Below, one piece after another: positions 1 to 51,063 of a stretch of DNA of 51,063 bases; positions within the stretch are counted from its first letter, which is position 1, and every line of letters begins with the position of its first letter. The notes beneath the pieces were generated by a model. The model was given only the letters and a program-made list of their open reading frames with translations. It made no database searches and was not told the DNA's origin. The DNA lies in assembly GCA_011620595.1 (NCBI GenBank), contig WOYX01000031.1, forward strand, positions 1 to 51,063. The letters are read 5' to 3'. The translations under genes and the position numbers were made by a program. This DNA comes from Bacteroidales bacterium. GTDB lineage: Bacteria; Bacteroidota; Bacteroidia; Bacteroidales; VadinHA17.

Positions 1-24
1 TCTTTGTATATCTTCATGACACTG

Positions 25-684
25 TTATCTGTTGTTGCCGTTGGCAATGCCCTTCAGCATCGGGACAAAGACGAAATATCCGTGGGTGGTGATCTCCCAG
101 TCATCTTCGCCCGTGCGGGTATAGAGCGTCATCACCTGTGAATCCCGTTCTCCGCGGGGCACCACCAGCCGCCCCCCGATGCGCAGCTGTTTCAGCAGCT
201 TTTCAGGCACCTCGGCTGTCGCCGCCGTGATGATTATTCCGTCATAGGGTCCGTACTGCGGCTGCCCTTCATAGCCGTCGCCGAGGAAACAGTGTATCCG
301 GTAACCCATGCTGCTGAGCATAGCCTGTGCCTTGCGGTGGAGCTCCCGCTGCCTCTCGATGGTATAGACCTTCACCCCCAGCTCCGCCAATATGGCGGCC
401 TGATATCCCGACCCGGTGCCAATCTCCAGCACCCTGTCCCTCTTACCGACATTGAGCAGGATTGTCTGTACGGCAACGGTATATGGCTGCGAAATGGTCT
501 GCCCTGCTGAAATGGGAAAGGCTTTGTCCTGATAGGCATGCTTCAGGAAGGCATCATCCATAAAAATATGACGTGGCACCCTGTTCATGGCCTCCAGCAC
601 CCTCTCATCACTGATGCCCTTGGAACGCAACTCTTCTATCAGCTTCCTTCTTTTACCCCTGGCCTCAAACGACTCTTCTATCAC
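25..684 (-). CDS. pcm: Protein-L-isoaspartate O-methyltransferase
   Basis: Cytosolic repair enzyme that methylates L-isoaspartyl residues in aged proteins with S-adenosylmethionine. The family signature GQTISQPYTVA is followed by the Rossmann SAM motif VLEIGTGSGYQ and later by GGRLVVPRGE, all in the usual order. An ATG at 726 would add 14 residues (MQRYLLFLDQ...) that do not resemble the family. The GTG at 684 gives a 219-aa protein beginning with the typical basic helix (EARGKRRKLIEELRSKGI), so I prefer GTG. That choice also leaves the promoter of the divergent sugar-transferase gene (696-723) outside the coding region. Function is secure; the start is moderately sure. Confidence 0.93.
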   Translation of the reverse strand: MIEESFEARGKRRKLIEELRSKGISDERVLEAMNRVPRHIFMDDAFLKHAYQDKAFPISAGQTISQPYTVAVQTILLNVGKRDRVLEIGTGSGYQAAILAELGVKVYTIERQRELHRKAQAMLSSMGYRIHCFLGDGYEGQPQYGPYDGIIITAATAEVPEKLLKQLRIGGRLVVPRGERDSQVMTLYTRTGEDDWEITTHGYFVFVPMLKGIANGNNR

Positions 685-695
685 TGCTGAATGAT

Positions 696-723
696 TTTGG
701 TCTAAAAATAACAGATATCTTTG
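696..723 (+). promoter_or_regulatory. Bacteroidota-type promoter for the sugar transferase gene
   Basis: TTTG at 696-699 and TATCTTTG at 716-723 match the -33/-7 pattern (TTTG / TAnnTTTG) with a 16-bp spacer, slightly shorter than usual. The ATG of the downstream gene is 20 nt after the -7 box. Confidence 0.55.
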
Positions 724-743
724 CATATCGCTTGCCTCACCTG

Positions 744-2165
744 ATGAAAAAATTTGCCCGCAGAATAAGACTCGCCTATATTCTCTCTGACTTCACCGGA
801 TCAGCCATCGCCTGGGGTCTTTTTTACCTTTTTCGAAAATATTTCATTGAGACAAGATTATACGGCGAATACTTCCGGATGGAGCTGGGCAATAAATTCT
901 ACCTGGGGATATTTCTCATTCCCCTTTTTTTTCTTTTTGTGTTTGCCATGGCCGGATTCTATTCCGAACCGCTCAGGCGCTCCCGGCTGCTTGAATTCGG
1001 CAAATCGCTGGTCATCACCCTGACGGCAGTGGTCATCCTCTTCTTTGTGCTGGTGCTCGACGATGCCGTGGGAGACTATTCCACCTATTACAGGTCATTC
1101 CTGGTGCTCTTCTCCCTGGAGTTCCTGCTGACATGGCTTCCCCGGTTCGCTATCACATCGCATGTCTCAGGTAAGATACACAGGCGTGAGGCCGGATTCC
1201 GCACACTGATAGCAGGCAGCAACGGCAAGGCAGCCAGGCTGATCAGCGATATAACAGGTGAAAAGATGCCGGCAGGAAATCTTCTTGCCGGTTATATCAG
1301 CGTCGACGGTTCGGAGGGTCAGCCGCTGGCCGGCAGGGTGCCGTGGCTTGGCAGGGAGGAAGATATTGTGGAGATAATTGAGAAGCATGAAATTGATGAG
1401 GTCATCCTGGCGCTTGAAGAAAACGAGTATGAGAAGGTGGAGAGCCTGGTGAACAGCATCTGTTTCCGCGATGTGCTTGTCAAGGCAGTGCCCTCAATGC
1501 GACAGGTCATCGCCGGTCACGTGGAGGCCGGGCCCATCTATGCCACCCCCCTGCTGAGAGTCTCCTACCGGGAGATGCCACACTGGCAGCAGATGATCAA
1601 GCTGCTGCTCGACTACTCTCTGGCGGCGACAGCGCTGCTGCTGCTCTCTCCCCTGATGGCCCTGCTTGCCATCCTTATCAGGAGATCAGGGAAAGGTCCC
1701 GTTATCTTCAGGCAGGAGAGGATCGGCCGCCATGGACAGCCCTTCATGATATACAAATTCAGATCGATGGAGGAGGGAGCAGAGGCTGACGGGCCTCAGC
1801 TGGCAGTCAGGGGCGACAAGCGCATCACACCCCTCGGACGCTTCATGAGAAAGCACAGGTTTGACGAGATACCCAACTTCATCAACGTTCTCAGGGGCGA
1901 GATGTCACTGGTGGGCCCGAGGCCGGAGCGGAGACACTACATTGAAAAGATCAGGGAACAGGTGCCGCACTACAACAGGGTGCTGGCCGTGAAGCCCGGC
2001 ATCACATGCTGGGGCCAGGTTAAGCTCGGATATGCCTCCGACATAAACACAATGCTCGAGAGACTGGAGTATGACCTGATGTACCTTGAGAACGTATCCC
2101 TCTTCCTTGACCTGAAGATAATATACTACACCCTGGGCACCATCATCAGGGGCAGGGGACTGTAG
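744..2165 (+). CDS. Exopolysaccharide polyprenyl-phosphate sugar transferase (WcaJ/WbaP-like)
   Basis: Likely initiating glycosyl-1-phosphate transferase that loads the first sugar of an exopolysaccharide or O-antigen repeat onto undecaprenyl phosphate at the inner membrane. About 473 aa. The N-terminal ~130 residues hold several membrane segments, followed by a soluble CoA-binding-like domain (AGSNGKAARLI). The C-terminal ~190 residues are the bacterial sugar transferase domain: a membrane-entering helix (LLDYSLAATALLLLSPLMAL), then RQERIG, YKFRSM, HRFDEIPNFINVLRGEMSLV, GPRPE and KPGITCWGQV. A TTG at 732 is also in frame, but ATG 744 lies just after a good promoter. No other polysaccharide genes are adjacent. 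The stop is one base from the stop of the convergent MORN gene. Confidence 0.9.
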   Translation: MKKFARRIRLAYILSDFTGSAIAWGLFYLFRKYFIETRLYGEYFRMELGNKFYLGIFLIPLFFLFVFAMAGFYSEPLRRSRLLEFGKSLVITLTAVVILFFVLVLDDAVGDYSTYYRSFLVLFSLEFLLTWLPRFAITSHVSGKIHRREAGFRTLIAGSNGKAARLISDITGEKMPAGNLLAGYISVDGSEGQPLAGRVPWLGREEDIVEIIEKHEIDEVILALEENEYEKVESLVNSICFRDVLVKAVPSMRQVIAGHVEAGPIYATPLLRVSYREMPHWQQMIKLLLDYSLAATALLLLSPLMALLAILIRRSGKGPVIFRQERIGRHGQPFMIYKFRSMEEGAEADGPQLAVRGDKRITPLGRFMRKHRFDEIPNFINVLRGEMSLVGPRPERRHYIEKIREQVPHYNRVLAVKPGITCWGQVKLGYASDINTMLERLEYDLMYLENVSLFLDLKIIYYTLGTIIRGRGL

Positions 2166-2166
2166 G

Positions 2167-2874
2167 TCAGTAGTATATTGTCACCACCCACTCCCCGGGC
2201 TGATTTATTGTGAAACGTACCTCATAGTTATTGATAACGGTATTCAATATATTGGGAGCCTTAAACTGTACCTTGCCCTCAAAGGGGAAAGAGACATTCT
2301 GAAATCCGGTGAAGGCTGTCGTGACGCTTTCCGTACCCGAGCTGCCTTGCATCAGCAGACCGTCTATGCTGTATGATGAGGAGCCTGACCGGCTGAACTT
2401 GAACGACACGAAGCTGTCAGGGCCTCCCTGACTGAAGAATGAGGTTCTCGTCACACCGAGCCTGTAGTTAACCTTATAGGGAGCAATCAGTTCGGGGCCG
2501 AGATAATGGTCCTCCTTCCAGTATCCCGCCTGCACGGAATCCCTGTCGTTGAACCTGAATGTGAAAGTGCCCTGTCCTTCCCTCAATCCTTTCTTCCACT
2601 GGCCCCTGTAAACCTCTCCGGTTGCCCAGGTGTATGTACCCTCACCGTCAGGAAGCCCCTTCCTGAAGCTGCCCCTGTAACTGTCAGTGCCAATGGCTTC
2701 ACCCTCACCGTCAGCAAGACCCTTTTTGCACTCTCCGGTGTAGGTACCTGCAAGCGCGGACAGCAACACCTTACACTCGGACTGCGCCACAAGAGGAGTG
2801 GTGAAAAAAGGTGAGACGGCAATTAACGCAATTATTACTGTATTTCTTACGGTACTGAAATTGATCTTGTTCAT
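2167..2874 (-). CDS. Secreted MORN-repeat protein
   Basis: About 235 aa with an N-terminal hydrophobic signal segment (NTVIIALIAVSPFFTTPLVAQ). Three or four MORN motifs follow at roughly residues 40-115 (YTGECKKGLADGEGEA, YRGSFRKGLPDGEGTYTW, YRGQWKKGLREGQGTFTF). The C-terminal ~110 residues are a beta-rich region I do not recognise. MORN repeats often bind lipids or proteins, or serve as short beta hairpins; no enzymatic role is visible. The ATG at 2874 is preferred over an in-frame TTG at 2895, because the TTG lies inside a -7-like box (TAAGTTTG, minus strand, 2893-2900). Confidence 0.8.
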   Translation of the reverse strand: MNKINFSTVRNTVIIALIAVSPFFTTPLVAQSECKVLLSALAGTYTGECKKGLADGEGEAIGTDSYRGSFRKGLPDGEGTYTWATGEVYRGQWKKGLREGQGTFTFRFNDRDSVQAGYWKEDHYLGPELIAPYKVNYRLGVTRTSFFSQGGPDSFVSFKFSRSGSSSYSIDGLLMQGSSGTESVTTAFTGFQNVSFPFEGKVQFKAPNILNTVINNYEVRFTINQPGEWVVTIYY

Positions 2875-2892
2875 TACAATGGCTTTATCCCT

Positions 2893-2900
2893 CAAACTTA
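2893..2900 (-). promoter_or_regulatory. -7 promoter element for the MORN gene
   Basis: Minus-strand TAAGTTTG matches TAnnTTTG and lies 18 nt before the ATG at 2874. No exact TTTG -33 element is visible. Confidence 0.4.
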
Positions 2901-3005
2901 GTTAAAAACTCCCGATATCAGGCAGAAAAAGAGAAATCATGCCCGTTGCCCTGAGTTTTTTTAAAGTTAATAATTATAGATGGGCTGGCGAAAAAGGTAA
3001 GATCC

Positions 3006-3042
3006 AAAAAACAGAGGGAGCTCTGACAACCAGAACTCCCTC
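3006..3042 (-). terminator. Rho-independent terminator of the susC/susD pair
   Basis: On the minus strand a 12-bp stem (GAGGGAGTTCTG / CAGAGCTCCCTC, one G-U pair) with loop GTTGT is followed by TGTTTTTTGG. It begins 24 nt after the stop of the SusD-like gene, so it ends that operon. Confidence 0.85.
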
Positions 3043-3065
3043 AGGATTTTATCGGAATCTAACTG

Positions 3066-4550
3066 TTAGTTAACTCCGGTACGCTTATCCCAGATCATCT
3101 GTTCACCCCAGAACCTGTCAGTGATATTGCCGTCAAACGACTTAACAACAGCCTCATTGAGGGTATACTCTGATGTCGGGTAGGGCCAGCGGAAAGGCGG
3201 GCGGTTATGACCTGAAAAAACTGAACCGGAGGCAGCAGAAAGTCGTGGAATGTCCGTTCTGCGTGTCTCAGCCCATGCTTCATGACCCTGCTTGAAGAGC
3301 GATACCCATTTCTGGTAAGCGATCTTCTGCTGGTTGGAGTAGCCCCATGATCCGACAGCATCCCATGCAACGTTATCGTCTGCCATGTAGGTGTTGATAT
3401 TGCCGGTCGAGACTCCGTGCTCCGTGCATGAGGCAGCGATCCCTGCTTCATATGCAGCTTTTGCCAGTGTCAGGTCATTAAGCAGGTCAGCACGTATATA
3501 GGCTTCAGCCTTGATAAACTCCACCTCGGCATAGCGCATATAATAGGTTATGCCATTGGGCAGATCACGATATCTCGTGCCAAGCCTGCTGATTGAGCCG
3601 AGCTCAAAACCTTCCTCACCCTCGCTGATACCTGCAGGAAGTCCCCTGTAAACCTCGTCAAGCTCTGCAGGATGAGCAAACTCACTGAGCCTGGGATCAT
3701 CAGTTGCCAAGAGTGCATCGATGAAGGTTTTGCACATGCCATGGTCATCCCTGGGGGAGATTTTGTCTGAATACCAGGGCTCATAATAGGGGCTGATACC
3801 CACCCAGTCAAACCCGATGAGGTCATCATTTGAGGCGAGTATCGGATAGGTGGTGGCATTACCGAGAATCTCAGTGAGCACTGTCCTGGCAGCTGCAGCA
3901 TCGGCACTCGACAGTCTGATTGCTATCCTCATGCGGAGTGAGTTGGCATATTTTCTCCAGAGCATGTTGTCATTACCGTTGAGCACATCACCGGTAATAT
4001 CTCCGCCTTCCATCAGTTTGCTGTTGGCAGCTTTCAGGTCTGCAAGAATACCCTGGTAGACTGTCTCCTGTGAATCATAGTTGGGCTGCAGAATGCCGGC
4101 CTCACCCTGGGCAGCTTCGGAATAAGGAACTGCCTTCCAGGTGTCAGTCATAACATGGAATATCTGGGCTTTGAGAATCATGGCAACAGCCTCCATGGAT
4201 GGGTTCTCCTGCTCCTGGGCCTTCTCAATTATCTTGTCCAGCTCAACCACATAGGTCAGAAGAGTATTCCACCTGGCGATGATACCGTCACGCTCAGCAT
4301 AGCGGTTCTCGTCGATATACTGGATTTTAGCTATGTGGTTGGCATATGATGAAGTATTGTTGCCTGTCCACCATACATCAAAGAAGGTGTTTGACATGGC
4401 TCTCTCCACGTAGGTGAGGATATTGGCAGCCGGAACATCAGTCGGGCTGTTCGGGTCAACATTCATCTCTTCCCAACCCTTGGTACAACTACCAAGTATC
4501 AGCATAGAGATGAAGATTACTCCAAGAAATTTTATCTTTTTCATTTTCAT
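3066..4550 (-). CDS. SusD-like lipoprotein (SusD_2 type), orphan pair
   Basis: Surface glycan- or peptide-binding lipoprotein that forms the lid of a SusC-type transporter. 494 aa. A type II signal (FISMLILGSC) gives the lipidated Cys near residue 22. The next residues (MNVDPNSPTDVPAANIL) are typical of the SusD-like_2 subfamily, and TPR-like helices follow (VAMILKAQIFHVMTDTWKAVPYSEA). It starts 18 nt after the stop of the SusC gene, so the two are co-transcribed. No carbohydrate-active enzyme is next to the pair, so its substrate cannot be inferred. In-frame ATGs exist at 4550 and 4544; the difference is two residues. Confidence 0.92.
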   Translation of the reverse strand: MKMKKIKFLGVIFISMLILGSCTKGWEEMNVDPNSPTDVPAANILTYVERAMSNTFFDVWWTGNNTSSYANHIAKIQYIDENRYAERDGIIARWNTLLTYVVELDKIIEKAQEQENPSMEAVAMILKAQIFHVMTDTWKAVPYSEAAQGEAGILQPNYDSQETVYQGILADLKAANSKLMEGGDITGDVLNGNDNMLWRKYANSLRMRIAIRLSSADAAAARTVLTEILGNATTYPILASNDDLIGFDWVGISPYYEPWYSDKISPRDDHGMCKTFIDALLATDDPRLSEFAHPAELDEVYRGLPAGISEGEEGFELGSISRLGTRYRDLPNGITYYMRYAEVEFIKAEAYIRADLLNDLTLAKAAYEAGIAASCTEHGVSTGNINTYMADDNVAWDAVGSWGYSNQQKIAYQKWVSLFKQGHEAWAETRRTDIPRLSAASGSVFSGHNRPPFRWPYPTSEYTLNEAVVKSFDGNITDRFWGEQMIWDKRTGVN

Positions 4551-4568
4551 TTCTTTTTAGGGTTTAAA

Positions 4569-7500
4569 TTAAAAGTCCACTCTCAACTTGAACCCCATAC
4601 TGCGAACCGGAGGCAGCTGATACTGCTCGATACCGAGAGCTGTGGTTCCTGTTCCGTAACCGGTTTCAGGATCAATCCTGATATCATTGCTGGAATGCAG
4701 ATAGAGAACAGCAACGTTTCTTGCGTAGAGTCCAATATTAAGATTGCTGACCATCATGTTTTTGAACCTCAGGTCATAACCGAGGTTGATCTCACGGAGC
4801 TTGATATATGAGCCGTCAATGACTCCAGGCTCTGTGTAACCCCAGTAGTTGCTAAAGTAGGACTGAGCAGAAACCCTGACTGTGTTGGGCTGGTTGGTAT
4901 TGATGTCAATACCTTCCACTATCATTCCGTTCTCACGGATACCTCCCTCGACGGAAGTCTGGGTGACACCGGCGTAGTCGCCGAACCATTTGGTCACAGA
5001 ATAGATGTCTCCGCCCCACTTGGCGTCAATAAGCACATTACCGGTGAACTGCTTGTAGCGGAAGCTGTTGTTGATACTTCCCAGCCAGTCGGGAAGAGTG
5101 TTACCGCAAACAACAGGAGCATCGGTAGGAATTTCATAGCCTCCGTCAAGAAGCTTATTGCCATCCTCATCCCTCTGATAGGCGATACCGTAGATCTGTC
5201 CGAAGGGTTCACCGGGTCTTGCTTCTATCGTTGTGGGAGACCATGAACTATTGAGTACAAGACTTGTCACACCCTCTGCAAGTGAATTGACCACAGTCTT
5301 CTGCTTCGACCAGTTGACTGTTGCTATCCAGGAGAAGTCCTTGGTCCTGATGATTTCACCGTAAGCCTGCACCTCAACACCGTTCGACTCGATTTCACCG
5401 GCATTGATCTTCATGGTTGTAAAGCCTGATGAACCTGAGATGTCAGCAGTGATGATCTGGTTGTTGGTGAGGTTGTTGAAGTAGGCTACATCAAATCCAA
5501 TCCTGTTATCCAGGAACTTGGCTTCAAGACCAAACTCAAGTGATGTTGTGAACTCAGGCTTGAGTCCGATGGGCGGAAGCTGGTTCGGGTATGCGAACTG
5601 GGTATTGCCGTCATATGAGGGAGTCACTGCACTGTAGGCCGCGGTAAGGCTGTAGGGATCGGTGTCACTACCCACCTTTGCCCAGCTGGCACGCAACTTA
5701 CCGAATGAGAAAGGAGTATCGGTTAAACCGAATGTCTCAGTAAAGATCCAGCCCAGTGATGCTGAGGGATAAAAGTAGCTCCATGCCTCTTTTGGCAGGG
5801 TTGAACTCCAGTCATTACGAGCCGTGAAGTCGAGATAAAGCTGGCTGGCATAACCGAGGTTCAGTGACCCGAATACACTGTTCTGCTCATATTCTGATCT
5901 GTACATGTCAGTGCCGGGACTTCCGTTGACGTTGGAGATGTCAAAAAAGTTAGGTACCGTAAGTTCGGCGGCACTGAGTGACATATAGTTGTACTTCACA
6001 TTCCTGAATGATCCTCCCACGTTTCCGGAGACCTGGAAGAGAGCTCCGAAATCCTTCTGGAAGTTAAGGAAGATGTCGGCATTGGTTTCTCGGTTATCGC
6101 GGTTGTTCTGGTTGAAGTAACCTCCCGTTCCGAAGGGGGCATCGTTTGAACCCTCATAGGTCACATGCTTGCGGAACTCTGTGTAGTAGTCCATACCATA
6201 ACGGGCAACAACATTCAGCCAGTCAGTCAGCTGATATGTGGCGGTTGCGTTTCCGAAAACTCTTTCCCTGTTACGGCTGGTGGTATTCTTGTAAACCGTC
6301 CAGTAGGGGTTGTTGTGATAGTTGCTGTTCCAGTTGTAGGGCATACCGTTGTCAAAGAAGGTATCCCAGTTCTCCTCCAGGAGCTTCATATCAACCTGAC
6401 GACCGAACCATCCTCCTATCGACTGCATGATGTTCTGAACATCATAACCCTGTCCCGGGAGGTTGTCGTTGCTGGTATTGGCATAGTTGAGGGCGACATC
6501 GACCTTCAGTTTATCACTGAGGTTCATCACCGTGCTGAGGTTGATCTGGTTCCTCTTCTGGTCAGTATTGGGTATGGTACCGTTTTCTATCACATTTGAA
6601 TAGGTCATGCGGGCAGTCATGTTTTCAGTACCGCCTTCCACGGAGACGCTCGATGATGCCGTGATGCCTGTCTGGAAGAAGTCCCTGACGTTGTTGGGGT
6701 GTGAAACCCACGGAGCAGCAGTCTGTGCAAGGTTCTCAGCGAGAGTGAGTGAGGGATCGTAGGGTGCAAAGAATTGGTTCAGCTTCAGGCCTGCATCAAG
6801 CCTCGGTCCCCATGATTCGTCAGTACCGTCGGCACGTCCGCCACCCATACCGTTGACATAACGGAATGAATAGGCATGTGCATAATCCTGGTAGCTCATT
6901 CCTTCGTAAACCGAACCTGCAGTATTACTGCGAATTCTCCAGATATACTCACTGCCGTTCACACCCTGTCCGTACTCATTCTGATAGGTGGGCAGCCATG
7001 CTACCTGGTCAAAGGATGTGCTGTTGGACAGGCTCACCTTAATCCTGCCGACCTTGCCTCTCTTGGTTGTGACAAGCACAACACCGTTACGTGCCCGGCT
7101 ACCGTAAAGTGCGGCAGCGTTTGCACCCTTAAGTATTGAGATCGATTCTATGATCTCGGGGTCGAGGTCCGATGCATTGTTACCGTAGTCAACGCCTGAC
7201 CACTGGTCTGCACCACTCGAGGCGTTCGAGATGGGCGTTCCGTCAACAACCCACAGAGGCTGGTTGTCGCCAAAGGACTTGATCCCCCTGATAAGTATCT
7301 GAGCTGATGATCCAACGGCTCCCGAAGCCCTGGTGATCTGAACACCGGCGGCTTTCCCCTGGAGTGCATTGACAATGTTGGTCTCTTCTGCGTTGGCCAG
7401 CTCATTTCCGGATACCTCCTGTACGGCATAACCCAGAGCCTTTTTCTCCCTTGTTATACCGAGAGCCGTGACAACCACTTCATCGAGACCCAGCATATCG

Positions 7501-7793
7501 GTTTCCATCGCAACATTGATGGTTGTCCGGCCGCCGATTGTCTCAGTGACCGTCTTCATCCCAACAAAGGTGAAGACCAGCTGTGTTGCACTTGTCGGCG
7601 CCACAATCGAGTAGCTTCCGTCCATAGCTGTAAGGGTACCCAGCGTGGTGCCCTTGACTGTCACCGCAACACTGGGGATGGGCATGCCATCATCCGCGGA
7701 GGTAACAGTACCTTGAATCGTAACTGTCTGTGCCATCAGGGCTGTGAAACCCGTGAAAACAAACAGCGCGATCAACAGTTTTAATCTGTTCAT
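4569..7793 (-). CDS. SusC/RagA-family TonB-linked outer-membrane transporter
   Basis: TonB-dependent import channel working with the SusD protein downstream. About 1074 aa: signal peptide (LLIALFVFTGFTALMAQ), an N-terminal CarboxypepD_reg-like beta-sandwich (IQGTVTSADDGMPIPSVAVTVKG), the SusC-type TonB box/plug entry (LDEVVVTALGITREKKALGY), a plug domain ending in AALYGSRARNGVVLVTTKRG, and a 22-strand-type barrel with a C-terminal Phe. The ATG at 7793 (MNRLKLLIAL) places the signal peptide directly at the N-terminus. Upstream in-frame codons to 7847 would add 18 residues without support. A promoter-like box lies about 100 nt upstream. Confidence 0.95.
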   Translation of the reverse strand: MNRLKLLIALFVFTGFTALMAQTVTIQGTVTSADDGMPIPSVAVTVKGTTLGTLTAMDGSYSIVAPTSATQLVFTFVGMKTVTETIGGRTTINVAMETDMLGLDEVVVTALGITREKKALGYAVQEVSGNELANAEETNIVNALQGKAAGVQITRASGAVGSSAQILIRGIKSFGDNQPLWVVDGTPISNASSGADQWSGVDYGNNASDLDPEIIESISILKGANAAALYGSRARNGVVLVTTKRGKVGRIKVSLSNSTSFDQVAWLPTYQNEYGQGVNGSEYIWRIRSNTAGSVYEGMSYQDYAHAYSFRYVNGMGGGRADGTDESWGPRLDAGLKLNQFFAPYDPSLTLAENLAQTAAPWVSHPNNVRDFFQTGITASSSVSVEGGTENMTARMTYSNVIENGTIPNTDQKRNQINLSTVMNLSDKLKVDVALNYANTSNDNLPGQGYDVQNIMQSIGGWFGRQVDMKLLEENWDTFFDNGMPYNWNSNYHNNPYWTVYKNTTSRNRERVFGNATATYQLTDWLNVVARYGMDYYTEFRKHVTYEGSNDAPFGTGGYFNQNNRDNRETNADIFLNFQKDFGALFQVSGNVGGSFRNVKYNYMSLSAAELTVPNFFDISNVNGSPGTDMYRSEYEQNSVFGSLNLGYASQLYLDFTARNDWSSTLPKEAWSYFYPSASLGWIFTETFGLTDTPFSFGKLRASWAKVGSDTDPYSLTAAYSAVTPSYDGNTQFAYPNQLPPIGLKPEFTTSLEFGLEAKFLDNRIGFDVAYFNNLTNNQIITADISGSSGFTTMKINAGEIESNGVEVQAYGEIIRTKDFSWIATVNWSKQKTVVNSLAEGVTSLVLNSSWSPTTIEARPGEPFGQIYGIAYQRDEDGNKLLDGGYEIPTDAPVVCGNTLPDWLGSINNSFRYKQFTGNVLIDAKWGGDIYSVTKWFGDYAGVTQTSVEGGIRENGMIVEGIDINTNQPNTVRVSAQSYFSNYWGYTEPGVIDGSYIKLREINLGYDLRFKNMMVSNLNIGLYARNVAVLYLHSSNDIRIDPETGYGTGTTALGIEQYQLPPVRSMGFKLRVDF

Positions 7794-7893
7794 GGATAAG
7801 AGTTTTAGTTTAACAATTAGATTTAGGTTAAAAATGCAATAAGACACTGAGGAATCTGCCGAGGCCGATGCCTCCCTTGCCTTTATGCAACCT

Positions 7894-7901
7894 CAAAAGT
7901 A
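7894..7901 (-). promoter_or_regulatory. -7 promoter element for the orphan susC
   Basis: Minus-strand TACTTTTG fits TAnnTTTG. A weak -33-like ACTTTC lies 18 bp further upstream (around 7920-7925). Confidence 0.45.
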
Positions 7902-8085
7902 ATTATTTTATCCGTAAATGAAAGTCGATGTATATTTTTTTTGTTCGGGAAGCTCATTTAATGGTCTTCTGAAACAACCCATTCAGAGGTCAGGGAAGAT
8001 TCTCCGCCCCTATTTCCAATTTTTCACCGTGGATCCGTGAAATGACCTTGCATTATTACGCCTGTGGAAAATCGGGTGTTTTTAG

Positions 8086-8093
8086 TAAGTTTG
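8086..8093 (+). promoter_or_regulatory. -7 promoter element for elbB
   Basis: TAAGTTTG matches TAnnTTTG and lies 22 nt before the ATG at 8116. No exact TTTG -33 box was found; GTGG at 8064-8067 is at a suitable distance. Confidence 0.5.
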
Positions 8094-8115
8094 TATACTA
8101 TAAAATATTTATATT

Positions 8116-8769
8116 ATGAAAACAGCAGTAGTTATCTCAGGATGCGGTGTCTTCGACGGAGCAGAGATACATGAGACGGTCATGACATTGTATGCACTCG
8201 ACCAATACGGATGTTCATACCAGCTCTTTGCCCCCAACGTGATGCAGCATCACGTCATCAACCATATCACCGGCGAGGTAATGCAGGAGTCGCGCAATGT
8301 CCTTACAGAAGCTGCCCGGATAGCCAGGGGAAAGATAAAGGCCCTGACAGAATACAGGGCAGCGGATTTTGACGCCCTTATCTTCCCGGGAGGATTGGGC
8401 GTGGCAAAGAACCTCTGCACCTATGCCTTCGACGGCCCTGAATGCAGTGTCGACAGGGTGGTGGAAGAGGCCATCCTCACAACTCACAAAGCACACAAAC
8501 CGATAGGAGCACTATGTATCTCCCCGGTGCTGATAGCAAGAGTGCTGGGCGATGTGACCGTTACCATAGGAAATGACGCGACAACAGCTGCACATCTGGC
8601 TGAACTCGGGGCAAGACATGAGCCCAAAGCCCACGGTGAGGTGTCAGTAGACAGCAAAAACCTCATCGTTACTGCTCCCTGCTACATGCTCGACGCAACA
8701 GTCTCAGACATTGCCCGCGATGCAGAGGAGGTTGTGAAAGCGTTAATGGAACTGGCAGACAGGGGTTGA
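8116..8769 (+). CDS. elbB: ElbB-type glyoxalase / DJ-1/PfpI-family protein
   Basis: 217-aa cytosolic class I glutamine-amidotransferase-like protein of the ElbB (YhbL/SCRP-27A) group, for which glyoxalase activity has been reported. N-terminal strand VVISGCGVFDGAEIHE is typical of ElbB. FPGGLGVAKNL and the nucleophile elbow KPIGALCISPVL supply the candidate catalytic Cys at about residue 133. Length matches the family. It converges with the DUF4294 gene; the gap is occupied by a partial duplication of that gene's 3' end. Confidence 0.92.
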   Translation: MKTAVVISGCGVFDGAEIHETVMTLYALDQYGCSYQLFAPNVMQHHVINHITGEVMQESRNVLTEAARIARGKIKALTEYRAADFDALIFPGGLGVAKNLCTYAFDGPECSVDRVVEEAILTTHKAHKPIGALCISPVLIARVLGDVTVTIGNDATTAAHLAELGARHEPKAHGEVSVDSKNLIVTAPCYMLDATVSDIARDAEEVVKALMELADRG

Positions 8770-8837
8770 TCAGAACTTCCCGGCTTTTTTGCTAAACCGA
8801 CAAGCTCAAAAAGATAGTGTTCCCAGTCGGCGGCTGT
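8769..8837 (-). repeat. Degenerate duplication of the DUF4294 gene 3' end
   Basis: Directly after the DUF4294 stop (TGA) the minus strand reads T-A-A-D-W-E-H-Y-L-F-E-L-V-G-L-A-K-K. This resembles the protein's own last residues A-G-D-D-Y-L-I-E-L-I-V-R-D-I-E-A. At DNA level, tcagaacttcccggctt (about 8770) corresponds to tcagagcttgccggctt (about 8837), one unit of roughly 67 bp away. It looks like a tandem duplication of the gene end that has since diverged. Confidence 0.55.
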
Positions 8838-9464
8838 TCAGAGCTTGCCGGCTTCTATGTCTCTCACTATAAGCTCAATAAGATAATCATCGCCGGCTGG
8901 TTCATAACTGGCCCTCAGGTCTGAACCGAAGATGCGTGCTATGCTCTGCCAGAAGGTAGCGGCAAACTTGCCGCGGTAGTCTCTTATAAGTTCGTATGAG
9001 GTGGCCTGTGTCTCACGGTCAATCAGCTTGATCAGTATCTTTCCCTGGGTGAAGGTAAGCTGCCTGATGTCACCCTCATATGTCTTGAAAAGATCCTTCT
9101 CATACTGTTTGAGGAAGTTGTCCCTGGCCCGCTCATCAGGCAGCATCTCAAGTGTGCTGTTAATACGAGCGAACTCCTCCCTGACAATCAGCGCATAGGG
9201 GTAGACGCGGCGCACGTTGTAGACAAGCCGGGCATGTTTCCTGTAGTTGAATCGAACCTCACGCGGAGCCTCAGCTATGACGGTGATCTCGTCAAGCTCC
9301 ACCAGCGGATAGGTTTGACCGTCAAAGGTTGCTGATTTCAGAACATGCAGCAGTTTCACAACAGTATCTGACGCCGCACTGTCAGGCGTGACCACCCCTG
9401 GCTTCTGACCGTAAGAGTACAAGTAAAGCGTCAGGGTTAACAGTATTGTGAACAGCCGTTTCAT
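8838..9464 (-). CDS. DUF4294 domain protein, secreted or periplasmic
   Basis: About 208 aa with an N-terminal signal segment (LFTILLTLTLYLYSYGQ). The conserved DUF4294 block starts at VELDEITVIAEAPREVRFNYRKHARLVYNVRRVYPYA and continues through YEKDLFKTYEGDIRQLTFTQGKILIKLIDRETQATSYELI. The family is common in Bacteroidota and has no known function. ATG 9464 is preferred to an in-frame TTG at 9476 because the TTG lies in a -7 box. It is divergent from the DUF3267 gene. Confidence 0.82.
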   Translation of the reverse strand: MKRLFTILLTLTLYLYSYGQKPGVVTPDSAASDTVVKLLHVLKSATFDGQTYPLVELDEITVIAEAPREVRFNYRKHARLVYNVRRVYPYALIVREEFARINSTLEMLPDERARDNFLKQYEKDLFKTYEGDIRQLTFTQGKILIKLIDRETQATSYELIRDYRGKFAATFWQSIARIFGSDLRASYEPAGDDYLIELIVRDIEAGKL

Positions 9465-9473
9465 AATTCCCTG

Positions 9474-9481
9474 CAAATTTA
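9474..9481 (-). promoter_or_regulatory. -7 promoter element for the DUF4294 gene
   Basis: Minus-strand TAAATTTG fits TAnnTTTG and lies only 9 nt before the ATG, suggesting a very short or absent leader. A TTTG is present 14 bp upstream (9496-9499), closer than normal. Confidence 0.45.
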
Positions 9482-9554
9482 ACCAATTGTCATGCCAAAG
9501 GTTTCATCGCATGATAAATCTGATCTATATCATCCTCTGTCTAAAGTGACATGC

Positions 9555-9562
9555 TATCTTTG
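9555..9562 (+). promoter_or_regulatory. -7 promoter element for the DUF3267 gene
   Basis: TATCTTTG matches TAnnTTTG and ends 7 nt before the ATG at 9570, implying a near-leaderless transcript. It decides the start in favour of 9570. Confidence 0.5.
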
Positions 9563-9569
9563 GGGGTCA

Positions 9570-10202
9570 ATGAACAACAAGCCTTCCATAGATGAACTTG
9601 AGGATGGGTCTGCTTACGAGAAGGTGCTGACCCTTCCCTATGATGATCTGGCCCCGTTCGTCATCAGCGGGCTCAGAACCCTGACACTGCCCATGATGCT
9701 GATCTGGACGGTTACCATCGTCTCTGCTGCCCTGACGCTTTTTCTGTGGCCCCGTTCAGGAGGCACTCCTGAACACCCGGGGATACTGACGGGACTGGTC
9801 GCAGGACTCATCCTGATACCCCTGCTGCTTGTACCCCTGCACGAGATGCTGCACCTGATACCCTTCAGGCTTGCCGGTGCCAGGGACATCAGGGTAGGCG
9901 CAGACCTGCGGCAGGGTATTGTCTATGTCACCGCACACCGTTTTGTGGCCGGGTTGAACCTCTTTGCGGTTGTAGCACTTATTCCCTTTTTGGTCATAAC
10001 GGCAGCCATGGGTGCCGTCATGTTTTTCGTCCCGCCATGGTGGCAGTGGGTGCTGACCCTCGCGCTCCTGGCTCACACAACAATGTGTGCAGGCGATGCC
10101 GCACTGCTGGGACACCTTGGGCAGTACAGGGGGCGCAAGGTGTACACCTGGGATGACGCCGACAAAAAGGAGGCATATTTCTATGCATCAAAAATTACCT
10201 GA
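9570..10202 (+). CDS. DUF3267 integral membrane protein (putative metalloprotease fold)
   Basis: About 210 aa with four hydrophobic segments: MMLIWTVTIVSAALTLFLW, LVAGLILIPLLLVPL, LFAVVALIPFLVITAAMGAVMFFV and WVLTLALLAH. At the end of the second segment is HEMLHLIPF, an HExxH-type motif found in the DUF3267 family, which resembles site-2 and YgjP-like membrane metalloproteases. Activity has not been shown for this family. An ATG at 9492 is in frame, but the added 26 residues would overlap the promoter at 9555, so I start at 9570. Confidence 0.8.
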   Translation: MNNKPSIDELEDGSAYEKVLTLPYDDLAPFVISGLRTLTLPMMLIWTVTIVSAALTLFLWPRSGGTPEHPGILTGLVAGLILIPLLLVPLHEMLHLIPFRLAGARDIRVGADLRQGIVYVTAHRFVAGLNLFAVVALIPFLVITAAMGAVMFFVPPWWQWVLTLALLAHTTMCAGDAALLGHLGQYRGRKVYTWDDADKKEAYFYASKIT

Positions 10203-10336
10203 AGGATCATCAATGCCTCTCAAAGGCATGTACAGACCACCATCTGGCTGTTTAATGAGGATCATAGTTAACCTTTGTTAACCCCTCCTCTATTAGAGAT
10301 TATTTAATTATTTTACCCACCCAAAAAACCATCTGT

Positions 10337-11776
10337 ATGAGCAGCTTCTTACAAACCCTGAAAAAATTCCCCGGCCTCTTCTGGATTTCCAACATCATCG
10401 AGCTGTTCGAACGGTGGGGATGGTACGCCTTCTACAACGGGTTCTTCGCCATCTACCTTACCTCTGCGAAGGAGACGGGTGCACTCGGCTTCACCAACGG
10501 GGAGAAAGGATTGATCATGGGCACGGGATCAATGATTCTGTACCTCCTTCCGGTAATAACCGGCGCCATCGCAGACAGGATAGGCTATAAGAAGGTGCTT
10601 ATCGTCTCCTTTCTGACATATATACTCTCCTTTTTAATGCTGAGCCGGTTCGAGACCTTCGGAGCCATCTTCGCAGCGTTCATACTCCTGGCAGTCGCCG
10701 GGGCTCTGTTCAAACCTATCATCTCGGGAACAGTTGCCAGGGTGACTAACAGGGAGACGGCCTCACTCGGCTTCGGCATATTTTATATGGTGGTCAATAT
10801 CGGCGGCTTCATAGGCCCCTTCGTGGCCAGCCTGATGTACAAGCATAACTGGGATATGGTTTTCTATATGTCGATGGCGGTAATGACTCTGAACTTCCTG
10901 CTCGTAATGTTCTTTTACAGGGAGCCGGCACTGATAGGCACAGACAGCACCTTCCTTCAGAATATAGGCATTGCATTCAGGAACATCGGGGTGACACTCA
11001 CCGACTGGCGTTACCTTCTATTCCTGCTGATAATCGGTGTCTTCTGGACAGCCTACAACCAGCTTTACTATTCCTTTCCTGTGTTCCTTGAGTCGTGGGT
11101 GAACCTCGACAAGATGTCGGTTACCCTGGGGCTTGAACCGGGGACTATCACCACCGTTACCATCTCCAGCCTGGCCTCTTTCTTCATAATTCTGTTCCAG
11201 CTGGTGATCTCGTCGGTGACAGCCGGCTTCCGGCCCCTGAACAGCATCATGAGCGGTATCTTCATACTGGCTATAGGCCTGGGTATGATGTTTGCCAACC
11301 TCAATCCCTGGTTCATAGTACTTGGGGTGCTGATCTTCGGCATCGGAGAGATGGCCTCCTCACCGAAGATACAGGAGTACCTTGGAGGCATCGCCCCGCC
11401 TGACAGAAAAGCCCTGTACATGGGAACGGCATTCCTCCCGATAGCACTGGGACACGTTGGTGCCGGCTGGGTCTCCGGCAAACCTTACGAACAGGCTGCC
11501 GATAAACTCCTGCTCCTGCGAAGAGCAGTGGAAGAGAGAGGATTTGACATTCCTGATATCTCTGCAACATTCACCCAGACAGACTATTACACAAGGGCCC
11601 AGGAGCTTTTCGGCATGGATGCACAGCAGCTTACCCGATACCTGTGGGATACATACAACCCTTCCAGGGTGTGGATAATGTTTGCGGCCATTGCCGTCGC
11701 TGCCAGCGTGATGCTTTACCTGTATGACAGGCTAATACTGAGAGGCAGGGAGGTCAGTGGGAATGGCAGGCAGTAA
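10337..11776 (+). CDS. POT/PTR2-family proton-coupled oligopeptide transporter-like protein
   Basis: 479-aa inner-membrane carrier of the major facilitator superfamily with about 12-14 membrane segments. It keeps the POT hallmarks in modified form: IELFERWGWYAFY corresponds to the ExxERFxYY proton-coupling motif with Trp replacing Phe, and FYMVVNIGGFIGP corresponds to the PTR2 signature FYxxINxGSL. It probably imports di- or tripeptides or related small solutes with protons. The last codons (GREVSGNGRQ) merge into a cag/ggcagt-rich repetitive stretch downstream. A weak -7-like AACCTTTG lies near 10270. Confidence 0.88.
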   Translation: MSSFLQTLKKFPGLFWISNIIELFERWGWYAFYNGFFAIYLTSAKETGALGFTNGEKGLIMGTGSMILYLLPVITGAIADRIGYKKVLIVSFLTYILSFLMLSRFETFGAIFAAFILLAVAGALFKPIISGTVARVTNRETASLGFGIFYMVVNIGGFIGPFVASLMYKHNWDMVFYMSMAVMTLNFLLVMFFYREPALIGTDSTFLQNIGIAFRNIGVTLTDWRYLLFLLIIGVFWTAYNQLYYSFPVFLESWVNLDKMSVTLGLEPGTITTVTISSLASFFIILFQLVISSVTAGFRPLNSIMSGIFILAIGLGMMFANLNPWFIVLGVLIFGIGEMASSPKIQEYLGGIAPPDRKALYMGTAFLPIALGHVGAGWVSGKPYEQAADKLLLLRRAVEERGFDIPDISATFTQTDYYTRAQELFGMDAQQLTRYLWDTYNPSRVWIMFAAIAVAASVMLYLYDRLILRGREVSGNGRQ

Positions 11777-11884
11777 ACAGTCGGCAGTGGCCAGTCTTCA
11801 GCCGGCAGTCAGCAGTTTGAGGCTCCGACGCAACAGGCGGAGGCTCAATCCCGTACACGGAGTGTCGGGACAACAGTCGGCAAT
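11752..11884 (+). repeat. Degenerate cagtcggcagt-type repeats at the transporter gene 3' end
   Basis: Variants of cagtcggcagt (cagtcggcagtggccagtc, agccggcagtcagcag, caacagtcggcaa) are scattered from the last codons of the transporter gene into the spacer. No regular period is visible and no ORF is supported here. Confidence 0.45.
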
Positions 11885-11899
11885 ATGACATAACAGATA

Positions 11900-12001
11900 A
11901 ATGAAACTTACATGAGCAGTAACTCACAACAGGAAATGATTATTTCTCTTCATGTAAGTTCCATTGGACCAAAAAATAATAATCAAATAATCTAATGAAA
12001 C
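11900..12001 (+). promoter_or_regulatory. Duplicated 5' leader element, copy 1 (upstream of the PHP gene)
   Basis: This ~100-bp element is homologous to the leader of fhs (16138-16236, opposite strand). The first 24 bp (starting aATGAAACTTACATGAGCAG) are identical. TGATTAT, TTCATGnAAGnTCCATTnGACCAA, ATCAAATAA and AATGAAA then follow in the same order. Inside it, ATGAAACTTACATGA and TTCATGTAAGTTCCAT form an inverted repeat around a ~32-nt loop. The copy ends in ATGAAACTTGATAACAAATGA, a 6-codon reading frame whose stop overlaps the PHP start; the equivalent ATG in the other copy is the fhs start. This suggests that a leader with its start codon was copied. Confidence 0.75.
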
Positions 12002-12011
12002 TTGATAACAA

Positions 12012-13091
12012 ATGAAAACAAGAACCTTGTTTATCGCAATCCTGCTGACGGTCACTCTCAACCTGACTGCACAGCGGCGGGTAGTGAACATGCCGGATAT
12101 TCCAGGGTATGTGACGCTGAAATGCGACTTTCACATGCACACTGTCTTCTCTGACGGTAACGTATGGCCAACGCAAAGAATAGGCGAGGCCTGGCGCGAC
12201 GGACTGGATGCAATATCCATAACTGATCACCTTGAATACCAGCCGCACAGGCAGTACATACCCACGGATCACAACGCCGCGTGGGAGATAGCCCGTTCGA
12301 CCGCGGCAAACTATAACATCATCCTCATCATGGGTACCGAGATAACCCGCGGCATGCCTCCCGGCCACCTTAATGCCCTCTTCATCACCGAACCCGATTC
12401 ACTGGTGAAGGATGACTTCATGCAAGTCATTGAGGCTGCCATTGAACAGGGCGCATTCATTCAGTGGAACCACCCCGGATGGAAGAGCCAGCAGCCTGAC
12501 GGAATACCACGCATGTACGACGTTCACCGGGAGCTGATTGCCAGGGGATGGATGCACGGGATCGAGTATTACAATGACGTTGAGTTTTATCCGCTGGTGA
12601 TGGATATGTGCCGCGACAACAGGCTGGCGGTGATGGGCAACAGTGATGTTCACGGCGTCATAAGTGAAGAGTTCAGCGCACCACAGTACTCTCACCGCCC
12701 CATGACCCTGGTCTTTGCCAGGGAGCGAACCCCGGAATCCCTCAGAGAGGCTATGTTTGCACGCAGAACGGTCGTATGGTACGGCGACTTCCTGGCAGGA
12801 TTTGAAGAGAACGTTGCTCCGTTCTTCCGGGCTGCTGTCACCGCCGGAAAGCCCTTCCGTGACGACGGCAAGTCGATCTGGTTTGAACTGACAAACATTT
12901 CTGACCTGCCGATGGAACTTACCGGGGGGCCAGAGGGAGCGCCTGCTGCCGTAAGTCTGCCGGCAAGAAGCAGTGTGATTATCAAGGCTGACCGCAGGTA
13001 CCTTGATGAGCCTGTAAACTATGAGGTCAGCAACATCATTACCGGCACGAATACTGTTTTGAAAGTCGCAATCAGGCCGTCAGCCGACTGA
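12012..13091 (+). CDS. Secreted PHP-domain phosphoesterase (Sb-PDE-like)
   Basis: 359 aa with a signal peptide (LFIAILLTVTLNLTAQ). The PHP metal ligands are in order: KCDFHMHTVFSDGNVWP (HxH plus Asp), ISITDHLEY, MGTEITRG, IQWNHPGW and GNSDVHG. The PDIPGYVTLKCDFHMHT start resembles the Sb-PDE group of exported phosphodiesterases. The last ~90 residues form a beta-rich tail. Substrate is unknown; hydrolysis of phosphodiesters or phosphomonoesters outside the cytoplasm is inferred from the family. It is preceded by a leader shared with fhs. Its 3' end abuts a decayed, convergent beta-galactosidase tail. Confidence 0.85.
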   Translation: MKTRTLFIAILLTVTLNLTAQRRVVNMPDIPGYVTLKCDFHMHTVFSDGNVWPTQRIGEAWRDGLDAISITDHLEYQPHRQYIPTDHNAAWEIARSTAANYNIILIMGTEITRGMPPGHLNALFITEPDSLVKDDFMQVIEAAIEQGAFIQWNHPGWKSQQPDGIPRMYDVHRELIARGWMHGIEYYNDVEFYPLVMDMCRDNRLAVMGNSDVHGVISEEFSAPQYSHRPMTLVFARERTPESLREAMFARRTVVWYGDFLAGFEENVAPFFRAAVTAGKPFRDDGKSIWFELTNISDLPMELTGGPEGAPAAVSLPARSSVIIKADRRYLDEPVNYEVSNIITGTNTVLKVAIRPSAD

Positions 13092-13126
13092 TAACGATGC
13101 CGGCACCGTCCTCCGTGCTGCCTCCA

Positions 13127-13732
13127 GAGAGGCACGATCCGGAATGAGTATAGGTAGCTGTCATCACGCAGACAGTATTGCAGATGTGTACGTGCACCCC
13201 ATGAGTCATCACCGCCGACACCCATCTGGCTGTAGTCGATATTGACACGCACCAGATCTCGCGGTCTCACGTCGTCAATATGGGTGTTGACCAGCCTGGC
13301 ATCAGGCCTGTATCCGGCCAGGCTGCCCGGCGACTCAAAGTCGTCATGCAGGAAGTTCATTGCTGCAAAGCTGAAGAGGGGATCGCCCTCCACCCGTATA
13401 CCCCGGCCGTCGCCGGCGGTAATGGTGAGCCACCTCGTATCCGTCCCGGGCACCGGTTCTATGGTTCCGTAAGGCACCTCCACGGTTGCCGATGCTCCGG
13501 GGGCCAGATCAAGCTGGTTCAGGTTGCCGGAGCTCAGCAGTACACCGTCAGCCAGCACCTCCCAGTTGACGGTGAAGAGCGCGAGGTTCGTGAAGTCATA
13601 TTTGTTCGTGACAGTGACGAGACCTTTTGAGAGGTCAGCAGGCGCGAAGCCGGCATACTGATATACCTTTTTTACTTCACTGAGGGCAGGACCACGCCAA
13701 TCCCTCCGTGAAGAATCTGTTGCCGGGCAGAG
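13127..13732 (-). pseudogene. Headless C-terminal remnant of a GH2 beta-galactosidase
   Basis: The minus strand encodes SRRDWRGPALSEVKKVYQ, then FTNLALFTVNWEVLADG, FSFAAMNFLHDDFES, VNIDYSQMGVGGDDSWG and LYSFRIVPL. These are the final linker and the Bgal_small_N domain of LacZ-type enzymes (about 200 of some 1000 residues). The catalytic barrel is missing. Upstream, the frame meets a TGA at 13733-13735 at the edge of the 30-bp array and has no proper start. Downstream, the natural stop after SFRIVPL is lost and the frame runs to 13019, antisense to the PHP gene. Homology is strong, but no functional protein is expected. Confidence 0.85.
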
Positions 13733-13910
13733 TCAACTTACGCTGAGATTCTGCTGCCAGAGTCAGCTGACGGGCAAATCCTCCGGGCAGAGTCAGCTGA
13801 CGCTGAGATTCTGATGCCAGAGTCAGCTGACGGGCAAATCCTCCGGGCAGAGTCAGCTGCCGGGCATAACCTGCGGACAAGATCAGCCGCCGGGAAGATC
13901 CTCCGGCCTG
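13731..13910 (-). repeat. Six-unit 30-bp tandem array at the mobA 3' end
   Basis: Six contiguous 30-bp units begin at 13731, 13761, 13791, 13821, 13851 and 13881. Plus-strand units start agtcagctga and alternate between two tails, cgctgagattctgctgccag and cgggcaaatcctccgggcag. The units at 13761 and 13821 are identical. The most degenerate unit (13881-13910) is the 3' end of the mobA-like gene, so the array appears to have grown from that coding end. Because 30 is a multiple of 3, spurious ORFs stay open on both strands. There are no spacers, so it is not a CRISPR. Confidence 0.9.
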
Positions 13911-14470
13911 TTGATATTGGTAAAGGCCTTTGTTGTCGCAGCGTCGGAGGGCAGCTCCAGGTAACGGGTGTCGACAAGGGTGTAGAAATCGATCACCGCC
14001 GGGCTGCCGTCGGAAAGGAGGTAGCTCTGCAGCCTTGCATGGATAGTGCACCTGTATATGGCGTGCATGGGCTCAACAAGTCCGTTTACTCTGGGCACAA
14101 GAATATCTGCCTGCGTACTGAGCATCCTGCGGGCCTGTTGCCTGATAAGACCCTCCGAGAGCCACGGCATGTCACCGCCGAAGACGAACAGCAACGGTGT
14201 GGCGGAGGCCCTCATGGCTGACTCGATGCCGGCCAGGGGACCCAAACCGGCAAAGTTGTCAGCCGTCAGGCGCACACCCTGCGGAGCAGGACTCCCCTCA
14301 GGCCATCCGGCAATAATTATCTCATGGAATAATGGGTCCAGAACAGATATGATGCGATCTATGATGGGCACTCCGGCAACCTCTATGAGCGACTTGTTGA
14401 TGCCACCGAAGCGCCTGCTCCTGCCTCCGGCAACTATTGCCGCGGTTATGTCAGGAAAAGGCTTTTTCAG
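13883..14470 (-). CDS. mobA: MobA-like molybdenum cofactor guanylyltransferase
   Basis: Nucleotidyltransferase expected to attach GMP to molybdopterin. The N-terminal loop AAIVAGGRSRRFGGINKSLIEV matches MobA's GGxSxRxGxxK signature. GLGPLAGIESAM, FVFGGDMPWLS, EPMHAIYR and NINRPEDL follow in MobA order. About 195 aa. No ATG, GTG or TTG exists upstream of the signature: the frame opens after a TAA inside fhs, and the only plausible starts are CTG (14470, sharing CTGA with the fhs stop) or the adjacent ATT. A GTG at 14371 would cut off the nucleotide-binding loop. Translational coupling to fhs is likely. Family assignment is good; the exact nucleotide specificity is inferred. Confidence 0.75.
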   Translation of the reverse strand: MKKPFPDITAAIVAGGRSRRFGGINKSLIEVAGVPIIDRIISVLDPLFHEIIIAGWPEGSPAPQGVRLTADNFAGLGPLAGIESAMRASATPLLFVFGGDMPWLSEGLIRQQARRMLSTQADILVPRVNGLVEPMHAIYRCTIHARLQSYLLSDGSPAVIDFYTLVDTRYLELPSDAATTKAFTNINRPEDLPGG

Positions 14471-16137
14471 AATAGTCCGCTTATCTGTCCGTTACTGTCG
14501 ATGTCAATCTTCTCGGCTGAAGGCGTTCCGGGCAATCCCGGCATACGCATTATTGCCCCGGCAATGGGAACCACGAATCCTGCACCTGAGGAGAGCTCTA
14601 CCCTCCGGATGCGCACGGTGAAATCCCTGGGGCGGTTACGCAGGGACTGATCGTCGGAGAGCGACTTCTGGGTCTTGGCGATGCAGACGGCAAGATTGCC
14701 AAGCCCCAGTTCACCTATCTTTTTCATCTGATCCTTCGCCTCAAGGGTATACTCCACATTCCTTGCCCCGTACATTAGCGAGGTTATGGTTTCGATCTTC
14801 TTCTCTATGCTCCATGACATATCATAAAGGGGTGTGAAACAGTCGGTGCATGAATCGGCAGCCTCGATGACAGCTTTGGCAAGCTCGACAGCCCCCTTGC
14901 CTCCGTCGGCCCAGGCAGTATTGACAGCTACCCTGACATTGTGTTCTTCACAGTACTTCGTCAGAAGCTCAATTTCAGCATCGGTATCGGAGCTGAAACG
15001 GTTGACGGCAACCACAGGCCGGAAACCGTAGTAGTGCATGTTCTCTATATGCTTGTCGAGGTTCTCAAATCCCTTGCTGAGAGCATCGGGGTTTTCGTTC
15101 CCCAGCTCCGACAGCTTCATGCCGCCATGATATTTAAGCGCCCTGATGGTGGCGACAATTACTACAGCATTGGTTTTGAGCTTTCCGACCTGCGACTTGA
15201 TGTTGAAGAATTTCTCAGCGCCCAGTTCGCTTGCAAAACCGGCTTCGGTGACCACATAATCACTCATGGATAGGCCCATGCGGGTTGCCAGTATTGAATT
15301 GGTGCCCTGCGCTATGTTGGCAAAGGGTCCGCCGTGGATGATGGCCGGTGTTCCCTCCAGCGTCTGTACCAGATTGGGCTTGAGAGCATCCTTGAGCAGT
15401 GCCGCCATGGCACCCTGGGCTTTGAGGTCACGGGCATATATCGCCTTACCCTCGTAGGTGTATCCGATGAAGATGTTGCCAAGACGCTGCTTCAGGTCAT
15501 CAATGCCGGTGGCCAGGCAGAGTATGGCCATCACCTCCGAAGCCGCGGTGATGTCAAAACCTGTCTCCCGGGGCACCCCCTGGGTTGTGCCACCCAGACC
15601 GACCACTATGTCCCTCAGGGAACGGTCGTTCATGTCCATCACCCTCTTCCATGCTATGGTCCTGGGATCAATGCCAAGATTACCGCTCTTCGACTGTATG
15701 TTATTGTCTACCATCGCAGAGAGCAGGTTGTGAGCCTTCTCCACCGCAGAGAGGTCCCCCGTAAAATGGAGATTGATGTCTTCCATCGGTATCACCTGTG
15801 AGTAACCGCCGCCGGCAGCACCTCCCTTGATGCCAAACACCGGGCCGAGAGAGGGTTCGCGCAGAACCACGGTAGCCTTCTTACCCATCTGGTTAAGACC
15901 CTGGGCCAGACCTATGGATGTGGTTGTCTTACCTTCACCGGCAGGTGTCGGGGTGATGGCGGTAACCAAAATGAGTTTGGCGCGGGAAATTCTCTTTTCA
16001 TCTATCAGTGTCAGCGGCAGCTTCGCCTTGTATTTTCCGTACAGTTCAAGGTCGTCAGCAGTGAGACCCAGCTTTTCTGCTACCTCTGCTATGGGCTTTA
16101 TTTTGGCACTCTGTGCAATCTCGATGTCAGTTTTCAT
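14467..16137 (-). CDS. fhs: Formate-tetrahydrofolate ligase
   Basis: Cytosolic enzyme that activates formate with ATP to 10-formyl-tetrahydrofolate for purine, fMet and one-carbon metabolism. 556 aa, the normal length. The ATP loop TPTPAGEGKTTTS is at residues 63-74. REPSLGPVFGIKGGAAGGGY, DINLHFTGD and the C-terminal MPGLPGTPSAEKIDID are highly characteristic. It is the first gene of a likely two-gene unit with mobA (overlapping CTGA). A strong promoter lies upstream, and the leader is homologous to that of the PHP gene. The pairing with a molybdenum cofactor gene would fit molybdenum-dependent formate dehydrogenase metabolism, but no such enzyme is in the window. Confidence 0.97.
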   Translation of the reverse strand: MKTDIEIAQSAKIKPIAEVAEKLGLTADDLELYGKYKAKLPLTLIDEKRISRAKLILVTAITPTPAGEGKTTTSIGLAQGLNQMGKKATVVLREPSLGPVFGIKGGAAGGGYSQVIPMEDINLHFTGDLSAVEKAHNLLSAMVDNNIQSKSGNLGIDPRTIAWKRVMDMNDRSLRDIVVGLGGTTQGVPRETGFDITAASEVMAILCLATGIDDLKQRLGNIFIGYTYEGKAIYARDLKAQGAMAALLKDALKPNLVQTLEGTPAIIHGGPFANIAQGTNSILATRMGLSMSDYVVTEAGFASELGAEKFFNIKSQVGKLKTNAVVIVATIRALKYHGGMKLSELGNENPDALSKGFENLDKHIENMHYYGFRPVVAVNRFSSDTDAEIELLTKYCEEHNVRVAVNTAWADGGKGAVELAKAVIEAADSCTDCFTPLYDMSWSIEKKIETITSLMYGARNVEYTLEAKDQMKKIGELGLGNLAVCIAKTQKSLSDDQSLRNRPRDFTVRIRRVELSSGAGFVVPIAGAIMRMPGLPGTPSAEKIDIDSNGQISGLF

Positions 16138-16236
16138 TCGTTTATTTGATATTTATTTTATTGGTCGAATGGAGCTTGCATGAATTCTTTTTATAATCAA
16201 ACCCAGTTGCGGGTTACTGCTCATGTAAGTTTCATT
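16138..16236 (-). promoter_or_regulatory. Duplicated 5' leader element, copy 2 (fhs leader)
   Basis: On the minus strand this begins aATGAAACTTACATGAGCAG (24 bp identical to 11900-11923) and runs to the fhs ATG. It includes the ATG-AAA-CTT-ACA-TGA mini-ORF and the inverted-repeat partner TTCATGCAAGCTCCAT. Unlike copy 1 it also contains a short hairpin AACCC-GCAACT-GGGTT. The predicted transcription start lies just before it, so the element makes up nearly the whole fhs leader. I cannot match it to a known riboswitch. Confidence 0.72.
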
Positions 16237-16253
16237 GATGCTTTTTATTTACT

Positions 16254-16286
16254 CAAATATATATTTATTCACTCAGAGAGAACAAA
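16254..16286 (-). promoter_or_regulatory. fhs: Promoter of fhs
   Basis: Minus strand: TTTG (16283-16286), a 21-bp spacer, then TATATTTG (16254-16261). This is an almost ideal Bacteroidota -33/-7 promoter and the best one in the window. The expected start is near 16247, giving a ~110-nt leader. Confidence 0.75.
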
Positions 16287-16322
16287 TAAACATTGTGAAA
16301 GTTTAGTTCAACAACAATCCTG

Positions 16323-17816
16323 TTACAAAATTTCCCTGTAGTCGGGCGGAGCTGCCATCCTCAATCTCCACTGCCTGGGATATCCGTTGTTGACCCTGCT
16401 GCCCAGGTTATTGACAAACCCCAGGGCGACACCGCGGTATCGGACCAGCACCCTTCCTTCCGGCATTCTCTCCGGCCGCATCGGTTCCAGTCTCAGATAA
16501 GCCAGAGCCTCATCGCGGGAGAGGTCATGTTCAGCAAAAGTACCCGGAATGCGCCTCACTGACATTGCCAGGTCATGGGCGGGAATCAGAATACTGTTTT
16601 TGATATCGCCTATCATCGTCCCGTACTTGATGACGTTCAGTGATCCGCTGAGCTGTGACATGAGTCCGGCATCCGCCGCCAGGGCGATGATCCTGCCATC
16701 ACTGACTGTCAGCCTCTCCCGCCCGAAAGAGGCCAGTGACTCCGCTACCTCATAAGCTTTAGCAGAGGGTTGCATACCGGCACGGCTATCCCGACTCATA
16801 TTGCTACCCGAAAAGCGGCTGCCGGTTTTGCGGTTCTCACGACTTCCCTGAATCCGGTCCTCCCGGCCACCGGGGTTGAGGCTCCCGGTGTTGCGACTCC
16901 CGAAGCTGTGGTCCCCGGAACCGGAGATCTCGTTATTGGGGGTCTCGCGCTTGCGCAGTGCGGCAATGAAGAAACCCTCGCCCCTGACCCGGCCGGGGTG
17001 AAAGCCGTAACCGGTCACACCCCTGTACCTGATCTCCGTGATCCCATCCATACCCTTGATGTCAGCAGCTATCGGCTCCGCGCCGGTGTTTTCACCCAGC
17101 CACGATACGTTGTGTTCATTCTCTGCGGGGTTGAAGGTGCACGTGGAGTATATGAAGATACCTCCCGGTCTGAGCGCCTGCCATGCTTCCATGACTATCC
17201 TGCGCTGCCTCTCACTGCATAGAATGGCGTTCGACGGAGACCACTCCTGCACCGCAACGGGGGAACGGAACATCCCCTCACCGGAACACGGGGCGTCAGC
17301 AACAATGACATCGAAGAAATCCTTAAGAACTGCAAAACGGGAAGGATCGCTCTGCGTCACAACAGTATTGCCCATGCCCCACTTTGTTATGTTTTCTGCA
17401 AGTACGGCGGCCCTTGAACCGATTACCTCGTTGGCCACCAGCACTCCGTCGTCACCGATAAGCGACGACAGGTGTGTGCTCTTGCCTCCCGGAGCACCGC
17501 AGAGATCAAGGACGCGGAGGCCACTGTCGCCTGCCGTAAGCTGCCTGAAGAGCTCGCCGGTGAACATGCCCGACGATTCCTGCGGGTAGTATACGCCGGC
17601 ATGAAATAGCGGATCAGGAGCAAAGAGAGGCTTGCCGGGCAGATAATAGCCGTCCGGCTCCCACGGTACCCTCTCGTAGCCGGTGACAGGACAATGCCAC
17701 TTGCGCGGATTGACACGCACCGACTGCTCTGCCGGCCGCTGTAACGCAGAGGTGAGCCCTTCCGAATCAATGTAGGGCTGGCCGGTTATCCGCTCCAGAA
17801 ATTTCTCAGGCAACAT
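16323..17816 (-). CDS. rsmF: 16S rRNA m5C methyltransferase, RsmF/NOL1-NOP2-Sun family
   Basis: 497 aa. SAM motif VLDLCGAPGGKSTHL is near residue 102. The two family cysteines are in ADAPCSGEGMFR (about 177) and YSTCTFNPAENE (about 226, the nucleophile). The C-terminal FMU/RsmF domain ends in MRPERMPEGRVLVRYRGVALGF. Between the two parts, at about residues 291-353, is a Gly/Ser/Arg/Asn-rich insert made of short GSR/GSN/GSL elements, which is unusual for the family. ATG 17816 is chosen over a TTG at 17837 that lies inside the -7 box. RsmF itself versus a paralogous Sun-family enzyme cannot be settled by eye. Confidence 0.88.
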   Translation of the reverse strand: MLPEKFLERITGQPYIDSEGLTSALQRPAEQSVRVNPRKWHCPVTGYERVPWEPDGYYLPGKPLFAPDPLFHAGVYYPQESSGMFTGELFRQLTAGDSGLRVLDLCGAPGGKSTHLSSLIGDDGVLVANEVIGSRAAVLAENITKWGMGNTVVTQSDPSRFAVLKDFFDVIVADAPCSGEGMFRSPVAVQEWSPSNAILCSERQRRIVMEAWQALRPGGIFIYSTCTFNPAENEHNVSWLGENTGAEPIAADIKGMDGITEIRYRGVTGYGFHPGRVRGEGFFIAALRKRETPNNEISGSGDHSFGSRNTGSLNPGGREDRIQGSRENRKTGSRFSGSNMSRDSRAGMQPSAKAYEVAESLASFGRERLTVSDGRIIALAADAGLMSQLSGSLNVIKYGTMIGDIKNSILIPAHDLAMSVRRIPGTFAEHDLSRDEALAYLRLEPMRPERMPEGRVLVRYRGVALGFVNNLGSRVNNGYPRQWRLRMAAPPDYREIL

Positions 17817-17834
17817 CTTCCGTAACTCTTCCGG

Positions 17835-17842
17835 CAAAGATA
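17835..17842 (-). promoter_or_regulatory. -7 promoter element for the rsmF-like gene
   Basis: Minus-strand TATCTTTG fits TAnnTTTG and lies 18 nt before ATG 17816. No exact TTTG is seen at the -33 distance, where the neighbouring hairpin sits. Confidence 0.5.
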
Positions 17843-17860
17843 ACCATTGAGAACAGACCC

Positions 17861-17895
17861 CATAATAAAACCGTCCCGAACGAGTCGGGACGGTT
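17861..17895 (-). terminator. Hairpin terminator downstream of the cation transporter
   Basis: A perfect stem AACCGTCCCGA / TCGGGACGGTT with loop CTCGT (minus strand, 17869-17895) is followed by TTATTATG, i.e. a TTTTATTATG tail if the terminal AA pair is open. It lies about 165 nt after the transporter stop and just upstream of the rsmF-like promoter, where it can insulate the two. Confidence 0.6.
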
Positions 17896-18061
17896 AATAA
17901 TAACCCCTAAAACCTAAAAATGTCTTATAATGTAACTTGAACGTATGAACAAACATTAAAAGACCGAGTGTAAGAATTACACTAAATAGGCAGGGCAAAT
18001 ATATGTTCCATAAAATGGCACCCGGATGACTTATCTCATGATCCGGACGATTTAACAATTT
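17896..18061. other. Intergenic region with a small palindrome
   Basis: About 165 A/T-rich bp without a gene. AGTGTAA-GAA-TTACACT (17967-17983) is a perfect 7-bp inverted repeat, and a minus-strand TATATTTG (17996-18003) could be an additional -7 box. Nothing else can be supported. Confidence 0.35.
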
Positions 18062-18697
18062 TTAGGATACTGTTTCTGAGATCAGCTCACGTCCTGAGTC
18101 TCTGAGCAGTCCGACCGACCATTTGATGATTACGGCAGAGCTGATGAGGGCAGCTATTGCATCAACATAAGGAAGACCCCAGATCATGGCTGTCACCAGG
18201 CCAAGGATGGCAGCCACGCTTGTAACGGCATCCGCAAGCACATGGATGTATGCCGCCCGTATATTGTTGTCCCTCTCCTCATTGTCGTGATGGAGAAGAA
18301 AGGCACTCAACACGTTAACGCCAAGACCGATGACAGCTATCATTATGGCTTCCCTGTATTCAATGACGCGTGGGTTGACGAACCGGCCAATAGCCCCGGC
18401 AATGATCATGCCTGCAAAAATCAACAGTATGAGTCCGCTGGTATATCCGGCCAGGGTGAGGATCTTATTCTTGTTGCCGGTAAAGGAGGGTTTTGCCGAC
18501 AGCCTCTGCACCAGCACATAGGCAGTCCAGCTTAGGCCTATGGCCAGCACATGGGACCCCATGTGAATACCGTCGGCCAGCAGCGCCATGGATCCGGTAA
18601 GCCATCCTGCTATGATCTCCACCACCATGGTAGCCGCCGTGAGCAATACCACCCACCCGGTTCTTTTCCGGTTTCTTTCAATTGCTGTCACATTCAA
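18062..18697 (-). CDS. Short cation diffusion facilitator (DmeF-like) without cytoplasmic domain
   Basis: 211-aa inner-membrane divalent metal exporter of the CDF family. Six membrane segments are visible. The transport-site residues are in TM2 (ALLADGIHMGSHVLAIG) and TM5 (AAYIHVLADAVTSVAAI). The TM4-TM5 loop has HHDNEERDNNIR, a short version of the DmeF His-rich loop. The protein stops just after TM6 (LLRDSGRELISETVS), so the usual ~80-residue C-terminal metal-binding dimerisation domain is absent. The downstream sequence does not encode it in another frame. The start is TTG 18697 or GTG 18691, since a TAA lies directly upstream. Metal specificity is unknown. Confidence 0.82.
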   Translation of the reverse strand: MNVTAIERNRKRTGWVVLLTAATMVVEIIAGWLTGSMALLADGIHMGSHVLAIGLSWTAYVLVQRLSAKPSFTGNKNKILTLAGYTSGLILLIFAGMIIAGAIGRFVNPRVIEYREAIMIAVIGLGVNVLSAFLLHHDNEERDNNIRAAYIHVLADAVTSVAAILGLVTAMIWGLPYVDAIAALISSAVIIKWSVGLLRDSGRELISETVS

Positions 18698-18843
18698 TTA
18701 ACGGCAAAACCCTCTTATTGTTTACTCATCAGACCTGATTTCCCTCCATGTCAGCATGAAAAACATGGAGTCCTCAATTTATTTATTCGTTTGTCTTGAT
18801 TCCACTGCTTTTCATTCTGAGACACCCGTAGTTCTCAACTTAT

Positions 18844-21477
18844 TTATTCCTTAATTCTTACCTCCCTGCCAGTCAGCCTCAGGCGAGCCGTCGCCACACC
18901 GGTGAACTGAGGGTCTGACGAACCGGAGAAGCCGGGCTGTTTGCCTCCCACGGCAACGGTGAACCATCCGGGTTCAATAACTCTCTCCTCCTTATCATCG
19001 ATTATCGAGAACTGCTCTGCCCATATGACGAACTCAACCACGCGGCTCTTGCCGGGTTCCAGGCGGATCCGCCGGAACCCGGCAAGCTGGCGGACAGGAC
19101 GCGGTGTGGAGGCCTTCTCATCAGACAGGTAGAGTTGCACAACCTCATCGCCCGCCATGGTTCCGGTATTGGTGACGGTGACCTTCACTCTCACGTCACT
19201 GCCTGCCACAGACTTCTCCGGCATCTCAAAACCAGAGTACCCAAAGGTGGTATAGCTCAGCCCGTAACCAAAAGGGTATAAAGGCTCGCCGGTGAAGTAC
19301 CTGTACGTGCGATTGGTCATATCATACTCATCAAACGGCGGCAGCTGGTCAACGGATCTGTAGTATGTCACCGGCAGGCGCCCTGCCGGATTATAGTCGC
19401 CGAATATCACGTCGGCTACCGCACTGCCTCCCTCAACGCCGGGGTATCCGGCCAGCAGCACCGCTGCAGCCTTCTCCTCAGCCTGTAGCGAGGCTACCGG
19501 GCCTCCGTTCATCAGGATTACCACAACCGGCTTGCCTGTGGCCAGCACAGCCTCCAGCAGCTCTTCCTGGATTACCGGCAGGGCGAGAGAGGTGCGGTCG
19601 CCCCCATCAAAACCCTCGAGCTTCACCCTCATCTCCTCACCCTCGAGGCGGGGGGAGAGTCCCAGGACCATTATGACGGCATCAGCCTCCGAGGCTGCCT
19701 TCACTGCCTCGCCAACCATGTCACCGCGGGGCATGCACCAGAGCAGCTCCATATCGGCATCACCGATGTGGTTGCGGTAGAAGAGCTCTACCCGGTACTT
19801 CTCCCCTGCTCTGAACTCCACAGGCACACCCCTTACAGCAGCATGATGGTCATGAAAATAAGATAGCAGCGTGTCGCCGTCAAGAAGAATATCATAACCT
19901 GATGAGCCCCAGGTGCCAAGATAGTAAGTGCCGGTTACCGGCGGCACCAGGTCCGCCACCCAGTGTATGCCGAAATCGTTCACCGGCATGAGCGGGTGAG
20001 GAGAATCATTGTCCCAGTAAAAGTCTATCATATCGTCTGTGCGTCTGAATAGCGGCTCTCCCTCCATTGTACGGCTGGTATAGTAGGCCCCCTCAACTCC
20101 CTGGCGCCCGTCAGGAGTGCGGAAGTAACGTGAAGGCACCGGCGTGAGGTTATGTATTCCCGGTGCCAGGTCGCTCCCCTCTGCGTATATTATCTCAGCC
20201 TCAGGCCGTAGTTTGGCCTTAATGCCTTCAAGAACACTCACCGGGTTCTTCGGTATCCCGTTATAGTTACCTACAAGCACCTCATGGCTGGCGGCGTTGG
20301 GACCGATGACAGCCACCCTCTTTATGTCACGGCTCAGAGGCAGCGTGTTGTTGCTGTTCTTCAGCAGCACAACCGACTCCTGTGCCGCTCTTCTCGCAAG
20401 CGACCGGTTGTAATCGGAGCAGTTGGCCTGGTAAGGTATCTGAGCATACTCCACAAGGGTGTCGGGGTCAAACATGCCCAGACGGAACCGTGCCGTCATC
20501 AACCTTTTTACTGCCCTGTCAATATCCTCCTCAGAGGCCAGTCCCCTCCTCACTGCTTCGGTCAGATGCCTGTAATCGACCCCGCACTCCAGGTCAGTGC
20601 CGGCTTTCAGTGCCAGGGCCGCCGCCTCTGCCGGTCCTGCCGCATAGCCCTGGAAGTTATAGAAATCGGATACAGCCCAGCAGTCGGAGACGATGTAACC
20701 CTCAAACCCCCACTCGTTCCTTAAAATGCCATATAGCTCCTCGCTGGCGCACGCCGGGTGTCCGCGAAACTGGTTGTAGGCTCCCATTATGGAGTATACG
20801 CCGCCCTCCTTAACGAGTGTGCGGAAGGCAGGCAGATAGGTCTCACGCAGATCGCGCTCGCTGATCACCGCATTGAACTCATGCCTGATAGGCTCGGGAC
20901 CGGAGTGCACGGCATAGTGCTTGGCCGTGGCGATGGTCTTGAAATATCTCGGATCGGCGCCCTGCATCCCCTGCACAAAGCGCAGTCCCATGCGGCCGGT
21001 GAGGTACGGGTCCTCGCCGTATGTCTCCTGTCCCCTGCCCCAGCGCGGATCGCGAAAGATATTGATGTTGGGCGACCAGAATGTCAGCCCGTGATAGATT
21101 GAGCGGTCGCCCCTGCGGACGAACTCATGGTGTTTGGCCCTGGCTTCATCGGAGATGGCGTTGGCAACGTCGAGCATCAGCTCCTCATCCCAGCTGTTGG
21201 CAATGGTGATCGACTGAGGAAAAACGGTGGCATAACCGGCACGGGCGACGCCGTGCAGAGCCTCGTTCCACCAGTTGTATTCCGGAACACCCAGCCGGGG
21301 AATGGCCGGGGCGGTGTATAACAGCTGCGCCGCCTTTTCTTCAAGCGTCATACGGCTGACAAGATCATTAACACGCTCCTCAAACGAAAGGTCAGTGTTC
21401 AGATATGCAGGTCGCTGAGCTGAAAGACTCAGCACCATCGCAACAGATGCAATAATAATTAATGAGAGTTTTTTCAT
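18844..21477 (-). CDS. GH3 exo-beta-glycosidase with PA14 insert (beta-xylosidase/beta-glucosidase type)
   Basis: 877-aa exported enzyme with a signal peptide (LSLIIIASVAMVLSLSAQ). The GH3 N-terminal barrel begins ERVNDLVSRMTLEEKAAQLL. The family nucleophile Asp is in EGYIVSDCWAV (D265). The GH3 C-terminal domain is interrupted at about residues 440-590 by a PA14-type domain (VEGAYYTS...GIHWVADLVPPVTGTYYLGTWG), and a fibronectin III-like domain closes the protein (DEVVQLYLSDEKAS). This architecture is common in xylan- and xyloglucan-active GH3 enzymes. It removes terminal beta-xylosyl or beta-glucosyl residues in the periplasm by inference. It lies 103 bp after a second GH3 gene on the same strand. 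Confidence 0.92.
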   Translation of the reverse strand: MKKLSLIIIASVAMVLSLSAQRPAYLNTDLSFEERVNDLVSRMTLEEKAAQLLYTAPAIPRLGVPEYNWWNEALHGVARAGYATVFPQSITIANSWDEELMLDVANAISDEARAKHHEFVRRGDRSIYHGLTFWSPNINIFRDPRWGRGQETYGEDPYLTGRMGLRFVQGMQGADPRYFKTIATAKHYAVHSGPEPIRHEFNAVISERDLRETYLPAFRTLVKEGGVYSIMGAYNQFRGHPACASEELYGILRNEWGFEGYIVSDCWAVSDFYNFQGYAAGPAEAAALALKAGTDLECGVDYRHLTEAVRRGLASEEDIDRAVKRLMTARFRLGMFDPDTLVEYAQIPYQANCSDYNRSLARRAAQESVVLLKNSNNTLPLSRDIKRVAVIGPNAASHEVLVGNYNGIPKNPVSVLEGIKAKLRPEAEIIYAEGSDLAPGIHNLTPVPSRYFRTPDGRQGVEGAYYTSRTMEGEPLFRRTDDMIDFYWDNDSPHPLMPVNDFGIHWVADLVPPVTGTYYLGTWGSSGYDILLDGDTLLSYFHDHHAAVRGVPVEFRAGEKYRVELFYRNHIGDADMELLWCMPRGDMVGEAVKAASEADAVIMVLGLSPRLEGEEMRVKLEGFDGGDRTSLALPVIQEELLEAVLATGKPVVVILMNGGPVASLQAEEKAAAVLLAGYPGVEGGSAVADVIFGDYNPAGRLPVTYYRSVDQLPPFDEYDMTNRTYRYFTGEPLYPFGYGLSYTTFGYSGFEMPEKSVAGSDVRVKVTVTNTGTMAGDEVVQLYLSDEKASTPRPVRQLAGFRRIRLEPGKSRVVEFVIWAEQFSIIDDKEERVIEPGWFTVAVGGKQPGFSGSSDPQFTGVATARLRLTGREVRIKE

Positions 21478-21580
21478 CGGATATTGAATATAATTTCCCC
21501 GGAATTAAAGGTAGAGTTGATTATTATTCTGCGGTGAGGGGGCGACCTTTAGGCGCCCTGTTCGCCTATCACCCCGGGCG

Positions 21581-24079
21581 TTACCATGTAAGGCCTGAAC
21601 TGATAGGTTTCCTGTCATATGGTTTCGAGATTTGATCCGTTGACATTATTTCGAAACTGCCCTGCTGGCGTATATCCACCGATGAGCTTCCAACCATCAC
21701 ATTGAACCAGCCCGGCTCGACGGTCCAGTTCATGTTTCTGTCAAGCATCTGTAGCTCTTCGGGTGTCAGAGTGAAATTAACTGTCCTTGTTTCTCCCGGG
21801 GCAAGGCTGATACGCTCAAATCCCCGCAGTTCCTTTTCAAACCTGATTACCGAACTTACTTCATCGCGAATGTAGAGCTGCACAACTTCATCACCTGCCA
21901 GACCTCCCGTATTCTTCACATCCACAGCTACTTCAATGTTACCTCCTGCCATCTGCTTTTCGGGAAAAATTTTAAGATTCGAATATTCGAAAGTCGTGAA
22001 GCTCAATCCAAATCCAAACGGATAGAGTACACCGTTGACTGTGGTCCTTGCATCTGCCTGGGCAGCGGGTTTAAAGGGAAAGCACATCGGGATCTGGCCG
22101 ACCGATCTGGGGAAAGTGACAGGAAGTTTTCCTCCGGGATTATAGTCGCCAAATACTATATCAGCTATGGCCTCGCTTCCGTATTTTCCCGGAAACCATG
22201 CTTCGATAATGGCTTGACAATTCCTGTCTGCCCAATTAATTGTTATGGCTCTCCCGTTCATCAGCACCAGAACGACAGGCTTGCCGGTTCCGGAAATTTT
22301 TTCAAGCAGCAGTTCCTGGAACCCGGCAAGATCAAGATCAGTTCGTGAATTTGACTCTCCGACTATATCATTGTCTTCCCCGAGAACGAGGATGACAACA
22401 TCCGATTTAAGGGCTTTCTCCACTGCGTCATTTATTCCTGCCATCTCTTCTTCTGTGGGTTCGGCGGGCAGTATCTCACTCTCGGGCCAGCTGACATCAA
22501 CAATATCACATCCTTTTGAATACATGATATTTACATTCGACCCAAGCTTGTCTCTGAAAGCCTCAAGAACAGATTTGTACTCAATTTTCTTCGGTCCGTA
22601 TCTTGAAAGTGAAAGATCTTTAACATCGGCATTCGGTCCGGCAATCAGAATATTCTTTATCTCATCCCTCTTAAGCGGAAGAAAATGATCATTATTCCTC
22701 AGCAGAACAATTGATTCGTAAGACGCCTGTCGTGATATCTTTTCATTTTCAGGATCAGCAAACAACCTGTCAGCCTCATCAGGATTTTCAAGATAGGGTT
22801 TATCAAAAAGACCGAGCCAGAATTTTACCCATAGAACATCTCTCACCCTGCTATCAATAAGCTCCATTGACACAGAGCCTTCGCTTATAAGCTCGCGTAA
22901 AGGCATCAGGTATGATTCAGGAGTTCTGAAGGTTGTTCTTACGTTTAAGCCGGCTTCAAGTGCCTGTTTTACCGCATCTTTATAATCGGGTGCAACCCGG
23001 TGCTTGTACCACATGTATTCAAGGGCTTCGCTGTCTGACACAACATAGCCTTTGAAGCCGAACTGTTGCCTGAGAAGGGTGGTGAGAAACCAGTAAGAGC
23101 CGGTGACAGGGACCCCGTCATAATCATTGTAAGAACTCATTGTACCGTGCGCATGGCCTTTTGTAAAGGCCACCCTGAAAGGCTCGATCAGGAGGGTCAT
23201 CATTTCATGGGGTGCTATCTGAGGGTCTGTTCTTGTTGACCCGTCCCTTCCTCCTATCGGGATAGAGTATGCCGCAAAGTGTTTTGGCGTTGAAATCACC
23301 TTATGATCTTTCTGTATCCCCATGATTTGCTGCAATCCCATCTGAGAAACCAGGTAAGGATCTTCGCCATAAGACTCTACCGCGCGTCCCCAGCGCGGAT
23401 CGCGTGCCACATCCAGAATGGGCGAGTAAATATTGGTGAAGCCCACTGCCTTACTTTGTCCTGATGTGATCTCACCAATTTTTCGCACCAGTGATTTATT
23501 CCAGGTCGACCCTACCCCGATCTGGGCCGGGAAGAGGGTTGCACCGGTGAAACATGCGCCATAGATGCCTTCGTTTGTAAAGTCAACAGGAATGCCGAGC
23601 CTTGTCTCTTCGATAAACCACTTTTGTATTTCGTTAATTGCCTTTGCATGAACCGAGGGAGGCCAGGACAGAAGGTCTGACCTGTAACCATTTAACTGTT
23701 CATCTATGTTGGCTATGCCATCTTTCCATACCCTGTTTTTCCATCCCGGCGTCGGCAGCGAATCAGTCAGCACCTTTTTATAACCGTAAAGGGTAGCAAG
23801 CTGGCAGGTCTTTTCATCCACTGTCATCTGTTTCAGCAGGTCTTCAACCCGCACATCAATATCAAGTGCCGGATCTTCATAGGGATCCATCATGCCGTTC
23901 TTATTGAAATCAATCCATCCCTTTTTATATATCCCGCTCCCTGCGTAGGGATTGTACTTTGTCCTTCCCTGTGAATAACCTGACTGCATTGCAACCGTCA
24001 ATAATGCTGAAAGCAGAAAGAAAGCCCAGGCTGACGATTTGATTATGTCCTTGCTGTTAAAAACTTTGAATAATTGCAT
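21581..24079 (-). CDS. GH3 beta-glycosidase with N-terminal EF-hand-like loop
   Basis: 832 aa. An N-terminal signal segment (WAFFLLSALLTVAMQSGYSQ) is followed by GWIDFNKNGMMDPYEDP (about 54-70). This has the D-x-N-x-N-G-x-x-D-x-x-E spacing of a calcium-binding EF-hand loop and is seen in a subgroup of Bacteroidota GH3 proteins. The barrel follows (RVEDLLKQMTVDEKTCQL), with the nucleophile Asp in GYVVSDSEALEYMW (D349), KHFAAYSIP, and a C-terminal FnIII-like domain (DEVVQLYIRDEVSS). Substrate could be a beta-glucoside, beta-xyloside or other beta-linked terminal sugar. It is the upstream member of the two-gene GH3 unit and divergent from the DUF5695 gene. Confidence 0.9.
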   Translation of the reverse strand: MQLFKVFNSKDIIKSSAWAFFLLSALLTVAMQSGYSQGRTKYNPYAGSGIYKKGWIDFNKNGMMDPYEDPALDIDVRVEDLLKQMTVDEKTCQLATLYGYKKVLTDSLPTPGWKNRVWKDGIANIDEQLNGYRSDLLSWPPSVHAKAINEIQKWFIEETRLGIPVDFTNEGIYGACFTGATLFPAQIGVGSTWNKSLVRKIGEITSGQSKAVGFTNIYSPILDVARDPRWGRAVESYGEDPYLVSQMGLQQIMGIQKDHKVISTPKHFAAYSIPIGGRDGSTRTDPQIAPHEMMTLLIEPFRVAFTKGHAHGTMSSYNDYDGVPVTGSYWFLTTLLRQQFGFKGYVVSDSEALEYMWYKHRVAPDYKDAVKQALEAGLNVRTTFRTPESYLMPLRELISEGSVSMELIDSRVRDVLWVKFWLGLFDKPYLENPDEADRLFADPENEKISRQASYESIVLLRNNDHFLPLKRDEIKNILIAGPNADVKDLSLSRYGPKKIEYKSVLEAFRDKLGSNVNIMYSKGCDIVDVSWPESEILPAEPTEEEMAGINDAVEKALKSDVVILVLGEDNDIVGESNSRTDLDLAGFQELLLEKISGTGKPVVLVLMNGRAITINWADRNCQAIIEAWFPGKYGSEAIADIVFGDYNPGGKLPVTFPRSVGQIPMCFPFKPAAQADARTTVNGVLYPFGFGLSFTTFEYSNLKIFPEKQMAGGNIEVAVDVKNTGGLAGDEVVQLYIRDEVSSVIRFEKELRGFERISLAPGETRTVNFTLTPEELQMLDRNMNWTVEPGWFNVMVGSSSVDIRQQGSFEIMSTDQISKPYDRKPISSGLTW

Positions 24080-24296
24080 TTTGAAATAACTGTTTACACA
24101 GGTGTCAAGTTAATCAAAAATCCGGAACCGGCGAAAAGCATGAGCTGCCTTCTCATTTATTGCATCTCAACATTTTTAACTTTAGTGAGGATTTTTATTT
24201 CAAAATAGTGTATATTAGACACTTTATTAAGGCATTTAAATATAACCAGTTGGATCATGAGAATTCCAGTCCTGTAACCATTAAAAAAAACATGGC

Positions 24297-27047
24297 ATGA
24301 AAAAGGTTATTTGTTCAATTTCAGCAGCATTACTGTTTCTGGCCATCTGGTCGCCTTCAGATCTTGTTGCCCGGCAGCGTGGCAACAGGCGTGATCCGGG
24401 TTCACCTACCCTCGGAATTGAAAAAGGCACCGCAGAGTATAAAACTCCCTTGTTTCAGCTGGTTCTGCTGAACTCAACACAGACAGTGGCATCATTAAAA
24501 ACAAATGATGACAGTCCATTTGATTTCACCCCCGGCGACAGGCTGAAGGAGCGTGACAAAAACGGCTTTTACCACCTGGGTGACATCACCCTGGGCCTGC
24601 GCAGCGGCAATGATACAAGGTGGACATATTATTCAACCTCAAAAGCAAGGGTTGATATTGAGCCCCTCAAATCGGATGACCCGGATGTACTTTCTGCCGC
24701 TGACCTTGCAAAGACGCTGCCGGCAGAGATACCGACAAGGATAATAAGGTACTGGGAGAAGGATGGCGACTATCTGGTAATGCGCTTTGAGATCACCAAC
24801 AAATCGGCACAGCCCGTGGAGATAGGTGCGCTCGGGATACCCATGGTTTTCAACAATAACTTTAACGGCAAATCACTTGAACGGGCCCATGCTGAAAACG
24901 TATTCTTTGATCCTTACATAGGGTCAGATGCCGGATATCTGCAGGTTATCCGTCTTGACGGAAAGGGAAAGGTGCTGGTTGTGGTGCCCTTCGGTAAGAC
25001 TCCTTTTGAAGCTTACCGGCCTTTACTTGATGATCCTCTTCCGAGCGGGTACACCTTTGAAGGATTGCATGAATGGATGGTCCACAGCAAGTCTTATGCG
25101 GAGACAGCCTGGAAAGGTGTTGAACAGTGGAATGAGCCGACATCTGAAATCCTCGAACCGGGAGAATCAAGAAGCTACGGCGTTAAGTTCCTTATTGCTG
25201 GCTCTGTCAGGGAGATAGAAGATGCCCTGGAGCAGGCTGACAGGCCTGTGGCTGTTGGTATCCCGGGTTACGTGATTCCCATGGATGTCAATGCAAAGCT
25301 CTTCCTTAAATATGATAAGGCTGTCAGGACTTTAAATGTTGAGCCTGCTGGCGCTTTTGAGATCCATGATGCCGGCACCAATGACCACGGCTGGAAGGTC
25401 TATGATCTGAAAGGCAGTATCTGGGGAAGGGCCAGGCTGACAGTTGAATATGAGGACGGCCTCAGCCAGACCATCAGCTATAAGATCATCTCACCGGAGA
25501 AAGAGGTTATTGCCTCATACGGAAAATTCCTGACCAACGAGCAGTGGTTTGATGACAAAAATGATCCTTTTGGCAGGGCGCCATCTGTAATCACCTACGA
25601 CTACGAGAAAAAGGAGCAGGTGAAACAGGACAGGCGTGTGTGGATAGCCGGGCTGAGCGATGAGGGTGGCGCCGGAAGCTGGCTGGGGGCTATGATGAAA
25701 CAGGTTGTAATGCCAGACCTTGCAGAGGTGGCAAAGCTTGAAGACTTTGTGAACCAGACCCTCTGGGGCGGTATTCAGTACAGCGAGGGAGATAAAAAAT
25801 ACGGCGTAAGGAAAAGCCTGTTCTTTTATATGCCTGACTCAATGCCTGCCGGGACCTATGACCCGAATATACGGTATGCCCCGAACGGCAACTTTCCTTC
25901 ATGGAACACCAAAGAGACAAACTCCGTCGGTCGGTCATACAACTATCCGCATGTAGCCGCCGCTCACTGGGTTATGTACAGACTGGCACGCAATTACAAG
26001 GGGCTGGTCACACAGCAGGAGTGGCAGTGGTACCTCGAAAACGCCTTTCATACTACCATGGCCATGATAAAGCAGGCGCCTTATTATGCGCAGTTCGGGC
26101 AGATGGAAGGCTCCATTTTTATTCTCATTTTAAATGATCTTAAGGCGGAAGGATTAACAACTATGGCTTCTGAAATGGAAGCGGCCATGAAAGCCCGTGT
26201 CGACCACTGGATGCTACTGAAATACCCTTTCGGCAGTGAGATGCCCTGGGATTCAACCGGGCAGGAAGAGGTCTACATGTGCGCAAAATATTTCGGCCTT
26301 GATGACAAAGCGATTGTCACCCTGAATGCAATACTGGCATACATGCCGACTGTGCCTCACTGGGGTTACAACGGCAATGCCCGCCGTTTCTGGGACTTCC
26401 TGTTTGCTGGTAAGCTGTCGCGCTTTGAACGTATGATACACCATTACGGCTCGGCTCTGAATGCCATCCCCGTACTGAATCAGTACCGCGAATACCCGTC
26501 CGACTTCTACCTTTTACGCGTTGGTTACGGAGGAGTAATGGGTGCCATCTCAAATATCACGCAGGATGGTTTTGCACCTACCGCTTTCCATTCCTTCCCC
26601 TCCACACTCAGAAATGACGGCATCTCGGGTGATTACGGTACCGGATTCCTTGGTTATGCAATGAATACTGCAACCTACCTGATCCATAATGACGAGCTGG
26701 GCTGGCTCTCATTCGGCGGTAACTGCACAGAGAAGGGTAAATGGGTAAAGACAGATCTCACTACCGCAGCCCGGTCAAGAGTTTACATAGCACCGGTGGG
26801 GTTGTGGCTGACACTTGATGCCGGGCGTTTCAAAAGTGTTTCTTATAACACTGCAACGGGAGCAGTGAAAATTGAGTTTGAGGCTGCTGACGCTATAACC
26901 CCGGAGGCTTACATGCATGTTGCAACAACAGGAAAAGAAAAGACGGCAAGAAAATATAATACCGGCCCGCTGTCAGCCAATAGCCGAGGGCAGTACGTAA
27001 TTCCGCTGAAAGAAAAGGAAACAACTCTAACCCTGAAACAACTATAA
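24297..27047 (+). CDS. Secreted DUF5695-family protein (candidate carbohydrate-active enzyme)
   Basis: 916 aa with a signal peptide (ICSISAALLFLAIWSPSDLVA). The N-terminal ~300 residues are a beta-sandwich-like region starting TPLFQLVLLNSTQTVASLK and FDFTPGDRL. The C-terminal half (from about 480) looks like an alpha/alpha-barrel of the six-hairpin glycosidase type, with SVGRSYNYPHVAAAHWVMYRLARNY and PHWGYNGNARRFWDF. I recognise the DUF5695 family, whose activity I do not know. A distant relative is the product of 31153-33987. The context of GH3, GalM and arabinofuranosidases suggests a glycan role. The final codons (KEKETTLTLKQL) lie inside the start of a 17-bp tandem array. No clear TAnnTTTG promoter is visible in the 217-bp divergent spacer. 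Confidence 0.7.
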   Translation: MKKVICSISAALLFLAIWSPSDLVARQRGNRRDPGSPTLGIEKGTAEYKTPLFQLVLLNSTQTVASLKTNDDSPFDFTPGDRLKERDKNGFYHLGDITLGLRSGNDTRWTYYSTSKARVDIEPLKSDDPDVLSAADLAKTLPAEIPTRIIRYWEKDGDYLVMRFEITNKSAQPVEIGALGIPMVFNNNFNGKSLERAHAENVFFDPYIGSDAGYLQVIRLDGKGKVLVVVPFGKTPFEAYRPLLDDPLPSGYTFEGLHEWMVHSKSYAETAWKGVEQWNEPTSEILEPGESRSYGVKFLIAGSVREIEDALEQADRPVAVGIPGYVIPMDVNAKLFLKYDKAVRTLNVEPAGAFEIHDAGTNDHGWKVYDLKGSIWGRARLTVEYEDGLSQTISYKIISPEKEVIASYGKFLTNEQWFDDKNDPFGRAPSVITYDYEKKEQVKQDRRVWIAGLSDEGGAGSWLGAMMKQVVMPDLAEVAKLEDFVNQTLWGGIQYSEGDKKYGVRKSLFFYMPDSMPAGTYDPNIRYAPNGNFPSWNTKETNSVGRSYNYPHVAAAHWVMYRLARNYKGLVTQQEWQWYLENAFHTTMAMIKQAPYYAQFGQMEGSIFILILNDLKAEGLTTMASEMEAAMKARVDHWMLLKYPFGSEMPWDSTGQEEVYMCAKYFGLDDKAIVTLNAILAYMPTVPHWGYNGNARRFWDFLFAGKLSRFERMIHHYGSALNAIPVLNQYREYPSDFYLLRVGYGGVMGAISNITQDGFAPTAFHSFPSTLRNDGISGDYGTGFLGYAMNTATYLIHNDELGWLSFGGNCTEKGKWVKTDLTTAARSRVYIAPVGLWLTLDAGRFKSVSYNTATGAVKIEFEAADAITPEAYMHVATTGKEKTARKYNTGPLSANSRGQYVIPLKEKETTLTLKQL

Positions 27048-27150
27048 CCCCGGAACAACAATAACCTGAAACAACTATAACCCTGAAACAACTATAACCC
27101 TGAGATAACTATAACCCCGGAACAGCAATAACCCCGGAACAACTCAAATT
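27018..27150 (+). repeat. 17-bp tandem array overlapping a gene 3' end
   Basis: Nearly eight contiguous units of GAAACAACTATAACCCT begin at 27018, 27035, 27052 (16 bp), 27068, 27085, 27102, 27119 and 27136 (partial). The units at 27068 and 27085 are identical. The first 30 bp are the last codons of the DUF5695 gene and the rest lies in the spacer, so the array seems to have expanded from the coding end. Confidence 0.9.
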
Positions 27151-27233
27151 GCAGATTGTCAGCCCAAATTGAGGTACATGATGTCAATTACCTTATTTGA
27201 TCCAAAGAACTGGCATTAATCAGGTTCAGACAG

Positions 27234-27270
27234 AAAGCGCCCCGGCACTGTTGCCGGGGCGCTTTATTTT
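27234..27270. terminator. Bidirectional rho-independent terminator
   Basis: A perfect stem AAAGCGCCCCGGCA / TGCCGGGGCGCTTT with a 4-nt loop is followed by TTTATTTT on the plus strand and TTTCTGTC on the minus strand. It separates the convergent DUF5695 gene and galM. Confidence 0.9.
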
Positions 27271-27289
27271 CATGATTGTAAGGTGAGAG

Positions 27290-28420
27290 TTATCTTACAC
27301 TGAACCTGAATGTGGTGCTTGACAGGAACGGTTCGTTAGGTGTCAGCACAACCGACGGGAACGTTGGCTGGTTGGGGCTGTCAGGGAAATGCTGCGTCTC
27401 GAGGCAGAAGCCGGAACGGTAGTTGTAAACCTTACCTCCGCGACCGGTCTGGGTGCCGTCAAGGAAGTTGCCGGTATAAAACTGTACGCCCGGCTGGTCG
27501 GTGATGACCTGCAGAACCCTGCCTGTGGAAGGATCATAGACTTCGGCATCAATGGTCTCAACGTTGTCAAGCACATAGTTGTGGTCATAACCGCCACCAA
27601 GTATCAGCTGATCATATTCCTCACCGATCCTCTCTCCTATCAGGTGAGGGGTGCGGAAGTCAAACGGGGTGCCCTCCACAGGTCTGATCTCACCGGTGGG
27701 TATAAGCGTTGAATCAACCGGGGTGAAGGCCGATGCCCTGATCATTGCCTCATGATCAAGAATGTCACCCACACCTGCACCGTGAAGGTTGAAATATGCA
27801 TGGTTGGTGATGTTGACAACGGTTTTTTTGTCGGTAGTCACCTTGTAATCCATTATGATTTCGTTGTCATCGGTCCAGGTGTAAACGACTTCGGCAACCA
27901 CATTTCCCGGATAGCCCTCTTCCATGTCAGGCTTGTGATAGGTGAACTTAACAGCCGGGAAGTCGGTTCCCTTGAGCACCTCTGCATCCCATGCCCGGCT
28001 GTGCCAGCCTGTGGAGCCTCCGTGAAGCGAGTTGGGTTCATTGTTGATTGCAAGGGTATAGTCAACGCCGTCAAGCATGAATTTGCCTTTTGCGATACGG
28101 TTGGCATACTGCCCCACAACCTTGCCGAAGTAGGGGTCACCCTTGGTGTAGCCTTCAAAAGTATCATATCCGAAGGTGATATTCTCCCTCTTTCCGTTCC
28201 TGTCGGGCACGCTGATCTCAACAATCGCGGCTCCGTAATTTGTCAGCCTGATGAGATCACCGTTTTTGTTTGTAAGCGTGTAAAGGAAGATATCCTTCCC
28301 CTCAAATGAGCCGAAGCTTTCTGTTGTCACCATCTCTTTTGCCTTGTTGTTACCGCACGAGCCAATGACAAGCATAGCTGCTGCAACTGCGGATAGTAAA
28401 AAAATCTGTTCTCTTTTCAT
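27290..28420 (-). CDS. galM: Aldose 1-epimerase (mutarotase), lipoprotein
   Basis: 376 aa. Interconverts alpha and beta anomers of galactose, arabinose, glucose or xylose. A lipoprotein signal (AAAMLVIGSC) puts it in the cell envelope, as is common for PUL-associated mutarotases. Family motifs: NEPNSLHGGSTGWHSRAW, NITNHAYFNLHG with the catalytic acid His207, GYDHNYVL, and the catalytic base Glu341 in FCLETQHFPDSPNQPTFPS. It has its own promoter-like box and ends at a strong shared terminator, so it is probably a separate unit from the upstream PUL, serving the monosaccharides the PUL releases. Confidence 0.95.
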   Translation of the reverse strand: MKREQIFLLSAVAAAMLVIGSCGNNKAKEMVTTESFGSFEGKDIFLYTLTNKNGDLIRLTNYGAAIVEISVPDRNGKRENITFGYDTFEGYTKGDPYFGKVVGQYANRIAKGKFMLDGVDYTLAINNEPNSLHGGSTGWHSRAWDAEVLKGTDFPAVKFTYHKPDMEEGYPGNVVAEVVYTWTDDNEIIMDYKVTTDKKTVVNITNHAYFNLHGAGVGDILDHEAMIRASAFTPVDSTLIPTGEIRPVEGTPFDFRTPHLIGERIGEEYDQLILGGGYDHNYVLDNVETIDAEVYDPSTGRVLQVITDQPGVQFYTGNFLDGTQTGRGGKVYNYRSGFCLETQHFPDSPNQPTFPSVVLTPNEPFLSSTTFRFSVR

Positions 28421-28444
28421 TTTATCTGTTCATATAACTGTTCC

Positions 28445-28452
28445 CAAATATA
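28445..28452 (-). promoter_or_regulatory. -7 promoter element for galM
   Basis: Minus-strand TATATTTG fits TAnnTTTG, 24 nt before the galM ATG. A GTTTC about 20 bp upstream (28472-28476) may be a weak -33 element. Confidence 0.5.
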
Positions 28453-28490
28453 CACTTTCCGCTTTTCGGTCTGAAACCACTCCGGTAATT

Positions 28491-28649
28491 TTATTCAACA
28501 GCGAGGATGATTATTGAGGCAGGCGGCACCCTTAAGCTCACAATGTTCTTCCTGACCTTTGCTTCATTGAATGCTTTCGGTTTTACCTCCTCCGGCTTTT
28601 CGAAGGTGTTGTGAGCCGTCAGGTCAGGTGCAGCGGCAGCATTGTGGCA
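28491..28649 (-). pseudogene. C-terminal remnant of a GH51 alpha-L-arabinofuranosidase
   Basis: The minus strand encodes APDLTAHNTFEKPEEVKPKA, then FNEAKVRKNIVSLRVPPAS, IIILAVE and a TAA stop at 28491. AHNTFEKPEEVKP followed by a V-x-LPP-x-S-I-x-x-L strand is the standard end of GH51 proteins. The frame is closed by TGA at 28650-28652, next to the 32-bp array, so about 50 residues remain of roughly 500-650. It is not a copy of the intact GH51 at 36757-39096, whose C-terminus differs. No function is expected. Confidence 0.78.
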
Positions 28650-28672
28650 TCATGATGCACCACGTCTCCACT

Positions 28673-28864
28673 GTTTATGTTTTGCCGGCCGACCGGCAAG
28701 TCCGTTCCGGATGTACCAGTTACCGGACCTGTCACTCTTCAGATTTACCCTGCTGAGCGGCTATCCGGTTCTGAATGTGCCAGCGGAGGGGCATGTCCGG
28801 TTCCGGATGTACCAGTTACCGGGCTTGCCACTCTTCAGATTTACCCAGCTGCCGGGCTTGCCAT
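28673..28864 (-). repeat. 32-bp tandem array between the GH51 remnant and the DUF6055 gene
   Basis: Units begin at 28673 (degenerate), 28705, 28737, 28769, 28801 and 28833 with an exact 32-bp period. Two types are visible: ttccggatgtaccagttacc (28705, 28801; diverged at 28769) and cttcagatttaccc (28737, 28833). Short ORFs here come from the repetition. No spacers, so not a CRISPR. Confidence 0.82.
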
Positions 28865-28881
28865 GAAACATATTAACTATC

Positions 28882-31050
28882 TCAGGGTGTTATAGTTATA
28901 TTAAATTCAAAGAGGGCTGTATATTTTTTGCCGGTCTCCGGTGAATAGACCAGGGCCTGCTTTACCCTGTAGGTTTCGCCCGGTTTACACCTGCCGGGAT
29001 ACTGACCCAGGGAGAAGACAAAACTGGTTTCGTTGAACTCGGAGAAGATCCTGTTCTCGCCGGTGGTGCCTGACACAAAGGCGCAAACGTCTCCCGCAGC
29101 ATTGAACCAGTGTCCGTAACCGTTGGCTGTAGACGACGAAGCCATGGTGCCATTGCTGTTGACGCCGTGGAATTTGATCTTTTTTTCTGATGATGGCTGA
29201 CCAATATTGAATGTTATCTCCGGCGCTGTCATGACAAACGCGTAACAGAGTTTCACCACGTCAATGGACACACTGGTTCCGGTGTAGCCCGTAGCATCAG
29301 CCCTGAATGAGACATTATAAACGAACGAGGTGTCATGCGGCTGGTCGGCTTCGGTAAAATCAAGGAGACCGTAGATGCCCGCTCCCGTAAACTTAACCTT
29401 ATAAGGCCACTGCTCGTCGTTCGACTCATCCTCATCCCAGGCATGCTGCCAGTAGGTTTTGGGAGCGCCGCTGACGACAAACCACAGGTCGCTGCAATTC
29501 GCCGGACAGGTGAATGAAGCTGTCCCCGATGATGCCGAGAACATGTTGCTGTAAACCCGGGCTCCGTTGCTGAGCAGCGCCACGTAACCATAGCGCCAGC
29601 CTGCTGCCGCCGGGTTGATTGACCGGTATCCCGGCGCCCCGGCAATACCCTCGAAGGTGGCGATGACCTCGGTTCCGGTATCAGGTACATTGAGCCTGAT
29701 CACGTTGTAACCGTGGTTTTCAATGCAGTCTTCCGCTGCTATCTGTCCGAAGCCGTCAGCAGCCTTGTTCAGGCTGCAGCTGTGTGCTCCGATGTGGCTG
29801 CTGCCGGGGTTACGCAGTGCATCAAGATCCCAGGTAACCATCCGCCGGGCATAATCAAACTGCTCATCATTGTACTGCTCCAGGGTTATCCCGGTGATAC
29901 GCATGTAGGCCTGCGCCGGGTCTTCCTGGCCATCGGCTCCCGACTCCTTCCAGAGCCTGCCGATGAAGTCAATGCCATGCCTGTCGGCCCAGTAGTAATT
30001 GATGAAATAGTTGGCATAACGCTGCCACTCATGGAAAGTGGAACGGTGGCAGTTTTCAATGTAAACATTGAAGTTGTATGAGTTGAAGGCTTCATCAGGG
30101 TAGCTCTGGTACGCCTGCCATTGGGCACACTGCTCCCAGTAGCCGTTGCCGCCGCTGCCGCCGAAACCATAGCGCCAGCCTGAGTTGCCTCCGTAATCGC
30201 AGTATACCTGGTACTGGAAACTGTGGCCTATCTCATGGGCTATGGTCGACCCCACCGGCTGACACGTAGAAGGACTGACCCAGAGGGCGCCGATTGTGTT
30301 GTCATAACCTGCTCCCGTGGCCAGCCAGTCAGTCTGGTAAAGAAGAAAGATCATCATCTTGTAACGGTCAGTCTTCGAGCTGCCGGGATTAACAAACTTA
30401 AGGGTATTGACATTCATACTCCAGAACTGTTCCGCCCTGGCCAGGAGATCATCAATGTCTGCCCTGTAGGCCTGGTTTGGGTATGTCGAAGGAGTCACAA
30501 ACCCGTACTCGTCATATTGCTTGCCCCAGAAGACGATAAAATGCTCCGACTGTCTGCTGCGTCCGAAGTACCATGTACTTGCGCTGTTAAAAAGATCCAT
30601 GTCCCTCATCTCCCGGGAGATATATATCTTGCTGACGTCGATGGAGGATGGGTCAAACCCGGCCTGCTGGGTTATTGTGATAGTGCCCCTGGCAGCACCG
30701 GAGACGACTGTCACAACAGCCTTGCGTGCCGTGGAGCCGGGGTTCTCCTCAAAGGTGAATTTTACCGTCACAGGAACGCCGGGTACACCGGCCAGAATGG
30801 ATGCGTCAACCCATAACTGGTCTATTGATATTATGCTCCACTTCATGTCAGATGTTATCCGGACTGCAATCTCCCCTCCTGAGGCTTGCACAATGATCTC
30901 CGTGGAAGAAATGATAAGGCTCGCCTCCGCATCAGGTTTCTCACTGCATGACACAAAGGAAAACGCTGCCAAAAGAAAAACCGACAGAAACAGCCTTTCT
31001 GTTGCCAATAAATTTAAGATTCCGCCACCTGCCAACTTCACAATATTCAT
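28882..31050 (-). CDS. BACON / DUF6055 / DUF4859 lipoprotein with metalloprotease HExxH motif
   Basis: About 722 aa. The lipoprotein signal is RLFLSVFLLAAFSFVSC. A BACON-type domain spans about residues 40-130 (EIIVQASGGEIAVRI, MKWSII, GTITITQQAGF). A DUF6055-like region at about 150-400 contains SEHFIVFWGKQYDEYG and TIAHEIGHSFQYQVYCDYGG, an HEIGH zinc motif at 272-276. The C-terminal ~120 residues (ITFNIGQPSSEKKIKFHGVN, NGYGHWFNAAGDVCAF) look like DUF4859. It is probably a surface protein that binds or cleaves glycoprotein, last in the PUL. Start ATG 31050 puts the signal at the N-terminus; a TTG at 31152 is less likely. Domain names are from memory; the zinc motif is directly visible. Confidence 0.72.
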   Translation of the reverse strand: MNIVKLAGGGILNLLATERLFLSVFLLAAFSFVSCSEKPDAEASLIISSTEIIVQASGGEIAVRITSDMKWSIISIDQLWVDASILAGVPGVPVTVKFTFEENPGSTARKAVVTVVSGAARGTITITQQAGFDPSSIDVSKIYISREMRDMDLFNSASTWYFGRSRQSEHFIVFWGKQYDEYGFVTPSTYPNQAYRADIDDLLARAEQFWSMNVNTLKFVNPGSSKTDRYKMMIFLLYQTDWLATGAGYDNTIGALWVSPSTCQPVGSTIAHEIGHSFQYQVYCDYGGNSGWRYGFGGSGGNGYWEQCAQWQAYQSYPDEAFNSYNFNVYIENCHRSTFHEWQRYANYFINYYWADRHGIDFIGRLWKESGADGQEDPAQAYMRITGITLEQYNDEQFDYARRMVTWDLDALRNPGSSHIGAHSCSLNKAADGFGQIAAEDCIENHGYNVIRLNVPDTGTEVIATFEGIAGAPGYRSINPAAAGWRYGYVALLSNGARVYSNMFSASSGTASFTCPANCSDLWFVVSGAPKTYWQHAWDEDESNDEQWPYKVKFTGAGIYGLLDFTEADQPHDTSFVYNVSFRADATGYTGTSVSIDVVKLCYAFVMTAPEITFNIGQPSSEKKIKFHGVNSNGTMASSSTANGYGHWFNAAGDVCAFVSGTTGENRIFSEFNETSFVFSLGQYPGRCKPGETYRVKQALVYSPETGKKYTALFEFNITITP

Positions 31051-31116
31051 AACAATCTCTATATCCGACACATGCCTGGTATCACATCCTGACTTTTCAT
31101 AAACCCGCGGGGTACG

Positions 31117-31139
31117 CGGCCGGGCTCTTGGCCCGGCCG
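31117..31139 (-). promoter_or_regulatory. GC-rich hairpin inside the PUL operon
   Basis: A perfect 9-bp stem CGGCCGGGC / GCCCGGCCG with a 5-nt loop lies in the 102-bp gap before the DUF6055 gene. No U-run follows in either direction, so it is more likely an mRNA processing or stabilising hairpin than a terminator. Confidence 0.5.
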
Positions 31140-31152
31140 TCACCCCGTTCAA

Positions 31153-33987
31153 CTAGGCACCTGCCTGAAATCTCCCGGTATTCCTCCGGTGTTTCAGCCG
31201 TACCTTCACTTCATGGCTGTCGGATGTGACAGGCAGCAGATACAGTTTCGTGTCGTTATTCTCTTCTGACATCCTCACCCTTTTGCCGTCAACCCTTATC
31301 TTCACCCTGGCGTCAGCGGTAAGCCTGAGAGCCGACTGATGAGCGTCTCCCGAGCGATTCTCAAGGATGAGGCTGACTCTCCTGAGCGATTTGCTGACAG
31401 TTATCTCCTTTCCGGCGGCGAAGCCGTCACGTTCCATCTCAATGGTTAACCTTGGGCCGGCGGTGACGGCTGAGAAGCGTGCCCTGACGCCGTCACGCGG
31501 TTCAACCAGGAACGATTTTCCTTCCTTCTTCACTGTGCCGCCGTAGGCAAACCATCCAAAGAGCGGGTCATCAGTCAGCACCGTGCAGGCTGTCCTGAAG
31601 ACAGCCCCGTTGCCGAGGTCAGCCTCGCCGTCATAGAACCATGCCCCGCGGTCAATATCCTTCCTGATCCATGCACGACCTCTCTTTGACTCCATGAATG
31701 CCCAGCCCATGGCCCCGTCGTTCTTCTTACCCGGGAACCAGTAACCGTAGTCCGATTCCGGTGTTCCTGTGTTCATGAGCGCATAAGGAGCCAGGTAGGA
31801 AGCATAACCAAGCTGGAGCCAGTCATAGGGTTTCTCAGCGAACCTGATGCCATAGTCGAGGATTGACCACCCTCCCATCCTGGCCATATAGCTCAGGCAG
31901 TGATTGTCAGAGCTGTATGTGAAATCGCTTCCCAGGAGGAAATACTTGGCTTCAAGCCATCCGCGCACCGCCAGGCCGGCCTGATTCTGACGATCCATGA
32001 ACTCCCTGGCATCAGCCTTGCTGACGGAGGGATGGGAATACCATACGTTCCTGTTCTTGTCGAACCAGAGATTGCTGTCAGGCTGCATCTCATTGAGAGT
32101 GCCGTACTTCGCAAAGGCATAGGATGACTCAAAGGCGGTGCGGTCAATGGCGTATTCCGACCTGAAGGGATATTTGTCATCATAGACGAAATACTTTACC
32201 TTCTTCTCATACTCTGCCCGAAGCCATGCGGCTTCTTCCTTCCTCCCTTCCCGTTCGAGGTCGGCTATCAGGTTCTCTATCACGAGCTCATTGTAGCACC
32301 CCCACTTGTACGTCTCATACCATGGCAGTATTTCGTAGGGATATATGAAATAAGCCCTGGCGGTCTGCCATGCACGCTCGAGATAGCCTGCAGCATCGAG
32401 GTAATGGACCTTGTCAGGATACATTTCAGCTACCTGGTACATATGATAGTAGAGCATGATGATATGGGGATAGTCATATGACCTCCATATCTTCATCTTA
32501 TCGAGGTTGGTGGTGCTTATCTTTGCTCTCTCCGCCGGATCTCGCGCCACCTTCCAGTTGGGTACGCCATAGATACCGTAAGGATACGGATCATCTCTGT
32601 CAGTGCGCTGAAGCCCGTTCCAGACGAAATACTTCAGGTAATACTCAACCGCATCTATCTCCTTCTGTTCAGGAAAGTATACGTTCTTGGCAGCCACATA
32701 GGGGGCCTTGCAGAGGCCCGGGTCATCGCATGCAAGAACGTATCCCCACCATCCGTCAAACCCGTCAGTATCATCAGGGCCCCTTAGAACGCCGTTTTTC
32801 ATGTCATAGGCCGAGAACAATCCATTATACCATTTGGTGGTATCACGGTGCTGTGTGCTGTTTACAATGAAAGAACTCCTCTTCTTTACAAGGGTCTCCA
32901 GAGGCTCTGTGGCAAAGAATTCAAGATATGTCTTCTCTCCCTTACCATAGTTTACGGTCAGCATATTTTCTCCGAGCTTTCGGAAGCTAACCTCATAGAT
33001 ATGATGACCGGGAGCCTTCTCGCCCAGGTAGCTTAATTCAGTCTGGTCCGGGTACTCCGGCACTATAGAATCAATAACGTTCCTGGTGTGGAGAGAGAAC
33101 TGAGCCTTCAGGTCAGTGGGCAGGGTCATCCCCGGCACCACCCTTATGTCAAACAACCCGTTGTCATAAAGCATCTGACGCATCATATCCCAGCTGTCAG
33201 CCCAGGCTATTCTGAAGCGGTATTTCAGGGTATTGCGCCCTGTGCTCCCTCCGATGATGACGGAGGTATTGGGCTGTCTCCAGGTACCGCTCTCCACACT
33301 GGCAGCTGCCACAGCGGAGTGCATGTAGACCTTGTATCCTCCCCTTCCGCCGTCAAAATACTCCAGTCCCGTTCCTTCGCCTGCAAGTATCATGAGGTAA
33401 GGCGGCTCTCCCGAAGGCCTGGTAAAATAGAGGAAGGACCCGTTCCCGGAGATAAAATGATGTTTGGTAAAGCTCTTTTCAAAAATGGTATCCGGGTTTT
33501 CACTGCGGGCAATACTCCACGAAAGATAGAGGGCCAGGTCACCTATCTCAACCTCTACTCCATTCCTTGTGCCTATCTCCATGTCATAGTCAAGGGCATC
33601 ACCGGCGAGCGAGAAGGTCTGTGTTAATGTGACGGGGTCGGCAGCATAGTCTGACTTCAGCATCACCGCTACACCGTTCGTTGTCATGACATTTGGTCTG
33701 TTCTGCGGCCTCTCAACCCACGGCCCGTCTCCTGTTCTGTAGACAAGCTTAATTCTCCCCCATGGGGCACGGCTACTCACTATATCAGCACCGTAACGGT
33801 CCTGAGGGTCGGTGACAGACACCAGTCCTTCAGGTGTGACAAGGGCTCTCATCCTTTCACCCTGCAATACCTGCTCTCCGGCAGCACCCTGACCGCTGAC
33901 AGCCGCGGTTCCACCTGTCAGGAACAGCAGAGAAAGGATGAGAAGGCCCTGACTCAAGGTTCTACCCCTCAACATATTATTTGACAT
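31153..33987 (-). CDS. Secreted DUF5695-like protein in the arabinose-type PUL
   Basis: About 944 aa. A signal peptide is present (LLILSLLFLTGGTAAVSGQ, right for a start at either ATG 33987 or ATG 33975). The N-terminal ~350 residues are beta-rich (VSVTDPQDRYGADIV). From about 400 on, a helical barrel-like region contains WRSYDYPHIIMLYYHMYQVAEMYP and EILPWYETYKWGCYNELV. It resembles the plus-strand DUF5695 protein at the SYxYPH-MY block and in overall layout, so both are likely members of one superfamily. No catalytic residues can be assigned. ATG 33987 overlaps the GH127 stop by 11 nt and ATG 33975 follows it by one base, so translation is coupled either way. Possible roles: glycoside hydrolase, lyase or glycan-binding protein. 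Confidence 0.62.
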   Translation of the reverse strand: MSNNMLRGRTLSQGLLILSLLFLTGGTAAVSGQGAAGEQVLQGERMRALVTPEGLVSVTDPQDRYGADIVSSRAPWGRIKLVYRTGDGPWVERPQNRPNVMTTNGVAVMLKSDYAADPVTLTQTFSLAGDALDYDMEIGTRNGVEVEIGDLALYLSWSIARSENPDTIFEKSFTKHHFISGNGSFLYFTRPSGEPPYLMILAGEGTGLEYFDGGRGGYKVYMHSAVAAASVESGTWRQPNTSVIIGGSTGRNTLKYRFRIAWADSWDMMRQMLYDNGLFDIRVVPGMTLPTDLKAQFSLHTRNVIDSIVPEYPDQTELSYLGEKAPGHHIYEVSFRKLGENMLTVNYGKGEKTYLEFFATEPLETLVKKRSSFIVNSTQHRDTTKWYNGLFSAYDMKNGVLRGPDDTDGFDGWWGYVLACDDPGLCKAPYVAAKNVYFPEQKEIDAVEYYLKYFVWNGLQRTDRDDPYPYGIYGVPNWKVARDPAERAKISTTNLDKMKIWRSYDYPHIIMLYYHMYQVAEMYPDKVHYLDAAGYLERAWQTARAYFIYPYEILPWYETYKWGCYNELVIENLIADLEREGRKEEAAWLRAEYEKKVKYFVYDDKYPFRSEYAIDRTAFESSYAFAKYGTLNEMQPDSNLWFDKNRNVWYSHPSVSKADAREFMDRQNQAGLAVRGWLEAKYFLLGSDFTYSSDNHCLSYMARMGGWSILDYGIRFAEKPYDWLQLGYASYLAPYALMNTGTPESDYGYWFPGKKNDGAMGWAFMESKRGRAWIRKDIDRGAWFYDGEADLGNGAVFRTACTVLTDDPLFGWFAYGGTVKKEGKSFLVEPRDGVRARFSAVTAGPRLTIEMERDGFAAGKEITVSKSLRRVSLILENRSGDAHQSALRLTADARVKIRVDGKRVRMSEENNDTKLYLLPVTSDSHEVKVRLKHRRNTGRFQAGA

Positions 33988-36718
33988 CCTTATTGATCCA
34001 TACTATTGAAGTCGGGCGCCAGTTCCTCCTCTGGTCTCCTTCCCCTGGCGCCTCAGGGGCAGTGGCCCTGTTCAGTCTCAGGTAGTTGGGAATGGCCAGG
34101 AGGTCGCTACCGTCACTCCATTTGCCTCTGATGGTCATTATGCCTCCGAACATATTGTCACGCCACTCTGCTGTGAGAGGGGCATCGCCGACAGGCTGCT
34201 CTATATCGGGCTGGTCAGCCTTCTCAACATTGTAGATCAACGGACCGTACCTCAGGGCGATCCTGCCCCTGTCGGCCACTATTCTGTCATCTGCGGTTAT
34301 CTGCTGTATCTCCAGCGGGACCACAAATGAGATCACATCACCTTTCATCCACTCCCTGGTGATGGGCACATATCCCCTGTCAGTCTCCACAGGAACGGAC
34401 TCTCCGTTGACAGTAAGAGTGCTGATGGTATTCACCTCCGGTGTTTCGGTATAGAGGTCGCTCGTCTTCCTGTCGGGGACCCTGACAAATACGGTGAAAC
34501 GCTTTGTTTCGGCCGGATTGACAGTGATGGAGACATCACCCTTCCAGGGATAGTCTGTTTTCTGTACCATTTCCACGCTGGTCCCTGCCACCTTACCTAC
34601 GTCGATGGTGCTTCCGATGAAGAGGTTTACATATATGCCGTCATCGCTCTTCACATAGGTCCATGTGGGGATCATCAGCAGTGTCCTTGGGATGTTGCCG
34701 ACACAGCAGGGGCATACATGCCATTCGTCACGCATGCGGTTTGACGAGAGCGGGTTAGTGTAGAAGAAATGCCTGCCCTCAAAATCAATCGACCCGAGCA
34801 GGGCATTGTACATGGTCTCTTCGTACAGATCGGCATACTTTGCATCATGATATGCCAGGTTCATCTTATACTGGAAGAAGATAAGCCCGCAGCTCGAACA
34901 CGACTCGCAGTAGGCATTGTTACCGAGCGAATAGTCGGGGCCGAAGCCTTCGGAGGTCTCACCGCTTCCTATGCCTCCGGTAACATAGTACTTCCTGTTG
35001 ACCATGTTGTCCCAGAGTGACATCACTGCACTCTGATAGTCGGTATCACCCGTCTCCGCCGCCACGTCAGCCATTGCAGAGTAACTGTAGACAGCCCTGA
35101 CGGCATGGCCCACAGCCTCATACTGCTGCTGTACCGGCACATGGCTCTGGTCATATTCCGAACCGTTCTTACGGTTGTCAAGGAGGAATTTGGCAAGTTT
35201 GATATAGCTGTCGCCGCGGCCGTTGCCTTCCATATCATTGACGAAACGGCCGAAACGCACCAGCGCCTGCTCCATCTCCTGGTGCCCGTCATACCACTCC
35301 TTCTTGCCGGGACCGATGTTGTCCACCCAGCAATCTGCCAGCTTCCCGGCAGCATCATAGAGCCTCGTATCAGTTCCTCCGGTAAGGGTGTAGTGATTTA
35401 TTGCTGATTCAATAAAATAGCCTGCCACATATCCCTCGTGGTTGCCCCTTGTCTGCGGCGCCCATCTCTCCTTCCACCTGGCTGTGTCACGCAGTGTATA
35501 GGCCGTCTGGAGGTAACCGTCAGGCTCCTGTGCCGCAAGAATGATCGGTATCCACTTCTCAAGCGTCTTCCTCATCTTATCCTGGGCAGCGATTATCTCT
35601 TTGTCTCCCTGCGGGTCAACCATCAGCGCTATGCACATTGATTCAACGGTCTGATGCACCCAGGCATTGGAGAAGACATAACCGAGATGCTTGCCGTGCG
35701 GCTCACCGCGAAGCGCTTTTCCTGCTTCAATGAAATTGTCAAGTCCGCCCTGGCCCATCTCCAGGTCAGTCCTTTCGATCATTGTGATGCAATGAGGTAT
35801 CCAATTGACAATAAGTGCCTTGGCGCGGTCATTCCATAGTGGGTTGTCAATCTTGTACCTGCGAGTGTAAACCACGTCAAGCCTCTTCGCCTCGGGCGGA
35901 TTGACAACCTTTACCTTCAGTGAAGAGGAAGATTTCATCTTTCCGGCCTGTGATGAGAGTGTGAGAGTGTATTCACCGGGCACCGTGAAAGTGGCGGTGG
36001 TGGTATCGCTCCTGGCATTCCCGAAACTGACAGCACCCGGGCCCTCGGCGGTCCAGAGGGTCTTCTTCAGCGGATCGACACTCTTGATAAGCCCCGAGAG
36101 GTAGGTCTTACCTCCCATTACCACCATGCGGTCAACACCGGCTGTGATGACCGGAGCCACCGCAGGGGCATTCTCAGGCTTGAAGACCTGCCACTCCAGG
36201 ACAGGAGAGAGAAAACGCTCAACGGAGTCGACTTCAAGCATCAGCCTGGTGGTTGACACCTCATTGAAGGTGGTATTGTTGTATCGGTCATTTTCAAGAC
36301 CAAGGCCGGAGGGATTTTCAACACCGACATATTCATCTCCGTTCCAGTACCTGAACCTGTAAGCCTGTGGCAGCTTAACAAGGCTGTCGTAATCATAGAA
36401 GAACACAGCAGCCTCATCAATGGTTACAGGCTGTTCCCATACATATTCATAGCGCATCACGTTCAGTGATGACTGACGCTGCGGCCTGTTGGGGTTGCTC
36501 ATCCAGCGTCTCATATCACTGTTTACACTGTCAGGAATAAGTCCGTCATTGAGTTCCCTGATCTCTCTCTGGCCGCCGCGGGTGAGCTGGAATGATGTGG
36601 CCAGCACTGCGAGGTTGTCTTTTCCTGACTTCCCGGCGCCGCCAGAGACACACGAAGGGATCATCATGACTGCCAGAATGGCGGTTGCCAGTATCAGGAT
36701 GATTTTGTTTTTTCTCAT
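33977..36718 (-). CDS. GH127 beta-L-arabinofuranosidase with F5/8C-like and PKD-like modules
   Basis: About 913-aa lipoprotein (AILAVMMIPSC). Residues ~35-178 form an F5/8C-like module (LNDGLIPDSV, VENPSG, VLEWQV) shared with two upstream PUL proteins. Residues ~185-272 are a PKD-like beta domain (FTVPGEYTLTL). The rest is a GH127 (DUF1680) catalytic domain: GGLDNFIEAGKAL, EPDGYLQTAY, RGNHEGYVAGYFIESA. Candidate active-site residues by comparison with HypBA1 are Glu605 and Cys607 (YCESC) and Cys671/Cys672 (CPCCVGN), the zinc-bound cysteine catalysis set. It should release beta-L-arabinofuranose. ATG 36718 is chosen because upstream codons to 36745 precede the signal peptide. Confidence 0.88.
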   Translation of the reverse strand: MRKNKIILILATAILAVMMIPSCVSGGAGKSGKDNLAVLATSFQLTRGGQREIRELNDGLIPDSVNSDMRRWMSNPNRPQRQSSLNVMRYEYVWEQPVTIDEAAVFFYDYDSLVKLPQAYRFRYWNGDEYVGVENPSGLGLENDRYNNTTFNEVSTTRLMLEVDSVERFLSPVLEWQVFKPENAPAVAPVITAGVDRMVVMGGKTYLSGLIKSVDPLKKTLWTAEGPGAVSFGNARSDTTTATFTVPGEYTLTLSSQAGKMKSSSSLKVKVVNPPEAKRLDVVYTRRYKIDNPLWNDRAKALIVNWIPHCITMIERTDLEMGQGGLDNFIEAGKALRGEPHGKHLGYVFSNAWVHQTVESMCIALMVDPQGDKEIIAAQDKMRKTLEKWIPIILAAQEPDGYLQTAYTLRDTARWKERWAPQTRGNHEGYVAGYFIESAINHYTLTGGTDTRLYDAAGKLADCWVDNIGPGKKEWYDGHQEMEQALVRFGRFVNDMEGNGRGDSYIKLAKFLLDNRKNGSEYDQSHVPVQQQYEAVGHAVRAVYSYSAMADVAAETGDTDYQSAVMSLWDNMVNRKYYVTGGIGSGETSEGFGPDYSLGNNAYCESCSSCGLIFFQYKMNLAYHDAKYADLYEETMYNALLGSIDFEGRHFFYTNPLSSNRMRDEWHVCPCCVGNIPRTLLMIPTWTYVKSDDGIYVNLFIGSTIDVGKVAGTSVEMVQKTDYPWKGDVSITVNPAETKRFTVFVRVPDRKTSDLYTETPEVNTISTLTVNGESVPVETDRGYVPITREWMKGDVISFVVPLEIQQITADDRIVADRGRIALRYGPLIYNVEKADQPDIEQPVGDAPLTAEWRDNMFGGIMTIRGKWSDGSDLLAIPNYLRLNRATAPEAPGEGDQRRNWRPTSIVWINKDVK

Positions 36719-36756
36719 TTCCTTTGTTTCTAAAATATTATACAATAATAAATTAA

Positions 36757-39096
36757 TCAGTTGTTTACGTTGAACACAAACAGGTTGATGCTTGCCGGTC
36801 CTACCGTCAGCGCTTTGCCGGCAGATACCCTGACCGGGCCTGATATCTTCACATTCTCCGGCCTGCCAGGCTCATTGGCAGCCATATCATCGGGGGCTGT
36901 CACCTGCCACTGTTCTCCTTCACCGGCGATGGTTCCGTTCAGCAGGGTGACGGGCAGTTTCACCTCATCCCAGGTGGCGTTGACTACTGACACCGTCAGC
37001 TTTTTGCCATCGCTGTCGAGGGTGGCTGCAATATCAAGAGGCCTTGTCTCCCCGCTTATTGCAACAGGTATGGTTCCGAACTGCTGTCTGTAGAGCTTGA
37101 GCACCTGTCCGGTTGCGTCTAGGACAGAACTGGTAGTGTTCGTCTTTATGCATCCGATGACGTTTACCGTCTGTGCATAGTTGGCCATGAAGATAATATC
37201 GCTCTGTCTCGAATACTCGTTCAGGCCCGCGGCTATCCCCATGGCGTCGCGCATGAAGTAGCGTGTCCCGAGCTCTCCGTAAACATGGGGTCCGTACCAG
37301 TAGTTCCATTCATCCATGCAGATGCGAATATCCTTTCCTTTCAGCTGGGGAATCTCCTGCCTGTACTGTCTGTGTGCGTCGGCTTTCTCCCTGATGGCAT
37401 CAGGTATCTGCTTCACATGGGTCATCAGACCCCCGCCGTGCCAGTCCTGCCGGTAGAAGTGCTCACTGATAAGGTCCATGCTCCCGGAGCAGTTGGCCAG
37501 CACCATGCGGTCCCAGTCACCCAGCTCGCCGACAGCAATAATCTTTATGCCGGGATCAACGCTTCTCATTGCCTCTGCGAAGGTATTGTGCTTCTTCACG
37601 AAATCTTCTGTTGACATGTGACCCAGCTGCCACTCGCCGTACATCTCATTGCCTATAGACCACCATTTGACGCCCCACGGCGCGGGGTGGCCGTTGGCGG
37701 CTCTGAGTCTGCCCATGGGCGTTTCAGGAGCGCCGTTGCAGTATTCCACCTCCTCGCGTGCCTGCCTGGAGTCGCCCAGCCCGGCGTTCACAGCTATATA
37801 AGGTTCAGTGCCCAGTATCTCACAGAAGGTCATGAACTCATGTATGCCCACGTCATTGTGTTCCACTCCCTGCCATGCCGGGTTCTTGCGCGGCGGCCTC
37901 TTATCCCGGTCACCGATGCCGTCCTTCCAGTCATATCCGCTGACGAAGTTGCCTCCCGGCCAGCGGTAGACAGGTGCGTTAAGCTCCTTCAGCAGCGCAA
38001 TGACGTCAGAACGGAATCCCTCAATATTATCTGAAGGCATCAGGCTTGATGTGCCCACCCATACTTTACCGTTACCCTCCGGTTCTATGGCTATGGAGGC
38101 GTTATGTGTCAGCTCGCCGGAATGAAACTGCAGCGGATAGGATGTGAAGCTGCCGGCAGGCTTTTCAATCCTGACCGTCTGAGACTGGTCTGCCCATGAC
38201 AGTGTGACCTTCACCGCAGTTATTCCCGCAGTGGCTTTAAGCACTATGTGCCCGTTATAGTCGAGATCCGGCTTGAGGCCGAGACCTGACTGCTGCATGA
38301 TGGCTGTGCCTGAGCCGTCAGAGCCCAGCACCGGGGTCTTGTCACCGGTAAAGGGAATGACCCTGTCAACGGAGAAGAGATCTCTTTTGCCCCTTACCTG
38401 CCATGGCGATTCCCTCTGGCCGGGGACATACCAGAACTTACGGTCTTCAAGCATCTCAGCCCAAATGCCTCCGTAGATACATCTTCCAAGGTGTTCGATG
38501 AACTGACCATATATATATTCTGACATTGGCTCCTTCCTGTCAGCCAGGTCAATAGTAACTGCAGTGCTTATTTTCCCGGTGGAGACCAGTTCAAGAGACA
38601 TGTCATCAAACCATGCCCTTCCCGAAGCAGGACCGTCGATGCCCAGCAGGCATGAGAGGACAGAGGAATCATCATTGCCTGTCTTAAAGACAAACTCTAT
38701 TTTCGTCCAGTCATTGGTTCCGGTAAGTCCTGTATATTCGGTGTCAAAAGCATCGAACCTGAAGCCGGCGCCCTTGCCGTTCCGGGCTTGAAGGTCTTCG
38801 GTCTTCACCCACCCGGTGAATTTATACTCAGACCACGGCTTCATCTGCACTCTGGTCATCCACCTTCCGCCGGCAGGCCTGTCGCTCTGCAGCATCAGGC
38901 TCCTTATTCCCTCATGGGCCTCATAATCATAAAAGGCTATCATCGCTCCGCCCCTGGTCTCGGCATTCCATCCGGCTACCGTTGAGCCGCTTCCCTCCTC
39001 TGCGGAGGGATTGGGAATGAGAGTGCCCTGTCTTTCGCTGCCCCTGCAGGAGGAGATGGCCAATACAGTTGCAATAAGTAGTAAGAGGTTTTTCAT
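36757..39096 (-). CDS. GH51 alpha-L-arabinofuranosidase with N-terminal CBM-like domain
   Basis: 779 aa. Lipoprotein signal LLLLIATVLAISSC. Residues ~25-165 look like a CBM4/9-type beta-sandwich (NPSAEEGSGSTVAGW, GIRSLMLQSDRPAGGRWMTR). The GH51 catalytic domain follows (MSEYIYGQFIEHLGRCIYGG, YRWPGGNFVSGYDW). The acid/base Glu484 is in WWSIGNEMYGEWQ, and the nucleophile Glu596 is in ICMDEWNYWYGP. A beta domain closes the protein. It removes alpha-L-arabinofuranosyl side chains from arabinan, arabinoxylan or arabinogalactan. It lies 38 nt upstream of GH127, so the cell can cleave both anomers of terminal L-arabinofuranose. Confidence 0.93.
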   Translation of the reverse strand: MKNLLLLIATVLAISSCRGSERQGTLIPNPSAEEGSGSTVAGWNAETRGGAMIAFYDYEAHEGIRSLMLQSDRPAGGRWMTRVQMKPWSEYKFTGWVKTEDLQARNGKGAGFRFDAFDTEYTGLTGTNDWTKIEFVFKTGNDDSSVLSCLLGIDGPASGRAWFDDMSLELVSTGKISTAVTIDLADRKEPMSEYIYGQFIEHLGRCIYGGIWAEMLEDRKFWYVPGQRESPWQVRGKRDLFSVDRVIPFTGDKTPVLGSDGSGTAIMQQSGLGLKPDLDYNGHIVLKATAGITAVKVTLSWADQSQTVRIEKPAGSFTSYPLQFHSGELTHNASIAIEPEGNGKVWVGTSSLMPSDNIEGFRSDVIALLKELNAPVYRWPGGNFVSGYDWKDGIGDRDKRPPRKNPAWQGVEHNDVGIHEFMTFCEILGTEPYIAVNAGLGDSRQAREEVEYCNGAPETPMGRLRAANGHPAPWGVKWWSIGNEMYGEWQLGHMSTEDFVKKHNTFAEAMRSVDPGIKIIAVGELGDWDRMVLANCSGSMDLISEHFYRQDWHGGGLMTHVKQIPDAIREKADAHRQYRQEIPQLKGKDIRICMDEWNYWYGPHVYGELGTRYFMRDAMGIAAGLNEYSRQSDIIFMANYAQTVNVIGCIKTNTTSSVLDATGQVLKLYRQQFGTIPVAISGETRPLDIAATLDSDGKKLTVSVVNATWDEVKLPVTLLNGTIAGEGEQWQVTAPDDMAANEPGRPENVKISGPVRVSAGKALTVGPASINLFVFNVNN

Positions 39097-39133
39097 GATT
39101 CTGTCAAATATTTGATAATCTGGTTTTTATGAA

Positions 39134-39165
39134 AGTAAAAGACCGGTAAAAAGCGGTCTTTTACT
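39134..39165 (-). promoter_or_regulatory. Intra-operon hairpin between binding and enzyme genes
   Basis: A perfect 12-bp stem AGTAAAAGACCG / CGGTCTTTTACT with an 8-nt loop is followed on the minus strand by TTCATAAAAACC. It lies in the 96-bp gap after the DUF1735 gene and before GH51. The U-tract is weak, so partial termination or mRNA 3'-end protection is more likely than full termination. Confidence 0.6.
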
Positions 39166-39192
39166 CCAAACTAAAACCCTAAACCAATATAC

Positions 39193-40560
39193 CTATCTTC
39201 TCCACTCATTTACTCCGTCCCTTATACGGTTGCGCCATACAAGCGTTGAGTTTGCATTCGTATAATAAGTAGCATCTTCATAAATCACCTTGTAATTCAG
39301 GTTAAGAGTGCTTGTGGCAGGATTCCATGTGCTTGTGCCGTTGGGCAGCACGTCGGCAATCGGTCTTTCTTCCGGTGTAATCGGGTCGCCAATACCCATC
39401 ACCTGCCACTCAGAGATACCCACAGACTCAGAAGAGTTAATGAAATTGAGTCTTATGCCATCCGTGGTTATTTCATCAAAAGTGGTGACATTGAACTTGT
39501 CTGGTTCAGCTCCGTAGCCTACAGGGTTCGGAACTTCTTCCCAGGTGTCGGTTACCATATTGTGGTACTCCACATACTGATCCGTAGGGAAGAGCAGACC
39601 ACCGCCGTCGCTCCACCAGAAGACGTTGGATGCCCTTATCCTGTAAGGCCTTGCGAAGGTGTACTGTATCCAGCCCCAGTCATTGGCACTGTTCCAGTTA
39701 CCAAACTTGGGATAAGTGTAGTCATTGGTCGAGCTTGCCGGCACCTTACCGTCATTGACAGCAGACAGCGTCTCCCATCCTGAAACGTAGTCAGTGGTGA
39801 CAGTCGGGGGATACTCCGTTGCCAGGTTCACAGGCGTCGGCGGAGGGTTGGGGAGCTTGCGCCATGATACGGTGTTGTCAGGATGGATCCTGTAGTGCAT
39901 AGTATAGCCCGCCCCGTAAAGATGCAGTATACCGTTTGCAGAGAAAGAATCCACAGCAATGGTTGAGGCCGAGATAACGCTTGACATCGAGCCGCTGCTC
40001 ATCTCTGCACCTGTCTCATCGTAGGTGGCAAATGTTCCGGTGTGGTTATAGTAACCCTCGGCCCTGGTGATGAACTTGATAACCACAATCTTGGTATCAA
40101 AATTACTATTGACGCTGTCAGCCGATGACTCCGTCAGACGGAAAGGAATGGCATAATGGTAACTGACGGCATCAGGATCATTCAGGAACTTTGTGGAGTC
40201 GAGGGTGATTGTAAGCCTGCCGATATACTCTCCCGAAGGAATGGTAATTGTATTCGTATTGCTGAGGCTGTAGTAGTCTGACGGCATCAGCTCATAGGGT
40301 TTGCCTGCAAGGAGCGTGGGGTCAATGGTAAAACGTACCCAACGCTCTTCACTGTTTTCAAGGACCCCGCCAAGATATACTCCGATATCAAGCTTAAGTC
40401 CCTCATCCTTGACCACTGTCCTTCCCAGCTCACCGGCGGTGCTGAGCCCGCCTGTAGCCGTTGAAAAAGCAACAGTGGTGTAAGGATAGTCAATTCTGAA
40501 CTCATCGTAGCATCCTGTCAGAATGGCTGTCATTATCAGTATTGCAAATATCTTTTTCAT
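39193..40560 (-). CDS. DUF1735/DUF4361-type surface lipoprotein with nested F5/8C-like module
   Basis: About 455 aa. Lipoprotein signal (AILIMTAILTGC). Residues ~25-170 are a DUF1735-like domain (PYTTVAFSTATGGLST, DYYSLSNTNTITIPSGEY). A DUF4361-like part follows (YYNHTGTFATYDETG). Between about 245 and 387 there is an F5/8C-like module (NLATEYPPTVTTDY, WETLSAVNDGKVP, FGNWNSANDWGWIQY, ISEWQV). The protein then returns to the host fold with the C-terminus WNPATSTLNLNYKV and RNRIRDGVNEWRR. Such lipoproteins downstream of susD are usually surface glycan-binding proteins. ATG 40560 places the signal at the N-terminus, 37 nt after the SusD stop. Confidence 0.82.
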   Translation of the reverse strand: MKKIFAILIMTAILTGCYDEFRIDYPYTTVAFSTATGGLSTAGELGRTVVKDEGLKLDIGVYLGGVLENSEERWVRFTIDPTLLAGKPYELMPSDYYSLSNTNTITIPSGEYIGRLTITLDSTKFLNDPDAVSYHYAIPFRLTESSADSVNSNFDTKIVVIKFITRAEGYYNHTGTFATYDETGAEMSSGSMSSVISASTIAVDSFSANGILHLYGAGYTMHYRIHPDNTVSWRKLPNPPPTPVNLATEYPPTVTTDYVSGWETLSAVNDGKVPASSTNDYTYPKFGNWNSANDWGWIQYTFARPYRIRASNVFWWSDGGGLLFPTDQYVEYHNMVTDTWEEVPNPVGYGAEPDKFNVTTFDEITTDGIRLNFINSSESVGISEWQVMGIGDPITPEERPIADVLPNGTSTWNPATSTLNLNYKVIYEDATYYTNANSTLVWRNRIRDGVNEWRR

Positions 40561-40597
40561 ATTTCCTTTTTTATCTTTTCCCTGGAGGGAAAAAATT

Positions 40598-42736
40598 CTA
40601 CCATCCACTGTTTTGTTTCAAATTACTCATTATGAGCGTCTGATAATACGGCACCGGGATATACCTCATGTAGTCCTGGAAGGTATGTGTTTCCACATTC
40701 ACGTAATCATAGCTGTCATAATTGATATTCCATACTCTCCACTCAATCACACCGCATGACTCGGCATGGTTGATGAAGTTTATCCGGATTCCGGTGGTCA
40801 CTACGGGATTGAATACCGTTGTAGTCCAGCTGTCCATAGCAACTATGTAACCTGAAGGATTCTCCACCGTCTTCCATGTGTCGGTACCGGAATCATAGTA
40901 CTCCAGGTAAACCTCATCCGGAAGGAGAATGCCTCCTCCGTCAGTGAACCAGTATATCTCCGATTTGGCAATTGACGTGGGTTCGCTGAAGTCATACTGG
41001 ATATAACCCCAGTCGTCTCCGCTGTTCCAGTTGCCGAACTTGCCGTTTGAAGCGTCACCTGATGATTCGGGTGTGAAGCCGTCATTGACGGCCGAGAGGG
41101 TCTCCCATGGCGAGCAGTAATCGGTTGAGACAGTTGCTCCCAGTGCGAGGTTGGTAGGATCAGGAAGGTCTGACCTGGTAATCCTGACCCCTTTTACTGT
41201 ATGATCAAGAGGCAGGTTCCACCTTCTGATATCCCAGAAGCGATGACCTTCAAAGCAGAGCTCGAGGCGTCTTTCATTTTGCACGAGTTTCCTGAAAGCA
41301 TCCTTGCCTGCGGCAGCCTGGTCAAGCCGGTACTGGTCCTGCTGGCCTGCCGTGGCCGGATCAGAGTCTATTCCGGCCCTGTTCCTGATCAATGCCAGCA
41401 CCGAGTTTGCCGAGAAACCGGCGGTGGCATCATCGGGGCCGTATGCTTCGTTGGCGGCTTCGATGAAGTTGAGATAAAGCTCAGTCTTGCTCAGGAACAC
41501 CCTGAAGCGGTAACTGGTTGTGACATCACCCGGAGTGAGCCTGACGTTTCTGTTCAGCAGCTTCTTCAGGTAATAGCCTGTGCGGGTACCCTGCAGGCTC
41601 AGGCCGCCAGGTGCGTCAGGGCCGCCGATGTAGGTCTTGATCACAGTACCGTTGTAGTCAGCGCCGTTCCTGAAGATAAACCTCTCAAAACGCCCGTCAC
41701 GGCTTGCGTACGGGTTAGACGGATTATACAGCGTGGTCTCATCTATCGGGTACCCGTTGCTTGCAGGGAAGGCGTCAACAAGGTTCTGCGAGGGGTTGCA
41801 TGAGCCGCTGCCATAAAGTGATGGCGGATAATATGCATACTCCCAGTCATTTGACGAATACTCAGGTTGTATCCAGATGTTATTCAGACTGCCGCTGTTG
41901 TTTGTAGTGTAGTCAAAATCATGAAGGTTATTGCCTCCGTAATAGGCCATTGCATCATGAGCCACCTGTGCAGCGCGGATCCAGAGATCCCGGGTCGAAG
42001 GACCATACGCGGGGCTGGCGGCATAGAGGTAAACCCTTGCCTTGAGCGCCCAAGCAGCCATCGCACTGCCCCTGCCGGCATTGGAATTGTTATTGTACGA
42101 AGCGCTGCCGTTGTACCATTTGGGAAGCAGTACAATCGCCGAATCACAGTCTTTTGCAATCTGCGCCACACACTCTTCATAGGTGTTGCGCGGACGGTCA
42201 AGATTGTCAGAGGTGGTGAGAACATCGGTGACAATCGGGAAACCGAGACATTCGCCACCACCATCGGGATAGCCGGCATAGGTTCTGAGTAGCAGCCACT
42301 CATACCAGGCCCTCATGAAAAAGGCCTCGCCCCTTCTTTGATTCTGCAAAACCTTGTTGAGAGCAGGGTCGGAAACACTATAAAGCAGATCCTTGCAGTC
42401 CCTGAGATAGATATTCAGGTAACCGATGGCCTCATACCATGCATCCCAATTGCCAATAGGCGTGCTCTGCACCGTCCAGTTGCCGAGGGCAAGAGAGTTG
42501 CCTCCAGGGTAAGAAGGTACGGCATTGTCAGTGTAGTACTCAGTGTAATCTATATATTCTGTGTTCAGGATTGCATATGCCTGAGCCAGCAATCCCTCTC
42601 CGTAGACAGCGTTACTCAGAAGCTCGTCAGTGGTGAGATCCTCTATAGGTCTTGGATCAAGATACTCACATGAGACCGCCACAATTGCCGTAAGGAGAAA
42701 TATTATCGTTCGTTTCATCATTTCGGTTTTTATCAT
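40598..42736 (-). CDS. SusD/RagB lipoprotein with an F5/8C-like module inserted near the C-terminus
   Basis: 712 aa against ~500-600 for most SusD proteins. Signal IFLLTAIVAVSC gives Cys23. The TPR-rich SusD core includes NQRRGEAFFMRAWYEWLLL and NERRLELCFEGHRFWDIRRW. After GVRITRSDLPDP (about 516-527) a ~145-residue F5/8C-like module is inserted (WETLSAVNDGFTPES, FGNWNSGDDWGYIQY, VENPSG, VIEWRV; about 526-670). The normal SusD ending FQDYMRYIPVPYYQTLIMSN, LKQNSGW then resumes. The ATG shares one base with the SusC stop (TAATG), so the pair is translationally coupled. In-frame ATGs at 42721 and 42718 are alternatives. Confidence 0.9.
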   Translation of the reverse strand: MIKTEMMKRTIIFLLTAIVAVSCEYLDPRPIEDLTTDELLSNAVYGEGLLAQAYAILNTEYIDYTEYYTDNAVPSYPGGNSLALGNWTVQSTPIGNWDAWYEAIGYLNIYLRDCKDLLYSVSDPALNKVLQNQRRGEAFFMRAWYEWLLLRTYAGYPDGGGECLGFPIVTDVLTTSDNLDRPRNTYEECVAQIAKDCDSAIVLLPKWYNGSASYNNNSNAGRGSAMAAWALKARVYLYAASPAYGPSTRDLWIRAAQVAHDAMAYYGGNNLHDFDYTTNNSGSLNNIWIQPEYSSNDWEYAYYPPSLYGSGSCNPSQNLVDAFPASNGYPIDETTLYNPSNPYASRDGRFERFIFRNGADYNGTVIKTYIGGPDAPGGLSLQGTRTGYYLKKLLNRNVRLTPGDVTTSYRFRVFLSKTELYLNFIEAANEAYGPDDATAGFSANSVLALIRNRAGIDSDPATAGQQDQYRLDQAAAGKDAFRKLVQNERRLELCFEGHRFWDIRRWNLPLDHTVKGVRITRSDLPDPTNLALGATVSTDYCSPWETLSAVNDGFTPESSGDASNGKFGNWNSGDDWGYIQYDFSEPTSIAKSEIYWFTDGGGILLPDEVYLEYYDSGTDTWKTVENPSGYIVAMDSWTTTVFNPVVTTGIRINFINHAESCGVIEWRVWNINYDSYDYVNVETHTFQDYMRYIPVPYYQTLIMSNLKQNSGW

Positions 42737-45700
42737 TAGAACTTACAGGAAATTCCTGCAGTGATGGTCCTGAACAACGGGTAACCTGTTATTCCGGCAT
42801 TTATGTTTTCAGGATCAACGCTGTACTTCTTCAGTGAAGAGACAGCGGCAAGGTTTGTCCCCCTGGCAAAGATCCTGAGATCATTCATTGCCAGCCTGCG
42901 CGAAGCATTGACAGGGAATGTGTAGCTCACCTCAACGTTCTTCAGCCTCAGATATGCGGCCTTAGCCACCCAGAATGTAGAATACTGATAGTTGTTGAGA
43001 GATACCGTTGTCAGCCTCGGGTAGTCATTGGTAACCGGGAACCTGTCAAGCATCAGCTCCGAGTAGTTCTGGCCGCTGCCATTGATCATGAAGTACCTGT
43101 TTGAAGAACGCATGATGCTTCCGTCGGCTTCACCCTGACCCAGCGCGGAGATGCTGAATCCCCTGTAACCCGCTGAGAGATTAAGTCCATAGAAGAACCT
43201 GGGCGAGTGATAGTCGCTGACATGGACATCAAGTTCATCAACAACATCGTCACCGTTGAGGTCTGCATACCTTATATCACCAGGCTGAAGCGCTCCCCAG
43301 CTCTGCGAGACACCTCTCGAGGTGATCTCACCTGCGGTCTGGTATAGGCCCTCAGCCTCATAGAGCCAGAATGCATCCATGGCAGTGCCTGTTCTCTTCT
43401 GATAATCAGGCAATGCAGCTGGTTCGTCAACCACCACGTATTTGCCTCTCATGTACATCGCATTGCCGCCGATACCGTACCTGAAGTCACCCACACGTTT
43501 GTTAAACTGGACCAGACCGTCAACACCCCATCTTACATCTTCGCCGTAGTTGGTTGCCGGCAGGAACTGCGGACTGCCTATGATTGAAGGTGTGGAGGCG
43601 CCTTTGTTGGATATCTTGTCATAGTTCCTTTCATTGAAGTAGTTGACCTCAATGTCAAGAGCCTTGCCGAACAGCTGTGCCTGCACCCCGCTGTTGATTA
43701 AGCGCCTCTTGGGGAGGATGAAGTTATCGCTGCCGGTCTGGACCAGCCTGTAGATATCTACGTTCTCTCCTCTGTTGGAAGCTACTCCCGAACTCCATCC
43801 TCCGTCAAGAGTCCAGAGTGTCTCGTACAGGTAGAAGGGGTTGTAACCCTGGAGGTAATAGTCATTTATGCCCATAATGCCGGCAGAACCGTAGACCTTC
43901 AGGTAATCTACCGCCTTGCTTTCGCTGAGGAACTGTTCATTGCTGGCAATCCATGCAAGACCGACAGTGGGGTAAAGTGAAAATCTCTTCCCCTGCGGCA
44001 TCCTGTTGCTGCCTGAGTATGCAAGGTCAACCTGGGCAACATACCTGTTATCATAACCGTAGTTCAGTCTGAATGAGAGGTCCTCGACCTTGGATGGCTG
44101 GTACCAGTCATCGTCGGAGGTGATCTCTTCCAGTCCGGCAAAGAATACTGCATCGGCCGTCATGGAGCTTTTTCCGAACTCGCGCTCGTAGTTCAGCCCG
44201 GCATAACCGGCGGTTCTTTTAAGGACATCGAAATTACCCAGTCCCATGTTGGGGACCACCACTGCATCAACGACCCTCACCGGTGTCACACCCTCGAGCC
44301 TGTACAGTGCTGCAGTACCGCCCTTGCTGTTAATGATGGTGTTCGATACGTCGAAGGAAGCATTGAAGAAAGCCGTAAGCCCCTCTGCAATAGAGCTAAG
44401 ATCTATACCCAGCCTGGCGTTGTTCTGAGCATTGAGTATCATACCGTCGCCGAACCCTGAGTATGCCAGCTCATTGGTCAGGTTGACAGGGAAGTTGTCA
44501 CTCCTGATCAGGAGAGTGTCAGCATAGATCGGATGTGCATTTGACGGGTATACTGAAAGGATATCAAACATGTTGTAGACTCCGGCGCCATTATTGACGT
44601 TCGGGAAGCGCTGCTTGTTGAGCGAGGCCGCAATGTTGATGCTGAGGTTCATGTAGTCATTCAGCTTGATGGCCACGTTGCTGCGTACCTTGTACCTGTT
44701 GTTTGTCACCTTCTCTCCTACTTTTTCCAGGCCTTCACCGCCAACATAGTCAAACATCGAGAAGTAGGTTACCCTCCGGTCTCCGCCTTCGAAGCTCACG
44801 CTTGCCCTGCGGAAGGGTGCCGTTGCGGCAACATACTCATCATAATAATCCACATCGGGATGAGTGAGCAGGTTGGAATGATTCTGATAGGCAGTCAGGT
44901 CGGCAGGAGTATACCATGGATCAAAGCCGTCATTCTCCAGCGCCTCGTTGAGGAGGGTGGCATAATGGTATGAGTCAAGGTACTTCGGCATGGTTGCCGG
45001 GGTACTGATACCGTACTCCGCGGAGACCTTCATTTCACGGTTGAAGCTGGTGCCCTTGCGGGTGGTGATCCATATCACGGGGCCTGACCCTGAGAGACCC
45101 AGCATGGCCCTTCCGGAGAGACCCCTAATGACCTGTACCTCCGCTACTTCAGATGCCGAGAGACCGGTAATATCCCTCATGATTCCGTCAATGTAGACCG
45201 TAGCAGCGGTACCCCTGATGAATGCGCCGAATGATTCATAACCGGGGACCGTTGAATAGGGCTCTATTGTAAGCCCCGGGAGCCTGCCTGACAGAGCCTC
45301 CAGCACGGAAGCAGAAGGATATGACATAAGCTCATCACCCGTGATGGTGGTAATGGCAGATACAGTGCGGTCACCGCTTATATCCCTGTATGGCAGGGCA
45401 GCTACATTATCAGGGCTGACGAACCGGTACTCTTCAAGAACAATCGGTTCAACCAGGGAGGTGCCCGGTGCTACCTCGACTACCCGGACTTTGAATCCCT
45501 CATAACTGACTGACAGCCTGCCTGTCTCGCCGGAGACGACTGCAATCTCAAAGTTACCCAGTGCATCGGTTACTGCAGACTGGTTCGTATTGAAGGACTT
45601 CACTACAATACCCTTCAATGGCTGACCCTGGCTGGTAACCACACTGCCTTTCACGGTGGTTTTCGGTATCTCCCTTGCCTGCCCGAAGGCACTGCTGACA

Positions 45701-45768
45701 GTCATGAGCACAAGCAGGGCAGAGACGACCAATACCTTTCTTAATATATTGTTTTTCATAACTTTCAT
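42736..45768 (-). CDS. SusC/RagA-family transporter, second pair of the PUL (divergent plug)
   Basis: 1010 aa. Signal peptide (VLVVSALLVLMTVSSAFGQ), then a CarboxypepD_reg-like domain (VKGSVVTSQGQPLKGIVVK), a plug and a TonB-dependent barrel ending in ISCKF. The plug is atypical: the usual VGYG-type entry is replaced by ALPYRDISGDRTVSAITTI, and the closing YGSRAANGVILITTKKG consensus reads LGLSGSGPVIWITTRKG. Pairs with the SusD that starts at its stop codon. It imports oligosaccharides with TonB energy by family inference. Confidence 0.93.
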   Translation of the reverse strand: MKVMKNNILRKVLVVSALLVLMTVSSAFGQAREIPKTTVKGSVVTSQGQPLKGIVVKSFNTNQSAVTDALGNFEIAVVSGETGRLSVSYEGFKVRVVEVAPGTSLVEPIVLEEYRFVSPDNVAALPYRDISGDRTVSAITTITGDELMSYPSASVLEALSGRLPGLTIEPYSTVPGYESFGAFIRGTAATVYIDGIMRDITGLSASEVAEVQVIRGLSGRAMLGLSGSGPVIWITTRKGTSFNREMKVSAEYGISTPATMPKYLDSYHYATLLNEALENDGFDPWYTPADLTAYQNHSNLLTHPDVDYYDEYVAATAPFRRASVSFEGGDRRVTYFSMFDYVGGEGLEKVGEKVTNNRYKVRSNVAIKLNDYMNLSINIAASLNKQRFPNVNNGAGVYNMFDILSVYPSNAHPIYADTLLIRSDNFPVNLTNELAYSGFGDGMILNAQNNARLGIDLSSIAEGLTAFFNASFDVSNTIINSKGGTAALYRLEGVTPVRVVDAVVVPNMGLGNFDVLKRTAGYAGLNYEREFGKSSMTADAVFFAGLEEITSDDDWYQPSKVEDLSFRLNYGYDNRYVAQVDLAYSGSNRMPQGKRFSLYPTVGLAWIASNEQFLSESKAVDYLKVYGSAGIMGINDYYLQGYNPFYLYETLWTLDGGWSSGVASNRGENVDIYRLVQTGSDNFILPKRRLINSGVQAQLFGKALDIEVNYFNERNYDKISNKGASTPSIIGSPQFLPATNYGEDVRWGVDGLVQFNKRVGDFRYGIGGNAMYMRGKYVVVDEPAALPDYQKRTGTAMDAFWLYEAEGLYQTAGEITSRGVSQSWGALQPGDIRYADLNGDDVVDELDVHVSDYHSPRFFYGLNLSAGYRGFSISALGQGEADGSIMRSSNRYFMINGSGQNYSELMLDRFPVTNDYPRLTTVSLNNYQYSTFWVAKAAYLRLKNVEVSYTFPVNASRRLAMNDLRIFARGTNLAAVSSLKKYSVDPENINAGITGYPLFRTITAGISCKF

Positions 45769-45797
45769 CTTTCTCTATAATGACCAGATTTTGCTTA

Positions 45798-47558
45798 TTA
45801 CCAACCCGGGTTCTGTTTGAACTCTTCGAACATCAGAGCGTCACCAAGAGGTATGGGCCATTTGTAATGCTTCTGTTCGAAGGTTAGTGTTACGACCGGA
45901 AGGGCAGTACGTGTGATGTTGTATCCTGTTGGCCTGCCCGGATTTTCTATAAGGTCAACTCCGTAGAGCTGTTTGTGCTCGATCTTGTGTGCATCTCCCC
46001 AGCGTGACAGGTCAAAGAAGCGCTTGCCCTCGAGATAAAGCTCCACGGCACGTTCGTTCTTGATCCTCTGCCTGAAGGCATCCTTGTTTGACAGGTAGAT
46101 GGCATTCACACCTGGCATCATCATGCGCTCCCTGACCTTGTTGACAGCCTGCACGGCTGACATTGTTGCCCCTGGAAGAGTGTAGTCCGGTCCACCGATC
46201 TCATTTGCCGCCTCGGCATACATGAGAAGGATGTCAGCATACCGGAAAAAGATGGTATGGGTGAAGGGCGCCGAAGCCCCTGACCAGAGGTCTACGTTCC
46301 TGCCCCAGAATTTGCGGGCGAGGTAGCCGGTATAGGAGAAGTGCTTCAGGTCACCGCTGGCACGGTCACGTCCGCCGTTGAACAGCTCCAGGTAAAGATC
46401 TGTGCCGCTGGTCCAGCGCTCACGGTTGAAGAGAATAGAGTGATAGAACCGGGGATCCCTGTTTATATACGGGTTCTGCGGGTCATACTCGGGATCATCG
46501 CCGATGGCCAGCCCGTTCTTCGTCTCGAAGAGGTCAACAATATTCTGCGAGGGGCTGTAACCCTGGATAATGCCTCCCTCGGCCAGGCTGGCAACCGTAA
46601 AGGTGCTGTACTGGCTTCCGGAAGTGACTGCCTCGTAAAACTCCCAGATGATCTCGTCATTGTAGGGGGTATACATGAACAGGCTGTCAAACCCGCTGGG
46701 GTAGTTGATTGTCTGAACCCCGCCGGGTGACATATAAGTCACCTGGTCTGTTCCCTTTGAGGGGATAAGTTTGTACTGACCCGTACTTTGCGAATATGCT
46801 ATCAGGCTCCATGCAGCCTCGGCTGCGGCAGACCAATACTCGGTGTTGTTTGACGGGTTGTTGGAAGGGCTGGCATCAAAGAGCAGGGCAGAGGCCTTGA
46901 CAGCCATGGCTGCTCCCTTTGTAGGCCTTCCAATGTTTCCCATATCCCATGCATCGGGGAGAAGATTGGCAGCTGCATCGCAATCCTCGGCAATTTTAAG
47001 AGCCGTCTCATGGAATGAGAGCCGTGGCAACGCATAGTTGTCTGACCCGCCCAGGGGCTCAGTGAGATAAGGCATACCACCCTGGCGAATAAGAAACTCA
47101 TAATAGTACCATGCCCTCATGAAGCGGGCCTGGCCTTCAATCTGGTTAAGCTGTGTCTGCGTGGCATTGCCTTCAAGCATAGGCAGCTTCTGCAGGCATA
47201 TGTTGGCAATACGTATACTCTGCCATGCCCTCCATACTGCAGAGAACTGAAGGGCCTGGGCCGTGCTGTAGGCACGGATCCAGTCACCCGACTGTACCAC
47301 GCCCATGGTCTCCCACTGTGCAGATTCAGTGTAACCTTCATCGCACATGGCAGCAATCATGCCATAGTCATAATCTGCCAGGTAATTATGCATATCCTTG
47401 TACATCCGGTCCTGAAACTTGCGGAAGTTGTTGTAGTCGGTGAAGACCTGCTTTTCGTCCATCCCGGTAGACTCCTGAACCTTATCAAGGTATTTTTCGC
47501 ATCCCTGGAATAGCAGGGCGACCGAGATAAGTATAATTGTTATCCTTTTCATTTTCAT
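45798..47558 (-). CDS. SusD/RagB-family lipoprotein, first pair of the PUL
   Basis: 586 aa. Lipoprotein signal (ISVALLFQGC, Cys20), then CEKYLDKVQESTGMDEKQVF. SusD core motifs: EGQARFMRAWYYYEFLIRQGGMPYL, NERAVELYLEGKRFFDLSRWGD and a C-terminus YKWPIPLGDALMFEEFKQNPGW. It lies 12 nt after its SusC and 29 nt before the next SusC. It is expected to hold the glycan at the cell surface over the SusC channel. No extra domains are seen. Confidence 0.94.
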   Translation of the reverse strand: MKMKRITIILISVALLFQGCEKYLDKVQESTGMDEKQVFTDYNNFRKFQDRMYKDMHNYLADYDYGMIAAMCDEGYTESAQWETMGVVQSGDWIRAYSTAQALQFSAVWRAWQSIRIANICLQKLPMLEGNATQTQLNQIEGQARFMRAWYYYEFLIRQGGMPYLTEPLGGSDNYALPRLSFHETALKIAEDCDAAANLLPDAWDMGNIGRPTKGAAMAVKASALLFDASPSNNPSNNTEYWSAAAEAAWSLIAYSQSTGQYKLIPSKGTDQVTYMSPGGVQTINYPSGFDSLFMYTPYNDEIIWEFYEAVTSGSQYSTFTVASLAEGGIIQGYSPSQNIVDLFETKNGLAIGDDPEYDPQNPYINRDPRFYHSILFNRERWTSGTDLYLELFNGGRDRASGDLKHFSYTGYLARKFWGRNVDLWSGASAPFTHTIFFRYADILLMYAEAANEIGGPDYTLPGATMSAVQAVNKVRERMMMPGVNAIYLSNKDAFRQRIKNERAVELYLEGKRFFDLSRWGDAHKIEHKQLYGVDLIENPGRPTGYNITRTALPVVTLTFEQKHYKWPIPLGDALMFEEFKQNPGW

Positions 47559-47570
47559 AAGTTTTCCTGG

Positions 47571-50500
47571 TTAGAAAGTCATCCTTGCCTCGACCGTGAA
47601 GCGTTTCATCATCGGGTATGCGCCGAAGTCAACGCCGGAGTTGAAGCCTTCAGGGTCACCTCCGAGCTTGAAGGGTGTCCATGTAGCGAGGTTCGTGCCG
47701 GTAAGCGTCAGGTCAATCTGACGGATTCCCACCTTTTGGAGGGGCTCCTTTTCAAGCCTGTAGCTGATGGCAACGTTCTTGAGCCTGGTATATCGGCCGT
47801 CAACTATTGAGAACTCATTGCCCAGATAGTTGTACTGCGCTGTGGCCATCGAGTGAACAGCAGGCCATTCGGCATTTCTGTTGTCAGGTGTCCAGTGGTT
47901 GGCCTGTGCGGTCATGGCGTTGTCCTTGTTCTGAGTGAAGGGATAGAGATAGAACATACCGCCCTGCCTCATTGCATAAGTGGTAGATCCGACTCCGTAG
48001 AAGTCAACCCTCAGTGTCAGGTTCTTATAGATGGCTGCCAGGTTGGCACCCCAGGTAAATGCAGGCACATAGGGGTTACGCGGAACGATCCGGTCAAGGT
48101 CATTCACGAAACCGTCGCCGTTGTAGTCTATGTACTTGAAGTCACCCACAATGGGTGAAGGACCCGAGGCAAGAGGCCACATGAAGAGCTCGTCAAAATC
48201 CTGGTAGAAACCGCCGTCCTGGATAGCCGAGAGAGGCGTGTATCCGCTCATGCGCTGGGCAACACCCACCGGTTTGCCTTCGACAGAGACGTTCTGCGGC
48301 TTGGCATCGGGCTCGTCATATGAAACCACACGGCTCTCGTTGGCTGACATGATGCCCCTGAGCTGAAGGGTGAAGTCCCTGTTGAAACTGTGGTTGTAAC
48401 CAAGTTCAATCTCAACACCGTGAGCCTTTGTCTCACCGCTGTTGCCGGAGATGGAGCTGACTCCAACCCATGAAGGCACTGACCGCCTCACCTGGAGAAT
48501 GTCATTGCGGTGCTCGTCATAAAGGTCAACATTAAGGGTGACACTGTTCTGGAAGAAACCCATCTCGAAACCGAGGTTTGCCTTGACTGCAGTCTCCCAT
48601 GTTGCATCGGTAACGGGGATGGTACCTTCCTGTATGCTCGGATACCATGTCATCGGGTAGCCGAACCCTGCATAATCACTTCCGTTGGTGTATTCCGAAA
48701 TATAGAGCCACCTGGCTATGCCGGCATCACTACCCACCATACCCCACGAGAAACGGCTCTTGAAATAGTTGAACCAGGGCATCGCATTTTTCCAAAAGTC
48801 CTCTTCCGATGCTACCCATCCCAGGGCAAATGAGGGGAATGTACCGAAGCGCAGCCCCGGGGCGAACTTCTCTGATCCGGTATAAGCCACACTGGACTCG
48901 AAAAGATACTTCTCATTATAATTATATGTAGCACGGGCAACCCAGTTTTCCTCATATGACGGGAAGCTGGAGATACCTCGGTATTGTCTGCGGCTGAAGA
49001 CACCGACAGCGGTCACATTGTGACGGCCAAAACTGCGTGCATAGTCAATCTGACCCTTGTAGTAAACGCTTCTGCCGGCACTCTGGAGCCTCTCATTCCT
49101 TGAGGTGATAAGCTTTGGCTGGGGCGTATCATAATCTAGCACCTGCCAGTTGGTGTACCTGTACCAGGTGGTGTCGGCAGGATTGAGATAGTATCCGAAC
49201 AGGTATGAAAGCGGATACTCTTTCATATAATTATTGTCAGCGTTGAATGAGTAAAAAGCTGATGCCTTTAGTCCCTCGGTGATGAAGTCAAGCTTCTGCT
49301 CAAGGTTAACGTCAGTGGAGACACCGTTGCTCTTGTTGCGCCTGAAGCCCATGCCGCCGACCCACATCATCCTCACCTCACCCTGCTGAGGATTCTCGTA
49401 GTAACGAATGCCGTCCTGGTCATATGGGATCCTGTCATCAGGGAAAGCATCAAGTGTTTCTTTGGGGTAGTAAGGCAATGCTGTCACTGACTCATACCAC
49501 TGTTCCTGAGTGTAGTCATCAACAGGCTTGTTCCAGACCTTGATGTTACCAGCCAGGTTTATGGTCAATTTGGTCGACCTGGTCAGGTTGAAGTCGAGGT
49601 TGTTCCTGAAGTTGTACCTATTGTGCCAGTATGATGCATCCTTCTTCTCGAACGTATAGGGGAAAAGGCTTCCCACGTCATAGATATCCGACTCATTTAG
49701 ATAACCCAGTGAAACGAAATAATTGACGAAGGCGTTGCCGCCTCTTGCGTTGATATTGTAGTTCTGATCGAATGCCGGTTTAAAATAAAAATCCATCCAG
49801 TCAAAATTCGGATAGAGCCACGGCGAGTCGCCGGTGCGGTAGTGCTCGAGGGCCTCGTCAGAGATAAGGCTTGACCACTTGCCGTCGTTCTTGTAGGCTT
49901 CGTTCCTGAGGAGCATGGTCTCGTACGAGTTCATGTACTCGGGAAGGCGAGTGGCCATCTTAAGCGATGTCTCGGCGGTAAAGTCGAGCTGCAGCGCACC
50001 TTCACTCCCCCTCTTGGTATTAACTATCACAACACCGTTGGCGCCCTTGACACCGTAGACTGCTGTTGCAGAGGCATCCTTGAGGACAGATATGGAAGAT
50101 ATCTCCTCCGGGTCAAGGTTGGAGAATGAACGCTCAACGCCGTCAACAAGAATGAGTGGTGAGTTGTTTCCCATGGAAGCGCCTGCCCTGATCTGCATGG
50201 TGATCGATTTGGATTCTTCACCGGGTGTGGCATCCTGCATGAGAACCACCATGCCCGGGAGCACGCCCTGGAGTGAGTTCTCAATGGCGCCGCCCATCTT
50301 TACATCCTTGAGCCTTTCACCAGAGATCTGGGAGACCGCTCCCACAACAGTCTCCTTCTTCTGGACACCATAGCCGACCACGACTACGGATTCAATCTCC
50401 GAAGTTGTTTCCAGGAGTGTTACGTTAATGACCGTTTGCGTTCCCACAGTGATCCTCCGGACATTCATCCCGACGTATGAAAATACCAGGACCTCACCGG

Positions 50501-50714
50501 GAAAAGCATTGATAGTGTACTTACCGTCGATGTCAGTTGAGACGCCCCTGGTCGTGCCGTCAACAACAACGGTCACACCCGGAAGAGTCTCTCCAAATTC
50601 ATCAACTACCGTACCTGTGATGGTAAGCTGCTGCCCTGCAGCCGTCAGAGGCAGCAGGAGAAACAGACACATCCAGGCATGCAAACGCACCTTAGTGATA
50701 AAATCTGGTTTCAT
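47571..50714 (-). CDS. SusC/RagA-family TonB-linked transporter, first gene of the PUL
   Basis: 1047 aa. Signal peptide (WMCLFLLLPLTAAGQQ), a CarboxypepD_reg-like domain (ITGTVVDEFGETLPGVTVVV), TonB box region ESVVVVGYGVQKKETVVGA, a plug with PLILVDGVERSF, ending in AVYGVKGANGVVIVNTKRG, and a barrel ending EARMTF. First gene of a run of nine minus-strand genes with gaps of about 100 bp or less. No regulator (hybrid two-component system, SusR-like, or ECF/anti-sigma pair) is in the window, so control of the PUL cannot be deduced here. Confidence 0.95.
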   Translation of the reverse strand: MKPDFITKVRLHAWMCLFLLLPLTAAGQQLTITGTVVDEFGETLPGVTVVVDGTTRGVSTDIDGKYTINAFPGEVLVFSYVGMNVRRITVGTQTVINVTLLETTSEIESVVVVGYGVQKKETVVGAVSQISGERLKDVKMGGAIENSLQGVLPGMVVLMQDATPGEESKSITMQIRAGASMGNNSPLILVDGVERSFSNLDPEEISSISVLKDASATAVYGVKGANGVVIVNTKRGSEGALQLDFTAETSLKMATRLPEYMNSYETMLLRNEAYKNDGKWSSLISDEALEHYRTGDSPWLYPNFDWMDFYFKPAFDQNYNINARGGNAFVNYFVSLGYLNESDIYDVGSLFPYTFEKKDASYWHNRYNFRNNLDFNLTRSTKLTINLAGNIKVWNKPVDDYTQEQWYESVTALPYYPKETLDAFPDDRIPYDQDGIRYYENPQQGEVRMMWVGGMGFRRNKSNGVSTDVNLEQKLDFITEGLKASAFYSFNADNNYMKEYPLSYLFGYYLNPADTTWYRYTNWQVLDYDTPQPKLITSRNERLQSAGRSVYYKGQIDYARSFGRHNVTAVGVFSRRQYRGISSFPSYEENWVARATYNYNEKYLFESSVAYTGSEKFAPGLRFGTFPSFALGWVASEEDFWKNAMPWFNYFKSRFSWGMVGSDAGIARWLYISEYTNGSDYAGFGYPMTWYPSIQEGTIPVTDATWETAVKANLGFEMGFFQNSVTLNVDLYDEHRNDILQVRRSVPSWVGVSSISGNSGETKAHGVEIELGYNHSFNRDFTLQLRGIMSANESRVVSYDEPDAKPQNVSVEGKPVGVAQRMSGYTPLSAIQDGGFYQDFDELFMWPLASGPSPIVGDFKYIDYNGDGFVNDLDRIVPRNPYVPAFTWGANLAAIYKNLTLRVDFYGVGSTTYAMRQGGMFYLYPFTQNKDNAMTAQANHWTPDNRNAEWPAVHSMATAQYNYLGNEFSIVDGRYTRLKNVAISYRLEKEPLQKVGIRQIDLTLTGTNLATWTPFKLGGDPEGFNSGVDFGAYPMMKRFTVEARMTF

Positions 50715-50995
50715 TTTAATTAGGTTTGTTAGTTTAATAGGTTGTTAATTTTTCGTTTTCAACTGATTTATAATCTATTACAATCAAGTTATTCTTTCTG
50801 CATCCCACTTATGTGTATTTTTTACACTTTTAAACAAGGAAAAAAACGCTGATTTTAATTGTCTTTAAATTTATTTAATGCAGGGTTTGCCGAGAAAATC
50901 AAATTAAGCAATAAAGCAACCCGGGATTTCTGCTTTGGTTGCTGATCCTGATGTAAAATAAATGTCCCATACGGGCTTTATCCAATACACAACCT
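50715..50995 (-). promoter_or_regulatory. Upstream region of the PUL
   Basis: About 280 A/T-rich bp before the first susC. I find no exact TAnnTTTG on the minus strand; TTAATTTG (50899-50906) and TAACTTG (50784-50790) are one-base deviations. A small inverted repeat GTGTA-TTTTT-TACAC (50813-50827) could be an operator. The promoter of the operon must lie here, but I cannot place it with confidence. Confidence 0.4.
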
Positions 50996-51063
50996 TCAAC
51001 CAGAGATATAATCCACCTGAAGCTTCCCTTTGTTTGACGGTTCATCCGAGCCTTCCTTCTTAT
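50996..51063 (-). CDS. Partial C-terminus of an unknown upstream gene
   Basis: The minus strand from the window edge reads KKEGSDEPSNKGKLQVDYIS-G and then TGA at 50996-50998. Its composition looks like a real protein end, but only 21 residues are visible, and the other frames are stopped or unlike a protein. Function cannot be given. Confidence 0.35.
   Translation of the reverse strand, partial: KKEGSDEPSNKGKLQVDYISG

Follow-up and report, generated by a model that had tools for sequence, protein, structure and literature searches.

Leaders of two genes in a Bacteroidales genome as probable copies of a short mobile element targeting ATGAA

In the window, by which we mean the whole stretch of 51,063 nucleotides analysed here, a gene for a PHP-domain protein and fhs, the gene for formate-tetrahydrofolate ligase, are preceded by similar leaders, and these are probably copies of a short non-autonomous mobile element that carries an internal pairing guide, is IS200/IS605- or REP-like and targets the pentamer ATGAA. 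The family occurs in many genera of the order Bacteroidales, with dozens of copies in some genomes. More tentatively, we suggest that it may be an unnamed, widespread Bacteroidales family of mobile elements specialised on start codons, whose splint matches both its own joined ends and ATGAA, whose own initiation region allows entry at essential genes, which may depend on an unrecognised kind of transposase, and which may give dozens of start codons a stem in common, possibly a switchable one.

Mobile elements usually disrupt the genes that they enter; this one hits the first codon, and the reading frame is kept. The 5' leaders of many genes would have been rewired at once, across many genera of one order. 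The occupied and unoccupied sites that result offer natural material for the study of translation without Shine-Dalgarno sequences, and the element points to a transposition enzyme that would move it.

Two copies in the window

Copy A lies at 11901..11999 on the forward strand, 5' of the PHP-domain gene (12012..13091, +), whose predicted start at 12012 is 17 nt past the ATG (11995) of the ATGAA that ends the copy (11995-11999). Copy B occupies 16133..16235 on the reverse strand, and fhs (14467..16137, -) begins at its last ATG, the terminal ATGAA at 16137-16133 being the start of the gene. As the preliminary description had stated, the two leaders are similar end to end, the alignment spanning their whole length, and both hold the 24-bp identical head, the TGATTAT and GACCAA blocks and ATG-AAA-CTT-ACA-TGA. 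Its further statement that the element forms the entire fhs mRNA leader stands in part, but 18 nt separate copy B from the candidate -7 box TATATTTG upstream (16254..16261, -), which we take to be of the Bacteroidetes type. A sigma-70 scan, which does not cover Bacteroidetes promoters, gave 2 sites against 3.3 expected.

Both copies can be drawn with two stems. In copy A, stem 1 spans 11903..11962 (arms 11903-11915 and 11950-11962, loop of about 34 nt), and stem 2 spans 11962..11997, CATTGGA at 11962-11968 pairing with TCTAATG at 11991-11997 and enclosing the terminal ATG. A putative internal guide read from the sequence, GTTCCAT (11958..11964, +), is complementary to the 5' ATGAAAC with one mismatch, and its last bases also to the 3' ATGAA. 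The corresponding parts of copy B, on the reverse strand, are stem 1 at 16171..16233 (arms 16233-16221 and 16184-16171), stem 2 at 16135..16171 (CATTCGA at 16171-16165 with ACGAATG at 16141-16135) and the putative guide GCTCCAT (16175-16169). The predicted RNA fold is somewhat better than that of shuffled sequences for copy A (z -2.25) and no better for copy B (z -0.79).

A conserved two-stem unit

The unit is about 95 bp long and reads ATGAAAC-stem-loop-GTTCCATNNGACC-(A/T-rich)-NN-ATGAA, closing with the ATGAA that in the fhs copy is the start codon itself. ATGAAAC and GTTCCAT form the foot of the consensus hairpin, and the two stems adjoin on a single unbroken internal strand (stem 1 arm-GTTC-CATNNGA). 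Save for one mismatch, which is conserved, this strand is complementary to the ends of the element when these are joined (TCNN-ATGAAAC-stem). The roughly 20 nt before NN-ATG have 14% GC against 37%, and the element supplies the gene with an A/T-rich initiation region such as Bacteroidetes use.

Covariation supports both stems, including the one that contains the start codon. The NN/NN positions are complementary in 80 of 110 copies, compared with a mean of 20.4 and a maximum of 34 in 2000 shuffles, and the covariation score of alignment A3 was reached by none of 500 shuffles, both tests ignoring kinship among the copies. The score was computed on all 118 rows (112 distinct), opposite-strand shadows included; for the consensus fold and the wobble counts, 20 of these 118 rows (opposite-strand shadows, truncated or identical copies) were dropped. 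Alignment A2 used 25 of 26 copies, one 3'-truncated copy having been left out. Two small hairpins within the loop, spotted by eye, receive no support from the consensus fold.

A leader-peptide attenuator, which the preliminary description had listed among its options, now appears scarcely credible. It could draw on the conservation of ATG-AAA-CTT-ACA-TGA in the window clade and on the five-codon frame ATGAAANNNNNNTGA, which 81 of 110 copies have. Of the 43 copies that come from other genera, however, no more than 19 have a five-codon frame ending in TGA, and the middle codons vary with the stem. Element lengths, moreover, are divided evenly among the three frames (40, 37 and 33 copies out of 110), and the CATGA stem may itself give rise to the five-codon frame as a by-product.

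Distribution in Bacteroidales

A search of the genome for the head and a covariance model, both proposed in the preliminary description, showed a repeated element: the 23-base head (up to 3 mismatches) is present at 26 places, with none for a reversed-pattern control, and the model gives 78 matches at E<=0.1, some of them opposite-strand shadows. Under stricter filters 61 matches remain at E<=0.001, and we put the number of copies in the window genome at about 60. Among 22 congeneric genomes there are between 0 and 66 model matches each; across the order, 60 of the 393 Bacteroidales genomes searched have the architecture, a reversed control giving no genome at all, and near-identical copies occur in G286 and G247, which belong to two other genera.

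The copies are scattered across most contigs, often before core genes. This dispersal bears on the idea that a tyrosine recombinase or integron integrase recombines the element as a folded attC-like site, an idea to which its long stem, its variable loop and the ATGAA shared by its two ends lend some appeal. Cassette arrays are not what is seen, however, and GTTCCAT does not fit the attC box, GTTRRRY, so that we regard this account as very improbable.

Viral spread was considered and set aside. In IMG/VR, the window-clade pattern had no match and the general pattern had six, with the stem present in one only (L296); of the other five, four share a single sequence that has no comparable stem, and the fifth is inside an open frame. 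Rfam gave no match in the window, nor any that covers an element among 15 loci, and the preliminary description's failure to place the leaders with a known riboswitch agrees with this search at gathering score. HEARO RNA, of the IscB-associated elements, may insert at ATGA, but no Rfam match, to HEARO or otherwise, covers any element examined. Among the titles and abstract openings listed in a literature search, none describes a start-codon element like this one in Bacteroidales.

Empty sites, nested copies and the ATGAA target

Empty sites were seen at three loci. The fhs locus, compared in 18 genomes (one locus per genome, our own included), carries the element in 4 and is without it in 14, and a blastn alignment crosses the junction uninterrupted in the loci of 11 genomes. 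The site that corresponds to a copy in G019 is empty in the window genome (G000), and the ortholog of G004 locus L066, whose start codon carries the element, is an empty site in the window itself (40163..40985, -). Copies also occur nested before an internal ATGAAA of another copy, or in tandem at a spacing of about 95 bp, having landed on the 5' ATGAAAC of another copy. Neither an excision product nor a transposition was seen. Of the options in the preliminary description, the MITE-like one is thus strongly supported: copy number varies, some sites are empty, copies are nested in one another and the target is fixed. A classical DDE MITE, in contrast, has terminal inverted repeats and a target-site duplication; the ends of this element are not mutual inverted repeats, and ATGAA stands in the same orientation at both, an arrangement that a 5-bp duplication would also produce.

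The element inserts flush at the pentamer ATGAA, which is left at both ends. Of 107 outermost copies, 101 abut ATGAA directly on its 5' side (102 of 259 for background starts), and together with the empty sites this describes a fixed target of 4-5 nt without further duplication. The NN dinucleotide is unlikely to derive from the target, as the empty fhs and G019-locus sites show other bases before the ATG. In 79 of 107 outermost copies the terminal ATG opens an open reading frame as its exact predicted start, compared with 115 of 354 ATGAA sites outside predicted genes; this enrichment exceeds the availability of ATGAA, so that a further factor besides the pentamer plays a part, for example selection. 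We propose that the internal strand would act as a guide or splint, folding the plus strand and picking ATGAA by base pairing much as in IS200/IS605 and REP elements, that a transposase acting in trans would move the single strand, and that genes would tolerate insertion because they get back from the element both a start codon and the region before it.

The same enrichment would also fit a cis-regulatory RNA, in which stem 2 hides the start codon, some factor opens it, and copies are spread or kept for regulation. The start codon is predicted to be paired with a mean probability of 0.74 (110 copies), the NN beside the ATG covary, and wobbles at NN (15 G.T versus 2 A.C) favour a folded plus strand, a point that serves the mobile-element reading equally. 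A structure of -5.2 kcal/mol lowers a Prevotella reporter five-fold, according to the accessible text of PMC3155529. Stem 2, however, has a mean energy of only -3.4 kcal/mol, the fold of copy B is no better than its shuffles, and wobbles counted over both stems in the genus alignment are not biased to either strand (38 versus 33, one pair with a G.T consensus left out), a result that counts against the mobile-element reading as well. The downstream genes examined share no pathway or theme, the same genes are without the element in related species, and Rfam offers no match; regulation alone would also leave the nested insertions and the ATGAA requirement unexplained. For the shared regulatory RNA of the preliminary description, the start codon in a covarying stem speaks in favour, and the lack of a pathway common to the examined downstream genes and of an Rfam match speaks against. 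Regulation through start-codon pairing may occur, but a regulatory RNA as the explanation of the copies seems unlikely.

Candidate enzymes

One candidate driver is a Y1 transposase, and it is quite conceivable, if short of probable, that the element is a REPtron or IS200/IS605 member moved by a Y1 enzyme since lost from the window genome. The hairpin, the guide-like complementarity to the ends and the fixed short target fit this account, and the accessible text of PMC6006769 reports Y1 subclasses with atypical or missing IS200 end structures: in subclass 1.2 (Cyanobacteria, Bacteroidetes) the typical structures are generally absent, and in subclass 2.6 (mostly Bacteroidetes) they are atypical and have copies at other places in the genome. 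In the order as a whole, 52 of 60 element-positive genomes have Y1, versus 216 of 333 others, an association uncontrolled for genome size and kinship. Against it, Y1 (PF01797) has no match in G000, which is 96% complete, nor in G014 and G020, these three having 57-66 element matches, nor in G290 and G388; G017, conversely, shows six matches to Y1 (E<=0.01) but none to the element. None of 45 Y1 loci is flanked by the element: 0 of 15 in the genus, and none of 30 from 15 other genomes (drawn from 51 Y1 matches), of which two, in G117 and G220, genomes rich in copies, lie about 1 kb from an element-like sequence. As a linked driver Y1 was rejected, given the unflanked loci and its absence from three of four high-copy congeners; the weak order-wide association remains.

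Two other enzymes were dismissed, the window genome being without a match to either: the IS110 DEDD transposase with its bridge RNA (no match in G000, G006, G014 or G020) and the reverse transcriptase RVT_1 (none in G000 or G014, two each in G006 and G020). An internally expanded parent was sought in G247, where 18 stretches were fetched from at least 57 matches; the five with the 5' part only, which were read, carry an additional hairpin or end in another tail, some of them arranged in tandem, with no gene inside, and do not qualify, though a parent may exist elsewhere.

Relation to known elements

The mobile element proposed here shares with IS200/IS605 members such as IS608 and ISDra2 a fixed short target and guide base pairing, as far as these are described in the accessible parts of PMC6006769 and PMC8266576. 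In that group a subterminal hairpin carries a guide complementary to the cleavage sites; here a stem and complementarity to the ends are present and conserved, and the internal strand may serve as such a guide. Unlike those elements, the present one has no transposase gene inside or beside it, and one internal strand, rather than two guides, pairs with both ends. IS200/IS605 elements, likewise, are not known to make a further target duplication.

REP sequences with their TnpA-REP/RAYT are also short, dispersed and multicopy, with a guide-like strand at the hairpin foot (PMC8266576 and PMC6006769, accessible text), and the likeness would probably extend to a single-strand logic. The present element differs in its length of about 95 bp, large loops, landing at start codons in the orientation of the gene and lack of a linked transposase; the GTAG/GTGG tetranucleotide of the hairpin foot is absent from its consensus, which has ATGAAAC and GTTCCAT instead, and the accessible text of PMC6006769 reports some Y1 classes that lack this tag. 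CGTC-tagged REPs are similarly a dispersed palindromic family without a dedicated transposase, with another tag and stems of 8-9 bp, and the term 'start codon' does not occur in the accessible text of PMC3733652. The TAACTGA repeats of Beggiatoaceae and some Bacteroidetes are heptamer direct repeats rather than a two-stem architecture, yet they too lie directly upstream of the starts of unrelated genes, essential ones among them, with no evident mechanism of transfer (PMC4679880, accessible text).

Two leaders, one dispersed repeat

The preliminary description presented the leaders of the PHP-domain gene and fhs as similar along their length and could match them to no known riboswitch; alignment of copy A (11901-11999, plus strand) with copy B (16133-16235, minus strand) agrees with the former, and Rfam has 0 matches anywhere in the window. 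At E<=10 Rfam gave nothing beyond weak hits on unrelated families; two of these hits, to a microRNA model, lie over stem 1 (the arms around the large loop) of copy A and score far under that model's cut-off. Folded as RNA, copy B is no better than its shuffles (z -0.79) and copy A somewhat better (z -2.25). Copy A precedes a gene for a PHP-domain protein (26.8 bits; cut-off 26.4), copy B that for formate-tetrahydrofolate ligase. Imperfect tandem repeats around GGGCAGAGTCAGCTGACG lie 3' of the PHP gene (13720-13900).

The element is a dispersed repeat. Its 23-base head (at most 3 mismatches) is present 13 times on each strand of the genome, 26 times in all, against 0 for the reversed head. A covariance model built from 25 complete aligned copies found 78 matches at E<=0.1, opposite-strand shadows included; tighter filtering at E<=0.001 gave 61. 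The unit, ~95 bp long, consists of ATGAAAC, stem 1 with a loop of ~30-40 nt, GTTCCATNNGACC, an A/T-rich stretch of 20-25 nt, two bases (NN) and ATGAA, with a mean column identity of 83% among the aligned copies of this genome. One copy (L021, G000:C19:18737) breaks off after GTTCC into GC-rich sequence; similar copies at L108 and L089 share its upstream flank and are complete.

Covariation of the two stems

In an alignment that had been fitted to the structure model, covariation supports two stems, stem 1 and a stem 2 joining CATNNGA to the bases up to and including the terminal ATG: 95.4% of cells are paired, double-change cells number 113 against 36 when shuffled, 0 of 500 shuffles attain the score, and slid versions of the pairing collapse. 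A second, pattern-based set of 110 distinct copies was fitted to no structure model, and here the two bases after CAT perfectly complement the two before ATG in 80 (shuffles: mean 20.4, maximum 34), comprising 48/67 at loci before L180, mainly from the genus, and 32/43 at later loci from other genera. At NN there are 15 G.T wobbles and 2 A.C (9 and 2 in the first subset, 6 and 0 in the second), an excess that favours a folded plus strand, either RNA or single-stranded DNA; when both stems are counted in the genus alignment, such a bias is absent (38 vs 33). The internal strand TCATGTAAGTTCCATNNGA is, with one conserved mismatch, the reverse complement of the tandem junction TCNNATGAAACTTACATGA, which is probably why opposite-strand shadow matches arise in tandem arrays.

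Empty sites, tandems and nesting

The element is mobile. Among 22 genomes of the genus, the window's own included, eight have 0 matches and fourteen have 1 to 66, with at least 57 in only four; at fhs (18 loci, one per genome) it is present in these four high-copy genomes, as two tandem copies in G006, and in none of the other 14, and the alignment continues across the element junction in loci from 11 genomes. A -7-like box lies 18 nt 5' of the element at fhs in the window, and about 21 nt (by eye) 5' of the ATG in two empty relatives. A site that holds a copy in G019 lacks it in the window's genome, and one filled in G004 is empty within the window, where the 35 bp before the ATG are absent from G004. 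Tandem copies with a 95-bp period and copies nested one inside another, exactly 5' of an internal ATGAAA, occur among L027, L121, L098 and L046. In G286 and G247, which represent two other genera, near-identical copies precede differing downstream sequences; half of ten fetched G286 loci carry a second repeat directly 5' of the element.

Target and possible effect on genes

The element targets ATGAA, in most cases at a start codon. From 143 loci we obtained 138 distinct copies, full or partial, of which 107 were outermost with a readable 3' end; ATGAA directly follows 101 of these, a count slightly biased by the HMM itself ending in ATGAA; in a background set of 259 start codons, including some that elements contribute, 102 show it. 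An ORF (at least 80 aa, or 40 aa where running off the locus) begins at the terminal ATG in 79/107, and in 20/28 for the window's genome. Start codons make up 115 of 354 ATGAA sites outside predicted genes; copies lie at starts more often than these sites do (odds ratio 5.9), with a p-value that is optimistic since orthologous copies are non-independent and genes were called as simple ORFs.

The 20 nt before NN-ATG have 14% GC, against 37% before 277 other starts. Bacteroidetes are described as having no Shine-Dalgarno sequence and as having low GC and little structure 5' of the start codon (PMC3155529, PMC6847099). The start codon within the element is predicted to be paired (mean probability 0.74; stem mean -3.4 kcal/mol), and position -3, where A is reported to be favoured (PMC6847099), is usually C. 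Judged by sequence, the element may dampen, switch or spare translation.

Distribution in Bacteroidales

Sixty of 393 Bacteroidales genomes, from 42 of 207 genera, contain the pattern ATGAAACN{40,68}GTTCCATNNGACN{18,34}ATGAA, in up to 95 copies, the reversed pattern giving 0 in each of the 393. ATGAAAC, GTTCCAT, GAC and ATGAA are constant by design of the query, and the stem varies by genus (GAGCATG/CATGC-GA, CATCCATG/GGATG, CCCACATG/CATGTGGG and others). Where carriers of the window-clade version are named, they are uncultured MAGs labelled Bacteroidales or Bacteroidetes (54 stretches). Rfam gave no match over the element in fifteen loci from several subfamilies. In a G247 variant (L240-L244) a further hairpin (CCCGAT...ATCGGG) separates GTTCCAT from GACC; the variant's 5' part is shared with near-identical copies that have no such hairpin. 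An 8.5-kb IMG/VR contig (L296:7813-7913) carries, ahead of an MKTNTLLF... ORF, a single copy that belongs to another subfamily and has its stem.

Possible mode of transposition

In its guide-like pairing to both ends and fixed pentamer target the element resembles IS200/IS605 and REP elements; in those, the cleavage site is described as being picked by tetranucleotide guides beside hairpins (PMC6006769, PMC8266576). Three of the four high-copy congeners have no match to the Y1 (PF01797, HUH) transposase, nor do G290 and G388, and none of 45 Y1 loci examined is flanked by the element, two of them (in the copy-rich G117 and G220) having element-like sequence about 1 kb off. Given this likeness, yet no linked Y1, we class the family by analogy with non-autonomous elements of the IS200/IS605 or REP type, which it would resemble in its working, without counting it among them. 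Order-wide, Y1 is present in 52/60 element-positive and 216/333 element-negative genomes, an association that is suggestive but confounded. IS110 transposase and reverse transcriptase had no match in the window's genome, where amplification may be old and the enzyme lost, because mean column identity among the copies there is 83%.

A group II intron match (Rfam, 41.9 bits; cut-off 40) lies 3' of an element-led asparaginase gene at L015:5311-5401; RVT_1 has no match in that genome. At L145:1200-2100 a palindromic repeat distinct from the element (GGGTTCCATCCGTCAG...CTGACGGATTCCACCCGCGG) has one copy on either side of a Y1 gene, and together these are likely a REPtron.
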